A stretch of 64,000 nucleotides of DNA from Elusimicrobiota bacterium (GTDB taxonomy: Bacteria; Elusimicrobiota; Elusimicrobia; UBA1565; UBA9628): assembly GCA_003151975.1 (NCBI GenBank), contig PLZD01000015.1, positions 1-64,000 on the forward strand, in the 5' to 3' direction. A model generated the notes under the pieces. It searched no databases and was not told where the DNA came from. It saw only the letters and a list, made by a program, of their open reading frames with translations. Both the position numbers and the translations under genes were made by a program. How positions within the stretch are numbered: the stretch's first letter is position 1; each line of letters begins with the position of its first letter. Below are positions 1-64,000 of the stretch, in pieces.

Positions 1-1
1 G

Positions 2-844
2 GATGTCGTGGTTGAGGGATCCAGTGATGCGGGATTCATTGGCTGGTTCCTCGAAGAGAGCAAGGCGAACCACGTAAGAATCCTCGAAGTAGATTTGATT
101 TCAGTACCGGCCGATCTGGTAGCAAAACATGCTGCGGAAAACAATAATAGAGGACGAGTCATCGCCTTCGCTAAGGAAGTATTCTTCTTGCTCGGTTCGG
201 ACACGAAGCAAGCGTCCTGCATAGTCGACTGCGACTTCGATGAGGCTCTCGGAGCCCGAATGTCTTGTCCGCTGGTACTTGTAACTGACTATGCGGCAAT
301 CGAATTATATGCTTTCGACGAAGCCGTCCTGAGAAAATATCTAAGTGTAACGTGCCAGAAGCTCCGGCGCGATGCGAAACTTATTCTTCAATGTGTGCGC
401 CCCGTTTTAGAAGACCTGTTCTTGATACGACTGACTAATCGCTTATTGGGGTGGAACCTTAGGTCATTAGAATTCGAAAGGTACTGTTCGGTCGATAAGA
501 ATGGCGGCCTCGAATTTGACTCCGATGCGTATCTCCGAGCATATCTTGGCAAGAACGCCAGAGCTAAGGATTTCAATGAATTTGCCGGTCTTCTCGGGAA
601 ACTGCGCAAGCGCATTAAGTGCGAATCAAGATGTCGGATTCACGGGCATGATTTCTTAGATCTCCTCTCGCACTATCTCGAAAAGCGGCTCAAAAATCGT
701 GCTTTTGGGAAGGGTGATTGCGATCCCAGAAAACAATTGATCACAGCGATGGAAGCTTCCTATCTTCGAAAACAGAAGCTCTTTAAGAAGTTGCTAGAAC
801 GTGTCCGCCTCCCTGGTTCCACCTCAGTTCTCGCCCCCGCCTAA
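2..844 (+). CDS. DUF4435-like protein, 5' end cut by window edge
   Basis: The reading frame is open to the left edge, so the gene is partial: codons 2-7 read Asp-Val before the first possible GTG at 8. The N-terminal VVVEGSSDAGFIGWFL and later VDCDFDEAL and VTDYAAIEL resemble the TOPRIM-like DUF4435 family, whose members begin with a hydrophobic strand and 'EGxxD' and carry further acidic clusters. DUF4435 proteins are often encoded next to AAA/OLD-type ATPases in defence-like loci; any such partner would lie upstream, outside the window. Base composition is much more AT-rich than the genes from 1.3 kb on, which suggests horizontal acquisition. The family call is by motif only and the function is unknown. 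Confidence 0.55.
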   Translation, partial: DVVVEGSSDAGFIGWFLEESKANHVRILEVDLISVPADLVAKHAAENNNRGRVIAFAKEVFFLLGSDTKQASCIVDCDFDEALGARMSCPLVLVTDYAAIELYAFDEAVLRKYLSVTCQKLRRDAKLILQCVRPVLEDLFLIRLTNRLLGWNLRSLEFERYCSVDKNGGLEFDSDAYLRAYLGKNARAKDFNEFAGLLGKLRKRIKCESRCRIHGHDFLDLLSHYLEKRLKNRAFGKGDCDPRKQLITAMEASYLRKQKLFKKLLERVRLPGSTSVLAPA

Positions 845-980
845 CATCGCATCGACTGGGCCCTGGAGTAAAGAGCTCTCCTTAGTATCCGAATCTTCTT
901 TCTATTGCTTAAGGAAGTCGCCAACTCTATCCGCAGCCTGCCGGCCAAAAAAGCTTTGCACGCTCAATCTCCCCGATGGG

Positions 981-1035
981 GAGTGGAACATTTCCGGGGG
1001 GTCAATCGTATATATATTAGGGGCATTTGCCCCTT
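981..1035 (+). repeat. Copy 1 of a 23-bp dispersed element with GAGTGGAAC arm
   Basis: GAGTGGAAC (981-989), then 12 nt ending in a G-run, then a 23-bp core (1002-1024) beginning TCAATCGTAT and ending GGGGC. An adjoining 6-bp hairpin, AGGGGC-attt-GCCCCT, occupies 1019-1034. The core matches copy 2 (2039-2061) at 20 of 23 positions and copy 3 (37605-37627) at 19 of 23. It ends 37 nt before a start codon, exactly as copy 3 does. It could be a conserved promoter/operator or a recombination site; the sequence alone does not decide. Confidence 0.6.
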
Positions 1036-1061
1036 ATTCAAATTGCTTTGAAGGGGGCATC

Positions 1062-1211
1062 ATGGGAGCGACAATGAAGCAGCAAATAGCCGATCTCAGA
1101 TCTGAGATCGCAAACCTGCGGGTACTCAACCGCTCTGTCATTGCAAAACTCCTGGAGGTTGAGAGTGCGATGAATGCATTGGTTCGCGCCGGGAGACAAA
1201 AGAACGCCTAA
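1062..1211 (+). CDS. Small coiled-coil protein (49 aa), unknown
   Basis: A 49-residue ORF from ATG 1062. It is Leu/Ile/Ala-rich with heptad-like spacing (QQIADLRSEIANLR), so a short coiled coil is likely. There is no signal peptide or membrane segment. The A-G-rich stretch GAAGGGGGCATC just before the ATG can serve as a ribosome-binding site. It lies 37 nt after copy 1 of the 23-bp element; the 115-aa coiled-coil ORF at 37665 has the same arrangement, and both begin with 'M-x3-MK' and an amphipathic helix. They may be small cargo genes of related accessory units. A longer in-frame extension to 801 exists but overlaps the upstream gene and is not favoured. Function unknown. Confidence 0.45.
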   Translation: MGATMKQQIADLRSEIANLRVLNRSVIAKLLEVESAMNALVRAGRQKNA

Positions 1212-1297
1212 AGACCATCTTGCCCGACAATTAAAGTCTAGGATAAGTTTCACCCATACGTTGGAACCATCTCCCTCTCCCCGGTGTCCATTGTTGC

Positions 1298-1987
1298 ATG
1301 GCAAAGCTCGCCGACGTCCTCGACTCGCCCGAGATCCGGCGCCGCACGCAGCGCGTCCTGGAGCTCAAGGACAAAGCCCGCCAGGCGCAAGCCGGCTTGG
1401 CCTTCATCCTCGCCGACCTAGGCGCTGAGCTCATCGCGGCCAAAGCCGCGCTTGATCGCACTTCGGACAAAACCGCGTGGCTGCGCTGGCTCTCGGGCCA
1501 TGTCAAGTTCTCGATTCCCTCGGCCGAGAACTACATGCGCCTCGCGCGCCTGCGCAAGAAATTCGTAACCGGTTACGAATTTTTCGCGCGCCTCCCCCTT
1601 GCCGCGCTCTACCTGATCGCGGCCCTGCCCGACGCCCTCGTCAAAAGGCTCGAGGCCGACCCCCGCCTGCCCTCGCCCAAAACCGGCGCGCTCAAACCCA
1701 TCGAGGACATGGACGAACGCGAGCTCAAAGCGGCGCTCGCGCGCTTCAAAGGACGCCGTCCCACCAAGCCCGGCCGCAAACGCGCGCCCGCGGGAACCCG
1801 CCAGGAACTGGCCCGCGCGGCGATCAAAAGCCTGCGCGACGCCATGCAGGACATGCAAGTCGTCAACGACGGCTCCGGCAAGCTCGACTCCGACTCGAAA
1901 CGCGCCATGCTCGACGAGCTCGACGACGCCCGCGCGATCGTCCTGCACTGGAAGGCCTGGGTTACTCCCGAGAAGCGCAGGAGCTAG
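1298..1987 (+). CDS. DUF3102-like protein
   Basis: 229 aa. The N-terminal half carries the pattern LGAELIAAKAAL ... WLRWLSGHVKFSIPSAENYMRLA. This matches DUF3102-type proteins of phages and mobile elements, which have an alpha-helical region followed by a helix-turn-helix-like segment. The C-terminal half (about 130-175) is Lys/Arg-rich (RFKGRRPTKPGRKR), consistent with nucleic-acid binding. The start is ATG 1298 with no clear Shine-Dalgarno. The gene sits between copies 1 and 2 of the 23-bp element, suggesting it is part of the same accessory unit. Codons for KKFVTGYEFF contain a perfect 20-bp DNA palindrome (1561-1580). Family assignment is moderate; a regulatory role is inference. Confidence 0.6.
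   Translation: MAKLADVLDSPEIRRRTQRVLELKDKARQAQAGLAFILADLGAELIAAKAALDRTSDKTAWLRWLSGHVKFSIPSAENYMRLARLRKKFVTGYEFFARLPLAALYLIAALPDALVKRLEADPRLPSPKTGALKPIEDMDERELKAALARFKGRRPTKPGRKRAPAGTRQELARAAIKSLRDAMQDMQVVNDGSGKLDSDSKRAMLDELDDARAIVLHWKAWVTPEKRRS
1561..1580. repeat. Perfect 20-bp palindrome inside the DUF3102-like gene
   Basis: The half-site ATTCGTAACC is followed directly by its reverse complement GGTTACGAAT with no spacer. The flanks continue the dyad imperfectly (gcaaga... / ...tttttcgc). Both strands therefore encode KFVTGYEF. An exact 20-bp dyad in GC-rich coding DNA is unexpected. It is a candidate protein-binding, recombination or cruciform site. Confidence 0.7.
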
Positions 1988-2017
1988 TCCCTCGCCCGAA
2001 CCGCACCTTCCGACGGA

Positions 2018-2061
2018 GAGTGGAACTTTTTACCCCCCTCAATCGTATGTATATTGAGGGC
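2018..2061 (+). repeat. Copy 2 of the 23-bp dispersed element
   Basis: GAGTGGAAC (2018-2026), 12 nt ending in a C-run, then the 23-bp core (2039-2061). Its end arms TCAAT and ATTGA form an inverted repeat. Spacing between GAAC and the core is identical to copy 1, but the G6 run there is C6 here. It precedes the toxin-antitoxin genes. Confidence 0.6.
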
Positions 2062-2070
2062 CCGCCGGCC

Positions 2071-2099
2071 TTGACAATACGGCACATATGCCTTATAAT
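2071..2099 (+). promoter_or_regulatory. Consensus sigma70-type promoter overlapping the toxin start
   Basis: TTGACA (2071-2076), 17 bp, TATAAT (2094-2099): an exact consensus promoter. The annotated ATG of the toxin (2088) lies inside the spacer, so a transcript starting near 2106 would omit it. Either this promoter serves a shorter product or the antitoxin, or the toxin is read from another promoter, for example the TA-rich 23-bp element just upstream. Confidence 0.65.
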
Positions 2100-2456
2100 A
2101 AAAGCGACTCATTCGAGCTCAAGTTCTACGAGAAGCCTGACGGTGAATGCCAAGTCAGGGACTATCTCCGTTCAGGCGGCAAAGCCTTGAGCGCCAAGGC
2201 CGGCTCCATCCTGAGGCGCCTTCAGGAAAAAGGGCCCAGGATCAGGCGCCCGGAAGCGGATTACCTGCGTGATGGCATCTTTGAATTGCGGATCAAGGTC
2301 GAGCGGAATCAGCACCGCATCCTCTACTTCTTCAATGGAGGAGCGATCGTGCTCACGAACGCGTTCTTGAAGTCCAGCCGCCAGGTGCCGCGGGAAGAGA
2401 TCGACAGAGCGACAAAGTTTCGAGAGGATTGGCTACGGCGCGAGGAGAGAAAATGA
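2088..2456 (+). CDS. RelE/HigB-type toxin (phage-derived Gp49-like)
   Basis: 122 aa. FELKFYEKPDGECQVRDYL, then DGIFELRIKVERNQHRILYFFNGG and LTNAFLKSSRQVPREEI match the RelE/ParE superfamily 'phage-derived Gp49-like' toxins, which are usually mRNA interferases. The terminal Lys/Arg-rich helix (RATKFREDWLRREE) is typical. The only in-frame start near the conserved N-terminus is ATG 2088, which overlaps a consensus promoter and lacks a ribosome-binding site, so the true start is uncertain. The stop overlaps the antitoxin start (ATGA, 2453-2456). The toxin-first order is that of HigBA-like modules and implies translational coupling. Confidence 0.8.
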   Translation: MPYNKSDSFELKFYEKPDGECQVRDYLRSGGKALSAKAGSILRRLQEKGPRIRRPEADYLRDGIFELRIKVERNQHRILYFFNGGAIVLTNAFLKSSRQVPREEIDRATKFREDWLRREERK

Positions 2457-2755
2457 AGAAGAAGGATAGAAATGGCCTCCCCTTCAACGAGTGGCTCGCA
2501 GAGGAGATGAGGGACCCCGAGTTCCGTAAGCACTACGAGGCGGCCGAGGCCCAATGGCTCGCGTCCAAGTCCATAGCCGCCGCCCGAAAGAGGGCCAAGC
2601 TCACGCAGACCGAGCTCGCTAAGCGCATCAAAACCGACCAGAAGGCGATCTGGCGGCTCGAGTCCGGCCGCCAGAACGCGACCATCGGCATGCTCTCAAA
2701 GATCGCCAAGGCCACCAACTGCGACCTGCGCGTCGAGCTTCTGCCTAGGGCCTGA
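2453..2755 (+). CDS. XRE-family antitoxin (HigA-like)
   Basis: 100 aa from ATG 2453, preceded by GAGGAG at a good spacing; the longer ORF from 2429 runs further into the toxin and is not favoured. A helix-turn-helix occupies about residues 45-95 (ARKRAKLTQTELAKRIKTDQKAIWRLESG), a classic Cro/C1 fold. The N-terminal helix (NEWLAEEMRDPEFRKHYEAAEAQ) is the usual toxin-contacting region in this family. It forms a bicistronic unit with the toxin through a 4-bp overlap. It is likely to repress its own promoter and neutralise the toxin. Confidence 0.85.
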   Translation: MKKKDRNGLPFNEWLAEEMRDPEFRKHYEAAEAQWLASKSIAAARKRAKLTQTELAKRIKTDQKAIWRLESGRQNATIGMLSKIAKATNCDLRVELLPRA

Positions 2756-2815
2756 CTCAACGGAACCATCTGAACCGGCTTGACTGGCCTTGATTTTTTG
2801 CGCAAACTCAGAGGT

Positions 2816-5236
2816 ATGGCGAGCTCCCGCGGCAAAGGACGGGCCATTTTTTCCCGCGGGGCCTGCGTCGTCCTGGCGCTCCTTTTTCCGGCCGCACTGA
2901 ACGCGACGACCGTCGAGCCCTCCGCGCACGGCGTCGAGCTTCGGGATGGGACGGTCCGGGTCCGCGTCACCGCTCTTTCTCCGCGCGTCTTGCGCGTCCG
3001 GTACGCGCCCCAGGGCGAGTTCCCGCCCGAGCATTCCTTCGCGGTCTTGCCGGACGCTTTCCCGGAAGCGCCCGCCGTCCGGATCCGCCAGGACGCCCAG
3101 AGCGTCTTCGTGGACGCGGGCAGCGTGACGGCGCGGATCGGTTTGTCTCCGATCTCGATCACCTTCCTCGACGCCCGAGGTCAGGTCGTCTCGCAAGACT
3201 TGCCGGGGCAAGGCGCGGTCTTCGAGGGCCCGGGCTTTCGAGTGAGGAAGTCGATGCCCGAAGACGAGCATTACTTCGCCTTGGGCGACAAGGCCGGACC
3301 GCTCGACCACCGCGGCCAGGCCTTCACGATGTGGAACACGGACGCCTTCGGCTGGCAGGAATCGACCGATCCGCTTTACAAGAGCATCCCGTTCCTGCTC
3401 GCTCTGCGCCGCGGCGCCGCCTACGGCGTTTTTCTCGATAATACCTATCGGACCTGGTTCGATCTGGGAAAGACCTCGCGCGACTCGTATTCCTTCGGCG
3501 CCGACGGCGGCGAGCTGGACTACTATTTCTTTTACGGCCCGCGGCCCAAGCGGGTCCTCGAGGATTTTACGGCGCTCGTCGGCCGCACTCCCCTGCCGCC
3601 CTTGTTCTCCCTGGGCTATCAGCAGTGCCGCTACAGCTATTATCCCGAGGCGCGCGTGCGCGCGCTGGCCGGCGAGTTCCGCAAGCGGCGCATCCCCGCC
3701 GACGTGATCTACCTCGACATCGACTATCAGCAGGACAACCGGCCCTTCACGGTCGACCGCGAACGGTTTCCGCATTTTGCGGGCATGGTCCAGGACCTCG
3801 CCCGCGAGGGCTTCAAGATCGTCGCGATCACCGATCTGCACTTGGCGCGGCTTCCGGGCTACAAGCCCTTCGATGAAGGCGCCAGGGCGGGCTATTTCGT
3901 GAAAAATCCGGACGGGACCGTCTACGTCGGCAAGGTGTGGCCGGGCGAGAGCGTCTTTCCCGATTTCACGCGCGCGGAGGTCCGGGCGTGGTGGGGCGGC
4001 CTTTACCGCGAGTTCGTCAAGGCCGGCATCCGCGGCTTCTGGAACGACATGAACGAGCCGGCGATTTTCGAGCGGGCGGACAAGACGATGCCGCTGGGCA
4101 CCGTCCACGACGTCGACGGGCGCAAGACCGATCACCGCGAGATCCACAACGCGTTCGGCATGGAGAACGCGCGCGCGACCTACGAGGGACTGCTTCGTCT
4201 TGTGCCCGGCTCGCGGCCCTTCGTCCTGACCCGCGCCGCCTACGCGGGCGCGCAGCGCTACGCGGCGTCCTGGACGGGAGACAACTCCAGCACTTGGAAC
4301 CACATGCGGCTGTCGACTCCGCAGCTGATCAACCTCGGGCTTTCCGGCTACGCCTTCGTGGGCGACGACATCGGCGGCTTCAACGGCAGCCCGACGCCCG
4401 AGCTGTTGACCCGCTGGATGGAGCTGGGCGCCTTCAATCCGGTCTACCGCAACCACGCGATGAAGGGCTCGCGCGACCGCGAGCCGTGGGTCGACGGGCC
4501 CGAGCACGAGATGATCCGTCGGCGCTACATCGAGGCCCGCTACCGCTTGCTGCCGTACATCTACACCGAGATGGAAAGGACCTCGCGCACGGGCGTGCCG
4601 CTGATGCGGCCGCTATTCCTCGATTTTCCGGACGATCCGGCGTCGACCGTCGACGACGAGTTCCTGTTCGGCGAACGGCTGCTGGTGGCCCCCAAAGCCT
4701 GGGAGTTCGCCGCGCCCTACGATGTCCGCCTGCCCGCCGGCGATTGGTACGACTATTGGACGGGCAGGAAGATCCCGGGCGGCCGCTCGATCTCGGTCGA
4801 TCCTCCTCTCGACACGCTGCCGGTCTACGTCCGCGCCGGGACGATCCTGCCGCAGCAGCCCGTCGTGCAGGACACGGCCGAGCGCCCGCGAGGACCGCTC
4901 GAGCTGCGCGTGTATCCGGGCCCGGACTGCGGCGGCGAGCTGTACATGGACGACGGAGAATCGTTCGCCTATCGCAAGGGAAAGACTCTGCGCGTGCGCT
5001 TCCAATGCGAAGCGGCGGCCGATCATCTCGACATCACGCTGTCCGCGCCCGAGGGGCCCTATCGGCCGTGGTTCACGGACGTCGCGATCACGGCTTTCGG
5101 AACCGGCCCCATCGCGGCTCTCGATGTCGACGGCCGGAAGGTCTCGGGTTGGAAGACCGAGGGCGAAGCCGTGACGCTTCCTTCTTTGGCGTGGTCCGCC
5201 GGCGCCCATCGGATCAGGCTTCTCTACTCCCATTGA
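2816..5236 (+). CDS. Secreted GH31 family alpha-glycosidase
   Basis: 806 aa from ATG 2816, chosen because it opens a signal peptide (basic residues, then ACVVLALLFPAALNA). The order is an N-terminal beta-sandwich, a GH31 (beta/alpha)8 barrel and C-terminal beta-sandwiches. Visible motifs are DIDYQQ, the nucleophile motif WNDMNEP (Asp411) and the acid/base motif SWTGDNSSTW (Asp489), followed by DDIGGF and HAMKGSRDREPW. The family hydrolyses alpha-glucosidic or related linkages (alpha-glucosidase, alpha-xylosidase). Specificity cannot be fixed here, though the arrangement looks like a neutral alpha-glucosidase. It probably acts in the periplasm or outside the cell. A TTG start at 2780 is possible but less likely. 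Confidence 0.92.
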   Translation: MASSRGKGRAIFSRGACVVLALLFPAALNATTVEPSAHGVELRDGTVRVRVTALSPRVLRVRYAPQGEFPPEHSFAVLPDAFPEAPAVRIRQDAQSVFVDAGSVTARIGLSPISITFLDARGQVVSQDLPGQGAVFEGPGFRVRKSMPEDEHYFALGDKAGPLDHRGQAFTMWNTDAFGWQESTDPLYKSIPFLLALRRGAAYGVFLDNTYRTWFDLGKTSRDSYSFGADGGELDYYFFYGPRPKRVLEDFTALVGRTPLPPLFSLGYQQCRYSYYPEARVRALAGEFRKRRIPADVIYLDIDYQQDNRPFTVDRERFPHFAGMVQDLAREGFKIVAITDLHLARLPGYKPFDEGARAGYFVKNPDGTVYVGKVWPGESVFPDFTRAEVRAWWGGLYREFVKAGIRGFWNDMNEPAIFERADKTMPLGTVHDVDGRKTDHREIHNAFGMENARATYEGLLRLVPGSRPFVLTRAAYAGAQRYAASWTGDNSSTWNHMRLSTPQLINLGLSGYAFVGDDIGGFNGSPTPELLTRWMELGAFNPVYRNHAMKGSRDREPWVDGPEHEMIRRRYIEARYRLLPYIYTEMERTSRTGVPLMRPLFLDFPDDPASTVDDEFLFGERLLVAPKAWEFAAPYDVRLPAGDWYDYWTGRKIPGGRSISVDPPLDTLPVYVRAGTILPQQPVVQDTAERPRGPLELRVYPGPDCGGELYMDDGESFAYRKGKTLRVRFQCEAAADHLDITLSAPEGPYRPWFTDVAITAFGTGPIAALDVDGRKVSGWKTEGEAVTLPSLAWSAGAHRIRLLYSH

Positions 5237-5273
5237 GCTGGCCGGATACCCGATCGGAGGCGCCGCAAGCTTG

Positions 5274-5279
5274 TATAAT
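5274..5279 (+). promoter_or_regulatory. -10 box of the lipoprotein operon
   Basis: TATAAT 39 nt upstream of ATG 5319. A strong Shine-Dalgarno, GGGGAGG (5304-5310), lies between them. Unlike many genes here, this operon has a leader and a ribosome-binding site. Confidence 0.5.
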
Positions 5280-5318
5280 AAAGCCGCATCTAGCCGCAGC
5301 CGTGGGGAGGCATCGCCG

Positions 5319-6005
5319 ATGAGAAATTCAGCGCTTCGCGAGACCGCGCTCGCCGTGTCCGCCGCCGTCGTCGCGTTTTCTTTTCTAGGCTGCGCGACGG
5401 AGTCCAGTCACGCCGTGCAGGCGACGAAGACCGCCTCATCCCAAACGACATACACCGGACCGAAGAGTACGCTGGTGATCGGCAATTTCGACAATCGGTC
5501 CAGCTACATGAGAGGCCTGTTCTCCGACGGCGTGGATCGCCTCGGCGGACAATCGAAGACGATCTTGATGGGGCACCTTCAGGAAAGCGGCCGCTTCAAT
5601 CTCGTCGACCGCGACAACATGGAAGAAATCGCGCGCGAAGCGAAGATCAAGGGCCAGCAGCAGGCGTTGAAAGGCGCGGATTTCGCGGTCACCGGCGATG
5701 TGACCGAGTTCGGCAGAAAAGAAGTCGGCGACATTCAGCTCTTCGGGCTCCTGGGCAGCGGCAAGAAACAAGTGGCTTACTCCAAGGTCACGCTCAACGT
5801 CGTGAACGTGCTTAGCTCGGAAGTCGTCTATTCCGTCCAAGGAGCGGGCGAATACGCCTTGAGCAGCCGCGAGGTCCTCGGCTTCGGCGGCGACTCCGGC
5901 TACGATTCCACGCTCAACGGCAAGGTGCTGGACCTCTCCGTCCGGGAGGCCGTTGATCGGCTGGTGGAAGGCCTGCAGCAAGGCAAATGGGGAACGGCGC
6001 ATTAA
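5319..6005 (+). CDS. CsgG-family lipoprotein
   Basis: 228 aa from ATG 5319, placed by GGGGAGG eight nt upstream; the longer frame from 5271 starts inside the -10 box. The lipobox is FLGC at about residues 21-24. Family features are TLVIGNFDNRSS, an RFNLVDRDNMEEIAREAKI segment, the ADFAVTGDVTEF strand and a C-terminal helix VREAVDRLVEGL. CsgG is the outer-membrane curli secretion channel, and this gene belongs to the wider CsgG/HfaB family. It heads a three-gene lipoprotein set (CsgG, DUF4810, DUF799) known from Neisseria, Vibrio and others as a putative envelope complex. No curli subunit gene is nearby, so classic curli export is not implied. Confidence 0.88.
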   Translation: MRNSALRETALAVSAAVVAFSFLGCATESSHAVQATKTASSQTTYTGPKSTLVIGNFDNRSSYMRGLFSDGVDRLGGQSKTILMGHLQESGRFNLVDRDNMEEIAREAKIKGQQQALKGADFAVTGDVTEFGRKEVGDIQLFGLLGSGKKQVAYSKVTLNVVNVLSSEVVYSVQGAGEYALSSREVLGFGGDSGYDSTLNGKVLDLSVREAVDRLVEGLQQGKWGTAH

Positions 6006-6009
6006 ATTG

Positions 6010-6357
6010 ATGCGTCGCATTTTGCTGCTCGCGGCCGTTGTTGGCGCCGCCGGCTGCGCGAACAGAAGACAGCCGCTGTACTCATGGGGCCAGTACGAGG
6101 ATCTCATTTACGCCTCCTACGCGAAGCCCGGAGCGGTTCCCCCCGAAGCTCAGGTAGAAAAGCTCGAAGCGGACTACCAAAGGGCGCGGTCCGAAAATCT
6201 ACGGATGCCTCCGGGGTGGCACGCGCATCTCGGCTATCTTTACTTCGAGCTCGGCAAGGCGGATCAGGCGCGCCAGGAATTTGAAACAGAGAAAGCGTCG
6301 TTCCCCGAGTCGGCGGTCTTCATGAATCGCTTGCTGGCGAAGTTCAATAAGCCATGA
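6010..6357 (+). CDS. DUF4810 lipoprotein
   Basis: 115 aa from ATG 6010, four nt after the CsgG-family stop. The signal peptide and lipobox (VVGAAGC) predict lipidation at about Cys16. The body matches DUF4810: LYSWGQYEDLIYASYAKPG, then MPPGWHAHLGYLYFELGKADQARQEFETEKASFPES, a TPR-like helical repeat ending in FMNRLLAKF. It sits between the CsgG and DUF799 genes and overlaps the next gene by ATGA. A structural role in the three-lipoprotein envelope assembly is inferred from conserved synteny; the biochemical function is unknown. Confidence 0.88.
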   Translation: MRRILLLAAVVGAAGCANRRQPLYSWGQYEDLIYASYAKPGAVPPEAQVEKLEADYQRARSENLRMPPGWHAHLGYLYFELGKADQARQEFETEKASFPESAVFMNRLLAKFNKP

Positions 6358-7016
6358 GCGCCCGCGGCCCGCTGCGCACGTTGGGACTTGCGATGGCGGG
6401 TTTTTTTCTCGCGGCCTGCGCGACGACCAAGCCGTACGATTACACGAATTTCCGGCAGAGCCGGCCGCGCTCGATCCTCGTCCTGCCGCCCCTGAACAAC
6501 AGCACCGACGTCCGCGCGACGTACGGCTATCTCTCGACGGTGACCCGGCCGCTGGCGGAGATGGGGTACTATGTTTTTCCGGTCGCCATCGTCGATCAGT
6601 TCCTCAAGGAAAACGGCCTGCCGAGCCCCGGAGAGATGCACCAGGCGCCGCTCGATAAACTCGCGTCCATATTCGGCGCTGATTCCGTTTTGTACATCAC
6701 GCTGACGGCGTATGGAACGAAATACCGCATCATCAGCAGCGACACCACCGTCGAGGCGCACGCGAAATTGGTCGACGCCAAGACCGGTTTGCTGCTGTGG
6801 GAAGGGGACGGGTTCGCGCAGGAAGATTCCGGCGGAGGCGGCGGCGGGCTCATCGGCGCGCTGGTGTCGGCCGCCCTGTCCCAAGCCGTCAATTCCAGCG
6901 TGGACACCGCCCACGAGGTCAGCAAGCAGGCGAACTACAATCTTTTTTCCAGCGGAGCCGGAGGGTCGCCGATCCTTTACGGTCCGTATCGCCCGGAAGG
7001 CGCGACTTCCAATTGA
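6354..7016 (+). CDS. DUF799 / GNA1162-like lipoprotein
   Basis: 220 aa, overlapping the previous gene by 4 bp (ATGA). Lipobox FLAAC is at about residues 18-22. Conserved features are RPRSILVLPPLNNSTDV, MGYYVFPVAIVDQFLKENGLPSPGEMHQ, FGADSVLYITLTAYGTKY and VDAKTGLLLWEGDG. Neisserial GNA1162 adopts a fold related to TolB and trafficking components and is encoded with the same two partners. A Gly-rich linker (EDSGGGGGGLIGAL) precedes the C-terminal helix. It completes the trio 5319-7016, probably one transcript. Confidence 0.88.
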   Translation: MSARGPLRTLGLAMAGFFLAACATTKPYDYTNFRQSRPRSILVLPPLNNSTDVRATYGYLSTVTRPLAEMGYYVFPVAIVDQFLKENGLPSPGEMHQAPLDKLASIFGADSVLYITLTAYGTKYRIISSDTTVEAHAKLVDAKTGLLLWEGDGFAQEDSGGGGGGLIGALVSAALSQAVNSSVDTAHEVSKQANYNLFSSGAGGSPILYGPYRPEGATSN

Positions 7017-7096
7017 CCTGATCCGACCGCTGCCCAGAGCCTGACACGACAGAACAATCGTTGCGTTCCCTAATAATTCCTGTTAAACTTGCGGTG

Positions 7097-8554
7097 ATGG
7101 CCAATTCGGCGGGCATGAGTCGTCCTCGGCCGGGCTTCTGGCTGCTCTCTCTCGCCATTCTGACTTCCGGATGCACGACTCTGAACCTCAACCCGGAGGG
7201 CAGGCAGTCGGCGATCAATGTTCCCGATAAACTGCCGCTGCGCGCCGCCGTGGTGATGCCGGAGGAGGAAACCGCCAAGATCTACACCCAGTCCTTCTTC
7301 GACGGCGTCAAGTCGGTCCATACTCGCTCCGCCCTTGGGCAGACACTTCAAGATACGCTGACGCTGTCCCTGGGGCAGGTGTTTGACGGCGTGAGCGTCG
7401 TTCAAGCTCGGCCGGCTAAATCCGCCGGCTACGACATCGTCCTGAGCCCGACGATCACCGGCTCTCGGTGGGACTACTCCGCGCACCTTGCAGGCGCCGA
7501 GGCCCGCTTTATTTTAAACGGCACTTTGACCGCGGAGGATCCGGGCGGCGCGAACCTGGCGGTCGTGACGAAGGAGGGCCGCGGCTCGAGCTTCCTCGGA
7601 GCCGGGATCGGCGCGCCGGGTTTCGAGACGGTGGTCTCCAAAGCCGTCGGCGACCTGGTCAAAAAGTGGGGCGAGGAACTCGCGGCGGCGCCCGCGCTCA
7701 GGCGGTATGCTCTCAAGTCCGGCCGCCCGGTCGGGCGCGCCGCGCCCCAGCCCCAGGCCGCGCCCGTCGCGTCCGACGTCGACGTTCCGCGCCACCGCGC
7801 CAAAGAGAACGCCGACGACGTCGCGCTCGTCGTGGGCGTAGAGAATTACTCGAGCGAAATGCCGGAAGCCGAATTCGCCGAGCGCGACGCCCAAGCGGTG
7901 AAGGCCCACTTGATGGCCCTGGGGCTGCCCGAGCGCAACATCAAGTTCTTGTTGGGGAGCCAAGCCACCCGCGGCAGGCTCGAAGGGGCCCTGGAGGACT
8001 GGCTTCCCAGAATGGCCAAGCCCGGGGGCAGGGTTTTCTTTTACTTCTCCGGCCACGGCGCGCCGGACCCCGAATCGCGCCAGGCGTTTCTGGTGCCGTG
8101 GGATGGCGAGCCGGGACTTCTCTCGAAGACGGCCCTTCCGCTCAAGCAGGTCTATCAGGACTTGAACGCGCTGAAAGCCAAGCAAGTCGTCGTCGTGCTG
8201 GACTCCTGCTTCTCAGGCGCGGGCGGACGCTCCGTCTTGGCGCGGGGAATCAGGCCGCTTGTGACGCAGATCGACGCGTCGCCGGCTCGCGGAGGAAAGA
8301 TCCTGCTCTTCGCGGCCTCCGGCGGCGCCGAGATCACGGGAACCCTGAAAGACCAAGGCCACGGCATCTTCACCTACTACTTCTTGAAGGGGCTCGACGG
8401 CGAGGCGCAGGACGCCTCCGGGGCGGTGACGCCGCGCGGACTCTACGATTACTTGAAGCCCAAGGTGCAGGACGCCGCCAGCGGCCAGAGCCGCGAGCAA
8501 ACGCCGGTCCTGGAAGGCGCCGAGACGGCAGAGACCCTCGTCCGCATTCGATAA
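7097..8554 (+). CDS. Lipoprotein with caspase-like (peptidase C14) domain
   Basis: 485 aa from ATG 7097; a -10-like TAAACT ends 7 nt before it, suggesting a leaderless start. Signal peptide and lipobox (LTSGC) are near residues 19-23. The N-terminal 200 residues resemble envelope lipoprotein assembly domains (PLRAAVVMP, YDIVLSPTITGS). The C-terminal half is a caspase/metacaspase domain with catalytic His320 in YFSGHG and Cys371 in LDSCFSG. Bacterial C14 proteases usually cleave after Arg/Lys. Being lipid-anchored it should act in the periplasm or at the surface. It follows the CsgG/DUF4810/DUF799 trio in the same direction, so its substrate may be in that complex, which is inference. Confidence 0.88.
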   Translation: MANSAGMSRPRPGFWLLSLAILTSGCTTLNLNPEGRQSAINVPDKLPLRAAVVMPEEETAKIYTQSFFDGVKSVHTRSALGQTLQDTLTLSLGQVFDGVSVVQARPAKSAGYDIVLSPTITGSRWDYSAHLAGAEARFILNGTLTAEDPGGANLAVVTKEGRGSSFLGAGIGAPGFETVVSKAVGDLVKKWGEELAAAPALRRYALKSGRPVGRAAPQPQAAPVASDVDVPRHRAKENADDVALVVGVENYSSEMPEAEFAERDAQAVKAHLMALGLPERNIKFLLGSQATRGRLEGALEDWLPRMAKPGGRVFFYFSGHGAPDPESRQAFLVPWDGEPGLLSKTALPLKQVYQDLNALKAKQVVVVLDSCFSGAGGRSVLARGIRPLVTQIDASPARGGKILLFAASGGAEITGTLKDQGHGIFTYYFLKGLDGEAQDASGAVTPRGLYDYLKPKVQDAASGQSREQTPVLEGAETAETLVRIR

Positions 8555-8588
8555 GGCGCCGACCGTTTAACGGAGGCGGTATTCAAGG

Positions 8589-8600
8589 TATAATCGCTGC
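8589..8600 (+). promoter_or_regulatory. Leaderless promoter for the small membrane protein
   Basis: TATAAT (8589-8594) with TTTAAC 17 bp upstream. Only 6 nt separate the -10 from GTG 8601, so the start codon should be the first transcribed nucleotide. Confidence 0.6.
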
Positions 8601-8819
8601 GTGAATTTCTCGTCGATGACCATGGGCTCCGTGATCGGGGGCCTGCTCTTCTCGACCATCGGCTTGTTCGTCTTCGGCCACGGCAAGCGCACGCTGAACA
8701 TGAACTTGATGGGGCTGGGCGGCGCGCTGATGGGCTACACCTTCGTCGTCAGCAGCACGGCCATGATCTACCTCGTGGGCATCGCGCTCACCGCGGCGGC
8801 CTACTACTGCCGGGAGTGA
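8601..8819 (+). CDS. Small membrane protein, unknown (72 aa)
   Basis: 72 aa with a GTG start positioned exactly 6 nt after a TATAAT box, so translation is probably leaderless. Two or three transmembrane helices are visible: residues 8-28 (VIGGLLFSTIGLFVFG), about 38-52 (GLGGALMGYTFVV) and 55-69. No enzymatic motif is present. Small proteins of this shape occur in many genomes without assigned role. It stands alone between the caspase-like gene and a divergently oriented gene. Confidence 0.65.
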   Translation: MNFSSMTMGSVIGGLLFSTIGLFVFGHGKRTLNMNLMGLGGALMGYTFVVSSTAMIYLVGIALTAAAYYCRE

Positions 8820-8839
8820 CGGAGGCTCGGGCCGCCGGC

Positions 8840-9241
8840 TTAGAAGCTTGCCGCGTCCACGCCGAGCCAGACCAGCGCTTCAGACATGTCCGTGCTGACC
8901 TTGACGTCCATCCCTAAGCCGTGGGCGACCGTACCGGCCAAGCGCTTGGGATCGATGAGAGGATATTTCCCGACCACGGCGAAGCGGCAGCCGGGGATTT
9001 TCTTCGAGGATTTTAGGGCTCGATGTTTTTCCCCGGCGGTGGTGCCGAGGTCGAGCCGATCCAAAGGGGACAGCCGGCCTGTTACTTCTCTAATGTCGAC
9101 CAAGATTTTGGAGGCGTGGCGCTTTTCGCAGGCCGCCAGAATCTGACCCGCGAAGCGAGCCGCCATGGAAGGCACATAACGGCCTTTATACGTCATCAGG
9201 AGGTAGCCCTCTCGAACTGCGGTCCTAAAGGTCAGGCTCAT
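8840..9241 (-). CDS. SpoIIAA/STAS-like small protein
   Basis: 133 aa from the second of two tandem ATGs (9244 and 9241). A promoter TTGACG (9277-9272), 17 bp, CAAACT (9254-9249) ends 7 nt before the 9241 ATG, which argues for a leaderless start and against the longer frame from 9343. The sequence pattern of beta strands and helices (EGYLLMTYKGRYVPSMAARFAGQIL, ASKILVDIREVTGRLSPLDR, CRFAVVGKYPLID) resembles STAS/SpoIIAA-like domains, in which a conserved Asp-containing loop follows the 'LVD' strand. The role is unknown. It is transcribed divergently from 9392. Confidence 0.6.
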   Translation of the reverse strand: MSLTFRTAVREGYLLMTYKGRYVPSMAARFAGQILAACEKRHASKILVDIREVTGRLSPLDRLDLGTTAGEKHRALKSSKKIPGCRFAVVGKYPLIDPKRLAGTVAHGLGMDVKVSTDMSEALVWLGVDAASF

Positions 9242-9248
9242 CATCCTG

Positions 9249-9277
9249 AGTTTGCCCCCCGAATCGCCGCGCGTCAA
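9249..9277 (-). promoter_or_regulatory. Promoter of the STAS-like gene
   Basis: On the minus strand TTGACG, 17 bp and CAAACT, ending 4 nt before ATG 9244 and 7 nt before ATG 9241. Confidence 0.55.
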
Positions 9278-9391
9278 GGACTTTTTGCGCGGCCGCCGGC
9301 GGCTCCGCTCGGTAAAATTCCGGAAAAATTTGGCCCCCCGCATTGACGACGGCCGTCGGTGGGATTACACTTTCGTGGAGGACGAACCCCC

Positions 9392-9910
9392 ATGGAAGCG
9401 CCCGACAATTTCCTCGAAAGCCTCAAGATCGCCTCGCCGTGCACGGTCTCGTGGGAGGCCATGTCTGGCGGCCGGCGCATCCGCCATTGCGGCCTCTGCA
9501 AGCTCAACGTCTACAACCTGTCCGGCATGACGCGCGCCGATGCCGAGGAACTCGTGCGCGGGATGGAAGGCCGCGTCTGCGTGCGCCTCTTTCGGCGCAA
9601 AGACGGAACCGTGCTGACCGCCGATTGCCCCGTGGGCTTCAAGGCCGTGCGGCAGAAGCTTAAGGCGCTGGCCGCGTTCATCGGAGCGACGCTGGCGGTG
9701 CTGTCGCCGGCGTGGTCCGAGAAGCTCGACTGCTGGCTGTCGCGCGATGAACCGAGGTGGTCCGATCGCTTCGGTTCGGAGGGACAATGGAATATGGGCT
9801 TCATCGAGGCCCTTCCCATCGACGCGGCGGTCGCCGAGCCGGGCATGCCGCCGGACAGCACGAAACTGGTCCGGCCTCCGCGCGGGAAAGGCTATCGTCG
9901 GCGCCGCTAG
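9392..9910 (+). CDS. Cys-rich N-terminal domain protein, unknown
   Basis: 172 aa from ATG 9392, with GTGGAGGA about ten nt upstream. The N-terminal 85 residues contain a conserved Cys/His set: SPCTVSWEAM, RHCGLCKLNVYNLSGMTRADAEEL, VCVRLFRRKDGTVLTADCP. This resembles a small domain found in many Acidobacteria, Bacteroidetes and related genomes, proposed to bind a metal or Fe-S centre. A hydrophobic helix follows (LAAFIGATLAVLSPAW), then a polar tail. It may be a membrane-anchored redox or metal-binding protein; no function is assigned. Its stop overlaps the stop of the convergent peptidase gene. Confidence 0.6.
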   Translation: MEAPDNFLESLKIASPCTVSWEAMSGGRRIRHCGLCKLNVYNLSGMTRADAEELVRGMEGRVCVRLFRRKDGTVLTADCPVGFKAVRQKLKALAAFIGATLAVLSPAWSEKLDCWLSRDEPRWSDRFGSEGQWNMGFIEALPIDAAVAEPGMPPDSTKLVRPPRGKGYRRRR

Positions 9911-12384
9911 TTCTTGGCGGGCCGCGGCGGCGCGTTCTTGACCCAGCGGTCGAACCACGAGATCATCTCGTAGAGCACGTGCTCGTTGCTCTCCATCGAC
10001 AGGTACCAATGCGACTCGAAGGGCAGCATGACCAGGCGCACGACGCCGCCGTTGCCCCGGATGGCCTCGAAGAACTGCTCGGACTGCAGCGGGACGGTGC
10101 CAGGGTTGGCGTCGTCCTCGCCGTGGATGAGCAGCAGAGGGGCCTTCATCTCGTTGGCGTGGAAGAATGGCGAGACTTTCGTGTACACCTCGGGCGCCTC
10201 CCACAATGTTCGCCGCTCGTTCTGGAAGCCGAAGGCGGTCTTGAGCGTGCGGTTGTAGGCGCCGCTGCGCGCGATGCCGGCGCGGAAGAGCTCGGTGTGC
10301 TCGACCAAGTTGGCGGTCATGAGCCCTCCGTGACTGTGTCCCGTGACGCCGATGCGGTCCCGGTCGACGACTCCCAAAGAGACGGCCTTGTCCACCGCGG
10401 CCTGGGCGTCGGCGATCAGCTGTTCCATGTAGGTGTCGTAGATCTTGTTGGCGTCGCCCACGACCGGCATCAACGGATTGTCGATGACCGCGTAGCCCTG
10501 GAGCAAAAAGTAGAGATGGTCGCGCCAGGCAAAATTCGTGAAGCGCTGGGTCGAGCCCGTCACCTGGCCCGCCATCTTGGGGTCCGTGTAGTCCAACGGA
10601 TAGGCGTAAAGCACCGCCGGCAAGCGAGTCCCCTCTTTATAATTCGGCGGCGTGTAGAGCTCGAAGGACAAGTCGACGCCGTCGTTGCGCTTGTACGTGA
10701 CGAGTCGCTTCTTGATGAGCCTCAGCTCCGGAGTCGGGTCGGTCATGTGGGTGATCGGTTTGGCGGTGGAAGTCCAGACCGCCTCGCCCTCGGAAGCCGA
10801 GATTTTCTGATCCGGAACGCGCAGGAAATAATTCGGGAAATCGGCCGGCGTCTCCCGGCGCGTGATGAAGCGGCGCGCGTGGACCTCGGAGAAGGCGACG
10901 ACGCGCTCGAAGGCCGTATTCTCGGAGCGGAACAGGCGCTCGGTCTTGAGCGTCTTCAAGTTCATGGCGTCGAGGAAGGGCCGGTCGCCGTCGGGCGACG
11001 CACCGATGCTGGTCAAGAAGATCGAGTCCCCGTCCTGCTCCATGACGCGGAAGCCGTTGGGCAAAGTGCGATGCACGGGATAACCCGGGTACTTGTACGA
11101 CTCGTCGCTGCTCATGTCCCAGACCGTGCGCGCGGGAGCCTTGAGCTCGTCGAAATTCACGGCCTTGGTCTTGGTCCAGTGCTTGATGAGGTCGACTTCC
11201 GTCACGAAGGCGAGCCCGCCGTCGGCCCCCCAGTCAATGTCTTCAAAGCGCGAATCGACAAGCAGGGCCTCGACCGGCGCGCCGGTAAACGGAGCCTTGA
11301 GCGTCATCAGGCGGTCGCGGTGCGGGACATGCGTCTTCCAGTCGCCGCCGTCGAGGGCCTCGGCCCACAGCAAGGTGGCGGGTGCGCTCGCGCGCCATTG
11401 ATGCTCGCGCGGGCCCGTGCGCACGCCCCAGATCGGCACGGCGTCGGCCAGTTTCAGCGTGCCGAGCGATTTTGCCAGGCGCCCCTCGGAGTTCCAAAGC
11501 TCCAGCTCCATGGGAAAGTGGTCGTGCGTGGTCAGATACGAGTAGGGACGGACCACCTTGCCGACCAAGATGTAGCGCCCGTCAGGCGATGGTTCGACCC
11601 GCTCGTAGAGCGCGGGCCCGCCTAGGGGCGTGAGGTTTCCGGTGTCCGCGTCCACGCGCACGAGCTGGGAGGCCGCGTAATAGTCGAACAGCTCCTCGTC
11701 GTGCGCGTTCTTGAGCACGTCGCGCACCTCGTAGGTGGAGCTGGCGCCCTTGCCGCCCAAGGATTCCTGGATGTGCGGGCCTTTCGGCGCCGCCACGGCG
11801 GCCGGAGGCGGTCCCTGGCCGTCGGGCACGGTCTTGACCAGCAGGCTCTTCTGGTCCGGCGCCCACTGCAGCGAGTCGCCGAGCATGGGATTGAGGCGCA
11901 CGCCTTCGACCTTGCGCACCGCCGCGGAGCCCGCCTCGCCCAGCCACAGCTCGATGGCGCTCTCGGTGATGTTCGTGAAGGCGTAGCGGCGACCGTCCGC
12001 GCTCCAGACGGGCATGCCGACCTTGGCGTCGGGCGGCAGAGCCACGGCGATCTGCGCTCCGTCGGGCAAGCTCACGAGCGTGAAGGCGCTCCAGTAGTCC
12101 TGCCCGCTGCCGTACGCGCCGTGGATGGTGCGGTTGCTCGTCACGACGCGCACGCCCGCCAAGCCGACGGCGGGAAGCGCGATGTGCGCGATCGGCGGAT
12201 GGGAGACGGGCACGGCCAGGATCATCGCCTGGTGCGTCGGGCTGACCGAGGCGTCGGGAGGCGGCGGAGCGTGCAGCACGTCGAGCACGGCCTTCGGCGG
12301 CTTCTGATACGGCGTCTCGTCGGCGGAGAGCCGCCCCGCGGCCAGGCACAGCGTCAGGACTGCGGCGAAAAGGTGACGGATCAT
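9907..12384 (-). CDS. Secreted S9 family peptidase (prolyl oligopeptidase type)
   Basis: 825 aa from ATG 12384, preceded by GGGAGG and opening a signal peptide (HLFAAVLTLCLAAGRLSA). The frame stays open far upstream as antisense of the next genes, but that part is not coding. An N-terminal beta-propeller (about 50-560) is followed by an alpha/beta-hydrolase domain. The catalytic triad is visible: Ser684 in VTGHSHGG, Asp757/758 in HGEDDANPGT and His792 in ESHWYLS. The propeller with 'PPPDASVSPTHQAMILA' resembles the glutamyl-endopeptidase/acylaminoacyl-peptidase branch. It should cleave peptides in the periplasm or outside. It is divergent from 12499. Confidence 0.92.
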   Translation of the reverse strand: MIRHLFAAVLTLCLAAGRLSADETPYQKPPKAVLDVLHAPPPPDASVSPTHQAMILAVPVSHPPIAHIALPAVGLAGVRVVTSNRTIHGAYGSGQDYWSAFTLVSLPDGAQIAVALPPDAKVGMPVWSADGRRYAFTNITESAIELWLGEAGSAAVRKVEGVRLNPMLGDSLQWAPDQKSLLVKTVPDGQGPPPAAVAAPKGPHIQESLGGKGASSTYEVRDVLKNAHDEELFDYYAASQLVRVDADTGNLTPLGGPALYERVEPSPDGRYILVGKVVRPYSYLTTHDHFPMELELWNSEGRLAKSLGTLKLADAVPIWGVRTGPREHQWRASAPATLLWAEALDGGDWKTHVPHRDRLMTLKAPFTGAPVEALLVDSRFEDIDWGADGGLAFVTEVDLIKHWTKTKAVNFDELKAPARTVWDMSSDESYKYPGYPVHRTLPNGFRVMEQDGDSIFLTSIGASPDGDRPFLDAMNLKTLKTERLFRSENTAFERVVAFSEVHARRFITRRETPADFPNYFLRVPDQKISASEGEAVWTSTAKPITHMTDPTPELRLIKKRLVTYKRNDGVDLSFELYTPPNYKEGTRLPAVLYAYPLDYTDPKMAGQVTGSTQRFTNFAWRDHLYFLLQGYAVIDNPLMPVVGDANKIYDTYMEQLIADAQAAVDKAVSLGVVDRDRIGVTGHSHGGLMTANLVEHTELFRAGIARSGAYNRTLKTAFGFQNERRTLWEAPEVYTKVSPFFHANEMKAPLLLIHGEDDANPGTVPLQSEQFFEAIRGNGGVVRLVMLPFESHWYLSMESNEHVLYEMISWFDRWVKNAPPRPAKN

Positions 12385-12416
12385 GGGCGGCCTCCCGCGC
12401 TCGCGGCGCGAAAGGA

Positions 12417-12467
12417 ATGATAGCAAACCGCCGCGATCAGGCACGGCTTGCCCACAACTGTTATCAT
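12417..12467. promoter_or_regulatory. Divergent -10 boxes between the peptidase and glycosyltransferase
   Basis: TATCAT on the minus strand near 12422-12417 faces the peptidase gene, and TATCAT at 12462-12467 on the plus strand faces the glycosyltransferase. The two transcripts diverge from a region of about 50 bp, so they may share regulation. Confidence 0.45.
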
Positions 12468-12498
12468 GATGGGACAGCGCTTTCCCGCTGCTTCCATC

Positions 12499-14781
12499 AT
12501 GAAATCCCGCTCCGAAATCAGGAAGATCGCTTTCGTGGGGAACTACCTTCCCCGCCTCTGCGGCATCGCGACCTTCACGACGGACGTCTGCACCTCGGTG
12601 GCCGCGCAATTCCCCGAAGTGGCTTGTTTCGCGGTGCCCGTCAACGACGTCGAGGGCGGCTACGACTACCCCCCCGAGGTCCGTTTTGAGATCGAGGAGC
12701 AGAACCTGTCGTCGTACCGGCGGGCCGCGGATTTTTTGAGCATCAACGACGTGGACGTGCTTTGCGTGCAGCACGAGTACGGCATTTACGGAGGCCCGGC
12801 GGGCGGTCACCTGCTCGCGCTCCTGCGCGAAGTGGATCTTCCCATCGTCACGACGCTGCACACCGTGCTGAAGGATCCCAACCCCGATCAAAAGCGGGTG
12901 ATGCAGGAGCTCATTCAACTTTCGACTCGCTTGGTGGTGATGTCCCAGAAGGGCGCGCAATTCCTGAGGGACGTCTACAAGGCCCCCGCCGCCAAGATCG
13001 ACGTGATCCCCCACGGCATTCCCGAGACCGCCTTTGTGGATTCCAGCGCTTACAAGGATCTCTTCGGCGTGGAAGGCCGGCAAGTGCTCCTGACGTTCGG
13101 GCTGCTTTCTCCCAACAAGGGCATCGAGACCGTGCTCAACGCCCTTCCCAAGATCGTGGCCCAACGCCCCGGCGTCGTCTACATCATCCTGGGAGCCACG
13201 CACCCGCACCTCGTGCGGGAGGCCGGAGAATCCTACCGGCTGAGCCTGGAGCTGCTGGCCGAAAAGAACGGCGTCAAACAGAACGTGATCTTTTACAACC
13301 GCTTCGTGGAGCTCGCCGAGCTCAAGGAGTTCATCGGCGCCGCGGACGTTTACATAACGCCGTACCTGAACGAGGCCCAGATCGTGTCCGGGACGCTGGC
13401 CTATTGCTTCGGCGCGGGAAAGGCGGTGGTATCCACTCCGTACTGGTACGCCCAAGAGCTCTTGGCCGACGGCCGCGGAGTGCTCGTCCCTTTCAACGAC
13501 CCGGACGCCATCGCTCGGGAGGTGATCGGGCTCTTGACCGACGATGCGCGCCGCAGCCTCATGAGCAAGCACGCCTACGAGCTCGGGCGTGAAATGGTGT
13601 GGGGCAACGTGGCCTGTTCCTACATGCGCTCGTTCGAGAAGGCGCGCACGGAGCGCGCCGGCCTGACCCGAAAACTCTTCAAGGTGAAGACTCTCGACAA
13701 GCAGCTGACGGGACTGCCCGAGATGAAGCTCGACCACCTGTACCGAATGACCGACTCGACGGGAATCTTTCAGCACGCCATCGTGGCCGTGCCGAACTTC
13801 GACACCGGCTACTGCACCGACGACAACGCCCGCGCCCTGATCTTGACGGTCCTGCTGGAGGAGTTGGGCGAAAACTCGCCGCGCCTTTTGGGCGCCGCCA
13901 CGACCTACGCCGCCTTTCTTCAATACGCCTTTGATCCCAAGCGCAATCGTTTTCGAAACTTTATGGGGTTCAACCGGTCTTGGCAGGACGAAGCCGTCTC
14001 CGAGGACTGCTGCGGCCGCGCGCTGGCGGCCTTGGGAACCTGCGTCGGCAGATCCAAAAACCCGGGCTTTCAAGCCTTGGCGGGGCAGATTTTTTCGCAG
14101 GCGCTCTCTCCCGCGACGGGATTTTCCTCGCCCCGGGCGTGGGCGCTGGCGTTGATCGGCGCCCACGAGTACCTGCGGCGGCTCAACGGCGACCGGCAGG
14201 TGAGCCAGGTCCGGGACGCGCTGACCGACCTCTTGCTGGGCCTCTACAATCGCACCGCGACCCCCGAGTGGCCCTGGTTCGAGGACTCCGTGACTTACAT
14301 GAACGCCGGCCTTTCCCACGCGCTGATCCTGAGCGGCCGTGAAACTTCCCGCGCCGACGTGCTCGAGCTCGGCTTGAAATCCCTGCGCTGGCTCACCAAG
14401 ATTCAGACCGCCGAAGGCGGCTACCTGCGGCCGATCGGCTCCAACGGATTCTACAAGCGCGGCGGCGAGCGGCCGAATTTCGATCAACAGCCCATCGAGG
14501 CGCAAGCCATGGTGTCCGCCTGCCTGGAAGCCTACCGCTGCACCTCCGACGACTACTGGTTCAGCCAGGCGCGCCGCGCCTTCGACTGGTTCTTGGGGCG
14601 CAACGATTTGGGCCTCTTCCTCTACGACCCCAATACCGGCGGCTGCCGCGACGGGCTCCATGTGGACCGCGTGAACCAAAACCAGGGCGCCGAATCCACT
14701 CTCGCGTTTCTCGTCTCGCTGGCCGAGATGCAGCGCGCGCACAACGAGCTGGCCGCCTTTAAAAATCTGACCCCTGCCTAA
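12499..14781 (+). CDS. Glycosyltransferase family 4 fused to an alpha/alpha-toroid domain
   Basis: 760 aa. ATG 12499 is chosen because a TATCAT box at 12462-12467 puts the transcription start after the earlier ATGs (12466, 12469). The N-terminal ~400 residues are a GT-B transferase: GNYLPRLCGIATFTTD, QHEYGIYGG, IPHGIPE, FGLLSPNKGIETVLNALP, and EAQIVSGTLAYCFGAGKAVVSTPYWYAQELL. The C-terminal ~370 residues (DTGYCTDDNARALI, YLRPIGSNGFYKRGGERPNFDQQPIEAQA) look like an alpha/alpha-barrel glycosidase-like domain. Sugar donor and acceptor are unknown. The stop abuts the GH130 gene (no gap), so the two products probably act on the same glycan. Confidence 0.88.
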   Translation: MKSRSEIRKIAFVGNYLPRLCGIATFTTDVCTSVAAQFPEVACFAVPVNDVEGGYDYPPEVRFEIEEQNLSSYRRAADFLSINDVDVLCVQHEYGIYGGPAGGHLLALLREVDLPIVTTLHTVLKDPNPDQKRVMQELIQLSTRLVVMSQKGAQFLRDVYKAPAAKIDVIPHGIPETAFVDSSAYKDLFGVEGRQVLLTFGLLSPNKGIETVLNALPKIVAQRPGVVYIILGATHPHLVREAGESYRLSLELLAEKNGVKQNVIFYNRFVELAELKEFIGAADVYITPYLNEAQIVSGTLAYCFGAGKAVVSTPYWYAQELLADGRGVLVPFNDPDAIAREVIGLLTDDARRSLMSKHAYELGREMVWGNVACSYMRSFEKARTERAGLTRKLFKVKTLDKQLTGLPEMKLDHLYRMTDSTGIFQHAIVAVPNFDTGYCTDDNARALILTVLLEELGENSPRLLGAATTYAAFLQYAFDPKRNRFRNFMGFNRSWQDEAVSEDCCGRALAALGTCVGRSKNPGFQALAGQIFSQALSPATGFSSPRAWALALIGAHEYLRRLNGDRQVSQVRDALTDLLLGLYNRTATPEWPWFEDSVTYMNAGLSHALILSGRETSRADVLELGLKSLRWLTKIQTAEGGYLRPIGSNGFYKRGGERPNFDQQPIEAQAMVSACLEAYRCTSDDYWFSQARRAFDWFLGRNDLGLFLYDPNTGGCRDGLHVDRVNQNQGAESTLAFLVSLAEMQRAHNELAAFKNLTPA

Positions 14782-16260
14782 ATGAAACGCTCCTCGCCCC
14801 GCCAAAAGACCATCGCCATCCGCCGGCAAGAGCTCCGGTTGTCCCCGGACCAAAGCCGGGTGGTCCTGCGTCCGCTGGGGTTTGCTTCCGGCAAGGAATA
14901 CGCCGCGATCATCGGCCGCGTGCTGGCCCTGGCGGAACCGGAGGTCCGACGCCTTCTCGACGAGGTCATCGCGGATTTTTCCTCCCGCCATCGCTGGCTG
15001 GTCAAGCGGCTCTTGACGCGGTTTCATTATCTCGAGCATCACCTGCCCCCGGGAGGCGACATCTCGGAGGCGCGCAAGCTGCTGATCGGCTCTTACTTCA
15101 TGTTCGAATATGCGTCCGAGTCCGCGGCGCTCTTCAACCCCTCCATCATCGCGCATCCCGACCAATCCGGAGTGCCGCGCGGAAGCCTGCGCTTTCTTCT
15201 CAGCCTGCGGTCGACCGGGGAAGGCCACATCTCGTCCATTTCTTTCCGCAGCGGCGTGATTTCCGCGGACAACGCCGTAACCTTGGACCCGCCGTCGCGT
15301 TTCCTGACCGAGCCCGAGCTCATCGAAAACTCGACCTATCACAAAGCTCTCTTCGGGCGCAAAGCCGCGGAAATGGGACTGGCCGGCGAGTGGGCCCAGC
15401 GCGTGATGGGCCGCCTGGGAGACTTCTTCACCCTCTCGGAACTCAAGTACGCGCTCAAGGAGATCCTCCAGGAAACGGCTCCCGGCGCGAAAATCGGCGA
15501 CGACAACACCGCCAAAGGCCTATGGCTCTTGGCGCAGTCCAACTACGACATCCGGTTTCCGCCGGACCAGGAACTCTCCGAAAGGATTATTTTTCCCGTC
15601 ACGCCGATCCAGAGCAACGGCCTCGAGGACGTGCGCCTGACGGCGCATCGAGACGACAACGGAAAGACGATCTATTACGCCACCTATACCGCCTACGACG
15701 GCCGCAGCGTGCTTCCCCAGCTCTTCGAGACGGAGGATTTCCGGCACTTCAAGTTCGCCACGCTCAACGGGCCGGGAGTGCAGAACAAAGGGATGGCGCT
15801 TTTCCCGCGCAAGATCAAGGGCCAGTTCGCCATGCTCTCGCGCCAGGACGGCGAGAATATTTTCCTGATGTATTCCGACAACGTCCATTTCTGGAACCAG
15901 TCCAAGCTCATCATCTCCCCCGCCCATCCCTGGGAGTTCGTGAAGCTGGGAAATTGCGGGTCGCCCATCGAGACGAAGGAGGGCTGGCTGGTGCTGAGCC
16001 ACGGGGTGGGGCCCATGCGGAAGTACTGCCTCGGCGCCTTCTTGCTGGACCGGAACGATCCATCCAAGGTGCTCGGCCGGCTCAGCTCACCCCTGATGTC
16101 GCCCGAAGGGACCGAACGGGAAGGCTACGTCCCCAATGTCCTCTACACCTGCGGGGCGCTCTTGCGCGGCGATCAGTTGATCCTGCCCTACGGCATGTCG
16201 GATCGCGTGACGGGGTTTGCCGTCATTCCCATAAACGACATCCTGTCCGCCATGGTTTGA
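14782..16260 (+). CDS. GH130 family glycoside phosphorylase-like protein
   Basis: 492 aa; the ATG follows the upstream stop directly. The five-bladed propeller of GH130 is suggested by SAALFNPSIIAHPDQ, GLEDVRLTAHRDDNGKTIYYATYTAYDG, NKGMALFPRKIKGQFAMLSRQDGENIF, NCGSPIETKEGWLVLSHGVGPMRKYCLGAFLLDRNDPSK and VPNVLYTCGALLRGDQLILPYGMSD. GH130 enzymes phosphorolyse or hydrolyse beta-mannosides. The N-terminal ~130 residues are an additional helical region. Pairing with the upstream transferase suggests turnover or remodelling of a mannose-containing polymer; the substrate is inference. Confidence 0.88.
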   Translation: MKRSSPRQKTIAIRRQELRLSPDQSRVVLRPLGFASGKEYAAIIGRVLALAEPEVRRLLDEVIADFSSRHRWLVKRLLTRFHYLEHHLPPGGDISEARKLLIGSYFMFEYASESAALFNPSIIAHPDQSGVPRGSLRFLLSLRSTGEGHISSISFRSGVISADNAVTLDPPSRFLTEPELIENSTYHKALFGRKAAEMGLAGEWAQRVMGRLGDFFTLSELKYALKEILQETAPGAKIGDDNTAKGLWLLAQSNYDIRFPPDQELSERIIFPVTPIQSNGLEDVRLTAHRDDNGKTIYYATYTAYDGRSVLPQLFETEDFRHFKFATLNGPGVQNKGMALFPRKIKGQFAMLSRQDGENIFLMYSDNVHFWNQSKLIISPAHPWEFVKLGNCGSPIETKEGWLVLSHGVGPMRKYCLGAFLLDRNDPSKVLGRLSSPLMSPEGTEREGYVPNVLYTCGALLRGDQLILPYGMSDRVTGFAVIPINDILSAMV

Positions 16261-16386
16261 CGGGCGAACGAGGTCGACTACCTCGATTACGCCGCGGGCA
16301 GCGCGAAAAAAACCAAAGTTCCCGAAAAAGCCCCAAGGATGACGGACTTCCACGACCTTTGAATGACGAGGTTCATGCGGCCTCCT

Positions 16387-16755
16387 TCAATATCCGGCGG
16401 CCAACCGATAGGTTTCTCGATCGACTTTGATCGACTCCTCATTCAGAAAAAACCGCAAGCTCAACTTAGCGTTGGCAACGACGGTTTGATTCGAATCATT
16501 AAGCGCGGCGCGAAGCGCCTTGCGGGCGTCGTCGCGACTCATCCCCCAGGGACCCAACCGCTGCGCCGCCGAAATTCGCTGCGGATCGGTTCCGGATCTT
16601 AGGAGTTCGATCTCTTGACGAACCATGCGATTAGATCGCCAATGACCGATCGGGTTATGATCCGCGTTATAGAGACAGAGCTGCAATCCGACCAATATCG
16701 CCGCGGCCGCGATCAAAGTCCCGAGGACAATGCGCGCATCTTTTATTTTTTTCAT
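16387..16755 (-). CDS. Membrane-anchored HEAT-repeat-like small protein
   Basis: 122 aa from ATG 16755, chosen because it starts directly with MKKIKDARIVLG and a hydrophobic helix (TLIAAAAILVGLQLCLY). Residues 50-105 form two helical repeats (RISAAQRLGPWGMSRDDARKALRAALNDSNQTVVANAKLSLRFF), resembling HEAT/armadillo-type repeats. It is probably anchored in the inner membrane with the helical part outside. The GC content is somewhat lower than its neighbours. A longer frame to 16827 exists without support. No function is assigned. Confidence 0.6.
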   Translation of the reverse strand: MKKIKDARIVLGTLIAAAAILVGLQLCLYNADHNPIGHWRSNRMVRQEIELLRSGTDPQRISAAQRLGPWGMSRDDARKALRAALNDSNQTVVANAKLSLRFFLNEESIKVDRETYRLAAGY

Positions 16756-16841
16756 ATCGTGACCTGCTGCCGCAAGAATAGCCGATCCGTTTAATGCAAT
16801 TATTGCACACGGATTAATGTTCGGCAAAGCCGCTCGCCGCG

Positions 16842-19571
16842 TTAAGGCTTGGGAGCGGCGGCAAGCTTTGCCGCGAGCTCGTTGACGCCCTTCAAGTCGA
16901 GCTTGCCGGTGCCCAGCAGCGGGATCTCGGCGACGCGGTAGATATTCTTTCGATTCGGCAGCCAGATGTTGGGAATGCCGGAGGCGCGCATTTTCTTAAG
17001 CAAAGCGTCGACGTCGCCGTCCCAGCCCGCGTAGAGCGCGATCAGGAACTCACCCTTCTCGCCTTTGCCGCCGGTGACGACGAAGGTCATGTCCGAGAGA
17101 CCCGCGGCTTCCTGCATCTTTTCTTCTACCGCCACGTGAGAGACCATCTCGCCCATGATCTTCGAGAATCGGGAAGCCCGGCCAGAAATCGACACGAAGC
17201 CGTCGCGATCGACGCTGCCCTTGTCTCCGGTGACGTACCAGCCGTCTTTCAAAACTTCCTTGGTCTTGTCGGCTTGGCCCAGGTAGCCCGCCATGACGTT
17301 GGCGCCCTTGGCCAGCAGCATGCCCTCTTGGCCGTCCGGAACGATTTGGCCCGTGACCTCGTCGATGGCCTTGATGACCACGCCGGGCAATGCGCGGCCG
17401 ACGGAGCCGGGCTTGGTGCCTTTCACGATTTTCTCGGAGCTTTTCTCGTCAGGGACGCCCGCGGTGGCCACGGGAGAAAGCTCGGTGGCGCCGTATCCTT
17501 CATAAGGCCGGATGCCGAAGGCCTTTTCAAAGCCGTCGGCCACGGAATCGCGAAGTTTCTCGGCGCCGGCGATGGCCAGACGGACGCTCGCGAACGCCTC
17601 GCGCTTGATGCGCTGGGAATACTTCTCGAAGAAGGCCGGCGTGCCGAGCAGGATGGTGGGCTTGGTCCGCAGGGCCAGCTCCTCGATCTTGTCGGTCTCG
17701 GTCGGATGCGTGTGGTAGGCCGCGGCCATGCCGGAGAGCCACGGCAGCCAAAGCGTCACGGTGTAGCCGAAGGAATGGAAGAAGGGCAGCACTCCCAAAA
17801 CGGTGTCGCGCTTGGCGTGGGGCAGGACGTCGCGCACCATCTCGACATTGGCGAGTATATTTTTCTGCGTCAGGACGACACCTTTGGGCATCGCGCTCGA
17901 GCCGCTCGTAAACAACACGGTCGCGGTCTCGTCGAGCTCCGTCCCGGCGTTTTTCAGGAAGAGGCGCTCGGCCAGGCTCGCGGGCAGAAGCAGAAGCGCG
18001 AGGTACAACGCTGTTTTCTTCCACGCCGGGATGGTCGGCGCGAGGTCTTCGAGATAAATGATCTTGAGTCCCTCGGGCAGGACGAAGCCCTTGGTCTCTT
18101 TGAGCTTGGCGAGAAATTTGCGCGAGGTCACGACGGTCTTGATGTCCGCCTGCGCAACACCGTGGGCCACCGCGTCGAGGCTGGCCGTGTAATTCAAATT
18201 GATCGGCACGCGGCCCTGCATGGCGAGGCCGACGTTGGCCAGATTTCCGCCGATAGTGGGCGGCATGAGCACGCCCACATTCTTTTCCCCAGAAACCAAA
18301 GGCTCGAGCGCCCGCCCCATGAGAATTGAGCCGGTCAACGCCTTGCCGAAATTAAGATCCGCGGCGCCCGTCGTGTCGGCCAACGCGGGCTTGAAAAAAT
18401 TCTTCATGCCCGAACGAAACGCCTCGCGGGCCAAAGGCGCGCGCTGGGTCTCGATGCGATCGCTGAAGGCCTGCGCGCCGAGCTCCGCGACCGCCAAGCG
18501 GCAGGACTGGGGCGTGACGTCGGACAGCGGCGTGCCGAAGCGCACGGAAACCGGCCGCGGCGTCTTCTTGACTCGGTCCCATAGCGAGGGCCCCTTCTGC
18601 ATCGAGAACACCGAGCCCCACATGCCGTCGACATAGGCGGGGATCACGGGGACGCCCACGCCGTCATTGATGCGGGCAAACCCGGTCCGGAAGCCCACCA
18701 TGTTGCCGTTGAGCGTCAGCTGGCCCTCGGGGAAGATCGCCAAGCTCTGACCCTGGCGCAGGGCGTTGCGGGCGCGCTCGAGGGACTCCTCTATTTTTTC
18801 CCGCGAGTCCTTGGGCGAGACGGGGATGGCTCCCAAGGCGTTAAAAAAGCGCGGCATTCTTTCGTAGATCGCGCGCTTCATCATGAAGCGCAAGGGCCGC
18901 CCTACGGCGACGCCGATGATGACGGGGTCGGCGTAGGTCACGTGATTGGGAGTGATGATCACCGGCCCGGGCGGCAGGGCCGCGTCCCCGGAGAGCCGGA
19001 TGCTGTAGAGGACCGAGAGCAGCACGCGGGCGACGGGCCGCAGCACGCGGTAATATTTGAAGATGAAGGGGACGTCGTTGAAAGCGGCCGAAGGCGGCGG
19101 CTCGGCGGCGGCGGCGCGCGGCTCCGTGGTCGCGGCGTCGAGCGCGCCGGGAACCGACGCGGAGCCTGCGACATCCGAAGTCTGGCCGGCCCCCAATTGC
19201 GCGTCGAAGACTTGCTTGGACGTCCCTTCCGCGCCGCCGTCAGCGATGGAAACGGCGATGTCCTTGGCCGCCTCGATCGTCGGACGCTGCTCGGGTTTTG
19301 CGATCGCTTCGGGAGCGAGCGCTTCGTTCTGCGGACCGGCGCTCGCTTCGGGAATGGCGCCGAGCGCGGGATTAACAATCGCCTCGGCGGGAGCCAAGCC
19401 GGCGCCGACCGTCGACTCCGCCATCGGCACGACGGGCAGGACGGCCTGCGGGCGGACCGGCGCGGCCAGCGCTTCGACGCCCTGCGGGACCGTCGGGATT
19501 CTCGGGGCGGCGGCCGAGACGATGGGACTCAAGCCCGTCACCAAGGCCAGCAACAGCCGCAGAACCATCAT
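16842..19571 (-). CDS. Acyltransferase / acyl-CoA (ACP) synthetase fusion with exported-style N-terminus
   Basis: 909 aa. A TATAAT box (minus strand, 19586-19581) ends 9 nt before ATG 19571. Residues 1-22 look like a signal peptide (LRLLLALVTGLSPIVSAAA), followed by ~120 residues of Ala/Pro/Glu-rich low complexity. A PlsC-type acyltransferase follows with NHVTYADP and FPEGQLTLNG. From about 390 on there is an AMP-binding ligase with VLFTSGSSAMPKGVVLTQ, GYGATELSP and GDKGSVDRDGFVSISGR. The arrangement parallels Aas (2-acylglycerophosphoethanolamine acyltransferase/acyl-ACP synthetase), which recycles lysophospholipids. ATP and CoA/ACP are cytosolic, so true export would be paradoxical; the N-terminus may be a membrane anchor. 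Confidence 0.85.
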   Translation of the reverse strand: MMVLRLLLALVTGLSPIVSAAAPRIPTVPQGVEALAAPVRPQAVLPVVPMAESTVGAGLAPAEAIVNPALGAIPEASAGPQNEALAPEAIAKPEQRPTIEAAKDIAVSIADGGAEGTSKQVFDAQLGAGQTSDVAGSASVPGALDAATTEPRAAAAEPPPSAAFNDVPFIFKYYRVLRPVARVLLSVLYSIRLSGDAALPPGPVIITPNHVTYADPVIIGVAVGRPLRFMMKRAIYERMPRFFNALGAIPVSPKDSREKIEESLERARNALRQGQSLAIFPEGQLTLNGNMVGFRTGFARINDGVGVPVIPAYVDGMWGSVFSMQKGPSLWDRVKKTPRPVSVRFGTPLSDVTPQSCRLAVAELGAQAFSDRIETQRAPLAREAFRSGMKNFFKPALADTTGAADLNFGKALTGSILMGRALEPLVSGEKNVGVLMPPTIGGNLANVGLAMQGRVPINLNYTASLDAVAHGVAQADIKTVVTSRKFLAKLKETKGFVLPEGLKIIYLEDLAPTIPAWKKTALYLALLLLPASLAERLFLKNAGTELDETATVLFTSGSSAMPKGVVLTQKNILANVEMVRDVLPHAKRDTVLGVLPFFHSFGYTVTLWLPWLSGMAAAYHTHPTETDKIEELALRTKPTILLGTPAFFEKYSQRIKREAFASVRLAIAGAEKLRDSVADGFEKAFGIRPYEGYGATELSPVATAGVPDEKSSEKIVKGTKPGSVGRALPGVVIKAIDEVTGQIVPDGQEGMLLAKGANVMAGYLGQADKTKEVLKDGWYVTGDKGSVDRDGFVSISGRASRFSKIMGEMVSHVAVEEKMQEAAGLSDMTFVVTGGKGEKGEFLIALYAGWDGDVDALLKKMRASGIPNIWLPNRKNIYRVAEIPLLGTGKLDLKGVNELAAKLAAAPKP

Positions 19572-19675
19572 AGGATCATCATTATATTCCGGACCGAAGA
19601 AGATTCGTATGGGCTAAAAGGCCTAACGGAGGCGGGGCAAGGGCACTATGCGGAACAGAGCACAAAGGAATATTT

Positions 19676-21973
19676 TTACCGTCGGCCGACGGGAAAGAAA
19701 AATCTCAAGACCTCTTCCATCCGCGCGCGCCACGCCGCCTCGTCGTGCCCGGCCCCCTTGGCCCAGCGATACAATAGGTCCCGGCCGGGCAGAAGTCCGA
19801 GCGCGATGAGCTGACGCCTGAGCCGGCGCGTGCCGCTCCAATTGTCTTGCGCCGGCTCGGAGGGGCCCGATCCGCCGGAATCCAGATAGAAGCGCTGGCC
19901 CGGGCGAATGCCCTGTGCAACGGCCCTCAGGAGGCGATCTTTCCCCCCATAAGCGCCGCCCAATTCCACCGTCGGCGACATGGCGCCCGCTAGACCGAAG
20001 ATCTTCGGGTAGGCGGCGGCCAGCCAGATGGATATCCGTCCGCCCAAAGAAGACCCCAACACGGCCGTGTGCCGCCGGCCGGATAGAGTCGGATAGCGGC
20101 GGTCGATGAATCGCTTGAGTTCGTTGACGAGGAAGTCTCCATAACCCGCGGCGCGAGCCGCGGGGCCGCCGTCGGGGATGGGAACCTCGGAGTATTCCTG
20201 CATACGCCCGGGAGTGTTGGCCACGCCCACGACGATGACCTTCTCCGCCTCGCCGCGCGCGATAAGGACATCGAGGGTCCGGTCAACGCCCCAGCCTCCA
20301 TGCGGCGCGGAGGGGTCGAAAACGTTCTGGCCGTCGTGCATGTAAAGCACGGGGTAGCGCCGGCCCGAATCCAGCGCTCCCGGCGGCAGATAGACTATGA
20401 CCTCCCGGTCATTGCCGAGTTTCTCCGCGTGGACCGCGGGATAGCGCTCCAAATGGCTCTGGCCCGAGCCGGCGAGGTTGACCACGGAGTTGCCCTGATC
20501 GTACGAAAATTTGCGGTTGAGGGTGTCCGCGGACCACCCGTCGCTTGCGGAGACGAACTTGTATTCATAACGCCCGGCGGCCGGCAGAATGGCTCGCGCC
20601 GTCCACATGTCGGTGGCGCCCAGTCGCTCCATCGGCAGGACGGACCGGCTCCAGCCGTTCCAGGAGCCGGCCACCGAAAGACTGTCGTCCGGCTTGGAGC
20701 GGCTCAGGAAGACGACTTCGCGTCCGCGGCGCAAGGGGAAGCCCTCCAGTGTGTCGCGCTGGGCGGAGACGAAATCATCGATGCGTCGGCGCTGCTGTTC
20801 AGGGGACAACCCGGGCAGTTCGGCGCGCAGCGCCTCGAAATCCGAGATTCCCTGTCCTCCCGAGAATCCGGTTGGGATCGGGCCGTAGGCGCTTTCGAGC
20901 GCGGCGCGGATCTCGGCCAGCGCGTGAGGGAAGCGGCGCTTGAAAATCGCGTAATTGAAATGCGAGGCCTCCCCGCGCAGCAGGACGTCGAACCCCTCGG
21001 CGAAGGTCTCCTGGCGCGCGCGCTGGTGCCAGCCGTTCGCGTCGGGCCCGGTGTAATAATAGAACCTGTTTCCCAGTCCGTCCGCCGGCTTTTCCTGCTT
21101 GAGATCGGCCGGCATGAGCGACCAATCCTTCTGCCACGCGGCCCGGAACCGGGGAGATTCCGAGATGCCCTTGGTCGCGTACCACATGGCCTGGCCCGTT
21201 TTTTTCTCGCCGCCGGGCGACAGCTTCTCGGCTTCGCGTGCGCCCAGGATATAGGACGCGGCATGGCCGATCTCATGGTTGACCGCGTTCTCCCAGACCG
21301 TGCTCTTGCCCCACTCGCCGGTCCCGACCTGCTTGATCTCCTCGGCGATGATGATGAACTTGCCTTTGGGTCCGTAGGAGTGAAAGCCGCCGGTGTAGTC
21401 GTTGTCGGGGAGCAGATCCTCCCGGCCTTGGCGCACGCGCGCGTTGACCTCGATGCGGTAGCCGCTGTCGAGCATGTCGCGGAGAATCGGCTCCGGCACA
21501 TTCGCCTTCAAATGGGCCTTGACCGTCGCGACAAATTTCGCGCTCGCTCCGCCGCTGACGATCGCGTCCACGACGTGAGCCGGCGCGGAAGGCGAGTCGC
21601 CGCCGGCCGCTTGTCCGATCCAAAAGGCGTTCAGCGCGCGCTCGCTCGCCTGGCCCGCGCCGGGAACCGCGGGATCGACCAACGCCGCGGCGACGCGCTC
21701 GAGGCCGCCGATGACGGTCGCGGGCGGCGGCGGTTCCGCGACCGCGGGCACGGACTCGACCGGCGAAAGCGGGGCGCTCAACGAGGCGCCGAAGAGCGGC
21801 GCTTGGGCCGCGAGGGGCGACAACGCCGGGCTCAGGACCGGCGCGGGGGCAATGAGGGCGGGCAAATGCGCGACGACGGCGAGGTCGGAGAAATTCGCCG
21901 AGCGAACGCTCAACGGAGCGCACATCCCGCCGATGACGCCAAGAACCGCGATGGCCGCGGTCCGCGATCTCAT
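19676..21973 (-). CDS. Exported HEIGH metallopeptidase-like / CBM48 / esterase fusion
   Basis: 765 aa. TAGAAT (21984-21979, minus) ends 5 nt before ATG 21973. After a signal peptide and ~60 Ala/Pro-rich residues come three parts. A zincin-like domain carries NHEIGHA (His233, Glu234, His237) and a possible third ligand in ETFAEGFD (Glu326). A CBM48/AMPK-type glycan-binding domain follows (SVAGSWNGWSRSVLPM ... GRYEYKFVSASDGWSADTLN). The C-terminus is an esterase-D/Fes-like alpha/beta hydrolase (VLYMHDGQNVFD, GSSLGGRISIW with Ser642, GAGHDEAAW). It is probably a periplasmic or surface enzyme acting on glycan-linked esters or proteins. I know of no characterised enzyme with this order. Confidence 0.8.
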   Translation of the reverse strand: MRSRTAAIAVLGVIGGMCAPLSVRSANFSDLAVVAHLPALIAPAPVLSPALSPLAAQAPLFGASLSAPLSPVESVPAVAEPPPPATVIGGLERVAAALVDPAVPGAGQASERALNAFWIGQAAGGDSPSAPAHVVDAIVSGGASAKFVATVKAHLKANVPEPILRDMLDSGYRIEVNARVRQGREDLLPDNDYTGGFHSYGPKGKFIIIAEEIKQVGTGEWGKSTVWENAVNHEIGHAASYILGAREAEKLSPGGEKKTGQAMWYATKGISESPRFRAAWQKDWSLMPADLKQEKPADGLGNRFYYYTGPDANGWHQRARQETFAEGFDVLLRGEASHFNYAIFKRRFPHALAEIRAALESAYGPIPTGFSGGQGISDFEALRAELPGLSPEQQRRRIDDFVSAQRDTLEGFPLRRGREVVFLSRSKPDDSLSVAGSWNGWSRSVLPMERLGATDMWTARAILPAAGRYEYKFVSASDGWSADTLNRKFSYDQGNSVVNLAGSGQSHLERYPAVHAEKLGNDREVIVYLPPGALDSGRRYPVLYMHDGQNVFDPSAPHGGWGVDRTLDVLIARGEAEKVIVVGVANTPGRMQEYSEVPIPDGGPAARAAGYGDFLVNELKRFIDRRYPTLSGRRHTAVLGSSLGGRISIWLAAAYPKIFGLAGAMSPTVELGGAYGGKDRLLRAVAQGIRPGQRFYLDSGGSGPSEPAQDNWSGTRRLRRQLIALGLLPGRDLLYRWAKGAGHDEAAWRARMEEVLRFFFPVGRR

Positions 21974-22098
21974 GGCTCATTCTAACACCTCAGGAACGCT
22001 CGAGTTAGGACCTTTGGGGAACTCTGTTTCCGGCAAAAGTCCCATACGATGGCGATGGCGTTAGGTCGAAAAGCCTAGGCACGAAGTATAATATCCTC

Positions 22099-22713
22099 TT
22101 GATCACGCACCGCAATCGCTGGCTCTGCTTCGGCGCGACCTTCGCCTACGTCTGGATTCTCTACTTCGCCTCGAATCACCAAACCTTCGTTCCCGCCCAC
22201 GCGCTGCCCCTGACGCTCGTCGACGAGCGGACGCCCTTCCTGCCGTGGACCGGCTGGATTTACGCGGCGGTCTTCGTCATGCCCTTATTCGCGTGCCTTT
22301 CCGTCAAGACGGACGCGGATGTTCGGGCTCTCGTCCTTGCCTTCGCGGGCATGACGACGGTCGACACGCTGGTCTTCATCATTTATCCGACCGTCTATCC
22401 ACGGCCGCCCATGGACGCGGGCACGCTCGCGGCGCTGCCGCTGGCCGTGGTGCGCATATTCGACACGGCCAAGAATTGCTTTCCGTCCCAGCATGTGTCG
22501 GCCGCGTTCCTGACGGCGCTCTTTCTCCGGCGCCTCTCGAGGCCTTGGGGCGCGGCCGCGCTCGCGCTGGCGGTCGCGATCTCGATTTCCACGCTCACGA
22601 CGAAACAACATTACCTCTGGGACGTGATCGCCGGGGCGGGAATGGCCGGCTCGGCTTACTTGCTCGCCACACCCCACGACTTCGCTTCGCGGAACACAAG
22701 TCCCGCGAAATAA
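22099..22713 (+). CDS. PAP2-superfamily membrane phosphatase
   Basis: 204 aa with a TTG start placed exactly 6 nt after TATAAT (22087-22092), suggesting a leaderless mRNA. Five or six transmembrane helices are visible. The phosphatase signature is present as CFPSQHVSAAFLTAL and TTKQHYLWDVIAGAG, corresponding to the PSGH and SRxxxxxHxxxD motifs with His and Asp conserved. The family dephosphorylates lipid phosphates (undecaprenyl-PP, PAP, inositol-phosphoceramide type). The substrate is unknown. Its last 58 bp overlap the end of the convergent DUF2339 gene. Confidence 0.85.
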   Translation: MITHRNRWLCFGATFAYVWILYFASNHQTFVPAHALPLTLVDERTPFLPWTGWIYAAVFVMPLFACLSVKTDADVRALVLAFAGMTTVDTLVFIIYPTVYPRPPMDAGTLAALPLAVVRIFDTAKNCFPSQHVSAAFLTALFLRRLSRPWGAAALALAVAISISTLTTKQHYLWDVIAGAGMAGSAYLLATPHDFASRNTSPAK

Positions 22714-24356
22714 AGCGCGGCACCCAACAGCAGAAGACAGAAGATGCGCACGACCTGATCCTCTCCCGCGACGTCGAAGAGCAGACCCTTGCCCGCGGAC
22801 AACAACAGCACGAACAAAGAGGATTGCGCGATGGTCTGGTCGCGGCGCTGCTTGGCCCAAGCCAACAGCAAGAGCGCAAAGCCCGCCCACAAGCCGGTCG
22901 TGATGAAGCGCTCAAGCGAGTCCATTGACGATCCGGACAGCGCCAGGTGCGACAAGCGGCTCAAGCCCAACAGCGCCTGCACGTCCGCAGCGACCAGGGC
23001 GGTCAGCCAAGCCGCTTCGGCGTTTTTCGAGCGCAAGCTGGGACTGAACGCATAGATTCCCGCGAGCAGTAGGCCGAAAGACAAGTTCAGCGAACACAGC
23101 TCGAGCGTCGCGGGATTGTCCCAGCCGGTCACGGCCTTCAGAAACTCGATGCTCACCACCGCCAACATCACCAAGCCCGCCGCCCAGTGGCGGCCCGCGA
23201 GCTCGACGCCCTCGGCCGCGAGCAGCGGCGCGCAGATCAAGAGGCCGATCGCAAACCACGGCGCCCAGCGCGCGGGCAGGAGCTCCAGGTAGCCCGCGTG
23301 GAAGACCACGATGGCCACGAAAGCCGCGACCATGGGGCCGCTGGCCAACAGCGGTCCCGATAATTTGTCCTTGGCCCAAGAATAAAGCCCGAACACCGCG
23401 GCGGCAAATGCCAGCGCGAGCACCGGGGCCAGGTCTTTGTCGATCCGCCGCAGCCATTCATACTCGAGGGCGTAAAAGAAGAGGAGCAAGGGGAAAAAGC
23501 CCCACGCCTCCTGGGTCGTCAGCGGTTTCTTGTTCTCGACGGAGTAGCGCGCCGTACCCGCCGCGAAGATGCCGAACTGCACGAACTGGAAGAACAGCCC
23601 CGAAACGAGCTCCTGTTTTTCCGCGTGGAAGTGCGCGGCCGGCGCGCAGGCCGCGAACACGCCGAGCGCCAGATAACTCGACAACAGGATGAAGGACCGG
23701 TTGGCCAGCGCGATGGCCAGCGCCGTGAAGACCGCGTCCCAGATCGCGAAGAAGGCCACGAAGTCCATCGTGCCGCCGCCCAAGGACGGCAGCAAAACCG
23801 GGCACAGATAAGTCCCCACCGCGGCCACGACCAGATAGAAATCCTGCCGGAACTTATGAAAGAGCGCGATGGCGACCAGCGACGCCGCGCTGGCGGCGCC
23901 CACCGCCTCGATGGAACCGTAAAGTTTCCAGTAAAGGCAGCCGCCGTAGGCCGCCATGTAAAGGATGACCACACCCGTACCGGGAAGGATGGCCGCGTAA
24001 GACGGGTCGCGCTCGGACAGGCGCAGGCCCGCGCCGATGAGAGAGGCGCCCAGCAGGACCGCCATTCCCAATTGACGGTCGGGCGTCAGCCAGCCCGAGT
24101 CGATGGCGAGCTTGATGAGAAAAGCCGCGGCCATGACGAAGCAGATCGCCGCGATGCCGCCGAGAAGCTGGCCCGCCGAAACGTCCTCGCGCGGGGGCGC
24201 GGGCGGCTTGGCCGCGGCGGGCGGCGCCGGGACCGGAGGCGGCTGGCCCGGAAGCACCGCGCGCTTGACCGGCAGCGGCCCGGCCGCGCGCCTCTCGAGC
24301 GTCTCGATGCGCTCCCGCAGGATTTTGAGCTCCAGCCGCAGTTCGGCTTCTTCCAC
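22656..24356 (-). CDS. DUF2339 multi-spanning membrane protein
   Basis: 566 aa. Residues 1-25 form a coiled coil (ELRLELKILRERIETLERR). A Pro-rich linker follows, then at least 14 hydrophobic helices starting with LLGGIAAICFVMAAAFLIKLAIDSGWLTP and RQLGMAVLLGASLIGAGLRL, the hallmark opening of DUF2339 proteins. No catalytic motif is visible. DUF2339 proteins are predicted inner-membrane proteins of unknown function. The 3' end overlaps the convergent PAP2 gene by 58 bp in opposite orientation, so transcripts from the two genes can pair. Confidence 0.85.
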   Translation of the reverse strand: MEEAELRLELKILRERIETLERRAAGPLPVKRAVLPGQPPPVPAPPAAAKPPAPPREDVSAGQLLGGIAAICFVMAAAFLIKLAIDSGWLTPDRQLGMAVLLGASLIGAGLRLSERDPSYAAILPGTGVVILYMAAYGGCLYWKLYGSIEAVGAASAASLVAIALFHKFRQDFYLVVAAVGTYLCPVLLPSLGGGTMDFVAFFAIWDAVFTALAIALANRSFILLSSYLALGVFAACAPAAHFHAEKQELVSGLFFQFVQFGIFAAGTARYSVENKKPLTTQEAWGFFPLLLFFYALEYEWLRRIDKDLAPVLALAFAAAVFGLYSWAKDKLSGPLLASGPMVAAFVAIVVFHAGYLELLPARWAPWFAIGLLICAPLLAAEGVELAGRHWAAGLVMLAVVSIEFLKAVTGWDNPATLELCSLNLSFGLLLAGIYAFSPSLRSKNAEAAWLTALVAADVQALLGLSRLSHLALSGSSMDSLERFITTGLWAGFALLLLAWAKQRRDQTIAQSSLFVLLLSAGKGLLFDVAGEDQVVRIFCLLLLGAALYFAGLVFREAKSWGVASK

Positions 24357-24434
24357 GATGCGCTAGTGTAGACCGAGTCCTGATTTCTGTCAACCCTCAT
24401 CGCGAAACTTCCGCCGCTTTTGGCATAATATATC

Positions 24435-25061
24435 GTGCTGCGCAAACTGGCTCCGTACCTCGCCTATTCTTACTTAAGTTTCGTCAAATGGACCACGCGC
24501 CTGCGCGTGCGCGGGGCCGAGCACCCCAAAGAGCTGCACAAGAAAGGCCAGCGCTTCATCTTCGCCTTCTGGCACAACCGCCAGGTCTTCTTCACGACGA
24601 CCCACCGCCGCCAGGGCTTCTCGGTGCTCGTCAGCTTGAGCCGCGACGGCGGCATCATCGCCAAGGTCATGGAGCTCTCGGGCATCCACGCGGCCCGCGG
24701 CTCGACCTCGCGCGGGGGCGCGGCCGCGCTGCGCGAGATGGCGGCCGTCACGGAGCGCGGCGGAGACCTCGGCATCTCGCCCGACGGCCCGAAAGGCCCC
24801 GTCTATCAAGTGAAGCCGGGAGTGCTCTTCCTCGCGCGCACGCTGAACATCCCGATCGTCCCGATCACCAACGCGCTCTCGAACAAATTCGTGATCAAGC
24901 GCAGTTGGGACCAGTTCCAAGTGCCTCTGCCGTTCGGCCGCGCGGTGCTGAGCTACGGCGCGCCTATCTGGATACGCGAGGGCGACGATCTCGACGCCGC
25001 CGCGCTCGCCGTCAAGGCGGCGATGGACAAGATCACTTCCGACGCCGAGAAAGCGCTCTAA
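24435..25061 (+). CDS. DUF374 / LpxL-like lysophospholipid acyltransferase family protein
   Basis: 208 aa; GTG start 5 nt after CATAAT (24424-24429). Family motifs are FAFWHNRQVFFT (catalytic His region), LVSLSRDGGIIAKVMELSG, ARGSTSRGGAAALREM and ISPDGPKGPVYQVKPGVLFLARTLNIPIVPI. DUF374 proteins are related to lipid A and glycerophospholipid acyltransferases and are often near Kdo transferase genes; none is adjacent here. It should act at the inner membrane using acyl-ACP or acyl-CoA. Its stop overlaps the stop of the convergent histidine kinase. Confidence 0.88.
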   Translation: MLRKLAPYLAYSYLSFVKWTTRLRVRGAEHPKELHKKGQRFIFAFWHNRQVFFTTTHRRQGFSVLVSLSRDGGIIAKVMELSGIHAARGSTSRGGAAALREMAAVTERGGDLGISPDGPKGPVYQVKPGVLFLARTLNIPIVPITNALSNKFVIKRSWDQFQVPLPFGRAVLSYGAPIWIREGDDLDAAALAVKAAMDKITSDAEKAL

Positions 25062-26293
25062 GCCCGCGCGCGCGGAAGAACCGCTTTGAAGATCGTCCCG
25101 GTCTCCGGGCCGGAGGCAAACGAGACGCGCCCTCCTAAGTATCGCTCGCCGAGCAGCTTCATGCCGTAGGTCCCCAAGCCCCGGCCCTCGCCCTTGGTCG
25201 TAAACGAGCGCTGGAAGACTCGGTGCTGGACCGCCGTCGGGATGACGCCCGGGTTGCGCACCCAAAACTCGGCGTCCGGCCCCCGGCGCGCGCACCCGAT
25301 GGACACGGTGTCGCCGTCAACCGAAGCCTCGACGGCGTTCTTGAGCATGTTGAGCAGGACGCGGCGCAGCAACGCGGGATCGCAAACGAGGTCGACTCGC
25401 TCGCTTTCGGGATCGACGACGATCTTCTTGCCCGCGGACGGGGGCAAGCCGAGGGCCAAGGAAGCGACCTCCTCGATCAGCTCTCGCCCCTCGATGGGCC
25501 GGGGCCTCAAAAGCAGCTCGCGGCGCTCGGCGGCGAAGAGCTGCTTTTGCGCCTGCATCGCGTCCATGACGCGCGCGGCCTGAACTTTAAGCCGCTCCAG
25601 GCCGCGGGAAAGCTGGTCGCGGTCATCCAGGCCGTCTTTGGCCATGACTTCGGCCCAGCCGCAAACGGCGGCGACCGAATTCGACAGGTCGTGCAGGAAG
25701 ACCTGCTCGAGCGCCTCGCGGCGCTTCTGGTCGCCCACGTCGATCATCACGCAGATGACGAACTTGATCCCCCCCAGAAGCAGCGGCCGGGAATGGACCT
25801 GCAGGTCGAGAGCCTCGCTGTTGGGCGATCGGGCCACGCCGAAATATCGGACCGAGGGGTGTCCCGCTTGAGCTTGGAGTATGGCCCGCGCGGCGCCGCA
25901 GCCCCGGCAGGCCTCGGTGGTGCCGCAGCCGTTGGGCAGCTCCCGCGAGTGCTCGCATTCCAATAGCTCGCCGGGACGGAGGCCGAGGAGCGCCGCGCCC
26001 GACTGGGGCGCCAGGACCTCCCAGGCGCGCGCGTTGGCGAAAACGATCTGGCGCTGCGCGTTCAGGATGAGCAGGATGTCGGGGATGCCGTCGAGCACCG
26101 TGCGCAGCAAGGGCCGGCCCGAGAACAGGTCGGCCTCCCGGCGGAGCGTCGCTCCATCGGCTTTTTCCGCGGGAGCAAACATCGTGGCCAGGGCCCCCAT
26201 GGCCTCTGTCGACGCACCGATCCGGCCACGCCCCTCCCTGCTGACATCGGCCCGACAGGTGCTGACAACGAAGTCATTGAAATCGCCTCGCAA
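25058..26293 (-). CDS. PAS-domain sensor histidine kinase
   Basis: 411 aa. TTG 26293 follows a minus-strand TATAAT (26311-26306) by 12 nt; ATG 26200 and 26182 are alternatives and residues 1-45 are not family-conserved. A PAS domain (LLRTVLDGIPDILLILNAQRQIVFANARAWEVL) is followed by a Cys-rich segment CEHSRELPNGCGTTEACRGCG. The H-box is FLHDLSNSVAAVCGW and the ATPase has NMLKNAVEAS and GLGTYGMKLLGERYLGG. The protein has no transmembrane helix, so it is a soluble sensor. The Cys cluster could sense redox or bind metal, which is inference. It is divergent from a single-domain receiver. Confidence 0.88.
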   Translation of the reverse strand: MRGDFNDFVVSTCRADVSREGRGRIGASTEAMGALATMFAPAEKADGATLRREADLFSGRPLLRTVLDGIPDILLILNAQRQIVFANARAWEVLAPQSGAALLGLRPGELLECEHSRELPNGCGTTEACRGCGAARAILQAQAGHPSVRYFGVARSPNSEALDLQVHSRPLLLGGIKFVICVMIDVGDQKRREALEQVFLHDLSNSVAAVCGWAEVMAKDGLDDRDQLSRGLERLKVQAARVMDAMQAQKQLFAAERRELLLRPRPIEGRELIEEVASLALGLPPSAGKKIVVDPESERVDLVCDPALLRRVLLNMLKNAVEASVDGDTVSIGCARRGPDAEFWVRNPGVIPTAVQHRVFQRSFTTKGEGRGLGTYGMKLLGERYLGGRVSFASGPETGTIFKAVLPRARA

Positions 26294-26320
26294 TCACGCA
26301 TACTGATTATAGAGGAAGCC

Positions 26321-26743
26321 ATGTCGAACACGAAGCCGGCTCAGCGCATTCTCATCGTCGACGACCACGCCGGCATCCGGGACGTCTTTATCTTTCACAT
26401 GCAGGGCCAGAACTTCATCATCGGCGAGGCCGAAGACGGCGTGCAGGCGATGGCCCTGGTCCGGCGCTTGCGGCCGGACCTCATCGTCTTGGATCTCTTG
26501 ATGCCCAGCCTCAACGGCTGCGCGGTCCTGGATCTGCTGCAGGAGGAAGGCTACGGCGACATCCCCGTGATCGTCATGACCGGGATGGACGAGGCCTTCG
26601 ACAAGGACGCGATACTGCGGCAGCCGAACGTCGTCGACTACCTCATCAAGCCGTTCTCATACGACGGCTTGGCCAAGCGCATCCGCAATTTCATCGCCAA
26701 AGGCGTTCCGGCCGCGCCCTTGACCGATCAGACCTGCAGGTAA
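26321..26743 (+). CDS. Single-domain response regulator
   Basis: 140 aa; GAGGAAG provides a ribosome-binding site before ATG 26321. A complete receiver domain is present: acidic pair in LIVDDHAG, phosphoacceptor in LIVLDLLMP, Thr in VIVMTGMD and Lys in YLIKPFS. There is no output domain, so it is a CheY/Spo0F-type intermediate. It is divergent from the PAS kinase with which it probably pairs. Its 3' end overlaps the convergent ammonium transporter by 16 bp. Confidence 0.9.
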   Translation: MSNTKPAQRILIVDDHAGIRDVFIFHMQGQNFIIGEAEDGVQAMALVRRLRPDLIVLDLLMPSLNGCAVLDLLQEEGYGDIPVIVMTGMDEAFDKDAILRQPNVVDYLIKPFSYDGLAKRIRNFIAKGVPAAPLTDQTCR

Positions 26744-27942
26744 GCCGTCTCTCCGTGCACGCTCTCGTCGAGGCCCAACTTCTCGGCTTCGATCGTGGTC
26801 CGCACGGGCGTGATCATGTTGATGATAAACAACATGGCGTAGGTGAAGACGAACGCGTAGGCCGCAGCGCCCGCAACCGCGATCGTCTCTTTGAGGAAGA
26901 AGTTCACGCCCCCGTGGACGAGACCGTCGGCTCCCGCCGGATTGACCCACCGCGTGCCCAGCACGCCCAGCGCGATGACGCCGAGCACTCCGCCCACGCC
27001 GTGCACGCCCCAGACGTCCAGCGCGTCGTCCCAGTTCAGCTTGTTCTTGATGTTGACCGCGATGTAGCAGACCACGCTGGAGGCGATGCCGATGATCACC
27101 GCGCTCTTGACCGTGACGTAGCCGGCCGCGGGCGTGATCGTGGCCAGGCCCGCGATGGAGCCGGTCAGAAGACCCACGAACTTGGGCTTCTTCTCGATGA
27201 CCCAGGCCAGGATGAGCCAAGTCACGGCCGCGAAGGACGCGGCCACGTCGGTGTTGACGAAGGCTTGCGCGGTCACGGCGTCGACCCGAAGCTCGCTGCC
27301 CGCGTTGAAGCCGTACCAGCCGAACCACAACAGGCCCGTGCCCAGCGCCACCAGCGGGATGTTGTGCGCGGCCCCGTCGGCGATCTTGCGCCGCCCGACG
27401 AAGAAGACCGAAGCCAGCGCGGCGAAGCCCGCGGAGGCGTGGACCACGATGCCGCCCGCGAAGTCGAGGACGCCGTGCTTGGCGAGCAAGCCGCCGCCCC
27501 AGACCATGTGCGCCAGCGGGAAGTACACGAACAACAGCCACGCCACGAGGAAGATCAGGTAGGCCTTGAAGTTGACGCGGTTGGCGAAGGCGCCGGTGAT
27601 CAGGGCGGGCGTGATCTGGGCGAACATCATCTGGTAGCCGAAGAAAACGAAGACCGGGATGCTGGTGCCGCCGGAGAAGGCCGTGTTTAAGTCCATGCCG
27701 TGCATGAAGGCCTTGTCGAGGTTGCCGATGACGGCCCCTTCCCCTCCGCTGAAGCACAGCGAGTAGCCGCAGATGTACCAGAGAACGGTCGTGACTCCCA
27801 TGGAGACGAAGCTCTGGATCATGATGGCCAGGACGTTCTTGCGGCCCACCAGGCCGCCGTAGAAGAACGCCAGGCCCGGGGTCATGAGCATGACCAAGCT
27901 GGTCGCCACAAGCATGAATCCCGTATTCCCCGTATCGAACAT
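26728..27942 (-). CDS. amt: Ammonium transporter (Amt family)
   Basis: 404 aa from ATG 27942, preceded by GGGGGAGG. Eleven helices with family signatures: TPGLAFFYGGLVGRKNVL, SGGTSIPVFVFFGYQMMFAQITPALITGAFA, DFAGGIVVHASAGFAAL, GTGLLWFGWYGFNAGSEL and DVWGVHGVGGVLGVIALG with the pore histidines of the twin-His motif. It conducts ammonium/ammonia across the inner membrane. There is no glnB/glnK gene next to it, unlike the common arrangement. It has no signal peptide, so the N-terminal helix is retained. Confidence 0.95.
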   Translation of the reverse strand: MFDTGNTGFMLVATSLVMLMTPGLAFFYGGLVGRKNVLAIMIQSFVSMGVTTVLWYICGYSLCFSGGEGAVIGNLDKAFMHGMDLNTAFSGGTSIPVFVFFGYQMMFAQITPALITGAFANRVNFKAYLIFLVAWLLFVYFPLAHMVWGGGLLAKHGVLDFAGGIVVHASAGFAALASVFFVGRRKIADGAAHNIPLVALGTGLLWFGWYGFNAGSELRVDAVTAQAFVNTDVAASFAAVTWLILAWVIEKKPKFVGLLTGSIAGLATITPAAGYVTVKSAVIIGIASSVVCYIAVNIKNKLNWDDALDVWGVHGVGGVLGVIALGVLGTRWVNPAGADGLVHGGVNFFLKETIAVAGAAAYAFVFTYAMLFIINMITPVRTTIEAEKLGLDESVHGETAYLQV

Positions 27943-28035
27943 AGCGTTCCTCCCCCTAGAAAATGGCGATCGTCGCCTTCGCTAGCAACGAAGCGGCCTT
28001 TCCGCCGGCTTGGGTGATCCCTCGGAGGGGACTTC

Positions 28036-28395
28036 TTATTTCCGCGCGCCGTGAGAATCGACGAGCTCGGAGATTCTCGACGGTTCGAAGGGCTTGGCCA
28101 GCATCTCGCCCATCCCGGCGGCCGCCGCGCGCTCGGCATGCGCGGAATCTCCGGACATCATCACGATGGCGAGATCGGGCGCGCAGTCCCTGAATTTGAG
28201 CGCCAGGGCGATCCCGTCCATTCCCCCGCCAAGGTCGACATCGAGGAAAGCCAAATCGAAGGAGTCGGTGTCGATCGCGGCCAAAGCGTCCTGCTCGGGG
28301 GCCGCGACCTTGACCTTCCAGCCGTGGCGAGTTCCGAGACGGTCGAACAGACGTAAAATAGAGACATCGTCGTCGACGACTAAAATTTTTTTCAT
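28036..28395 (-). CDS. Single-domain response regulator
   Basis: 119 aa receiver only: ILVVDDDVSIL, LAFLDVDLGGGMDG with the phosphoacceptor Asp, VMMSGD and MLAKPFE. It lacks an output domain. It lies 93 bp upstream of the ammonium transporter in the same direction, so it may share its transcript, and near the PAS kinase (25-26.3 kb). It is divergent from an exported protein. Its partner kinase is not identifiable from sequence. Confidence 0.88.
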   Translation of the reverse strand: MKKILVVDDDVSILRLFDRLGTRHGWKVKVAAPEQDALAAIDTDSFDLAFLDVDLGGGMDGIALALKFRDCAPDLAIVMMSGDSAHAERAAAAGMGEMLAKPFEPSRISELVDSHGARK

Positions 28396-28591
28396 TAGTC
28401 AGGATGTTCTGTCGTTCTGTCCGCAACAAAGCATCCCGCTCACATTATGAACGCGCGGGCAGGATCTTGCCATCGGCGGAATCCTGCACTTTATGTTGAG
28501 AATCCGTGTACAAGCCCTTCGCCTAGCGAAAGCCGCGGACCCCAAAATGATATATTTGGCTGCGTTCAGGAAAAATGTCAGGAGGACTTCA

Positions 28592-29230
28592 ATGCGGACC
28601 ATCTCGCTCTGCCTCGCCGTGCTGCTCTCGCCCTTGGCCGCGTCCGCCGCGCAAATAAATTTCGACGCTCTGCACGGCGAGCAAGGCTTCAACTTCCGCC
28701 GCGACGTCCAGGATTCCTTCGGCGTGATCACCTCGCTCAAGATCGGCGCGACCGTATTCAAAGCCGACATCACCGGCACGAAAATCGTCAACGGGGCGGA
28801 CCAGAAGGCCTCCGTCGTCGGCGTGCTCTCCTCGGCGAAGTGGAACTCCGGCATGACAGATCCCATCGCGCTCAAGGGCTTAGTGACGACCGCCAACAAG
28901 CAGGTGATCCAGCAGATGCTGCACTCGGCGCTGACCGACACCAAGGTCGAGATCGAGGTCGAGGTCTACCAATACGATCCCCTCGCCAAGGTTTGGTTCA
29001 CGGCGCTCGCGCCCAACATGAACGCCGCGCTCAAGGGCCTCATCGCCAAGGAAGGCAAGGACAAGCTCCTGCTGAGCCTCGGCAAGGAACCTAACGCCGC
29101 CGTCAAGAGCCCGCAGAATTGGGAGCTCGACCTGACCGTCATGCCCCAGCCGCTGACCCAGAGCCTCACGTACTGCCCGAGCCCCAAGGTATGCATGGGC
29201 AAGCAGTGGGGCGTGGCCGTCGCCCATTGA
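28592..29230 (+). CDS. Exported protein of unknown function
   Basis: 212 aa from ATG 28592, selected by CAGGAGGA six nt upstream and by the signal peptide that follows (MRTISLCLAVLLSPLAASA). The mature part is rich in beta strands (GVITSLKIGATVFKADITG, TKVEIEVEVYQYDPLAKVWFTAL). Two Cys near the C-terminus (YCPSPKVCMGK) may form a disulfide. No family is recognised. It is followed after 4 bp by the PPOX flavoprotein gene, suggesting co-transcription. Confidence 0.7.
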   Translation: MRTISLCLAVLLSPLAASAAQINFDALHGEQGFNFRRDVQDSFGVITSLKIGATVFKADITGTKIVNGADQKASVVGVLSSAKWNSGMTDPIALKGLVTTANKQVIQQMLHSALTDTKVEIEVEVYQYDPLAKVWFTALAPNMNAALKGLIAKEGKDKLLLSLGKEPNAAVKSPQNWELDLTVMPQPLTQSLTYCPSPKVCMGKQWGVAVAH

Positions 29231-29234
29231 TCGC

Positions 29235-29894
29235 GTGAGCGATCCGAACCGCTTCGAGCCGACGCCGCGCACCACGGCCAAGCGATTGGCCAAGCGCGCG
29301 GCCTACGACAAGAAGACCGTCCACGGCATACTCGACGAAGGCTATCTCGCCCACGTCGGCTTCGTCTCCGACGGCCAGCCCTTCGTCCTGCCGATGATTT
29401 ACGGCCGCAAGGGCGGGACGCTCTATCTGCACGGCTCGGCCGGCGGCCGCCAACTGCGCGCGCTCGCGGGCGGCGCGCCGGTTTGCGTCACGGTGACGCT
29501 CAACGACGGACTCGTGCTCGCGCGCTCGGCGTTCCATCATTCGATGAACTACCGCTGCGTACTCGTGCTAGGCTCGCCGACGCCGGTCGAGGACGAGAAG
29601 GAAAAAGTCGAGGCCCTGCGCGTCATCTCCGATCATCTTTTACCGGGGCGGTGGGCTGACTCGCGAGCGCCCAATCAAGTCGAACTGAAACAGACGACCG
29701 TCGTCGCGCTGAAGCTCGAAGAGTGCTCGGCCAAGATCCGCACCGGCCCGCCAATGGACGAGGAAGAGGATTACGCGCTTCCCGTCTGGGCCGGCGTGGT
29801 GCCCGCGCGCGTCGCGTATGATGAGCCCGTCGCCGATCCGCGGCTGGCGTCGGGGACGCCCCTGCCGCCCTACCTGCGCAAGCTGAAGTTCTAG
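29235..29894 (+). CDS. Pyridoxamine 5'-phosphate oxidase (PPOX)-family flavoprotein
   Basis: 219 aa, GTG start. The split-barrel pattern RTTAKRLAKRAAYDKKTVHGILDEGYLAHVGFVSDGQPFVLPMIYGRKGGTLYL, GAPVCVTVTLNDGLVLARSAFHHSMNYRCVLVLG and KIRTGPPMDEEEDYALPVWAGVVP matches the pyridox_ox_2 (NimA-related) subgroup, which binds FMN or related flavins. Most members have unknown substrates; some reduce nitroimidazoles. It is cytosolic and probably co-transcribed with the preceding gene. Confidence 0.88.
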   Translation: MSDPNRFEPTPRTTAKRLAKRAAYDKKTVHGILDEGYLAHVGFVSDGQPFVLPMIYGRKGGTLYLHGSAGGRQLRALAGGAPVCVTVTLNDGLVLARSAFHHSMNYRCVLVLGSPTPVEDEKEKVEALRVISDHLLPGRWADSRAPNQVELKQTTVVALKLEECSAKIRTGPPMDEEEDYALPVWAGVVPARVAYDEPVADPRLASGTPLPPYLRKLKF

Positions 29895-29921
29895 AGGCCG
29901 CCGATCACGAATGGACCCGCG

Positions 29922-31079
29922 TCACTGGTCCGGATTCTTCTTTCTTGTGAAGACGCTCTTGATCTGGCCCGGCGTGACGTTGTAGCTGCCGCTGAGCGTG
30001 CCGTGCTGCGCGCCGCTCGCCTGCGCGGAGAGGTTTCCGGCCTTCGTGTTCACGTTGACCGCGACCTGCGCGGGCTGGCTCAGCTTCTTCTCGACGCCGG
30101 CCTGCGCGTGCAGGCTGCCTCGGTCGAAGCTCACGCCCACGCCCATCTCCGCGCTAGCCGCCGAGCCGTGGGCTTCGACCTTCGCGGGGCCCACTTTCTT
30201 CTCGATCTCGGCGGCCTGGCCGGGAGCGATCAGCTTGAAGGCGAACGCGGTCGCCGAGGCGGCCGTCTTGGCCACGCTGTCCTCCATCTTGTCGATCCGG
30301 TCCATCGCCGCGACGGCCAAGGACGAGACGCACTCTTGCCAGCTCGCGTGCACCGCGGTCTGCGTGCGGCCGGGGCCGCCGGCCGCGGCGATTTTCACGC
30401 CGGGAACGTCCAACATGAGCGAGGACTTCCCGCCGCCCGCGGAAACGATCAACTTCGATTGCGACTGCGGCTGGCCGATCTCCAGCGCGTTGTCGCCGGC
30501 GGCGTTGACCGTAAAGAGCTTGTGCCCCGGGCCCGGAGGAGCGGCCGGGGCGTTGAAAGACAGCGTCGTCGCGGGTGTCTTGGAGTCGAAGGGTGCCTGT
30601 ATCTTCGAAACCATCTCGCCGGTCTTCGCGAGGCTTCCCGCCGTGCCGGCCTTGCCGCCCGCGGCCGCGCGCGCCTTGGCGAGCTCGTCGTAGAAGCGCT
30701 GGCCCATCCAAGAGCGGACGGTCTCAAGGTCCTGATCGCCGAACTTGGCGGCGACGGCAGGATTGCCGCGGGCCTGCCACAGCATGACCGCGCGCCGGCG
30801 CGGCGCCTGCTGCACCGACCAACGCTGCGCCTCCTCGAGGCAAGCGAGGCGCTTCTCGGCGGGCAGGGCGTTCCAATATTTTTCGTAGCCGTCGGCTTCC
30901 GTCTTGGGAGCGCAGGCGCCCGCGGGAGACTCGAGGATGTGCTTCCAAATCTCCCGGCCGACACCCGGGAAACTGAAGCTCTGATAGTGAATGCCGTCCT
31001 CGCGCAGGGCCAACGGATCGGGCGTCTCGGCGCGAGTCGCGGACAGCAGAAGACAGGCCAGCAGTGGGAAGAGGGTCAT
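29922..31079 (-). CDS. Exported protein of unknown function, low-complexity C-terminus
   Basis: 385 aa from ATG 31079, which starts a signal peptide (TLFPLLACLLLSATRA); CATACT lies 5 nt upstream. Residues 20-160 are a helical domain with REIWKHILESPAGACAP and ALPAEKRLACLEEAQRWSVQQAPRRRAVMLWQARGNPAVAAKF. The C-terminal half is a beta-rich, Ala/Gly-rich region (LFTVNAAGDNALEIGQPQ; SLHAQAGVEKKLSQPAQVAVNVNTKAGNLSAQAS) that may be a fibrous or barrel-associated segment. No family is recognised. A longer frame to 31124 has no signal-peptide logic. Confidence 0.65.
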   Translation of the reverse strand: MTLFPLLACLLLSATRAETPDPLALREDGIHYQSFSFPGVGREIWKHILESPAGACAPKTEADGYEKYWNALPAEKRLACLEEAQRWSVQQAPRRRAVMLWQARGNPAVAAKFGDQDLETVRSWMGQRFYDELAKARAAAGGKAGTAGSLAKTGEMVSKIQAPFDSKTPATTLSFNAPAAPPGPGHKLFTVNAAGDNALEIGQPQSQSKLIVSAGGGKSSLMLDVPGVKIAAAGGPGRTQTAVHASWQECVSSLAVAAMDRIDKMEDSVAKTAASATAFAFKLIAPGQAAEIEKKVGPAKVEAHGSAASAEMGVGVSFDRGSLHAQAGVEKKLSQPAQVAVNVNTKAGNLSAQASGAQHGTLSGSYNVTPGQIKSVFTRKKNPDQ

Positions 31080-31138
31080 GCGATAGTATGCCCCCGCCGT
31101 GGGAAGCCCGCCACGGACAATCACGGCAGAAAAAAGGG

Positions 31139-31885
31139 CTAGAGCTCGATGCGCGAGAAGAAGTAGCTGCCGACCACGAGCAGTATCCCCGCGAAGACGC
31201 CGAGCACGGCGAAATCCAGCCCCAGCCCGAACGCGGGGCCGTGCGTCAGCGCGCCGCGCAGGCCGTCGACGCCGTAGGTCAGCGGATTGATCGAGGTCGC
31301 GGCCGTCAGCGCCTTGGGCAGGCCCTTGAGCGGGAAGATCGCGCCCGAGAAAAAGAACAGCGGCATGACCATGAAGTTCATGATGACGGGAAAAGCCTGC
31401 ATGTCCTCGAGCACCGAGCCGAAGATCGTGCCGACTGCCGTGAAAGCGATCGCAATGAGCACCATGAAGGCGAAAGCGGCCGGCAGCATCGACAAATCCT
31501 CGACGCGAAAGCCCGCGACGAGGCAGACGGTGAAGACGATCGCGCCTTGGAACATCGCGATCGTGGCTCCGCCTAAAGTGCGGCCCAGCACGATCAGCAG
31601 GCGCGGGACGGGCGCGACCAAGGTCTCTTTAAGAAATCCGAACTTGCGGTCCCATAGAATTTCGATGCCCGAAAAAAGCGCCGTGAACAATATGCCCATC
31701 GCGATGATGCCCGGCGCCAGGAACTGGATGTAGTTGCCGCCGCCGGCTTTCTCGAAGGTCGGGCCGAAGCCGAAGCCGAGCGCGAACAGCAGCAGCAGAG
31801 GCTGTCCCAAGGACCCCAGCACGCGCGCGCGGGAGCGCAGGTAGCGCTTCACTTGCCTCAGCCACAGTATGTAGACGGGACCCAT
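31139..31885 (-). CDS. ABC-2 type exporter permease
   Basis: 248 aa from ATG 31885, which overlaps the ATPase stop (TGATG). Six helices, with the ABC-2 signatures QPLLLLFALGFGFGPTF, FLAPGIIAMGILFTALFSGIEILWDRKFGFLKETLVAPVPR and MPLFFFSGAIFPLKGLPKALTAATSINPLTYGVDGLRGAL. This is the DrrB/NodJ-type permease that exports small hydrophobic molecules or glycolipids. It forms a two-gene exporter with 31885-32697. Confidence 0.92.
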   Translation of the reverse strand: MGPVYILWLRQVKRYLRSRARVLGSLGQPLLLLFALGFGFGPTFEKAGGGNYIQFLAPGIIAMGILFTALFSGIEILWDRKFGFLKETLVAPVPRLLIVLGRTLGGATIAMFQGAIVFTVCLVAGFRVEDLSMLPAAFAFMVLIAIAFTAVGTIFGSVLEDMQAFPVIMNFMVMPLFFFSGAIFPLKGLPKALTAATSINPLTYGVDGLRGALTHGPAFGLGLDFAVLGVFAGILLVVGSYFFSRIEL

Positions 31886-32697
31886 CAGCGCCTCTTCTTC
31901 CACATCTTGCGCATGTTGCGCATCGAGTCGAGCGCGGAGGCTTCTTCCTCTCGGATCGAGTGGCCGGTCAGCGTGATGAAGGCGTCCTCGAGCGTCTTGG
32001 CTTTCGCTTCTTCCTTTAATTTCTCCGGCGCGCCGCGAGCGACGATCTTGCCGTGGTCGATAATCGCGATTTCTTCGGCCACCCGATCCGCTTCCTCCAT
32101 GTAATGGGTGGTGAAGAACACGGTCGTGCCGTGCTCTTTGCTTAACGATTGGATGTAGCTCCAGATGTGATTGCGCGTCTGCGGATCGAGTCCGGCCGTC
32201 GGCTCATCGAGGAAGAGGACTTGCGGCTCGTGCAGAAGCGCGCGCGCCAGCTCCAGGCGCCGCAGCATGCCGCCCGAGAACTTCTCCACGATGTCGTCGC
32301 GCCGGTCGAGAAGCTCGACGAAGCGCAGGAACTCATCGATCTTCTCGCGCCGGCCCTCGCGCGGCAGGCCGTAGAGCACGGCGTGAAGCTCCATGTTCTC
32401 GAAGGCGGTTAGCTCGTCGTCGAGGCTCGGGTCCTGGAAGACGATGCCGATCGAGCGGCGCACCTCGTGCGGCGAGGCGACGGGATCGTGGCCGTCGACG
32501 AGGATCGTGCCGCCGCTGGGCTTGAGGATGGTGGTCAGCATCTTGATCGTCGTCGTCTTCCCGGCACCATTGGGACCAAGAAAACCAAAAATTTTTCCGG
32601 CAGGGACTGAGAACGAGATCTGGTCGACGGCCCGAAAATCGCCGAAGGTCTTGGTCAGGTCGCGCACTGTGATCATGTCGGGCTTGGCGGCGGTCAC
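31885..32697 (-). CDS. ABC transporter ATPase (DrrA-type)
   Basis: 270 aa; GTG 32697 lies exactly 6 nt after a minus-strand TATAAT (32709-32704), so the mRNA is probably leaderless. Walker A GPNGAGKTTT, Q-loop VFQDPSLDDEL, signature KFSGGMLRRLELARAL, Walker B VLFLDEPTAGLDP and switch TTHYMEEADR are all intact. It energises the ABC-2 permease that follows. The DrrA subgroup includes multidrug and antibiotic exporters, but the substrate is unknown. It is divergent from the TPR/kinase gene 56 bp away. Confidence 0.93.
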   Translation of the reverse strand: MTAAKPDMITVRDLTKTFGDFRAVDQISFSVPAGKIFGFLGPNGAGKTTTIKMLTTILKPSGGTILVDGHDPVASPHEVRRSIGIVFQDPSLDDELTAFENMELHAVLYGLPREGRREKIDEFLRFVELLDRRDDIVEKFSGGMLRRLELARALLHEPQVLFLDEPTAGLDPQTRNHIWSYIQSLSKEHGTTVFFTTHYMEEADRVAEEIAIIDHGKIVARGAPEKLKEEAKAKTLEDAFITLTGHSIREEEASALDSMRNMRKMWKKRR

Positions 32698-32703
32698 GGA
32701 GTG

Positions 32704-32745
32704 ATTATACCTTCTCAGGGCGGACGCCGGGCATTCAGGTATAAT
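32704..32745. promoter_or_regulatory. Divergent leaderless promoters
   Basis: TATAAT on the minus strand (32709-32704), 6 nt before GTG 32697, and TATAAT on the plus strand (32740-32745), 8 nt before ATG 32754. Neither gene has a Shine-Dalgarno. Confidence 0.6.
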
Positions 32746-32753
32746 AGAAGCGT

Positions 32754-34829
<2,076 letters not shown>

Positions 34830-34830
34830 C

Positions 34831-35460
34831 TCAAGCGAAGGCTTTGCGCCGTTCCTCGCACTTGTTGCAGCGCCCGCAGGCCGCAAGCCCGCGCGGCGAA
34901 AGGCAGGAAAACGAGTGCTCCCACGGCAGAGGGCCGGCGCGCGCGATCACCTCGCGCTTCTTGAGTCGGGAAAACGGCGTCAGGACTTTGAACGGCTTTC
35001 CCAGTCCCGCCGACAGCGCGCGCTCGTAGCTTCTAAAAAAGGCGGGTTGAGCGTCGGGAAAAGGGTTCGAGCGCAGCGTCCCGAGCGCCGCTGCCGAAAT
35101 GCCCTCGCGCGCGCAGAGCACGGAAGCTTTGGCCAGCAGCAGGATGTTGCGCCCCGGCAGATAGACATCGGCGTCGTCGCTGTGGACGCCGGGCGCGCCG
35201 CGGCCCGTGAGGCTCCAGCTGCCGCCGTCGGAGAATTCCTTGGCGGACAGGCGCAGCGTGATCAAGGGATCCAGGCCCGGGGCGGCCATGGACTTGAGCA
35301 GGCGCTTGAGCCAATGCAGCTCCGCTTTTTCCCAGACATAGCCGCCGCTGACGTAGACCGGCAGGACGCGCCGGCGCTTTTTCAGGAAGTGCGCGATGAG
35401 CGCGGCGCTCTCCACGCCGCCGCTGGTCAGCACGCAGACGCGATCTTTGGTGCGCGGCAC
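34831..35460 (-). CDS. ExsB/QueC-family PP-loop enzyme (7-cyano-7-deazaguanine synthase-like)
   Basis: 209 aa, GTG start close to a minus-strand -10 (TATGAT/TAAATT). The PP-loop is LTSGGVESAA, with Glu where many QueC proteins have Asp. YLPGRNILLLAKASVLC and the C-terminal zinc site CLSPRGLAACGRCNKC are family features. QueC converts CDG to preQ0 with ATP and ammonia, for queuosine or deazaguanine DNA modification. The GGVES form marks the broader ExsB group, so the exact reaction is uncertain. No other queuosine genes are in the window. It is divergent from the methyltransferase. Confidence 0.82.
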   Translation of the reverse strand: MPRTKDRVCVLTSGGVESAALIAHFLKKRRRVLPVYVSGGYVWEKAELHWLKRLLKSMAAPGLDPLITLRLSAKEFSDGGSWSLTGRGAPGVHSDDADVYLPGRNILLLAKASVLCAREGISAAALGTLRSNPFPDAQPAFFRSYERALSAGLGKPFKVLTPFSRLKKREVIARAGPLPWEHSFSCLSPRGLAACGRCNKCEERRKAFA

Positions 35461-35471
35461 GACAGGAATTT

Positions 35472-35479
35472 ATCATAAT
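35472..35479. promoter_or_regulatory. Overlapping divergent -10 boxes
   Basis: CATAAT (35474-35479, plus) lies 9 nt before ATG 35489. TATGAT (35477-35472, minus) lies 11 nt before GTG 35460. The two boxes share four base pairs, so transcription of the two genes may be mutually exclusive. Confidence 0.45.
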
Positions 35480-35488
35480 CGAGAGACG

Positions 35489-36238
35489 ATGGCTAAGAGC
35501 GATTGGTGGAAGACGCACTTCGGGCGCAAGTCCTTGGACGGCTACGGCCTCCCCAAAAAGACCGCCGATGAGGTCAAGGGCGCGGCGCGGATGCTGGGAC
35601 TGCGGCCAGGCGCGCAAGTGCTGGACCTTTGCTGCGGCGCGGGCCGCCACGCGCTGGGGCTGGCCGCGCTGGGCCACCGCGTCACGGGGCTCGACTGGTC
35701 CGCCGAACTGCTGGCGCGCGCCGGCGAGGAGGCCGCGCGCCAGGGCCTCGAGCTGGCCTTGATGCGCGGGGACATGCGCCGCTTGAAGTTCCGCGCGCGC
35801 TTCGACGCGATCGTGAATCTCTTTACTTCATTCGGCTACTTCGAGACCGACGAGGAAGACGCCGCGGTGCTGTCCGGCGTGCGGCGCGCGCTCAAGCCCG
35901 GCGGGAAGTTCCTCATCGACGTGCTCAACAAGGAATGGCTGATGCGGCATTTCACGCCGACGTTCTGGCAGAGAAATCCCGAAGGCGAAATGCTCCGCGC
36001 CTTCAATCGGCTGAGCTTCGATCCATTGACGAGCCGGCTGGACAACCGCCGCACACTCTATCTGCGCGGCGGCCGAACTCAGGAGGCCTTCCTGCGCTTC
36101 AAGGTCTACACCTTGCACGACCTAGCGCGGCTGATCGAGAACGCCGGGATGAAAGTCGAGCGGGCCTACGGGGGATTCGACGCCCGGCCCTACGGCCTCG
36201 ACACCTTCAGGACGATCGTCGTCGCGCGGCGCGCATAA
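35489..36238 (+). CDS. Class I SAM-dependent methyltransferase
   Basis: 249 aa from ATG 35489, just after a CATAAT -10 box; the longer frame from 35396 overlaps the divergent gene. The Rossmann motif I is VLDLCCGAGRHALGLAALG, motif II VTGLDWSAELL, then MRGDMRRLKFRARFDAIVNLFTSFGYF and KPGGKFLIDVLNKEW. The fold is that of small-molecule or ubiquinone-type methyltransferases. The substrate is not predictable. A 3' intergenic repeat begins right after its stop. Confidence 0.88.
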   Translation: MAKSDWWKTHFGRKSLDGYGLPKKTADEVKGAARMLGLRPGAQVLDLCCGAGRHALGLAALGHRVTGLDWSAELLARAGEEAARQGLELALMRGDMRRLKFRARFDAIVNLFTSFGYFETDEEDAAVLSGVRRALKPGGKFLIDVLNKEWLMRHFTPTFWQRNPEGEMLRAFNRLSFDPLTSRLDNRRTLYLRGGRTQEAFLRFKVYTLHDLARLIENAGMKVERAYGGFDARPYGLDTFRTIVVARRA

Positions 36239-36295
36239 ACCACCTCGTAAGAAATTCTAGCCCGCTTTTGTTCAGCCGCGCGTTCCACACCTGAG
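36236..36295 (+). repeat. Intergenic 3' repeat, copy A
   Basis: Starting at the stop codon: a CGCATAAACC-like end, then TCGTAAGAAATTCTAGCCCG, a T-run and GCCGCGCGTT. Nearly the same string follows the gene ending at 38669 (copy B), and a shorter version lies on the minus strand at 43023-43057. The core shared by all is CGYAAGAAATTCYAGCCC. All three lie just downstream of a gene in the same orientation. Confidence 0.55.
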
Positions 36296-36349
36296 AGTTT
36301 CCCCCCAAAACCGCGCGCAGTCAAGGCCTGATCAAGCTATAATCGCTGG

Positions 36350-36415
36350 GTGAACGATCAAATCCCCGTTCCGGGGATGGCCCTGGCTTCGCCAGGACCA
36401 ACGCCGCCGCGCTCA
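36350..36415 (+). pseudogene. Orphan leaderless start interrupted by the IS91-type element
   Basis: TATAAT (36338-36343) is followed after 6 nt by GTG AAC GAT CAA..., the typical leaderless layout here, but the frame soon runs into DNA antisense to the transposase. GAAC (36352-36355), the known IS91-family target tetranucleotide, sits at the GTG. Two hairpins follow (ATCCCC/GGGGAT near 36361-36377; CCTGGC/GCCAGG near 36381-36395). The reading is that an IS91-like element landed on GAAC and destroyed a gene at codon 2. The lost gene cannot be identified. Confidence 0.35.
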
Positions 36416-37603
36416 CGAGCTCAATCCTCGCTCGGAGCCTGCTCCTGGCCGTCCCAGTCGTCGAGGCCGGCTTCAAGCTGCCCGCCCTCGTCAAAACTTA
36501 TTCCCGGAGGCGCCCTCGATGGCTTCGTCTTTGGAAAATCCGCCGGCATCCCCAGATGCACCAGCACTCGCCCTACTTCGTGGTCATCCTCAATCGAGGC
36601 AATGGCCTTCATCGTCCCGCCGCAGGATGGACAGGAAATTGGGTTGATCTCGAACACGCGGCGCATGCACGCCGCCCAGGATTTCGCTCCCCCTCCCGCC
36701 TTCCGCTCGGGCCGCAGAACGCCTTCTTCAGCCGCAAGTACGCCGGAAACGGCCATGCCGCCGCACAATTCTGGAAAATTAGTCTTCTCCCGCGCCGCCC
36801 TGGTCACAGCCTGCCGCAACGGTGAGCGCGGCGCCAACGCGCCGAAGTAGCGCACTAAGTGAATCCGCGCGGGCGGGATGAGCCGCGCGAACTTGGCTAA
36901 GAACTCGGCCGGGGTCCATTCTAGAGGCATCTGCTTGCCGTCCTCGCCAGGAAGCGGCCAGCCTTTCTTAAAATAGTAACGGACCTTCTGAATATCCTGG
37001 CGATAAACCATTCTTTTTATCGACAACGCCGGCCTCATAACATAGCGCAGCAAACGCTCGAGAGCAGGTCGGTCGTCGTACTCGATGCGCACGGACGCGT
37101 CCAAAGAAAATCCTCCCAGCGGCCTTGCAGCAAGTTCCTCAAAGGCCTCGATCGGAATTGCTCGCATTCTTCGCATTCTCAACAAAATTTTCCGGCGTAT
37201 CAACCGGCTCAGCTTCGCGATCTCTTCCGGCCCGAGCACAGGCGCCGGCGTGAATCTCAAAATCCCATTCTCCAGACCGAAGACGCCGTCCGAGACGACC
37301 GCGTGGATATGCACATGCAGATTGACCTTCGAGCCGAAGCGCTGCATCACGTGAATCTGCGCGGGAGCCGAGTCTTCAGGTGCCTTTGTTCTCTCCTGGT
37401 AAAATTTCGTCAACTGCTCGCCCAAAATGCGGCTCATTTCACTTGGAGGCCGCTTGTCGCGGTGAACGAAGTAGCGCAGGCGCTTCGGGATGACCAGCAC
37501 CCATTGCCGGTACGGGACTTCCGGCAGAAGCGCCTCGGCCGCGCGTGAACTTTCCACGACCGCGCGCTTGAAATCACACGAGGGGCACGACAATCTCTAG
37601 GGG
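36356..37603 (-). mobile_element. IS91/IS801-type rolling-circle insertion sequence, 5'-truncated
   Basis: Contains the transposase 36421-37593. The presumed oriIS end (low coordinates) has two small hairpins abutting GAAC at 36352-36355, as expected for this family. The other end is lost: the reading frame upstream of the transposase N-terminus meets a TAG at the boundary with the 23-bp element (copy 3, 37600-37627). Confidence 0.55.
36421..37593 (-). pseudogene. IS91-family HUH transposase missing its N-terminus
   Basis: The remaining 390 codons begin with TTG at SCPSCDFKRAVVES. In intact relatives this is the second half of an N-terminal zinc ribbon preceded by about 60 residues, here absent: the upstream frame is stopped by TAG (37599-37601, minus). 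Downstream motifs are intact: PYRQWVLVIPKRLRYF, the HUH motif LHVHIHAVVSDGVF, LLRYVMRPALSIKRMVY, and a C-terminal zinc ribbon (CPSCGGTMKAIASIED). The protein would perform rolling-circle transposition using catalytic tyrosine(s). Loss of the zinc ribbon probably inactivates it. Confidence 0.8.
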
Positions 37604-37640
37604 GTCAATCGTATACACTTCAGGGGCTATTAGGCCCTTG
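37600..37640 (+). repeat. Copy 3 of the 23-bp dispersed element
   Basis: G5 (37600-37604) then the core 37605-37627, starting TCAATCGTAT and ending AGGGGC, 19/23 identical to copy 1. A stem AGGGGC/GGCCCTT follows. The core ends 37 nt before ATG 37665, the same spacing as copy 1. The GAGTGGAAC arm is absent here because the transposase remnant abuts the G-run. Confidence 0.6.
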
Positions 37641-37664
37641 CCGCTAAAACGGAGGGAGGGTATA

Positions 37665-38012
37665 ATGGAAGACGAAATGAAGCGCGAACTCAATTCACTC
37701 AAGCAAGCCGTCGCGGATTTAGCCAAGGTCACTCACGCCGGGTTCTCCGAGAACAGGGCGGCTCTTCGCGGCGTCGCCATCAAGGTCGCCAAACTGGAAG
37801 CCGGCATGGCCGAGGTCAAGGAGACGATGGCCCCGAAGGACGCCATGACCTCCATGTTCAAGCGCCTCACAGACAAGATCGACGGCTTTCTGACGGTGAT
37901 CGAAGTCGCCAGAAACGATCGGACGGTTTCAGACCAATCCTTTGATCTGCTCAGAAACCGGATCGACGATCACGACCGCCGTCTTTCTCGCCTCGAAAAA
38001 AAGCCTGCTTAG
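37665..38012 (+). CDS. Coiled-coil protein of unknown function (115 aa)
   Basis: ATG 37665 is preceded by the strong purine tract GGAGGGAGGG; a TATAAT string overlapping the ATG is therefore probably not its promoter. The whole protein is amphipathic helix with heptads (ELNSLKQAVADLAKVT; VAIKVAKLEAGMAEVKETM; FDLLRNRIDDHDRRLSRLEKK). No transmembrane segment or catalytic motif is present. It resembles the many small coiled-coil ORFs of mobile elements. It shares N-terminal pattern and upstream element with the 49-aa ORF at 1062. Confidence 0.6.
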   Translation: MEDEMKRELNSLKQAVADLAKVTHAGFSENRAALRGVAIKVAKLEAGMAEVKETMAPKDAMTSMFKRLTDKIDGFLTVIEVARNDRTVSDQSFDLLRNRIDDHDRRLSRLEKKPA

Positions 38013-38084
38013 GCCAGACCTGCGACATCGACGCCCCCAAATAAAGAGCTTGAATCCGTAACATCTTGGGGCTACACTTACAGC

Positions 38085-38669
38085 ATGATCCTCGGCGTGA
38101 TCCTGCTCGTCGGCGGAACGGCTTTCGCGAGCCCTCAACCCAGGATCGCTGACCGGCATTCCGAGGATACCCTGCGGGTCATGCTTTTGAAGCTGCGCCG
38201 GCATCACGCTTGGGAAACCCGCGAGGCCATCATGGGAAGCCCCGACGATCTGCGGGACGCCGTCAACGACGAGACGGGCGCCGCCAGGCAAACGCTCGCC
38301 GACCGCCTTCCCGGGATGTCGCCGGATCCTTTCGACATCTGCCGCAATCTAGCGAATTGTCCCCAAGCGCCGCAATCATTGCACGTCGAGGACGACACGA
38401 CCATCGACGACGCTTTTCTCGCGCTGGCGCGGCCGTGGTTCAATCTGCAGAAAGCGCGCGGCAAGGCGGTCGTTTTGACGGTCGATCCGGGCATCGGCGT
38501 GCGGCTGACTCTCGAGGATTTCCCGGGCCTGCCGTTCGTGACGCTGGAAGCCTCGCCGGCGCCGACCGGCGGTTTCGACGTGGCGCTCGACGACGGCCCC
38601 GAGGCCGCGAAGGCTTACGCCGCCGAGCGCGCGGCCGTCTTGCCGGCCGGGCCGCTCACCGCGCGTTGA
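38085..38669 (+). CDS. Exported protein of unknown function
   Basis: 194 aa; ATG 38085 lies exactly 6 nt after TACACT (38073-38078), a leaderless arrangement. A short signal peptide (ILGVILLVGGTAFA) is followed by a helical segment (RVMLLKLRRHHAWETREAIMGS) and two Cys in FDICRNLANCPQAP. The C-terminal part is beta-rich (KAVVLTVDPGIGVRLTLEDFPGLPFVTLEASP). No family is recognised. It lies directly upstream of a secreted metallopeptidase in the same orientation but has its own promoter. Confidence 0.65.
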   Translation: MILGVILLVGGTAFASPQPRIADRHSEDTLRVMLLKLRRHHAWETREAIMGSPDDLRDAVNDETGAARQTLADRLPGMSPDPFDICRNLANCPQAPQSLHVEDDTTIDDAFLALARPWFNLQKARGKAVVLTVDPGIGVRLTLEDFPGLPFVTLEASPAPTGGFDVALDDGPEAAKAYAAERAAVLPAGPLTAR

Positions 38670-38681
38670 GCCCGGCCGCAT

Positions 38682-38740
38682 AAACCTCGCAAGAAATTCT
38701 AGCCCGCTTTTTTTCGGCCGCGCGTTCGCACGATTGCGCT
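38682..38740 (+). repeat. Intergenic 3' repeat, copy B
   Basis: CATAAACCTCGCAAGAAATT, then CTAGCCCGC, a T7 run and CGGCCGCGCGTTCGCAC, following the gene ending at 38669. It matches copy A (36236-36295) almost throughout, apart from a small indel. It has no strong hairpin, so it is not a classic terminator. Confidence 0.55.
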
Positions 38741-38741
38741 C

Positions 38742-38770
38742 TTGACTCCCGGGGGTTGCGGCCCTATACT
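38742..38770 (+). promoter_or_regulatory. Promoter of the secreted metallopeptidase
   Basis: TTGACT (38742-38747), exactly 17 bp, TATACT (38765-38770); the start codon is 23 nt downstream. Confidence 0.6.
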
Positions 38771-38793
38771 CACGAGACGGGCAAGCCCCTCCC

Positions 38794-39726
38794 ATGCAAC
38801 CCTGGCTGTTGGTCCTCGTGGCCGCGTTCGGTTCCATCCCGGCTTGCGCCGCGGATTCCGACCCATCCCGAGCGGACGTCAAAGCGCTCATCGATCGCAT
38901 GAAGACCGACGGGGCCTCCATCCCGGCGGCCAGCCCCTCCGCTGGGACGCCCGCGCCCCTCGCGTGCCCGGACTGCTCGGTATTGCCCGTCGTCCTGGTC
39001 GCCTCCGATCTCTCCGAAGCGGCGGCAAGCGACGGCGTCGCAAAATTCGTGACGGCCCTCAAGTTCGTCCAAGCGTGGTATCTGTCTCAAACGGGCAAGA
39101 CATTCGCCATCCTGCCCGCGGAGACGGCGGCCTCGAACCTGACCGCGGGGCGATGGATCGCCCTATCGTGCCTGACCGCCACGCCGGACGAAAGAACGCA
39201 CAACCCTCCTTGCGACCAGAGGCATTTCAACAACGGGCGCCCCCAGTCGCGCTACGGCTACTATCAAGAGGTTGAACAGGAGTTCAAGGCGAAGCATCCG
39301 GGCAACGACGATCAAAAACGCCGCTTCATCATCGCGGTTTTCGCGGGAGACCAGCCGAACGTCTGGCTCGGAGCCGCCGACGGACAAGCCTACGCCGTCG
39401 CCGCTCCGCGCAGCACGAGCGTCTCGTGCCCCGCCTTCAAGGACGACCCCTCGGGCGCCGACCCGCTATGCCGGGATTCCGTTTACGGGATAGCGCACGA
39501 GCTCGGCCATTCCTTCGGGTTGATTCACAGCTGCGAGCAGAATCTCTACCCGAAGGTCGGCTGCGAAAACTCCTTCATGCAGGCCAAGCATCCGCCCGGA
39601 ATGGTCATGCTCGACGGCGAAAGGGAACTCCTGCTGAAGAATGAATTCATCCATCTCACCACCCTCGACGAGAACCCGCGGCGAACAACAATCCCGGCAT
39701 CAAGTAGAACGGAATTTGGACTTTAG
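38794..39726 (+). CDS. Secreted zinc metallopeptidase (HExxHxxxxxH)
   Basis: 310 aa with signal peptide (WLLVLVAAFGSIPACA). The extended zinc motif AHELGHSFGLIHSC gives His235, Glu236, His239 and His245, typical of metzincin-like peptidases; a Met-turn candidate lies in FMQAKHPPGMVML. Several Cys pairs (CPDCS, SCLTATPDERTHNPPC, SCPAFKDDPSGADPLC, CEQ...GC) point to disulfides in an extracytoplasmic protein. The substrate is unknown. The tail after residue 290 looks disordered. Confidence 0.85.
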   Translation: MQPWLLVLVAAFGSIPACAADSDPSRADVKALIDRMKTDGASIPAASPSAGTPAPLACPDCSVLPVVLVASDLSEAAASDGVAKFVTALKFVQAWYLSQTGKTFAILPAETAASNLTAGRWIALSCLTATPDERTHNPPCDQRHFNNGRPQSRYGYYQEVEQEFKAKHPGNDDQKRRFIIAVFAGDQPNVWLGAADGQAYAVAAPRSTSVSCPAFKDDPSGADPLCRDSVYGIAHELGHSFGLIHSCEQNLYPKVGCENSFMQAKHPPGMVMLDGERELLLKNEFIHLTTLDENPRRTTIPASSRTEFGL

Positions 39727-39754
39727 ATTCTCGTCGAGCGTCCGGCCGAGCCGG

Positions 39755-40687
39755 TCAAAAGCCGTAGGTCAGCGAGAGTCGATGGGCCTGCCCCGCCCCG
39801 CCGAGCGGGATGAAGGCGTAGTCCACGGAGCACGCATTGAGGCCGATGCCCACGCCGACGGAGAGGCCTGTGAAACCGTCGATGCTTCCCACGCTCTGCG
39901 AGTTGAAGCCCGCCCGACCCGCGAAAGACCAGGCGCCGGTGCCGCGCACCCGATATTCCGTCCCCAGCGCGATATAGGGGCGGTCGTTGACGGGCAGGCC
40001 GAGGTCCGCCGAGACGAGCAGGCGTTCCGCGGCTTGATAGACGCCGCCGAGCCGAGCCGCGAGCGGCAGGGGCTCGGCCGCTTGGTCGTAGCGCAATTTC
40101 CCGCCGAGATTGGTCAGAGTCAGCGCGAACTTGAGGCGCTTGTCGCGGAACGCGGGCGTGAGTATGCCGGCGTCGACGGCTCCGGTCTCCGCGGTATCAA
40201 CGATCCGTGATCGTATGAGCTTGACTCCGAGTCCCGCCGAGTACCCGTCGAGCAAGCCGGACGGCTTGTAGGCGAAACCGAGCGTGGCCGCGAGGTCGTA
40301 GGGAGCGAGGCTGCCGGCGTCGTTGCCCGCGGCATCGGTCTGAGCGATGCCGCCCGCCGAGAAATACTGCACCCCCGCCCCGAAGGCCGCGCGTTCGCCC
40401 AAACGCTGGCCGTAGTACGCGGCGTCGAAGTAGCTCGCGTTGAGGGCGGGCGCGTGCATGAGCGTGACGGAAAGCGTCTTGATTTGCGTGAGCGCGGCGG
40501 GGTTCCAGTACAGCGCGGTCGAATCGTCGGCCGCGGCGCTGTACGCCTCCCCCATGGCGATGGCGCGCGCGCCCACGCCGAACTCGAGAAGCGGCGCCGC
40601 GGTCGTCCCCCTGCCGGAAGCGCCGAAAACCGCGGCGCCGGCGGGAGCCGCGAACAGGCAGAGGACGGCGGCCATGCGCGCCCTCAT
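39755..40687 (-). CDS. PorV/PorQ-family outer-membrane beta-barrel protein
   Basis: 310 aa from ATG 40687, overlapping the upstream stop by ATGA. A signal peptide is followed by GVGARAIAMGEAYSAAADDSTALYWNPAAL, the family signature of PorV/PorQ (FadL-like barrels). Alternating beta strands run to the C-terminal SLTYGF, a typical barrel end with terminal Phe. PorV is the outer-membrane shuttle of the type IX secretion system; PorV-like proteins also occur in Elusimicrobiota and Ignavibacteria. It is the last gene of a three-gene set with a sorting-domain protein and a collagen-like protein. Confidence 0.87.
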   Translation of the reverse strand: MRARMAAVLCLFAAPAGAAVFGASGRGTTAAPLLEFGVGARAIAMGEAYSAAADDSTALYWNPAALTQIKTLSVTLMHAPALNASYFDAAYYGQRLGERAAFGAGVQYFSAGGIAQTDAAGNDAGSLAPYDLAATLGFAYKPSGLLDGYSAGLGVKLIRSRIVDTAETGAVDAGILTPAFRDKRLKFALTLTNLGGKLRYDQAAEPLPLAARLGGVYQAAERLLVSADLGLPVNDRPYIALGTEYRVRGTGAWSFAGRAGFNSQSVGSIDGFTGLSVGVGIGLNACSVDYAFIPLGGAGQAHRLSLTYGF

Positions 40688-41616
40688 CGCTCGATCGCGA
40701 CCGTGAGCGAGCGCGCTTCCCCGGCGGCCTTCGCGATCACGAAATAAACGCCGCTGACGGCCGCGGCGCCGGCTTGGTTCGTGCCGTCCCAAGATGACGC
40801 CCCCGAGGCGTCGGCCGACAACTCCTTGATCATCACATTCTTCATCGTGTAGATCTGAATCCGGGAATTCGCCGGCAAGCCGTTGAACGTCATGGCGGTT
40901 TGGCCGTGCGCGGGCCGCAAAGGGTTCGGGAAGGCCTTGACGGAAGTAGCCGCGCTCGACGTTGGCGGAAACATCAGCTGGAAAAGCGAGAAATCGGGCG
41001 CCTGAGCCCTGACGGTCCGATTGGACGAGTCCACCGTGGAGGCGAGCGTAACCCAGGCGTTTTGCGCGGGATCGAAGTGGGCTACGATGAACTTATCCGG
41101 GACCAGGCCGGAGGTGTTGACGCCGGCGTACGAGATGTTCAGCGTGACCAGCGTCGACGGCTGGAAGGCGGAGTAGATAAGGATCGCCGTGGTGGGAACG
41201 GCGGAAAGAGCCGCGCCCCCGTCGGGCACCCCGACGGGTATCTGGAGGGTGACGATGGTTCCGGCCGGCAGGCTGTCGGCGGGCAAAGTGAGGGTCGCAA
41301 GACCCGCCGGCGTCGCGAGGGTCAGGGCCGACGGCTGCCCGGCGGCCGTCGTCGCGGTATTCGAAAATCCGGACAGGAAACCGAAAAAGCCGCTGTGTAT
41401 CGCGTGGGGTCCGGCCATGATCACGGCGGCGCCCGTCTGCGGCGCCGAAAAGATCATGGCCTGGCTCCCCGCCGACATGCCGTTGGAGCCGGCGGAGCCT
41501 TGGAAGCTCGGAGAGATGATCGCTTGCGCATTAAGCGGCAACGCGCGGCCGCACAGAAGGAACGCGAAAAGGATTCTTGCCGCCCGCATTCGTGAGTCGT
41601 CGCTAGATCGAGCCAT
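40684..41616 (-). CDS. Exported protein with C-terminal FlgD/T9SS-like sorting domain
   Basis: 310 aa. AGAGAAAGA precedes ATG 41616; ATG 41589 is an alternative that opens the signal peptide directly. After the signal peptide come low-complexity Ser/Gly/Ala regions and a beta-sandwich (GTIVTLQIPVGVPDGGAALSAVPTTAILIYS). The C-terminal 85 residues (VKAFPNPLRPAHGQTAMTF, GLPANSRIQIYTMKNVMIKEL, GASSWDGTNQAGAAAVSGVYFVIA) match the FlgD-Ig-like / T9SS type A sorting domain. It is probably delivered to the cell surface. It is flanked by collagen-like and PorV-like genes in one operon. Confidence 0.8.
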   Translation of the reverse strand: MARSSDDSRMRAARILFAFLLCGRALPLNAQAIISPSFQGSAGSNGMSAGSQAMIFSAPQTGAAVIMAGPHAIHSGFFGFLSGFSNTATTAAGQPSALTLATPAGLATLTLPADSLPAGTIVTLQIPVGVPDGGAALSAVPTTAILIYSAFQPSTLVTLNISYAGVNTSGLVPDKFIVAHFDPAQNAWVTLASTVDSSNRTVRAQAPDFSLFQLMFPPTSSAATSVKAFPNPLRPAHGQTAMTFNGLPANSRIQIYTMKNVMIKELSADASGASSWDGTNQAGAAAVSGVYFVIAKAAGEARSLTVAIER

Positions 41617-41623
41617 TCTTTCT

Positions 41624-42901
41624 CTATTGGATCTGTTTGATCAGGATGGAGGCTGAGACCGCTTTGGCTCCGCCGGCGGACGGCGTCAAGGTCAAGGCCG
41701 TCGCGTTGACGGCCGGATTGCGAACGCTCAGATGAGAGTTCAAAGCGGTCGTCACGATCAGTACATGATTGGAGATCTGAGACGTCGCCGCGGCGCGCCC
41801 TGCCGCGGAGTGGGCCAGTTCGACGGGCCCGCTGCCGCTGTCGAGCCCGAGCACGAGCTGGCCGGGCTCGGCGATGCTCGCCTGCCATGAGACCTCGTAG
41901 GTCCCGATCGCCGGCAGGGTGAAGTCGCTGGCGCTGAAACGGGTGATCCCGCTGGCCGCGCCGTTCTGAGGAAAGCTCACCGCGGTCCCAACGCCGATCG
42001 TCGCGGCGTTGTCGCCCGGCATGAGGGCGTAGAAATAGCCGAACGCGAGAAGTCCCGATGCCCCCGCCGGACCAGCCCCGCCCGCCGGACCTGCCGGACC
42101 GGCCGCGCCCGCCGGCCCCGCCGGACCTGCCGGACCAGCCCCGCCCGCGGGACCTGCCGGACCTGCCAGACCAGTCCCTCCCGCCGGCCCCGCCGAACCT
42201 GCCGGACCGGTGCCGCCCGCCGGACCTGCCGCACCGGCCGCACCAGTCCCACCGGCCGGACCTGCCGGACCAGCCACTCCCGCCGGACCCGCCGGGCCAT
42301 CCGCGCCCGCTGGCCCCGCCGGACCTTGAAGTCCGGACGGAACGCCGGTGAGATTTGAACCGTCCAAGACCGGCAGCTTGCCCGTTCCGTCGAGCTTCAC
42401 CAACCGATTGGCGACATTGAAGGCGTTGCCCTGCAAAGTCACGCTCGACGAGTCGAGAGAGGTCGAGGCCGCGTAGCCGGCGGAGCTCGCATAGAGGGCG
42501 AAAATCCCCGAACCGATCGGCTCGTGGGGCGTGAGCGTCACGCCGGAGACGCAGACATCGATCGTGAAGGCGACGGCCGGCGCCCCCCAGTTGATGCCGG
42601 AGAAGACGGGATCCTGCGTGATTTGATCGGCCTGCAGTCCGAGCTTATAGGCGAAGATGCCGTTGCTCGCCGCGACGCTCTGCGCTCCCGAGGTCCAAAA
42701 CAAGGTGGTCCCGTTCGCGGCCGCCCCGCAGGCGACGGCGGCCCCGTTGGTGATCCGCAGTTCCATCGCCACCGCCCCGGTCGGCGCCACGCCGTTGTTC
42801 GAGTAGCGCCCTTGATAAAGGAGGAACTGCGGGAAGGCGCGGGCGGCGCCCGCGGTAGAGACCATCAGAATGAACGCAAAACAGAATTTTCGGATGTACA
42901 T
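41624..42901 (-). CDS. Exported collagen-like (Gly-X-Y) repeat protein
   Basis: 425 aa; TGGAGGAAA precedes the ATG. A signal peptide is followed by a beta-rich N-domain ([28 protein letters not shown]) and a short stalk ([19 protein letters not shown]). About 33 uninterrupted Gly-X-Y triplets follow ([18 protein letters not shown]...), mostly GPA/GPA-like. The C-terminal ~145 residues ([28 protein letters not shown] ... SILIKQI) resemble the BclA/C1q-like trimerising head of bacterial exosporium collagens. It should form a trimeric surface fibre. It is the first gene of the operon with the sorting-domain and PorV-like proteins. Confidence 0.85.
42050..42335 (-). repeat. Collagen-coding tandem DNA repeat
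   Basis: About 33 consecutive 9-bp units of GGN-CCN/GCN type encoding Gly-X-Y triplets, organised in larger imperfect units such as [12 protein letters not shown]. Near-identical units make copy-number change by slippage likely, so fibre length may vary between strains. Confidence 0.75.
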
Positions 42902-43022
42902 TTTCCTCCAATCAATCGCCGGCGCGCCTCCCTATTAGGGTACAGCGGATCGACGATCTAGAAAATGCGGAGTAACACGCGGCTCTGATGGGGTTATTAC
43001 GGAGCGGCCGCGCGGCGCGCGA

Positions 43023-43057
43023 ATGATAGAGGGCTGGAATTTCTTACGCGGTTAGTA
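43023..43057 (-). repeat. Intergenic 3' repeat, copy C
   Basis: On the minus strand, CATACTAACCGCGTAAGAAATT is followed by CCAGCCC, downstream of the gene ending at 43105. It shares the core CGYAAGAAATTCYAGCCC with copies A and B. Confidence 0.45.
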
Positions 43058-43104
43058 TGAAGCGCTTGGGCTGCGGTCTTTTCAGGCAGCGGCCAAGCCA
43101 GCCG

Positions 43105-43398
43105 TCAGCGCTTCTTGGCGAGCCGGTTGAGAAGCGCCTGGAGGGTGCGCGGGCGACGCTTCTTTTGAGGCGCGTTCCCCTTGCTCGCGGCGCGGGCCGC
43201 GGCGCGGAAATCGACAGCCTCGTCGTGGTCGGCCAGCGAGAAATGCTTGCCGAACTTGAACCGCGAGACGGCGCCGGTCTTGTCCTTCAAGTCGATGCGG
43301 TCGCCGGAGACGCTCATCACGACTCCGAGCTCCCCGTTAAGCGCGTTGCGCAGCACGGCGAACACTTTAACCTGGCTCAGTTTAAGTTCGTCGTTCAT
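43105..43398 (-). CDS. Small basic protein of unknown function
   Basis: 97 aa, joined to the adenosine-deaminase-like gene by an ATGA overlap. The N-terminal 55 residues form beta strands (VVMSVSGDRIDLKDKTGAVSRFKFGKHFSLADHDEAVDF) that look like a small SH3/KOW-type barrel. The C-terminal 35 residues are strongly basic (KGNAPQKKRRPRTLQALLNRLAKKR), consistent with RNA or DNA binding. No family is recognised; coupling to the deaminase suggests joint expression. Confidence 0.65.
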   Translation of the reverse strand: MNDELKLSQVKVFAVLRNALNGELGVVMSVSGDRIDLKDKTGAVSRFKFGKHFSLADHDEAVDFRAAARAASKGNAPQKKRRPRTLQALLNRLAKKR

Positions 43399-44621
43399 GC
43401 GGGTAGGGCGCTCTCGAGCGCGTCGTAGCGTTGGGCGGCGGCTTGCACGAACTTGCGCTTCTCGGAGAAGGAGCCCGGGAAGAAGCTTCCCTTGAAGCCC
43501 GCGATGACCAGGCGCTTGAGCTCGCCGCGCGTGAGCTTGGCGTGCTCGGCCACGAGCTCGATCTCGCGGCTGACCGTGGTGTTCGAGACGAGGCGGTTAT
43601 CCGTGCACAGGCTCACCGAGAGGCCGTGGTCGATCATCTGGCGCACGGGATGCTGGGCGATCGACTTGAGCGACGGAATCGTCTGCAGGTTGCTCGTAAC
43701 GCAGACCTCGACGCCGATGCGCTGGCTCGCCATGTAATTAGCCAGGTCCTCGACGTATTTTTTCTTGTCCTCGATCTTCGGGTCCTGGATCATCTCGGAG
43801 GCGAACAGAAAGGTGCCGTGGCCGATGCGGTTGGCGTGGCACTGCGTGATCGCCTGCCAGATCGACTCGGGGCCGTACGCCTCGCCGGCGTGCACCGTCT
43901 TCTGGATGAAGTGATCGTGGGCGTACTGATAGGCCGGGGCGTGCTCGGCCGGCGGGAAGCCCGCTTCCTCGCCCGCGAGATCGAAGCCGACGACGGGCAA
44001 GCCTTCATCTTTCAATTCCACGCCGGCCCGCGCGAGCTCCAACGAAGCGGCGCCGTAGATTTCTTCCTTGGGCGCGTGCTCCATGAGGCGCAGGATGTCG
44101 GCGAAATAGGGCGACATGCCTTTCTTGAAGCGCCGCATCGCGCAGAGGATCATGCCGTAATGGAACGGGATGTCCTCGCCCGATTTCACGGCGCGCGAAT
44201 TGTTGTGGGCCTTCGCGCCGGCCGCGAGGCCCTGGGCCACGGCGCGAACCACGTCCCGTACCGAATTGGCGGGCGTTACGTGCAGCTGCGGCGCGAAGCG
44301 CACCTCGATGTAGCGCACGCCCTCGGCGGCGTTGTCCTCGACGAGCTCCTGGGCCACGCGCGCGAGGTTGTCCATGTCCTGCAGGACGGCGCAGGTATAC
44401 ATGAAGCCGTGCAGGTACTCGAGCAAGTCCTTGTAGGTGTCCTTGAAGACGAGCTTGCGCAGGCCGGCTTCCGTGTACGAGGGAAGCTTGCGCTTCTCCT
44501 CTCGCGAAAGCTCGATCAAGGTCTTGAGCCGCAGCGAACCGTCGAGGTGCAGGTGCAGGTCGGACTTAGGGATGTCGCGGATGAAATCGCGCGGTATGCG
44601 CTGTCGTGAATTGGGGGACAT
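43395..44621 (-). CDS. Adenosine deaminase-family metal-dependent hydrolase
   Basis: 408 aa. KSDLHLHLDGSLRLKTLIEL gives the first metal-binding HxH; TVHAGEAYGPESIW holds the conserved His-Ala-Gly-Glu; RIGHGTFL and LCTDNRLVSNTTVSRE the remaining ligands and active-site Asp. TDNRLVSNTT is the pattern of the adenosine/adenine deaminase superfamily. At ~400 aa it is longer than typical E. coli Add (333 aa), with an insertion at FHYGMILCAMRRFKKGMSPYFADILRLMEHAPKEEIYG. It probably deaminates adenosine in purine salvage. It heads a two-gene unit. Confidence 0.88.
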   Translation of the reverse strand: MSPNSRQRIPRDFIRDIPKSDLHLHLDGSLRLKTLIELSREEKRKLPSYTEAGLRKLVFKDTYKDLLEYLHGFMYTCAVLQDMDNLARVAQELVEDNAAEGVRYIEVRFAPQLHVTPANSVRDVVRAVAQGLAAGAKAHNNSRAVKSGEDIPFHYGMILCAMRRFKKGMSPYFADILRLMEHAPKEEIYGAASLELARAGVELKDEGLPVVGFDLAGEEAGFPPAEHAPAYQYAHDHFIQKTVHAGEAYGPESIWQAITQCHANRIGHGTFLFASEMIQDPKIEDKKKYVEDLANYMASQRIGVEVCVTSNLQTIPSLKSIAQHPVRQMIDHGLSVSLCTDNRLVSNTTVSREIELVAEHAKLTRGELKRLVIAGFKGSFFPGSFSEKRKFVQAAAQRYDALESALPA

Positions 44622-44652
44622 GACGCAAGTTTAGCAAAAAGCGACGCGCGCG

Positions 44653-45639
44653 TTAGTGCCGCAACTGAAGGCTCAGCGTCCCCGCCATCGAATTCCACCG
44701 CACCTTGTTGAGCGAGTTCGGCGTCGAGCCGGCGATGGTGTTGTAGGTATGGGTCCCGGGCCCCGCGGCCCACTCCTGGCGCTCGGCGATCAGGCCGATC
44801 GACCAATTATTGGCGGGCAGATAGCGCACGCTCAATAGGACGTTGTTGGCTTCGGCGTTGGCCGCCTGCGTGAAGCTGATGGGGTGCTGAAGGTCGGTGC
44901 GCAGATTCAGATTCCCGCTCGCCTTGTATTTCGCGTGGAAGTGGTGCTCGATGCCGGCGCCGATGAGGAAATGGTCGAAGGCCTTGGTCTCGAAGTCGAG
45001 GCCGAGCCACGTTCCGGTCCAGAGCGCCTTAAGCGAGCTGTCGAGCCCCGCGACGTTGCCGAGCGGCGCCGCGCAAGTGCCGGCGGGAAAGGGCGGCGAA
45101 GGAGGGCACGATGAGAGCACCTGCGTCCCGTAGCGCATCGACAGGGTCTGCTTGTCGTACGAATAACCGAGCAGCGGGATGAGCGAGGTCTCGTCATGGC
45201 GGCCCAACTTGATGCGGTAGCCGAAGCCCAGCGAAGTGTCGAAGGTGTGGCCGAACTTGGCGTCGGCGAGCACCCGCGACCACTCGCCCGTGCGGCCGTC
45301 GGCGCCGTAGTCGGAGGCTTGGACGGTCCCCGCGTCGATGTTCCCGAAGCCCAGCTTCCATTTCGCGTAAAGCCCGTGGTTGATCTCGACATGCATCCGG
45401 AAGTCGAACTCATAAATCAGCAGGCGCTGCCAGGCCGCTTCGGACAGAACGTTGGGCGCCGCGATGCCCGGGAAGTGCGACGCGATGTTGTAATTGAAGC
45501 TGTCCCTGCGGTAGCCCGGATCGAACTCGAAGGTGCCGCTGATGTCCCGCTCCTTCGCCTGGGTCGCCGGCGCGGTGCCGGGCGCGGGCTGGGCCGAGGC
45601 CGTCTTCAGCAGGAGGGCGAGGACGCAGGGCCAAAGCAT
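44653..45639 (-). CDS. Outer-membrane beta-barrel protein, unknown
   Basis: 328 aa; ATG 45639 lies exactly 6 nt after TATGAT (45651-45646, minus) and starts the signal peptide LWPCVLALLLKTASA, so the longer frame to 45801 is rejected. Alternating strands with Tyr/Trp girdles (LLIYEFDFRMHVEINHGLYAKWKLGFGNID, FDTSLGFGYRIKLGRHDETSLIPLLGYSYDKQ, NWSIGLIAERQEW) and the C-terminal SLQLRH indicate a barrel, perhaps 10-12 strands. Two Cys (SCPPSPPFPAGTC) may bridge a surface loop. The shape recalls omptin-type barrels but no catalytic residues are evident. Confidence 0.72.
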   Translation of the reverse strand: MLWPCVLALLLKTASAQPAPGTAPATQAKERDISGTFEFDPGYRRDSFNYNIASHFPGIAAPNVLSEAAWQRLLIYEFDFRMHVEINHGLYAKWKLGFGNIDAGTVQASDYGADGRTGEWSRVLADAKFGHTFDTSLGFGYRIKLGRHDETSLIPLLGYSYDKQTLSMRYGTQVLSSCPPSPPFPAGTCAAPLGNVAGLDSSLKALWTGTWLGLDFETKAFDHFLIGAGIEHHFHAKYKASGNLNLRTDLQHPISFTQAANAEANNVLLSVRYLPANNWSIGLIAERQEWAAGPGTHTYNTIAGSTPNSLNKVRWNSMAGTLSLQLRH

Positions 45640-45659
45640 CCCGTCATCATAGGAAAGTT

Positions 45660-46562
45660 CTAGTGCATTCGGCTCGAGAACCCGTCCTTGAGGCCGTGAA
45701 GCTGGGATTTCGAGTTCGAGCCGGAGTCCAGGCTCGGCATGACGGACGCCGCGCCGCCGAAGCCGCCCATCTTGTGGTGCAGCGTCGGCTCGCGGAGCCA
45801 TTTCTTCCAGTCGTGCTCGAATTGGTCGAGGCTCGCGATCCTGTAGGCGTTCTTCAAGGCGTCCTCGACGGGGGCGCCGCCGCGCAATCGGTCGCAGAAG
45901 TCCTTGAACTGCCGGCTCGAATGCTTGCGCAGCAGGAAGTAGGCGATCGAGTACGCCTGGGTATACCAGACGAGGACCTCGGGCTTATCCTCGGCCTTGG
46001 CAAGGTCCTTCGCGGGCGAGATCGAGAAGAATCGATCCAGCGGGATTTCATGGTCGGGCAGGTCGGCCATCGAGCGGAAGCGCGGGGACTGCTCCGGGTG
46101 CAGGCGCGAGTCGCTCTCCTCGAGCATCGCGAGGCCCTCGTTGACCCACGACGGCGGCTGGTCGCCGCCGTGCTCGGCCCAATAGCTCTCGAAATAAAGA
46201 TGCGTGCTCTCGTGCGCGATGACCTCGAGCGAGCTCTTGCGGTTGGGCTGCTGATAAACGAGCACGACCTTTCCGTCGAACAGGGAGTAGCCGATCGACC
46301 AGGGCGACGGCTTGAACTCCCCGTCGGCGTAGGACTGCTGGTCCTTATAAAGGTACAGATTGACGTGATCTTTGAGCATCCACGGAGAGAACATCGAGAG
46401 GTCGAAGCTCAGGCGCGAATGGATGCTCTCGAGCTCGATGTCCATGTTGGCCGGCATCCGGCCCGATTGGACGTGCACGATGTAATGCGGCAGAGTGACC
46501 AGACGAAAATCATCGGCGGCCGCGGCCGGCCGCAGTAAAAGGCTCAACAGAAGGGCGAGCAC
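45660..46562 (-). CDS. Exported gluzincin-type metallopeptidase (peptidase MA-like)
   Basis: 300 aa, GTG start 5 nt after CACACT with TTGACG 17 bp upstream. A signal peptide is followed by VIAHESTHLYFESYW, giving the zinc motif HExxH, and PPSWVNEGLAMLEES, the downstream Glu of the gluzincin/peptidase MA family. The later helical region (WYTQAYSIAYFLLRKHSSRQFKDFCDRLRGG) is typical of DUF1570-like proteins. It is probably a periplasmic peptidase with unknown target. The outer-membrane barrel gene follows in the same direction with its own -10 box. Confidence 0.83.
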   Translation of the reverse strand: MLALLLSLLLRPAAAADDFRLVTLPHYIVHVQSGRMPANMDIELESIHSRLSFDLSMFSPWMLKDHVNLYLYKDQQSYADGEFKPSPWSIGYSLFDGKVVLVYQQPNRKSSLEVIAHESTHLYFESYWAEHGGDQPPSWVNEGLAMLEESDSRLHPEQSPRFRSMADLPDHEIPLDRFFSISPAKDLAKAEDKPEVLVWYTQAYSIAYFLLRKHSSRQFKDFCDRLRGGAPVEDALKNAYRIASLDQFEHDWKKWLREPTLHHKMGGFGGAASVMPSLDSGSNSKSQLHGLKDGFSSRMH

Positions 46563-46567
46563 ACCAC

Positions 46568-46596
46568 AGTGTGCCCCCCAAACCGCGATCCGTCAA
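46568..46596 (-). promoter_or_regulatory. Promoter of the gluzincin gene
   Basis: Minus strand TTGACG (46596-46591), 17 bp, CACACT (46573-46568), 5 nt to GTG 46562. No room for a ribosome-binding site, hence leaderless. Confidence 0.6.
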
Positions 46597-46603
46597 GCCC
46601 GCC

Positions 46604-46759
46604 TTAGGCCATGACCGGCTGGAGCGGCTGCTTGGCGGGGGACGCCTTTTGCATCGGCCAGCCGCGCGCGCAGCGCTCGCAATAATGCTCGGGCTCGTTT
46701 CGCGAGTCGAGCATCATCAGCGAGCTGATCGGCGACCGGCAGACGGGGCAGTTCTTCAT
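46604..46759 (-). CDS. Small zinc-ribbon protein (51 aa)
   Basis: ATG 46759 to TAA 46606-46604. The protein begins MKNCPVCRSPISSLMML and continues EPEHYCERCARGWPM, so two CxxC pairs 20 residues apart make a rubredoxin-type zinc ribbon. A short Ala/Pro/Gln tail follows. GGTGGGATC is a possible ribosome-binding site. It lies downstream of a terminator hairpin on the same strand and upstream of the gluzincin gene. Function unknown; the protein is small but the Cys pattern and codon use support a real gene. Confidence 0.6.
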   Translation of the reverse strand: MKNCPVCRSPISSLMMLDSRNEPEHYCERCARGWPMQKASPAKQPLQPVMA

Positions 46760-46791
46760 GCCCGATCCCACCGCAACGAAACCTCCAAAGA

Positions 46792-46827
46792 AAAAGCCCC
46801 GTTCCGGAATGCCGGAACGGGGCTTTT
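46792..46827. terminator. Bidirectional rho-independent terminator
   Basis: Perfect 16-bp arms (AAAAGCCCCGTTCCGG and its complement) around a 4-nt loop, with A-run and T-run at the ends. It lies 15 bp downstream of the stop of 46842-47216 on the minus strand. Confidence 0.92.
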
Positions 46828-46841
46828 GACCGCGGCGAAGC

Positions 46842-47216
46842 TTACTGTCCCGCAGGATGCTTCTCGTCGTGAATCATCTTGCTGTTGGCGTTCTCTTCCT
46901 GATTGAGCTGCTTCTGCTCGCCCTTCGTCAGGTGGCCGCCGTTGGCCTTGACGTCGGCGTGCTCCTGCTGCTTGATCGCCTTGTCGTTGGCGCGGAGCTG
47001 CTTGGCCTGCGACTTGCTGATCTCGCCGCTCTTGACGCCCTGGCTGATCCGCTTCTGCTGGTTGCCCTCTCTCTTGTTGACTTCGTTGCGGCGCGGATGG
47101 TTCGTCGCGAACTTGCTGCCCTTGGCTCCCGTCGGATTTCCCTTGCCCTTGGCATGGGCCATCGCCGGAATCATCAAAATCACCGCCAGAAGCGCCTGCA
47201 TCGTCAGTTGTCGCAT
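46842..47216 (-). CDS. Exported small protein, helical, charged (124 aa)
   Basis: 124 aa preceded by AAGGGGGG. Signal peptide MRQLTMQALLAVILMIPAMAHA, then a highly charged helical body with repeated pattern NEVNKREGNQQKRISQGVKSGEIS / KQLRANDKAIKQQEHADVKANGGHLTKGEQKQLNQEEN. This matches a widespread group of uncharacterised periplasmic proteins with 'NPRRxEVNxRxxNQ...I' and 'NGGxxTxxExxxLNxxxN' motifs. It ends at a strong terminator. A CRP-like palindrome lies upstream between it and glgC. Confidence 0.72.
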   Translation of the reverse strand: MRQLTMQALLAVILMIPAMAHAKGKGNPTGAKGSKFATNHPRRNEVNKREGNQQKRISQGVKSGEISKSQAKQLRANDKAIKQQEHADVKANGGHLTKGEQKQLNQEENANSKMIHDEKHPAGQ

Positions 47217-47279
47217 AGTCCCCCCTTTGTTTTACCGATCTGCTCCCTAATCTTACGGCCCGGCCGAAATTTAGTTCGC

Positions 47280-47293
47280 GTGACTTGAGTCAC
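47280..47293. promoter_or_regulatory. CRP-like palindromic operator
   Basis: GTGACT-TG-AGTCAC is a perfect dyad that fits GTGA-N6-TCAC, the half-site spacing of CRP-family sites. It lies between two divergent genes, about 44 bp upstream of the likely start of the minus-strand gene (-10 TAAGAT, 47255-47250) and 104 bp before glgC. A CNBD protein is encoded at 58950, but that protein lacks a DNA-binding domain. Confidence 0.4.
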
Positions 47294-47396
47294 ATCGAAC
47301 AACCCCAGCGGCGGTCTCAATTATGCCATTTCCGCGAAAAAAGATCACCCACTTTCCTGCTCCTCCGGGGCGGAATTGTTGCTAGGATAAGGCGGC

Positions 47397-48626
47397 ATGA
47401 TCGAGAACAAGGGCGTCTTGACCGTCGTCCTGGCGGGCGGGAAAGGCGAGCGCCTGGGGCCGCTGACGCGCGAACGAGCCAAGCCCGCGGTGCATTTCGG
47501 CGGGATCTACCGGATCATCGATCTGACGCTCAGCAACTGCGTCAATTCCGGTCTTCGGCGCATACTCGTGCTGACGCAGTACATGTCGCGGTCCTTGAGC
47601 CGGCATCTCAACGAGTGCTGGCGCTTCATCAGCCGCCCCACGTTGGGAGAGTTCATCGAGGCCCTGCCGCCCCAACACAAGGAAGGCGACGACTGGTACC
47701 GCGGAACCGCCGACGCGCTCTATCAGAACCTGCGCTGGATCCTGGACGAGTCGCCCGAAATCGTGCTCGTGCTGGCGGGCGACCACATTTACAAGATGGA
47801 CTACCACCACATGCTGGCCCTCCACCGCGCCAGGGACGCCGACATGGTCGTCTCCGCGGTCGAGGTCCCCGTCGCGCAAGCGGCGGGGTTCGGAATACTG
47901 CAGGTCGACGCGGACGGCCGCGTCGTCGGATTCCAGGAAAAGCCCGCCAACCCCGCCGAGGTCCCGGGCCACCCGGGCCTTTGCCTGGCCTCGATGGGCA
48001 TCTACTCCTTCAAGCCCGGCATACTGCGCGAGGCGCTGGCGGCCGATGCGGCCAATCCGCAAAGCTCGCGCGACATCGGCAAGGACATCATCGGCCGCCT
48101 GATGAAGGACCACCGCGTCTACGCCTTTCCCTTCATCGACGAGAACAAGAAGGCCGCCAAATACTGGCGCGACGTGGGCACCGTCGACGCGTACTGGGCC
48201 GCCAACATGGATCTCGTCGGCGTCGACCCCGAGCTCAATCTTTACGACGAAGGCTGGCCGATCCACACGATGCAGGTCAATGCGCCGCCCCCGAAATTCG
48301 TTTTTGCCGATATCGAACCGGGGGGCCGCGCCGGCATCGGTCTCGATTCGCTGGTCGCCTCGGGCTGCATACTCAGCGGCGGGCGCGTCACCCGTTCGGT
48401 TCTGTCCCCCTTCGTGCGCGTGCGCAGCTACGCGGCGGTCGAAGAGTCGGTGCTGTTCCACAACGTCGTCGTCGGCCGCAACTGCAGGGTCCGCCGCGCG
48501 ATCATCGACAAGGGCGTGGAACTCCCGGACGGCACCGTGATCGGCGAGGACCCCGAGGCGGACCGCAAGAGGTTCTACGTCAGCAAGGGCGGCGTGGTCG
48601 TGATCTCGAAGGGAGCCATCGTCTAA
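47397..48626 (+). CDS. glgC: Glucose-1-phosphate adenylyltransferase
   Basis: 409 aa; TAGGAT lies 8 nt before the ATG. The nucleotidyltransferase core is VVLAGGKGERLGPLTRERAKPAVHFGGIYRIIDLTLSNCVNSG, with GTADALYQN, VLAGDHIYKMDY, GFQEKP and WRDVGTVDAYW. The C-terminal left-handed beta helix (SGCILSGGRVTRSVLSPFVRV, ESVLFHNVVVGRNCRVRRAIIDKGV) completes the family. It makes ADP-glucose from glucose-1-phosphate and ATP for glycogen synthesis. The rest of the glycogen operon is absent; the next gene is CheC-like. Confidence 0.95.
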   Translation: MIENKGVLTVVLAGGKGERLGPLTRERAKPAVHFGGIYRIIDLTLSNCVNSGLRRILVLTQYMSRSLSRHLNECWRFISRPTLGEFIEALPPQHKEGDDWYRGTADALYQNLRWILDESPEIVLVLAGDHIYKMDYHHMLALHRARDADMVVSAVEVPVAQAAGFGILQVDADGRVVGFQEKPANPAEVPGHPGLCLASMGIYSFKPGILREALAADAANPQSSRDIGKDIIGRLMKDHRVYAFPFIDENKKAAKYWRDVGTVDAYWAANMDLVGVDPELNLYDEGWPIHTMQVNAPPPKFVFADIEPGGRAGIGLDSLVASGCILSGGRVTRSVLSPFVRVRSYAAVEESVLFHNVVVGRNCRVRRAIIDKGVELPDGTVIGEDPEADRKRFYVSKGGVVVISKGAIV

Positions 48627-48630
48627 GCGC

Positions 48631-49188
48631 GTGACCGCCGACGCGCTGACGAGGCTTTTTCAGGACGCGGCCGCCAAGGGCGCGGGGCGCCTCACCGAGG
48701 CCACCGGCAGCCTTTGGAAAACGGACGCCGTCGAGGCCAGCCGAGAGCCCGTGCCGTTTTCGGCGCAATTCGCCGGGACCGCGAAGGACCAGTTCGGAAG
48801 CCACTTCGCGATACCGGGAGCGACTTTCCTCGTGGTGTTCCCCGCGCAAAGCGGCTACCTCGTGGCCGCGTGCTTCACGCGCGAGCACGAGGAGAGCTTC
48901 GGCAAGGTGACCGACGTGGTGCTCAAGTCCCTGGCCGAAGTGGCGAACATAATGCTGCAGCCGCTCGTAGGCCACTTGGCCTCGGCCTGGAAGACGCCCG
49001 TCATCATCTCCTCTCCTAAGATGCAGGCGGCGAGCCAAAAGGAATTGCTGGATTCCGCTCTCAAGCGGTTCTCCGAGCAGGGCATGGTCGCGGCGGCCTA
49101 TCTGCTGAAGCTCTCCTCTCCCGACCTGTTCTCCGAGTGCGCCGTTCTCGTCCTGCTCGACGCCTCGATCTCCGGGCTAGCCCTTTGA
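48631..49188 (+). CDS. CheC/CheX-like protein
   Basis: 185 aa, GTG start four nt after glgC. The segment GKVTDVVLKSLAEVANIMLQPLVGHLASAWKTPVIISSPKM resembles CheC/CheX/FliY phosphatase helices with the conserved 'E-x-x-N' (EVAN). In chemotaxis CheC-type proteins dephosphorylate CheY-P. No chemotaxis receptor or flagellar gene is present, so here it may dephosphorylate one of the nearby single-domain receivers. A sensor kinase follows on its own promoter. Assignment is by a single motif region. Confidence 0.55.
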   Translation: MTADALTRLFQDAAAKGAGRLTEATGSLWKTDAVEASREPVPFSAQFAGTAKDQFGSHFAIPGATFLVVFPAQSGYLVAACFTREHEESFGKVTDVVLKSLAEVANIMLQPLVGHLASAWKTPVIISSPKMQAASQKELLDSALKRFSEQGMVAAAYLLKLSSPDLFSECAVLVLLDASISGLAL

Positions 49189-49218
49189 CATTATAAAGGA
49201 AAGCCCGAGGCGACGCGC

Positions 49219-49247
49219 TTGACAACCCCGAGTTCTTGACCTATTCT
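49219..49247 (+). promoter_or_regulatory. Promoter of the multidomain kinase
   Basis: TTGACA (49219-49224), exactly 17 bp, TATTCT (49242-49247); the expected start near 49254 leaves a 14-nt leader before GTG 49268. Confidence 0.6.
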
Positions 49248-49267
49248 TAGTCTGCTATAGAGACACC

Positions 49268-51388
49268 GTGATCGATTTCTCCGCCCTGCAGTCGCGCTAC
49301 GGATTGCGCTGGAAGGCCGTGCTGGCCTTGCTGGCGATGAGCCTGCTCCCGCTCTTGGCGACGGGATACTGGACTTCGCGGCTGGTCGAAAAAGGCGTAG
49401 AGATTTCCGTCCTGGAGCTTCATATCGGCGCGGCGGCGCGCTTGGCCGCCGAGATCCAGTCCTACGTGACCGACATGAACGGGCGCCTGCGTGACGGGGT
49501 CAAGCAGATGCGCTCCTCCGAGCTTTCCGAGGCGGAGACCAAGGTCCTCCTCCGGGGCTTGGCCGCGAGTCATCCGGATCTCCGCACCGTCGCCATCGTC
49601 GATCGCGCCGGAAAGGTGCTCTTGCACGTGGAGTCCGGCCCTCCGCTTCCGCCGGTCTCGAGCCTGGACCTCGACATGTGCCGCGCCCTGCGCCGCTCGG
49701 TGTGCTGGGCTCCCGCCTCGGGCCGTTCTCCCGTAAGGCTTGAGTTGACCGAGCCGCTCGGCAAGGGGCTCTTCGCGCGCCTGGTGGCCGTCCCCATCAG
49801 CCTTTGGGCCGCCATCGACACGACGCGCCTCGGGACCAGCGGGCACGCCGTGGTCATCAATCAGATGGGACGGCCCATCCTGGTGCCGACCGGCGAATTC
49901 GATGCCAATCAGCAGAAGGCCATCGAGGACTGGAAGATCGTGCGCCAAGCGCTGGCGGCGGGCGCCCTAGGCTCGAGCTGGTTTGCCGACCACGAGGGCA
50001 ACCTGCACGTCGGGGCCTACGCGCCCATCGCGTCGTTTTCGGGCGCGGTGATCACCCAGCAGCCCATGATCGAGGCCTTCGGCGTGGCCGGCAAGGTCCG
50101 CCGCTCGATCATGCTGGCCGTCGTCTTCATGGCCGTCATCGCGGTGCTGGCGGCCTTCATGCTCTCAAAAAGGCTGGCGAGTCCCCTGCTCGAGCTCTCT
50201 CATTCGGCGGAACGCATCGCCGCCGGAGATTTCCCCCCTCCGCTCAAGCTCGAGACGCACGACGAGCTGCAGACTCTGGCCGAAACCTTCAACAGGATGG
50301 TCGCCCAGCTGCGGACGTACTCCGAGATGCAGACGGAGAAAGCCGTGCAGGCGCAGCAGCGGATGGAGGCCGTCCTGTTCTCGATCGACGACGGCATTCT
50401 CATGACCGACGGCGCGGTGCTTCTGCTCGCCAACCGGAGCGCGCGCGAGCTCCTCGGCATGCCGTCCTCCGACGGCATCGAAGGACGCGCCCTGCAGGAC
50501 CTCAAGCTTCCTAAGCCGCTGCTCGACGCGCTGCAGGCCGCGGTCGCCGATCCCGCCGCGGCGCCCAAAGAAGTGAACCTGGCGGGAACCAGAACGGCGC
50601 GCACGATCCGCGTCTCCGCGAGCCCGGTCGTCCTGCCCAAGGGCGAGAGAAAGCTCGGCGTCGTGCTGGCCCTGCGCGACGTGACTCTCGAGCTCGAGAT
50701 CGCGCGGCTCAAGGACGACTTCCTGCATTCGGTCTCCCACGACCTGCGCAGCCCGATCACCTCGATCATGGGCTTCATGGACTACATGCTCAAAGGCGTC
50801 GGCGGCAAGCTCAGCGAGGACCAGACGGACATGGCGACCCAGGTCAAGACCTCGGCCTCGCACGTGCTCGCGATGGTCAACGACATCCTCGACCTGGCCC
50901 GGATCGAGTTCAAGAAGGTCAAGGTCAACCCGAAGCTCTTCTCGGTCAGCCTCCTGGCCGACCTGACCGTGCGGAGCTTGAAGCCCCAAGCCCAGGCGCG
51001 CGGCATTACGATGAAGGTCGAATCCGAGGGGCCCACGATCGTCGAGGCCGACCAGGGCCTCGTCGAGCGGCTCATCGCCAATCTCGTCGGCAACGCCGTC
51101 AAGTTCGCCAAGGCCCGGATCGCGATCAAGGTCCGGGACTCGTCGTCGTCTTGCGAGGTCTGCGTGGCCGACGACGGCGAGGGCATCCTCGCGGCCTACC
51201 GCGACAAGATCTTCGAGAAGTTCGAGCAAGTCCCCGGCACGCGCAAGGGCGGCATGGGGCTGGGACTCACCATCTGCAAGCAGATCGTCGAGATGCACGG
51301 CGGCCGGATTTGGATCGAATCGGAACCCGGGCAAGGCACGCAGTTCTGGTTTTCCCTGCCCAAGAAGTTCACGGCGCCGGCCGCGTAA
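49268..51388 (+). CDS. Membrane sensor histidine kinase (Cache-HAMP-PAS-HisKA-HATPase)
   Basis: 706 aa, GTG start. Transmembrane helix 1 is at about 17-36 (VLALLAMSLLPLLATGYW), then a ~240-residue periplasmic sensor of dCache shape, transmembrane helix 2 at about 280-300 (SIMLAVVFMAVIAVLAAFML), HAMP (KRLASPLLELSHSAERIAAGDF), and PAS (MEAVLFSIDDGILMTDGAVLLLANRSARELL). The H-box is FLHSVSHDLRSPITSIMGF (His491) and the ATPase has LIANLVGNAVKFAKA, DDGEGI and GMGLGLTICKQIVEMHGG. There is no receiver domain. Its stop abuts the start of the next gene. Confidence 0.93.
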   Translation: MIDFSALQSRYGLRWKAVLALLAMSLLPLLATGYWTSRLVEKGVEISVLELHIGAAARLAAEIQSYVTDMNGRLRDGVKQMRSSELSEAETKVLLRGLAASHPDLRTVAIVDRAGKVLLHVESGPPLPPVSSLDLDMCRALRRSVCWAPASGRSPVRLELTEPLGKGLFARLVAVPISLWAAIDTTRLGTSGHAVVINQMGRPILVPTGEFDANQQKAIEDWKIVRQALAAGALGSSWFADHEGNLHVGAYAPIASFSGAVITQQPMIEAFGVAGKVRRSIMLAVVFMAVIAVLAAFMLSKRLASPLLELSHSAERIAAGDFPPPLKLETHDELQTLAETFNRMVAQLRTYSEMQTEKAVQAQQRMEAVLFSIDDGILMTDGAVLLLANRSARELLGMPSSDGIEGRALQDLKLPKPLLDALQAAVADPAAAPKEVNLAGTRTARTIRVSASPVVLPKGERKLGVVLALRDVTLELEIARLKDDFLHSVSHDLRSPITSIMGFMDYMLKGVGGKLSEDQTDMATQVKTSASHVLAMVNDILDLARIEFKKVKVNPKLFSVSLLADLTVRSLKPQAQARGITMKVESEGPTIVEADQGLVERLIANLVGNAVKFAKARIAIKVRDSSSSCEVCVADDGEGILAAYRDKIFEKFEQVPGTRKGGMGLGLTICKQIVEMHGGRIWIESEPGQGTQFWFSLPKKFTAPAA

Positions 51389-52786
51389 ATGTCCCGCGCG
51401 AGGACCTGGGCGCTGGCCGCCTTCGCCTCGGCGGCTTGCCTCCAAATCATCTGGTCCTCGCGCATTCCCGTCGGAATCTACTACGACGACGCGCTCTATC
51501 TTTGCTTCGCGCGGGCGCTGTCGCATCTCTCCATCGTCCTGCCCGACGGGCGGGTCCACACGGATCTTCTGCCGAGCTTCGGCCTCCTGCTCGCCCTGCC
51601 CGTTCGGCTGTTCGCGCCGCGCTTCGAGCTGCTGCGCTATTTCGCCGTCGCGCTCACGTGGATCGCGAGCTTCATGACCTGGAGGCTCGCGCGCGGCTTT
51701 CTCGACGAGAACTGGGCCTTGGCCGCGGCCGCGCTCTTTGCGCTCAACACCGGCGTCATGATGCATTGCGGCGCGCTGATGCCGGACATCGCGTACACCG
51801 CGCTCTCATTAGCGCTGTTCGCGGGACTAGGGAGCCGGCGCCTCGGCTGGCTCGCGGCCGGCGCGGCCGCGGCAGCGCTCATGCGGCCGCAAGGCGTTCT
51901 GCTGATCCTGAGCCTGGCGCTGGCCATCGCCGCGGCGCGGGGGCTCAAACGCGCCGTTGTGTTTCTAGCCTCCGCGCTCACTCTGCCCGCTTGCTGGTTC
52001 GCTCTCTGTTTTCGCTTCTCGCAGACGACGGGCGACTACCTCGGACAGTGGCACCGTGCGATGGCGCGGCTCGCCGAGTCGGGCGGCCAGTTGGGCCACG
52101 CGGCGCTCCAGGTGGTGATCCTGGGCGGCGGCGCGCTCAACGCTTCGTTCCTTCCGGGTTTCGCCGATCTTGCCCTGGGTTTCTTAATGCTCGGCCTGGC
52201 GGCCGGCGGCGTCGCGCGCGGCCTCAAAGGTCCCCATCGTCCGCAAATTCTCGCCATGGCCGCATATTTCGTCGCGATCCTGTGCCTTCACCAGACTTGG
52301 TTCCTCCAAGGCTACCGCTATTTCATTCCGCTGACCTCGATCCTCTGGATCTTCGTCCTGCTCGCGGTAAAGCCTTGGCTCGAACGACGGGGAAGGCTCG
52401 CGCTCGGGGCGTTGGCCGCGCTCTTAGTCCTCGCCGTCTATCAAGACGTCGCCATGCTTCCGCCCGCCGGCTCGCCGCCGACGCTTTGGCCCGAGACGAT
52501 GGCCTGGATTGCCGCCAACACGCCGGCGCAGGCGCGCTTCCAATCCATCCACGACGCTTCCGTCATGCTCTTCACCGGAAGGCCCGCCGTGGGCTTCACG
52601 CGCGACCTCGACTCCCGCGAGCAATGGCTGGCGCAGTGCGCATCTCTTCACGTGGACTACGCCCTGGTCAACCAGGGGACCGCCCTTCGGACGCCCTGGT
52701 TCAAGCCCGACGAATCGCTGTCGCTCGTCTACCGCAATCCCGCCGAAGACAGCCTGCTGTTCGCGATTGGCCGCTCCGCGCCCTGA
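51389..52786 (+). CDS. Multi-spanning membrane protein, GT-C (PMT/ArnT)-like
   Basis: 465 aa; ATG directly follows the kinase stop. About 10-12 transmembrane helices. The N-terminal loop SRIPVGIYYDDALYLCFARAL carries the acidic pair typical of GT-C glycosyltransferases (PMT_2/DUF2029), followed by RVHTDLLPSFGLLLALPVRLF and ALMPDIAYTALSLALFAGL. The C-terminal ~100 residues are a soluble extracytoplasmic domain (WPETMAWIAANTPAQARFQSIHDASVMLFTGRPAVGF). It would transfer a sugar from a lipid-linked donor. Close linkage to the kinase gene suggests co-expression. Confidence 0.8.
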   Translation: MSRARTWALAAFASAACLQIIWSSRIPVGIYYDDALYLCFARALSHLSIVLPDGRVHTDLLPSFGLLLALPVRLFAPRFELLRYFAVALTWIASFMTWRLARGFLDENWALAAAALFALNTGVMMHCGALMPDIAYTALSLALFAGLGSRRLGWLAAGAAAAALMRPQGVLLILSLALAIAAARGLKRAVVFLASALTLPACWFALCFRFSQTTGDYLGQWHRAMARLAESGGQLGHAALQVVILGGGALNASFLPGFADLALGFLMLGLAAGGVARGLKGPHRPQILAMAAYFVAILCLHQTWFLQGYRYFIPLTSILWIFVLLAVKPWLERRGRLALGALAALLVLAVYQDVAMLPPAGSPPTLWPETMAWIAANTPAQARFQSIHDASVMLFTGRPAVGFTRDLDSREQWLAQCASLHVDYALVNQGTALRTPWFKPDESLSLVYRNPAEDSLLFAIGRSAP

Positions 52787-52808
52787 CGAATCTTGGACGC
52801 TGGTTCGT

Positions 52809-53198
52809 CTAGACGGGCGGCCTCTTTGCGCGCCGCGCTGACCATGCGGCGCGCGCCGCGCAACCGCCGAGGAAGGCCACCGCGGCCGTCGCGAACGTGA
52901 AGGCGTCTTCATTGACGAGAACACAGGAATCCGGCGCGTCCGTATGGCCGTAGTTATTAAGCGCGAAGAATATCCATTACGCGAAGAAGCCGCCGATCGC
53001 CACCGCGATTGCCGCCGGGACGCCGCGCGAAATCCGCCATGGCCGGAGAAGTCCCGCGATCAGCCAGAGAATTTGACCGGGCCATTGGGACAAAACGTGG
53101 AGCAGCGCGCCCGCCGCGGCCAACGGCAAGCCGATCAAGCCTAAGGCGCCCATGTTCCCGTCGATGCTTTTGATGAAATCGCAGGGGAGAAGGTTCAT
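52809..53198 (-). pseudogene. Small membrane-protein gene interrupted by an in-frame stop between 9-bp repeats
   Basis: From ATG 53198 the frame encodes 73 residues with two hydrophobic helices (GALGLIGLPLAAAGALLHVL, GVPAAIAVAIGGFFA). It stops at TAA (52979-52977), then continues in the same frame for 55 codons (ALNNYGHTDAPDSCVLVNEDAF, TFATAAVAFLGGCAARAAW) to TAG 52811-52809. The stop sits between two exact 9-bp repeats CGCGAAGAA (52962-52970, 52980-52988). Removing one repeat unit plus spacer (18 bp) would rejoin an uninterrupted ~122-aa protein reading GGFFALNNYG. So this is a recent nonsense allele or a slippage switch. Confidence 0.6.
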
Positions 53199-53211
53199 TC
53201 TCGGCGGGATT

Positions 53212-55542
53212 CTACTCCTGGCGGACGTGGGCGCGGCGCAGGAGGGCCGCGATGCGCGCCAGCAGGGCTTCCTCGTCGAAGGGCTTGACGAGGTAGTCGT
53301 CGACGCCGATCTTCTGAGCTAGGGCTTGGCTTGCGGCATTATTGACGGCCGTCAGGATGACGATGGGCACGTTCCAGATCTTGAGGTCGGCGCGGACCGT
53401 CTTGATGACGCCGACGCCGTCGAGCACGGGCATCTGCAGGTCCGTGATCAGAAGGTCGGGCATCTTCTCGCGCAGCATCTTGACGCCTTCGGCGCCGTTG
53501 GCAGCCTGGCGGACCGCGTAGCCCTCGGCCCGAAGGATCCGGCTGAGCAGGATGCGGATCGACTCCTCGTCGTCGATGATCAGGATCTCCTTGCCGTTGA
53601 CCGGAAGCGCCGCGACGGGACCCGGCGGCAGCGGCGTCGCAACGGGAGCGGCGACGGCAGCGGCGATCGGAGACGGAGGCACCGGGACCTGGATCACGAC
53701 GGCCCCTGGCGCCGGAGCGGGATTGGCCCCGGGAGTCGGCGCATGCGCCGGGAGGATTGGAACCGATTGGGTCGTCTCCGACGGCGGAGCCGTCGCCTTG
53801 GCGATTTGGTCCTCGGCCTCCGCCACTGAAGTGTCGCCCATGCAGACGTGCCAAATAAGATCGTCTTCCGGCGACAGCAGCCAGCCGTTCTTCGACGCCT
53901 CCCTGCGGAACTCGGTTTCCTGCACGCCGGCGGTGATCATCCCTTTGACGTCTTGATTGACCGACAAAAACTCCGCTATCACGATACGCCCCTTGAAGCC
54001 CGTCTGGGCGCACTGCACGCAGCCCGGCGCCTTGATGAGCTTGGGCTTGAGGCCCATCCGCTCGGCGGCTTCGGCCATCTCCTTGGGCAATTGGCCGGGA
54101 TCGTCCTGCTTGCACTGCGGGCAAACGCGGCGGACCAGGCGCTGGCTTGAAACGCCGGAAATCGGCGACGCGATCTTGTAAGGGTCGATACCCATCTGCA
54201 CCAGGCGCGAGATCGTCGCGACGCAGTTGTTGGAGTGCAAAGTGCTGAGCACGAAGTGGCCGGTGTTGGAAGCCTGGAAGGCGATCTCGGCGGTCTCCTT
54301 GTCGCGCATCTCGCCGAGCAGCACGACGTCGGGGTCTTGGCGCAGCACCGAGCGCAGGACCGCCGCGAAGGAAAGGCCGGCCTTGTCGTTGATCTGGACC
54401 TGGTTGATGCCGTCGAGCCGGTACTCGACGGGGTCCTCGATGGTGACGATGTTCGTGGACTCCGAGCGCATGTAGTTGAGGCAGGCGTAGAGCGTGGTCG
54501 TCTTGCCGCTGCCGGTCGGGCCCGTCACGAGCATCAGTCCGACCTCGTTGTCGAGAACCGTCTTGAGTCTGTCTTTTACCTCAGGTCTGAATCCCAGAGC
54601 CTCGAAAGGGATTTCGGCAGAGCGCTTGTCGAGTATGCGCGCGACCACTTTCTCTCCCAGAGCCGTCGGGAGCGTGGAGATGCGCAAGCCGATCTCGTGG
54701 CCGTCGATCTTGATCTTGGCCCGGCCGTCCAGCGGCCGGCGCCGGTCGGCGACGTCCATCTTGCCCATGACCTTGATCCGGGTCACGAGCGGCCCGTTGC
54801 CGATGCTCTTCGGCAGCGTCAAAATGTTGCGCAGCTGGCCGTCGATGCGGTAGCGCACGACGGTGCGCGTGTCCTCCTGCTCGATGTGAATGTCGCTGGC
54901 GCGCATCTTGACCGCGTTGACGAAGATGGAGGTCGCGAGGTTCGAGACCGGGCCGCCCGACTCGCCCTCCATGGCCTCCAGCGGCGTCATCTCTTCTGGC
55001 TCGGGCTCGGCGTCGCCGACCTCGACGGTGGAGTTGGCCTCCGTGCTCAGCTGCTTGGCCAGCTCGTCGGCGGCCTTCATCGGATTAAATTTCTCGTCGA
55101 GAAGCTGCGCGATCTTCTCGGGGACGCAGAAAAGCGGCTTGACCGTGCGGCCGGAGATGGCCGTCAGGTCCGAGAGCACGTCGGGGTTGAGCGGGTCCGA
55201 CATCAGCACGAGCAGCGCATCGCTTGCGAGCTTGAAGGCGATCAGACCGTGCTTGCGGCAAATCTTCTCCGGGACGAGGCCCACGGCCATCGCCTCGAGT
55301 TCCTCGGTCTTGGGGTCGGCGAAACCGACGCCGTACTTGCTTTCAATAAGCTCGGTGAGCGACTGGGCCGTCATCAAGCCGCGCTTAAGGAGTTCCCCGG
55401 AAAGCGAGTTCGCCTTGGCCGTTCTAATATCGACTAACGCCTGCGCCAACTCGGTACTGCCGCGACGGATCAGGCCGGCCAGCCATTCGTCCTTGAACTT
55501 GTGCTCCGGTGCGGCGGCCCCGGCGCCCGTCGGCGGGTTCAT
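53212..55542 (-). CDS. GspE/PilB-type ATPase fused to a C-terminal receiver domain
   Basis: 776 aa from ATG 55542. The N-terminal helical domain (SLSGELLKRGLMTAQSLTELIESKYGV) is of the GspE_N/MshEN type. The ATPase has Walker A GPTGSGKTTT (Lys347), Walker B DPDVVLLGEMRDKETAEIA, the His box NTGHFVLSTLHSN and a four-Cys zinc element (CPQC ... CVQC). A ~60-residue Pro/Ala linker leads to a receiver domain at about 650-770 (ILIIDDEESI, phosphoacceptor Asp701 in LLITDLQMP, LVKPFD). Assembly ATPases power type II secretion or type IV pili. A covalently attached receiver suggests direct phospho-control. It overlaps the upstream receiver gene by ATGA. Confidence 0.92.
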   Translation of the reverse strand: MNPPTGAGAAAPEHKFKDEWLAGLIRRGSTELAQALVDIRTAKANSLSGELLKRGLMTAQSLTELIESKYGVGFADPKTEELEAMAVGLVPEKICRKHGLIAFKLASDALLVLMSDPLNPDVLSDLTAISGRTVKPLFCVPEKIAQLLDEKFNPMKAADELAKQLSTEANSTVEVGDAEPEPEEMTPLEAMEGESGGPVSNLATSIFVNAVKMRASDIHIEQEDTRTVVRYRIDGQLRNILTLPKSIGNGPLVTRIKVMGKMDVADRRRPLDGRAKIKIDGHEIGLRISTLPTALGEKVVARILDKRSAEIPFEALGFRPEVKDRLKTVLDNEVGLMLVTGPTGSGKTTTLYACLNYMRSESTNIVTIEDPVEYRLDGINQVQINDKAGLSFAAVLRSVLRQDPDVVLLGEMRDKETAEIAFQASNTGHFVLSTLHSNNCVATISRLVQMGIDPYKIASPISGVSSQRLVRRVCPQCKQDDPGQLPKEMAEAAERMGLKPKLIKAPGCVQCAQTGFKGRIVIAEFLSVNQDVKGMITAGVQETEFRREASKNGWLLSPEDDLIWHVCMGDTSVAEAEDQIAKATAPPSETTQSVPILPAHAPTPGANPAPAPGAVVIQVPVPPSPIAAAVAAPVATPLPPGPVAALPVNGKEILIIDDEESIRILLSRILRAEGYAVRQAANGAEGVKMLREKMPDLLITDLQMPVLDGVGVIKTVRADLKIWNVPIVILTAVNNAASQALAQKIGVDDYLVKPFDEEALLARIAALLRRAHVRQE

Positions 55543-55910
55543 TTCTTGTAGGCTCCCAGCACGAGCTGTATCAGTTCGAGCGCCTCGTCGGGGTCGAAAG
55601 GCTTGCGCAGTATGCCGGAAAGCTCGATGCCTTCCGCGGCGCGCAGCTCGCCGTCCACGCCAAGCGAGCCGGTCGCGACCAGCACGCCCGAGGACGGAAA
55701 CTTCGCGCGAAAGGCGCGCACGAAGTCGAGGCAGAGGCCGTCGGGCAGTTTGTAATCGGTGATGAGCAGGGCGCACTCGGACATCGACACAAGCTTCTCC
55801 CCTGCTATCGCCAAGTTTTCGGCGTACTCAGCGTCGTGGCCGGTTCCGCGCAGCATGTAGCCGTAGAGCTTGCGGATTCCGGCGTCGTCCTCGACGATCA
55901 ACAGCTTCAT
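55539..55910 (-). CDS. Single-domain response regulator
   Basis: 123 aa with a full receiver set: LLIVEDDAG, phosphoacceptor in LLITDYKLPDG, VATGSL and ILRKPFD. It overlaps genes on both sides by ATGA, so it is translationally coupled to the kinase upstream (55907) and the ATPase-receiver downstream. It is the natural phosphorelay intermediate of the operon. Confidence 0.9.
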   Translation of the reverse strand: MKLLIVEDDAGIRKLYGYMLRGTGHDAEYAENLAIAGEKLVSMSECALLITDYKLPDGLCLDFVRAFRAKFPSSGVLVATGSLGVDGELRAAEGIELSGILRKPFDPDEALELIQLVLGAYKK

Positions 55911-56992
55911 GCGGCTTTGCCTCCCGCGGGCAGCGAGACTTTCATGCGGGTCCCCTTTCCCTCCTCGCTGAAAACCTCGATGGCGCCGCCGTGCTGCTTG
56001 ACGATGCCGTAAGCCGTCGACAAGCCGAGCCCGGCGCCTTGCCCGGGCGCCTTAGTCGTGAAAAAAGGGTCGAAGATGCGGCCGATGGAGGCCGCCGGAA
56101 TCCCGCAGCCGTTGTCCTCGATCTCGATTCCCGCGAGATCGCCGTCGCGGCGCACGCGCACGTCGATTTTCGGCTTCGGCCGTCCGGCCAGCGCGTCCTT
56201 CGCGTTGCCCAGCAGCGCCATCAACGCCTGCTGAAGCTGGGACCGGTCGCCCTTGACCTCCGGCGAGGGATCGACGACTTGCGAGTCGATGCTGACCCCG
56301 ACGCAGGTGCACCGGAAGAGCTCGAGGGCGTCGTGGACCAGCGCGTTGAGCGCGATCGCCTCGCCCTCGGTTGATTTGCGGCGCGCGAACTGGAGCATGT
56401 TCTGCACGATCTGGCTGCAGCGCTTGCTCTCCTTGAAGATGCGCTGCAAATCTTCCTTCTGCTCCGCGGTGAGATTGGGAGCCTTGAGCAGCCAATGGGT
56501 GAAGCCGATGACGCTCGTCAGAGGGTTGTTGAGCTCGTGAGCGACGCCGGCGGCGAGCTCGCCCAGCGAAGCGAGCTTCGCCGATTGCTCCAGTTGCAGT
56601 TTCGTCTTCTCAAGGACTCCGCTGGTCTTCATGATCGCGCCGACGATCAGCGAGAGCATCTCGCCGTCGACGGGCTTCTCCAGCAGATGATAGGCACCCT
56701 GGCGCATCGCGTCGGCGGCGCCGTTGTGCGGGACTTTGGCCGCGGTCATGATGAACTCGATGCCGGGGCAGGCGGCCTTGGCCTTGCGCAACAGTTCGAG
56801 GCCGTCCATGTCAGGAAGCGCCATCTCGCACACCGCGGCCTGCGCACGCTCCTTTGACAGCGCGGCCAGGGCCTCCTCGCCGCCGCCCGCGACGCGTACG
56901 GCGTAGCCCGCGCCCGAGAGCGCCTTGGAAAGCGATTGGCGGCACGCGGGATCGCGGTCGACGATCAGCACGCGCCCTTCCGGCTCGGTCAT
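55907..56992 (-). CDS. Histidine kinase with N-terminal pseudo-receiver
   Basis: 361 aa. The N-terminal receiver fold (VLIVDRDPACRQSL; QAAVCEMALPDMDG; HLLEKPVDG with Lys106) has Glu56 in place of the phosphoacceptor Asp and Arg13 in place of one acidic-pocket residue, so it is probably not phosphorylated. HisKA follows with AAGVAHELNNPLTSVIGF (His152), then HATPase with ALLGNAKDAL, DNGCGIP and GAGLGLSTAYGIVKQHGG. It has no transmembrane helix. It is coupled by 4-bp overlaps to the coiled-coil gene upstream and the receiver gene downstream, and is probably the kinase for both downstream receivers. Confidence 0.9.
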   Translation of the reverse strand: MTEPEGRVLIVDRDPACRQSLSKALSGAGYAVRVAGGGEEALAALSKERAQAAVCEMALPDMDGLELLRKAKAACPGIEFIMTAAKVPHNGAADAMRQGAYHLLEKPVDGEMLSLIVGAIMKTSGVLEKTKLQLEQSAKLASLGELAAGVAHELNNPLTSVIGFTHWLLKAPNLTAEQKEDLQRIFKESKRCSQIVQNMLQFARRKSTEGEAIALNALVHDALELFRCTCVGVSIDSQVVDPSPEVKGDRSQLQQALMALLGNAKDALAGRPKPKIDVRVRRDGDLAGIEIEDNGCGIPAASIGRIFDPFFTTKAPGQGAGLGLSTAYGIVKQHGGAIEVFSEEGKGTRMKVSLPAGGKAA

Positions 56993-58185
56993 TCCAGAAT
57001 CCCTGGACCGCCGGATTTCTCCTGGGCGGCCAGGACCGCCAAGCGCAGGGACAACTGATGGTAGGACATCGTCAAATCAAGAAGCTGGGCCTTCATCGCG
57101 GCCATCGGTCCCAAGAGCTCCTGGCGCAGGACGTCGAAGCTGGGAGATGATCCGGAGGCGCCTTGAAACACCGTCGGCAAGGCGGCCGGCGCGGGCGCGG
57201 GCCGCGGCGCCTCGTTCATGCGCGAAAGCTGGCCGGCCACGCTGTACTTGAGGCTCGTGATCGCGGCGGCAAGATCGGCCTTCATCGCCTCGCGAAAGCG
57301 CTCCATGCCGGCCTGCACGTCGCGCATCGAATCGGCCAGTTCGTCGAAACCCGGCGTTTGCGCGAACGAGACGGGCAGGCTCTCGGGGCGGGCCTCGGCG
57401 CGATCTGCGAGACGCGCCTCGAGCTCGGCGATGCGCTTGTCCTTCGCTCCGAGCTGCTGGCCCATCATCGCCTTGAGTTCGAGCACCGAACGAGAAAGAG
57501 CCTCAATGGCCGGCGTCGGGTCGACCACGCGCGCCGGCGGCGCAGAAGGAGGAAAAGGCGACTTGGCCGCGACCGCCTTTTTAATGTCGCGGATGGCGTC
57601 CAAAACCTCGGATTGATCGATCGCCGGCTGCGACGCAGAAAGAGGCGGCTTGGCCGCGACAGTCTTCTTTATGTCGCGGATGGCGTCTAAAACCTCGGAC
57701 TGATCGATCGCCGGCGGCGCCTCCCGGACCGGCTCGGGGCGCTCGGACATCCTCTTGAGCGCACGTTGGACGGCTGCGCTGTCGCGCACGAAAGCGCCCT
57801 GAAGCTCGTCCAACGAAGTCTTGAGCTCGCGCACCATCCCCGTCATGGCGCCGATCTCCTTGACGGAGACGGACGCGGGAGCAGGTACCGCTGCCCGGAC
57901 CGGCTCGGGAGCCGGCTCCGGCGGAAAGGACGGCGGCGGGGTCATCTCATCGGCCAGCGCGGCCATGCGCTTCATCAGGTCCTCCCCGCCGTCATCGGGC
58001 TTGGCTTCGGCGGCGGGCGCCGACATCTCCTGGGCGAGTGCTGCCATGCGCTTGACCATCTCTTGCTGCGCTTCGTCCGGCGCGGCCGCGGGAGCCGGCG
58101 CCGACATGGAGGAAGCCAGCTCCTCCATGCGCTTGAGGAGGTCCTGCTGGGCGTTGGTCGCCGGATCGTGATTTTCTTCCGACAT
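56989..58185 (-). CDS. Coiled-coil repeat protein heading the kinase/ATPase operon
   Basis: 398 aa from ATG 58185, 7 nt after TAAACT (the TTG one codon earlier is less likely). Three N-terminal repeats of about 27 residues share the pattern 'LLKRMEELASSMSAPAP', 'MVKRMAALAQEMSAPAA', 'LMKRMAALADEMTPPPS'. In the middle, AIDQSEVLDAIRDIKK occurs twice. Long coiled coils follow (IEALSRSVLELKAMMGQQLGAKDKRIAELEARLADRAE). There is no signal peptide or membrane helix. Function is unknown; it could be a scaffold for the kinase, receiver and ATPase encoded downstream. Confidence 0.75.
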   Translation of the reverse strand: MSEENHDPATNAQQDLLKRMEELASSMSAPAPAAAPDEAQQEMVKRMAALAQEMSAPAAEAKPDDGGEDLMKRMAALADEMTPPPSFPPEPAPEPVRAAVPAPASVSVKEIGAMTGMVRELKTSLDELQGAFVRDSAAVQRALKRMSERPEPVREAPPAIDQSEVLDAIRDIKKTVAAKPPLSASQPAIDQSEVLDAIRDIKKAVAAKSPFPPSAPPARVVDPTPAIEALSRSVLELKAMMGQQLGAKDKRIAELEARLADRAEARPESLPVSFAQTPGFDELADSMRDVQAGMERFREAMKADLAAAITSLKYSVAGQLSRMNEAPRPAPAPAALPTVFQGASGSSPSFDVLRQELLGPMAAMKAQLLDLTMSYHQLSLRLAVLAAQEKSGGPGILE

Positions 58186-58192
58186 CAACAGG

Positions 58193-58221
58193 AGTTTAGC
58201 CCCTACCCCTCATATTGTCAA
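58193..58221 (-). promoter_or_regulatory. Promoter of the four-gene signalling operon
   Basis: Minus strand TTGACA (58221-58216), exactly 17 bp, TAAACT (58198-58193), then 7 nt to ATG 58185. The whole operon 53212-58185 is joined by 4-bp overlaps, so this is probably its only promoter. Confidence 0.68.
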
Positions 58222-58276
58222 GCACTGGATTATGGAAATTGAGATCGCTTCGCCTCATGCTATAATCGCTTCGTAC

Positions 58277-58672
58277 ATGGCGAACATCTTGATCGTGGAG
58301 GACGACGAGAACATCTCGACGCTCGTCGCCCATAGCCTGAAGAAGGCAGGCCACGAGGTCAAAATAGCGATTGACGGGATCCAAGCCATGAACCTGGCGC
58401 GCCAGTTTCAGCCGGCCCTCGTGGTCCTCGATTTCATGTTTCCGGCGGGCGGCGGCGCTTCGTTTCACAAACGCATTAGGCAATCAGCCCACACGAGCAA
58501 AACGCCCATCCTCCTGCTGACCGCCGCGCCCGAAGATCAGGTCATGCAGGCGATCGGCGGCGACCCCATAACCGCGTTTCTCGGCAAACCCTTTAATAGG
58601 GACGCCCTACTCCAGAAAGTGGCCGAGATGCTGGGCGGCGCGCCCCCTCAATTGACACCCCCCGGGCATTAA
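58277..58672 (+). CDS. Single-domain response regulator
   Basis: 131 aa from ATG 58277, 10 nt after TATAAT (58261-58266). Receiver features: ILIVEDDENIS, LVVLDFMFPAGGG with phosphoacceptor Asp, LLLTAAPED and FLGKPFN. There is no output domain. It is divergent from the kinase/ATPase operon and may be another target of that kinase. Confidence 0.88.
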   Translation: MANILIVEDDENISTLVAHSLKKAGHEVKIAIDGIQAMNLARQFQPALVVLDFMFPAGGGASFHKRIRQSAHTSKTPILLLTAAPEDQVMQAIGGDPITAFLGKPFNRDALLQKVAEMLGGAPPQLTPPGH

Positions 58673-58680
58673 GTTATATT
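58652..58680 (+). promoter_or_regulatory. Leaderless promoter with ideal spacing
   Basis: TTGACA (58652-58657), 17 bp, TATATT (58675-58680), 6 nt, ATG 58687. This is the clearest example of the leaderless pattern in the window. The -35 lies within the end of the preceding receiver gene. Confidence 0.7.
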
Positions 58681-58686
58681 GGGTCC

Positions 58687-58938
58687 ATGGAGACTTTCAT
58701 GGCCGTCTGCATGGGACTCATCACCCTCGAGCTCGGGATCATCGTCGCGGCGATCGTTTCGGTCGCCTTGCGCGTGCGCGACACCGCCCAAGCCGTCGAA
58801 GTGGCGGCTTACCGCGTGGAATCCGAAGTCGAAGGCATCGGCACGACCCTGCGCTCGGGCTGGCTCAAGACCTTGGGCGCGACGGCGAGCATCGTCGCCG
58901 GCCTCTGGACGGGCCGCCGCGGCTCCTCCGAAGAGTAG
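58687..58938 (+). CDS. Small single-pass membrane protein (DUF948-like)
   Basis: 83 aa. One N-terminal transmembrane helix (residues 7-28, VCMGLITLELGIIVAAIVSVAL) is followed by an amphipathic helix (AQAVEVAAYRVESEVEGIGTTL) and a glycine-rich tail. The layout resembles DUF948/YtxH-type small membrane proteins. Leaderless start as described for its promoter. Followed after 11 nt by the cNMP-binding protein gene and possibly co-transcribed with it and the permease. Confidence 0.7.
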   Translation: METFMAVCMGLITLELGIIVAAIVSVALRVRDTAQAVEVAAYRVESEVEGIGTTLRSGWLKTLGATASIVAGLWTGRRGSSEE

Positions 58939-58949
58939 GCGGGTTCCCT

Positions 58950-59456
58950 TTGCTGAAATTCATCAAGAAGCTGTTCTTCGACGAGAATTTCAGGGAGAAG
59001 AAGGTCTTCCTGCGTTCTCTGGATCTCTTCAAGGACCTCTCCAACCGTGAGGTAGGCCTGCTCGCTCAGTCTTTACACTCACGTACCTATCACGCCGGCG
59101 AGATTCTCTTCATGGAAGGCGACATCGGCCGCGCCTTGTTCATCCTCGAGTCGGGCAAGGTCGAGCTCGCCCGCCGCGACGCGAGAGACGGCCAGAGCCG
59201 CGTGATCTTCACGATCGAGCCCGGCGATTTTTTCGGAGAGATGGCGCTGCTCGAGCAGCTGCCGCGCACGGCGACCGCCACGGCGACCGAACGCTCGAAG
59301 CTGCACCTGCTCTACCGCTCCAAGCTCGACAACCTTCTGCATTCCCATCCGCGCGTCGGAATCACCGTCATGACTCACCTGGCCCAGCTGCTGTCCTCAC
59401 GGCTGCGCCGCGCTTCCGCCTTTTCGCCCGCGGCCTCGGGTGCGGTCGATGGTTGA
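58950..59456 (+). CDS. Cyclic-nucleotide-binding domain protein without DNA-binding domain
   Basis: 168 aa with a TTG start. Residues 20-140 form a CRP-type cNMP-binding barrel: LFKDLSNREVGLLAQSLHSRTYHAGEILFMEGDIGRALFILESGKVELA and the phosphate-binding cassette GDFFGEMALLEQLPRTATATA, with Glu and Arg in canonical places. The protein ends without a helix-turn-helix, so it is a sensor or adaptor and not a transcription factor. It overlaps the start of the PerM-type permease, suggesting it regulates or is co-expressed with that protein. Confidence 0.88.
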   Translation: MLKFIKKLFFDENFREKKVFLRSLDLFKDLSNREVGLLAQSLHSRTYHAGEILFMEGDIGRALFILESGKVELARRDARDGQSRVIFTIEPGDFFGEMALLEQLPRTATATATERSKLHLLYRSKLDNLLHSHPRVGITVMTHLAQLLSSRLRRASAFSPAASGAVDG

Positions 59457-60534
59457 CCGCCGGCGTTTTCCGGCCGTCCCGGTCCTGCTGATCTCGGCCG
59501 CGCTCCTCTTCGCCCTCTACCAAATCCACCGGATCCTAATCCCCTTCGCGCTCGGGTTCGCGATGGCCTACGTGCTCAACCCGATCGTGTCTGCCTTCGA
59601 GCTCCGGGGGCTGCGGCGCTGGGTGATTGTGCTCATGATGTTCCTCTTCGCGGCCGGAGCGTTGGGCTTTGCCGCGGGAAGCCTGACGGACCTCGTTACA
59701 ACTCAATTCTCCTCGCTCCAAGTCATGGCCCCATCCTATCTCGTGAAATCCAAGACGCTTATCGCGGGCTACGAGCGCGACCTCATCCGCCGACTGCCCT
59801 ACGGCTACGGCGCGATCGTGTCCAAGGCGATCGATCAGCGGCTCACCGGCCCGCTCGTCGACCAGCTCGAAAACGTCCCGACCTACGTGCTGGGCTTATT
59901 TCCGATCCTCTCGTTTTTGCTCTTGATCCCGCTGGTCACCTTCTACATGCTGCTCGACGGGCCCGACGCGATCGACCGCTTCATCCAGGCCTGCCCCAGC
60001 CGATACGTCGAGCAGGCCTTGCATCTGATCTCGGAGATCGACGCGAGCCTGGGCAGCTACCTGCGCGGCATCATCATCGACGCCTTCGCGATCACCGCGG
60101 CCGCCTTCGTCGGCCTGCTGGTCCTCGACGTCAATCAGGCCCTGGCGATCTCGATTTTGGCGGGCGTCTGCAACTTCATCCCTTACATCGGGGCCTTGCT
60201 CGCGGGGCTGGCCGGCGGCCTCGTCGCGCTTTTTCAGTACGGAAACATCTGGGCGTTTCTGCGCGTCGCCGCGCTCTTCTGCGCGATCCGCTTCCTCGAC
60301 GACTGGGTCCTTCAGCCGCTGATCGCCAAGCAGACCGTGCACCTGCACGCGCTGGCCTACCTGCTGACCTTGCTCATCGGAGGCGAGTTCTTCGGGCTGG
60401 CCGGCCTCATCTTCGCCGTTCCGGTCGTCTGCATCCTCAAGGCGCTCATCACGGTCGTGTGGGCGTGGTACTCCACGGAGACCCAGCTCAGGCAGCCCGC
60501 GATGCTCGACGCCGCGATGATGCCGTACACCTGA
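59449..60534 (+). CDS. AI-2E/PerM-family permease
   Basis: 361 aa from ATG 59449 (GTG 59440 is an alternative), overlapping the cNMP-binding gene by 8 bp. Seven or eight helices. Family features are RILIPFALGFAMAYVLNPIVSAFE, SFLLLIPLVTFYMLLDGPDAIDRF, GSYLRGIIIDAFAITAAAFVGLLVL and LAISILAGVCNFIPYIGALLAGLAGGLVAL. PerM proteins export autoinducer-2 or act as Na+/H+ antiporters in different species; the role here is not predictable. Confidence 0.9.
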   Translation: MVDRRRFPAVPVLLISAALLFALYQIHRILIPFALGFAMAYVLNPIVSAFELRGLRRWVIVLMMFLFAAGALGFAAGSLTDLVTTQFSSLQVMAPSYLVKSKTLIAGYERDLIRRLPYGYGAIVSKAIDQRLTGPLVDQLENVPTYVLGLFPILSFLLLIPLVTFYMLLDGPDAIDRFIQACPSRYVEQALHLISEIDASLGSYLRGIIIDAFAITAAAFVGLLVLDVNQALAISILAGVCNFIPYIGALLAGLAGGLVALFQYGNIWAFLRVAALFCAIRFLDDWVLQPLIAKQTVHLHALAYLLTLLIGGEFFGLAGLIFAVPVVCILKALITVVWAWYSTETQLRQPAMLDAAMMPYT

Positions 60535-60573
60535 ACTCCGAGGAACTTTCCGTTGCGTCCATCGTCATGCGCC

Positions 60574-60602
60574 TTGACAATTCGAGCGTTCTGCACTATA
60601 AT
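60574..60602 (+). promoter_or_regulatory. Exact-consensus promoter of the PerR-like/peroxiredoxin operon
   Basis: TTGACA (60574-60579), 17 bp, TATAAT (60597-60602). The start codon is 33 nt downstream. Confidence 0.75.
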
Positions 60603-60607
60603 ATCAC

Positions 60608-60626
60608 TAAATAATTATTATTATCT
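60608..60626. promoter_or_regulatory. Per/Fur-type operator over the transcription start
   Basis: The AT-rich stretch AAATAATTATTATTATCT contains the perfect 10-bp palindrome AATAATTATT (60610-60619) and resembles the Per box TTATAATTATTATAA. It covers the predicted +1, so binding of the regulator encoded immediately downstream would block its own transcription. Confidence 0.6.
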
Positions 60627-60635
60627 AGTAATTCA

Positions 60636-61070
60636 ATGAAGACCCGCGATGAAGTCCGCGTCCTATTCAAAGAGAAGATGGTCCCTTTGACCCATCAGCG
60701 TCTGGCCGTCTATGAAGAACTCTGCGGACGCCGCGATCATCCCAGCGCCGAGACACTCCATGTCTCCCTCAAGAAAGCGTATCCCAGTCTTTCGTTGGCA
60801 ACCGTCTACAAGACCCTTCAGACCCTTCACGAGTTGGGCATGATCGCGCGGGTTGATTCCCCCGCAGCGCAGGCGCGATTCGACGCGATCGTCGAGACCC
60901 ATCACCACGCGGTCTGCTCCGCGTGCGGCCGGATCGAGGATCTCTTCGATCCGCGCCTCGACCGCCTCGCCGCCCCGCGCGCCAAGGGCTTCGTCGTGAC
61001 GGGGCATTCGGTCCATTTTCACGGCCTCTGCGCAAAATGCGCGAAGGCCCGCAGAACAATTCCGCACTAA
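60636..61070 (+). CDS. Fur-family regulator, PerR-like
   Basis: 144 aa. A winged helix ([55 protein letters not shown]) is followed by a dimer/metal domain: [22 protein letters not shown] and [25 protein letters not shown] and CAKC supply the structural zinc cysteines. The peroxiredoxin gene immediately downstream and the Per-box-like operator favour PerR (peroxide sensing by metal-catalysed oxidation) over Fur. It probably represses itself and the peroxiredoxin. Confidence 0.87.
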
Positions 61071-61089
61071 AAATACAGGAGGACTCATT

Positions 61090-61677
61090 ATGGGAGATAC
61101 TCTCGTTCAGAAAGACGCCCCGGACTTCAAGGCCGATGCGCTCGTAGGCAAGACGTTCAAGGAGATCAAGCTGGCCGATTACAACGGCAAGTGGCTCGTT
61201 CTCTTCTTCTATCCGCTCGACTTCACCTTCGTCTGCCCGACGGAGATCACCGCGTTCTCCGACCGGATCAACGACTTCAAGAAGCTCGGCGCCGAGCTGC
61301 TCGGCTGCTCGGTCGACAGCAAGTTCTCGCACCTCGCGTGGTCCGAGAAGCCCCGCAAGGAAGGCGGCCTCGGCGAGATCAAGTACCCGCTGCTTGCAGA
61401 CATCACGAAGAACATCGCGCGCGCCTACGGCGTGCTCGTCAACGACGCGGTCGCCCTGCGCGGCCTCTTCCTGATCGACCCGAAGGGCAAGGTCGCCTAC
61501 TCGGTCGTGCACGACCTCGGCGTGGGCCGCTCGGTCGACGAGACCCTGCGCGTGATCGCGGCCTTCCAGCAGGTCGCCAAGACCGGCGAGGTCTGCCCCG
61601 CGGACTGGAACTCCGGCAAGAAAACCATGAAGGCCGACCCGGTTAAGTCCAAGGAGTACTTCGAAGCCGTCGCTTAA
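61090..61677 (+). CDS. 2-Cys peroxiredoxin (AhpC/Prx1 type)
   Basis: 195 aa; CAGGAGG precedes the ATG. The peroxidatic Cys is in [17 protein letters not shown] (about residue 50) and the resolving Cys in [13 protein letters not shown] (about 168). The Prx1/AhpC dimer motifs ([42 protein letters not shown]) are present. It reduces H2O2 and alkyl peroxides using thioredoxin or AhpF-like donors. It is the second gene of the PerR-like operon and is followed by a strong terminator. Confidence 0.94.
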
Positions 61678-61694
61678 CGATTCTCGAAAAAAAG

Positions 61695-61730
61695 AAAGCC
61701 GGCCCGTGGAGAAATCCCGGGCCGGCTTTT
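61695..61730 (+). terminator. Rho-independent terminator of the peroxiredoxin operon
   Basis: Twelve-bp perfect arms (AAAGCCGGCCCG / CGGGCCGGCTTT) around an 11-nt loop, ending in a T-run, 17 bp after the stop codon. Confidence 0.9.
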
Positions 61731-61891
61731 CTCTAGCGAATGGTCACTGAGTTGAGATAAAGTGTCGCCAGCTTGCCATTGTAATCTTCCGCGGGATGCT
61801 TTTTTCAGAAGAGCCGGAAGGGAGATCAGGGCCCACGGCGAGGACGACATGACCTGCGAGCTGCTACCCGAGGGGTGGGGCGCAAGATTCC

Positions 61892-62419
61892 TCAATTGCA
61901 CTTCATTCCCGCCTGTATCCATGCTCTGACTTGTTCCTTCCATTCCGGCAAGCCGCCTTTTACTAAATCGACCTCTTTCTTTTCTTCGGGCAACCGACCG
62001 CTATTTGGGGTAGCCTGTTCGATACCCCATAGTACGCGAGGGTCCTCGAAAAGGTGCTTCTCAAGGTCCCTTGCTGCCAACGTTTCGTTTTTGAACTGGG
62101 CATGCAGCGCAGTCTTAGTGGCTTCGCAGGTTCGCTGTGAATTCATACCGGATGTGTAAAGGTCCGGCCGCGCGAACCAATCATCCGCATGCGTAAAGCC
62201 GGTGACATCTTTCGTATGACAATTCACGCATCTGTCTGGAGTGCGTCCTTTATGGCTCTTGTATGACAACCCACCGAGCTTCTTTTCAAAGAAGTCATGG
62301 CAATTGGTGCACCCCTTGACTCGAAATTTCGCATATAAGTGGGTGCTGAAATAGGTGTTGTCGGCCCAGGCCGTGATGCTCCCGGTCAATAATGCGACTA
62401 CAAGCATGCCAAGTTTCAT
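61892..62419 (-). CDS. Exported diheme c-type cytochrome
   Basis: 175 aa from ATG 62419, which begins the signal peptide MKLGMLVVALLTGSITAWA; the frame further upstream runs into the direct repeat and is not coding. Two heme-binding motifs, VKGCTNCHDFF and PDRCVNCHTKD, are followed by further His and Met residues (GFTHADDWFARPDLYTSGM). The C-terminal part (VLWGIEQATPNSGRLPEEKKEVDLVKGGLPEWKEQVRAWIQAGMKC) has a single Cys near its end. It lies in the periplasm and probably transfers electrons. Codon use is less GC-rich than the neighbours, suggesting recent acquisition. Confidence 0.82.
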   Translation of the reverse strand: MKLGMLVVALLTGSITAWADNTYFSTHLYAKFRVKGCTNCHDFFEKKLGGLSYKSHKGRTPDRCVNCHTKDVTGFTHADDWFARPDLYTSGMNSQRTCEATKTALHAQFKNETLAARDLEKHLFEDPRVLWGIEQATPNSGRLPEEKKEVDLVKGGLPEWKEQVRAWIQAGMKCN

Positions 62420-62432
62420 GTCTTTATGTTGG

Positions 62433-62488
62433 CGCAACACATCTGCTAATCCGTGAGGGGCTGGCGCTGGTCGGCGTACTCGGGACGG
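62433..62488 (+). repeat. 56-bp direct repeat, copy 1
   Basis: Starts CGCAACACATCTGCTAATCC and ends TACTCGGGACGG. Copy 2 is at 63398-63453 with a single mismatch. The two flank the VIT-family gene. Copy 1 carries only the left arm of the long hairpin seen at copy 2. Confidence 0.85.
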
Positions 62489-62640
62489 CGGCCTCGACGA
62501 CGCGCAAGGTTGTGGCGGCGGCAGTGAAGGGATGGGCAGCATGCCTGACAGATTATGCCTGTCCAGTTTTCAGATGGAGCACAACACTCTATGTCGTGAG
62601 TTCGCGCGACGGAAGCGATTGCGCGGGTGATGTTGGGATT

Positions 62641-63342
62641 CTAGAGTGCCTTCCCGACGATTGCTCCGATTGCCGCCGTCAGCGCCATCGCCAGCGCGCC
62701 CCAAAGCGTTACGCGCGCGGTAGCTCTCAGGATGCCTGCGCCGCCCGCCCCGGCTCCGATCGCGCCCAGCAGCGCCAAGAAAATGAGAGACGCAGCGGCG
62801 ACGGCAGGTACGAGGACTCCCACCGGCGAAACGATGACAATCAATAAAGGTAAGGAGGCACCGATGGAAAACGTCGCCAACGACGTTAGCGCGGCTTGCA
62901 CCGGTCGCGCCGCGCTCTCCGCTGAGATTCCAAGCTCATCGCGCGCGTGTGCCCCCAAGGCGTCTTTCGCCATCAGTTGCTGTGCGACTTGCCGGGCCAA
63001 CTCCTTGCCTAGGCCGCGCTTGATGTAAATATTGGCGAGCTCTCGATGCTCGAACGCGCTGTTTTCGCGCAACTCCTTACGCTCGCGAGAGATATCCGCC
63101 CTTTCGGTGTCTGCTTGCGAGCTGACCGATACATACTCCCCGGCGGCCATGGACATGGCTCCCGCGACGAGGCCTGCGATGCCGGTGATCAGGATGTTTT
63201 GCCGCGAAGTCGCTGCGGCAGCGACTCCGACGACCAAGCTCCCGGTCGATAGGATGCCGTCGTTCGCGCCCAAGACCGCCGCCCTCAACCACCCGGTACG
63301 GTGGACGAAGTGGCGTTCAAGTTGCAGGTGCAGTCGACTCAT
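62641..63342 (-). CDS. VIT1/CCC1-family iron/manganese transporter
   Basis: 233 aa. The opening VHRTGWLRAAVLGANDGILSTGSLVVGVAAA is the VIT family signature. The helix-loop region AGAMSMAAGEYVSVSSQADTERADISRERKEL carries the metal-binding Glu/Met residues, then come three C-terminal helices. The proteins move Fe2+ or Mn2+ out of the cytosol. The sequence looks like that of Proteobacteria, and the gene is bracketed by 56-bp direct repeats, so lateral transfer is likely. It lies close to the PerR-like/peroxiredoxin operon. Confidence 0.92.
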   Translation of the reverse strand: MSRLHLQLERHFVHRTGWLRAAVLGANDGILSTGSLVVGVAAAATSRQNILITGIAGLVAGAMSMAAGEYVSVSSQADTERADISRERKELRENSAFEHRELANIYIKRGLGKELARQVAQQLMAKDALGAHARDELGISAESAARPVQAALTSLATFSIGASLPLLIVIVSPVGVLVPAVAAASLIFLALLGAIGAGAGGAGILRATARVTLWGALAMALTAAIGAIVGKAL

Positions 63343-63397
63343 GGTTGCCTCTTAGGGTTTATTGTTGAGACGCTGTACGGCGTCTTCGACGGATCGA

Positions 63398-63453
63398 CGC
63401 AACACATCTGCTAATCCGTGAGGGGCTAGCGCTGGTCGGCGTACTCGGGACGG
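63398..63453 (+). repeat. 56-bp direct repeat, copy 2
   Basis: The same sequence as 62433-62488 except for one position (A for G in GGGGCTAGCG). It runs into a long hairpin. Confidence 0.85.
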
Positions 63454-63477
63454 AGACCAGCGCTAGCCCCTCACGGA
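63415..63477. repeat. Long inverted repeat (23-bp perfect arms)
   Basis: Arms TCCGTGAGGGGCTAGCGCTG... (63415-63437) and its exact complement (63455-63477) flank a 17-nt loop. With one bulged A the pairing continues three more base pairs (CTA/TAG). There is no T-run, so this is not a typical terminator. A long stem with an extrahelical base recalls folded recombination or MITE ends. It lies 16 bp from the end of the next gene. Confidence 0.75.
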
Positions 63478-63492
63478 TAGCCCGGCACAACG

Positions 63493-64000
63493 TCAGTCGC
63501 CGCCGACCACGCGCACGATCTCGCCCATCGTCGTGATCCCTTGGGCGACCTTATCAAGGCCGTCCATCAGCATCGTCACGACGCCCTCCTCAAGCACGGT
63601 CTTGCGCATCTCGTCCATCGACGCCTTGCGCAAGATCGCCTGGCGAATGCCGGTCGTCATCTCGACGACCTCCATGACGAGCACGCGTCCGGCAAAGCCC
63701 GTGTCGCGGCAGGAGGAGCAGCCCTTCGAGCGGAAGAGCTCCTTGGCGATGCCGGGCGGCGCGGTGATGCCGGCGCGCGCGGTGAGGTCTTTGATCTCGG
63801 AGAGCTCGGCGGTCGTCGGCGTGTAGCTCTCGCGGCAACTCGGGCACAGCCTGCGCGCCAGGCGCTGGGCGCAGATGGCGGTCAGCGCCGCGGAAATCAA
63901 GAATGGCTCGAGGCCCATGTCGAGCAGCCGCGTGATCGCGCCCAAAGAGCTCGTCGTGTGCAGAGTCGTGAACAGCAAGTGGCCGGTGAGCGCCGCGGAC
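63493..64000 (-). CDS. GspE/PilB-type ATPase, C-terminal part (cut by window edge)
   Basis: The frame is open to the right edge, so only the C-terminal ~168 residues are present. TGHLLFTTLHTTSSLGAITRLLDMG is the His box; LARRLCPSCRESYTP and KGCSSCRDTGFAGRVLVMEVVEM form the four-Cys zinc element and signature of GspE/PilB ATPases. Walker A and B lie outside the window. It is a different paralogue from 53212-55542 and has no receiver at its C-terminus. The C-terminal extension (MDGLDKVAQGITTMGEIVRVVG) is typical of PilB/GspE. Confidence 0.9.
   Translation of the reverse strand, partial: SAALTGHLLFTTLHTTSSLGAITRLLDMGLEPFLISAALTAICAQRLARRLCPSCRESYTPTTAELSEIKDLTARAGITAPPGIAKELFRSKGCSSCRDTGFAGRVLVMEVVEMTTGIRQAILRKASMDEMRKTVLEEGVVTMLMDGLDKVAQGITTMGEIVRVVGGD

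Follow-up and report, generated by a model that had tools for sequence, protein, structure and literature searches.

An operon from a member of the Elusimicrobiota encodes a histidine kinase, a stand-alone receiver and a PilB/GspE-type ATPase that carries a second intact receiver at its own C terminus (GspE-REC). The operon lies in the window, the whole 64,000-nucleotide stretch of DNA that was analyzed. Far from being unique to this genome, the fused motor belongs to a conserved family found across several phyla. The reading that we prefer, to which we give about an even chance, is that the operon specifies a signal-switched extension motor, in which phosphorylation of the motor's own tail sets its activity or its engagement on shared platforms.

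Four minus-strand genes occupy positions 58185-53212 (Table 1). As described in an earlier note on this DNA, they stand behind one promoter and are joined by 4-bp ATGA overlaps, which are present at all three junctions. The promoter is sigma-70-like. A gene caller trained on the codon usage of the window gives a strong coding signal for all four genes. The spacing between promoter and ATG suggests that the operon transcript is leaderless and starts at or adjoining the ATG at 58185. A second sigma-70-like site, oriented divergently, is located in front of the gene for a 131-aa receiver. Genome-wide, the best relatives of this divergent receiver in two genomes (G232 and G179) adjoin GspE-REC genes, as does a high-ranking relative in a third (G213), and the protein is possibly also part of the system.

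Table 1. Features of the operon and its upstream flank (positions in the window).
Feature	Position	Strand	Length	Basis or remark
Sigma-70-like promoter TTGACA-17-TAAACT	58221-58193	minus		sequence; 7 bases before first ATG
Orphan helical repeat protein (probable)	58185-56989 (56989..58185)	minus	398 aa	
Receiver-histidine kinase	56992-55907	minus	361 aa	Pfam REC+HisKA+HATPase_c
Stand-alone receiver	55910-55539	minus	123 aa	Pfam REC
PilB/GspE-type ATPase + C-terminal receiver	55542-53212	minus	776 aa	Pfam T2SSE, MshEN, Response_reg
Divergent single-domain receiver	58277-58672	plus	131 aa	candidate further member

The ATPase matches the Pfam models for T2SSE (414.5 bits), MshEN (55.3 bits) and Response_reg (93.9 bits). 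The first of these scores (PF00437, cut-off 24.9), together with the core motifs given below, places the protein in the extension branch of the PilT-like secretion ATPases. Its N terminus consists of a DEW-containing extension followed by a degenerate MshEN domain. The T2SSE core has Walker A (341-349), the catalytic Glu411, the Asp and His boxes and four Cys, and is followed by a Pro/Ala-rich disordered linker (~587-648) and the receiver (651-776), which has the residues of a phosphorylatable domain, as in two-component response regulators (acidic pair Asp657/658, Asp701, Thr731 and Lys753). Pfam and key residues thus bear out the earlier description of a GspE/PilB ATPase with a fused C-terminal receiver and an intact Asp701.

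PilB and GspE structures rank highest in a Foldseek comparison with this protein. The MshEN-like N domain, T2SSE core, Walker A and B motifs and four-Cys motif are shared with Geobacter PilB (5tsh) and Vibrio GspE (4pht), and core identity to Geobacter PilB is ~42% in the structure alignment. Unlike PilB and GspE, the window protein adds the DEW-containing segment, the linker and the receiver, is encoded apart from pilus and T2SS genes, and scores below the equivalog cut-offs for PilB (TIGR02538, 495.2 versus 675.65) and GspE (TIGR02533, 489.3 versus 630.25). By these scores and by its lack of pilus or T2SS gene neighbors, we do not class it as PilB or GspE proper. Walker A, the catalytic Glu, the Asp/His boxes and the four Cys are near-invariant among the 63 fusions compared. 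In the window copy, HSNN replaces the HTND box, whose Asp is kept in 59 of the 63, and a few other fusions also deviate in this box. The phospho-site residues of the receiver are intact in 46 of 47 fusions.

AlphaFold2 gives a confident ATPase core and a confident receiver, with residues 587-648 disordered between them. The linker is 20-98 residues long and disordered among the fusions, and it yields no docked receiver pose, which leaves a switch by direct contact unproven. The receiver might instead be a localization or docking module, such that phosphorylation sets the place or the partner of the motor rather than its ATPase rate. The long, disordered stretch that separates the receiver from the motor would suit this role. 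Receivers of FrzS or FimX act in localization for polar pili. The FimX receiver does so without a phospho-Asp, affecting where pili are assembled, according to a 2024 review (PMC11656802). However, the fusion receivers keep full phospho-acceptor chemistry, unlike that of FimX, and the nearest experimental precedent alters ATPase rate. This precedent is EmvR of Xanthomonas oryzae pv. oryzicola, which is bound by the kinase ColS and itself binds PilB, lowering the Vmax of the ATPase with Km unchanged in a manner that requires Asp15, Asp59 and Thr87 (PMC11973254). We consider a purely localizing receiver unlikely.

Close homologues of the ATPase retain the receiver, the reverse of a general absence that the earlier note had listed as evidence against a system. 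Within the phylum, a 14-member profile recovered the family from 45 of 341 genomes, representing 18 of 100 genera (E ≤ 1e-180). Among Gemmatimonadota, a match was found in 112 of 200 sampled genomes (E ≤ 1e-165), and at least 80 of the 112, counted among the matches listed, extend to the receiver end. The same N-terminal extension, ATPase and receiver are present in a protein from one Calditrichota genome. Per-genome counts are lower bounds because the large genome scans scored the best 3 or 5 candidates in each genome, and a Walker-motif pattern scan of genome contigs is to be read as a sample and not a census.

All 42 in-phylum fusions group with three others in the ATPase tree (support 0.906), and 41 of the 42 in-phylum fusion receivers form a pure group in the receiver tree (support 0.875). 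Support for uniting the fusions of all phyla is weak (0.1-0.8). That both trees group the fusions points to a single old fusion, retained since, as the origin of the main family. Other arrangements of receiver and ATPase also exist. Marinobacter (L146) and Rhodoferax (L181) have a kinase gene followed by an ATPase with an N-terminal receiver (HK > REC-GspE), relatives of the window genome encode REC-x-T2SSE-REC proteins with receivers at both ends, and a Rubrobacter protein has the architecture MshEN-MshEN-REC-MshEN-T2SSE. The first three resemble the window protein in being receiver-fused PilB/GspE-type ATPases with an adjoining kinase or response regulator, but differ from it in the placement of their receivers. 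These architectures outside the family fall on other branches of the ATPase tree, suggesting that receivers were added more than once, in separate fusion events.

The genome that contains the window has 21 T2SSE loci. Four of its ATPases (C17, C39, C57 and the window copy) combine a C-terminal receiver with a DEW-containing N-terminal segment, and the C57 copy has a REC-HK-REC kinase upstream with a 1-bp overlap. A fifth receiver-fused ATPase (C34) carries its receiver at the N terminus, has no evident MshEN domain and is located 26 bp from a pseudopilin-like gene. A sixth ATPase (C61) has an N-terminal segment that was read by eye as GAF-like. Platforms are in short supply, with 11 PilB/GspE-type ATPases versus 3 PilC/GspF genes and a Tad pair. 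There are four secretin matches, and the canonical PilB-PilT-PilC and GspD-E-F clusters lie separately. Among called genes, a platform, secretin or pilin gene adjoins none of the four GspE-REC loci.

Both the excess of ATPases over platforms and these bare surroundings would be expected if the hexameric ATPase had been repurposed for a signaling output unrelated to pilins, and drove no filament. However, the catalytic, Asp/His-box and Cys motifs have been retained, the N-terminally fused C34 neighbors a pseudopilin-like gene, and one GspE-REC gene of another genome overlaps a gene of this kind. Repurposing is, in our estimate, decidedly unlikely.

The fused ATPase is tied genetically to two-component genes, as the earlier note had supposed. 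A kinase, receiver or Hpt gene on the same strand and within 150 bp neighbors 25 of 46 in-phylum fusions versus 0 of 16 ordinary PilB/GspE genes of the same lineage (Fisher p = 6e-5, a value uncorrected for relatedness among 46 loci that are not phylogenetically independent). The other 21 in-phylum fusions, and most of the sampled Gemmatimonadota fusions, have no adjoining two-component gene. Two gene arrangements recur, and both follow the ATPase tree. The first, REC-HK(-REC) > REC (~122 aa) > GspE-REC, is present in the window and in four other genomes (L059, L060, L066 and L193), which rejects a gene order unique to this contig. A variant, kinase > GspE-REC, occurs in L024. The ATPases of these five other loci form a clade (support 0.988) that the window copy joins at 0.605. 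The second arrangement, GspE-REC followed by a kinase of ~380 aa, characterizes many loci of another family as well as L064 (clade support 0.995).

The window kinase has a HisKA domain with His152 and a HATPase_c domain, and over its full length it aligns (30-32%) with the REC-HK portion of the multi-receiver kinases from L059, L060 and L193. Its N-terminal receiver, reported in the earlier note, is indeed there but is degenerate. Glu56 replaces the phospho-Asp, and the key residues read D,R,E,A,K versus D,D,D,T/S,K in working receivers. This is the sole receiver without a phospho-Asp among the ~50 of these neighborhoods. The stand-alone receiver has intact key residues including Asp52, such that the operon supplies two intact receivers (free Asp52 and fused Asp701) for one kinase. 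BLAST detects no match between this stand-alone receiver and the receivers of the other loci with the same gene order, so its orthology with them is not supported.

The operon had been called a phosphorelay, for which the coiled-coil protein might be the scaffold. Hpt genes do lie directly 3′ of GspE-REC in L186, L187 and L213 (Pfam confirmed L187 and missed L213), and GspE-REC is accompanied by Hpt or by multi-receiver kinases at some other loci of the family, as a four-step His-Asp-His-Asp relay would require. For the window genome such a relay is very improbable. The kinase receiver lacks a phospho-Asp, Hpt (PF01627) has no match in the genome (4.64 Mb, 96% complete) with a control search that found it in 8 of 14 genomes, and the proposed scaffold has no relatives in 57 related genomes. 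The simplest explanation for a degenerate kinase receiver and no detectable Hpt is a branched two-component system and not a phosphorelay. The data support a single kinase that serves both a free receiver and a motor-fused one, and they do not support a relay here.

The proposed scaffold contains three 81-nt-spaced repeat units and two 87-nt units, with 'KRMxxLAxxM' present three times and 'AIDQSEVLDAIRDIKK' twice. A single-sequence fold predicts an all-helical protein at low confidence (pLDDT 57), and the protein is probably helical. Its want of relatives in those 57 genomes rules it out as a conserved part of the system and leaves the proposal of a conserved scaffold unsupported. About as improbable as the relay is the reading that the stand-alone receiver is the real output and the fused receiver a phosphate sink draining the kinase. 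The operon does have two intact acceptors for one kinase, and PilH is proposed in that role in Pil-Chp (PMC11656802), but what stays constant among the loci is the fused receiver, and the stand-alone receiver occurs in some loci only and with unclear orthology.

For the signal-switched motor, we infer phosphotransfer, an allosteric effect of one sign or the other, and platform sharing. The soluble REC-HK would autophosphorylate on His152 upon a cue, with its degenerate receiver serving as a sensory or dimerization input rather than as a phosphate acceptor. Phosphate would then pass from the kinase to Asp52 of the stand-alone receiver and to Asp701 of the ATPase. Phosphorylation would alter the binding of the flexibly tethered receiver to the hexamer, and this altered binding would raise or lower ATPase activity or docking. 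No platform gene comes with the motor, so it would work on PilC/GspF platforms shared within the cell, exchanging with the dedicated PilB/GspE. The separate HK > REC-GspE pairs of Marinobacter and Rhodoferax favor this reading. Weighing against it are the many fusions that have no two-component neighbor, the HSNN box of the window copy, and the missing BLAST match between its stand-alone receiver and those of the loci with the same gene order.

The MshEN receptor for c-di-GMP consists of two 24-residue RLG... motifs (PMC5013675). The window ATPase matches the PF05157 fold. In a loose motif scan, the two motif copies were found in 0 of 41 fusions versus 5 of 16 ordinary ATPases of the phylum, and c-di-GMP is therefore unlikely to be the main input of the window motor. 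The missing motif pair suggests that phosphate may have replaced c-di-GMP in this role. As in MshE-type c-di-GMP-controlled ATPases, a control domain is fused to or lies within an extension ATPase (PMC5013675). Unlike MshE, the window protein lacks the motif pair and has its phospho-acceptor at the opposite end. In a wider scheme, which we offer tentatively and think somewhat unlikely, interchangeable extension motors of several phyla, each with its own input domain (a receiver at either end, GAF or a c-di-GMP pocket), would vie for a small number of common platforms for pili or secretion. Two-component signals would pick the motor, and GspE-REC would be the phospho-switched class, with phosphorylation in place of c-di-GMP.

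The claim that this system is undescribed holds in part. Term searches of open-access papers turned up no work on a receiver-fused PilB/GspE, and the family of motors with a C-terminal receiver is apparently uncharacterized. The claim is weakened by two precedents. A receiver that acts directly on a pilus motor is already known in the form of a separate protein (EmvR-PilB; PMC11973254), and an association of REC with MshEN is mentioned in passing (PMC5013675), Bd2402 being a known example of a protein with both. The 2024 review asks what role multiple PilB homologues have (PMC11656802); searched by term, its text yielded motor control by cofactors and second messengers and no receiver-fused motor.

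How bacteria turn their pilus and T2SS motors on or off is not yet settled. In the EmvR-PilB case a single receiver acts directly on the extension ATPase of type IV pili, and by analogy the receiver of the window protein would act on its own motor. Unlike EmvR, which is separate and acts in trans on the main PilB, the receiver here is fused to an additional paralogue that has no platform. As control by EmvR was demonstrated in trans, we read GspE-REC as a cis version placed on spare motors, and it would be the cis counterpart to EmvR. A broad and old family with a phospho-acceptor on the motor itself would make an answer directly testable, by purifying a single protein and mutating a single residue (D701).

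Position 269 of the ATPase with a C-terminal receiver (GspE-REC) is Arg or Lys in 54 of the 63 fusions of this family, and is mostly Ile or Leu in ordinary extension ATPases. Residue 269 is possibly a family-specific site of the fusions.

The operon promoter leaves 7 bases between the end of the −10 hexamer and the first ATG, a gap that suggests a leaderless transcript. The divergent receiver gene has a near-consensus promoter (TTGAGA-16-TATAAT) that ends ∼10 bases 5′ of its ATG. A further ATPase gene lies ∼5–8 kb from the operon on the same strand.

Features near the operon and at compared loci (L-numbers)
Feature	Location	Strand	Remarks
GspE-REC	53212-55542	-	776 aa
Operon promoter through first ATG	58185-58221	-	
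Divergent single receiver	58277-58672	+	relatives adjoin GspE-REC in L192, L198, L208
Further PilB/GspE-type ATPase	63493-64000, on to ~64692 of contig C11	-	629-aa open frame
REC-x-T2SSE-REC ATPases	L069:5144-7561; L070, L071, L072, L074		receiver at each end
Kinase, ~380 aa	L189:4717-5850; L064:8634-9776; others		immediately 3′ of GspE-REC; many genomes
Gemmatimonadota DEW-type ATPase	L107:5980-8271		open frame continues into Nudix-like sequence
ATPase with N-terminal receiver	L221:5441-7267		own genome (C34); MshEN domain not evident
PilB/GspE-type ATPase	L010 / L027		own genome (C61); N-terminal GAF-like segment, read by eye

The sensor part of the ∼380-aa kinase carries a cysteine cluster (GCGTTxxCxxCG), and this kinase may be a redox or metal sensor. 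A Nudix-like gene comes after GspE-REC in genomes other than that of L107.

A gene for a ∼230-aa receiver is located immediately 5′ of the double-receiver ATPase in L069, L070, and L072. Within the window's own genome, a pseudopilin-like gene begins 26 bp after the C34 ATPase, and the putative GAF-like segment of the C61 ATPase is a further kind of input domain fused to a motor.
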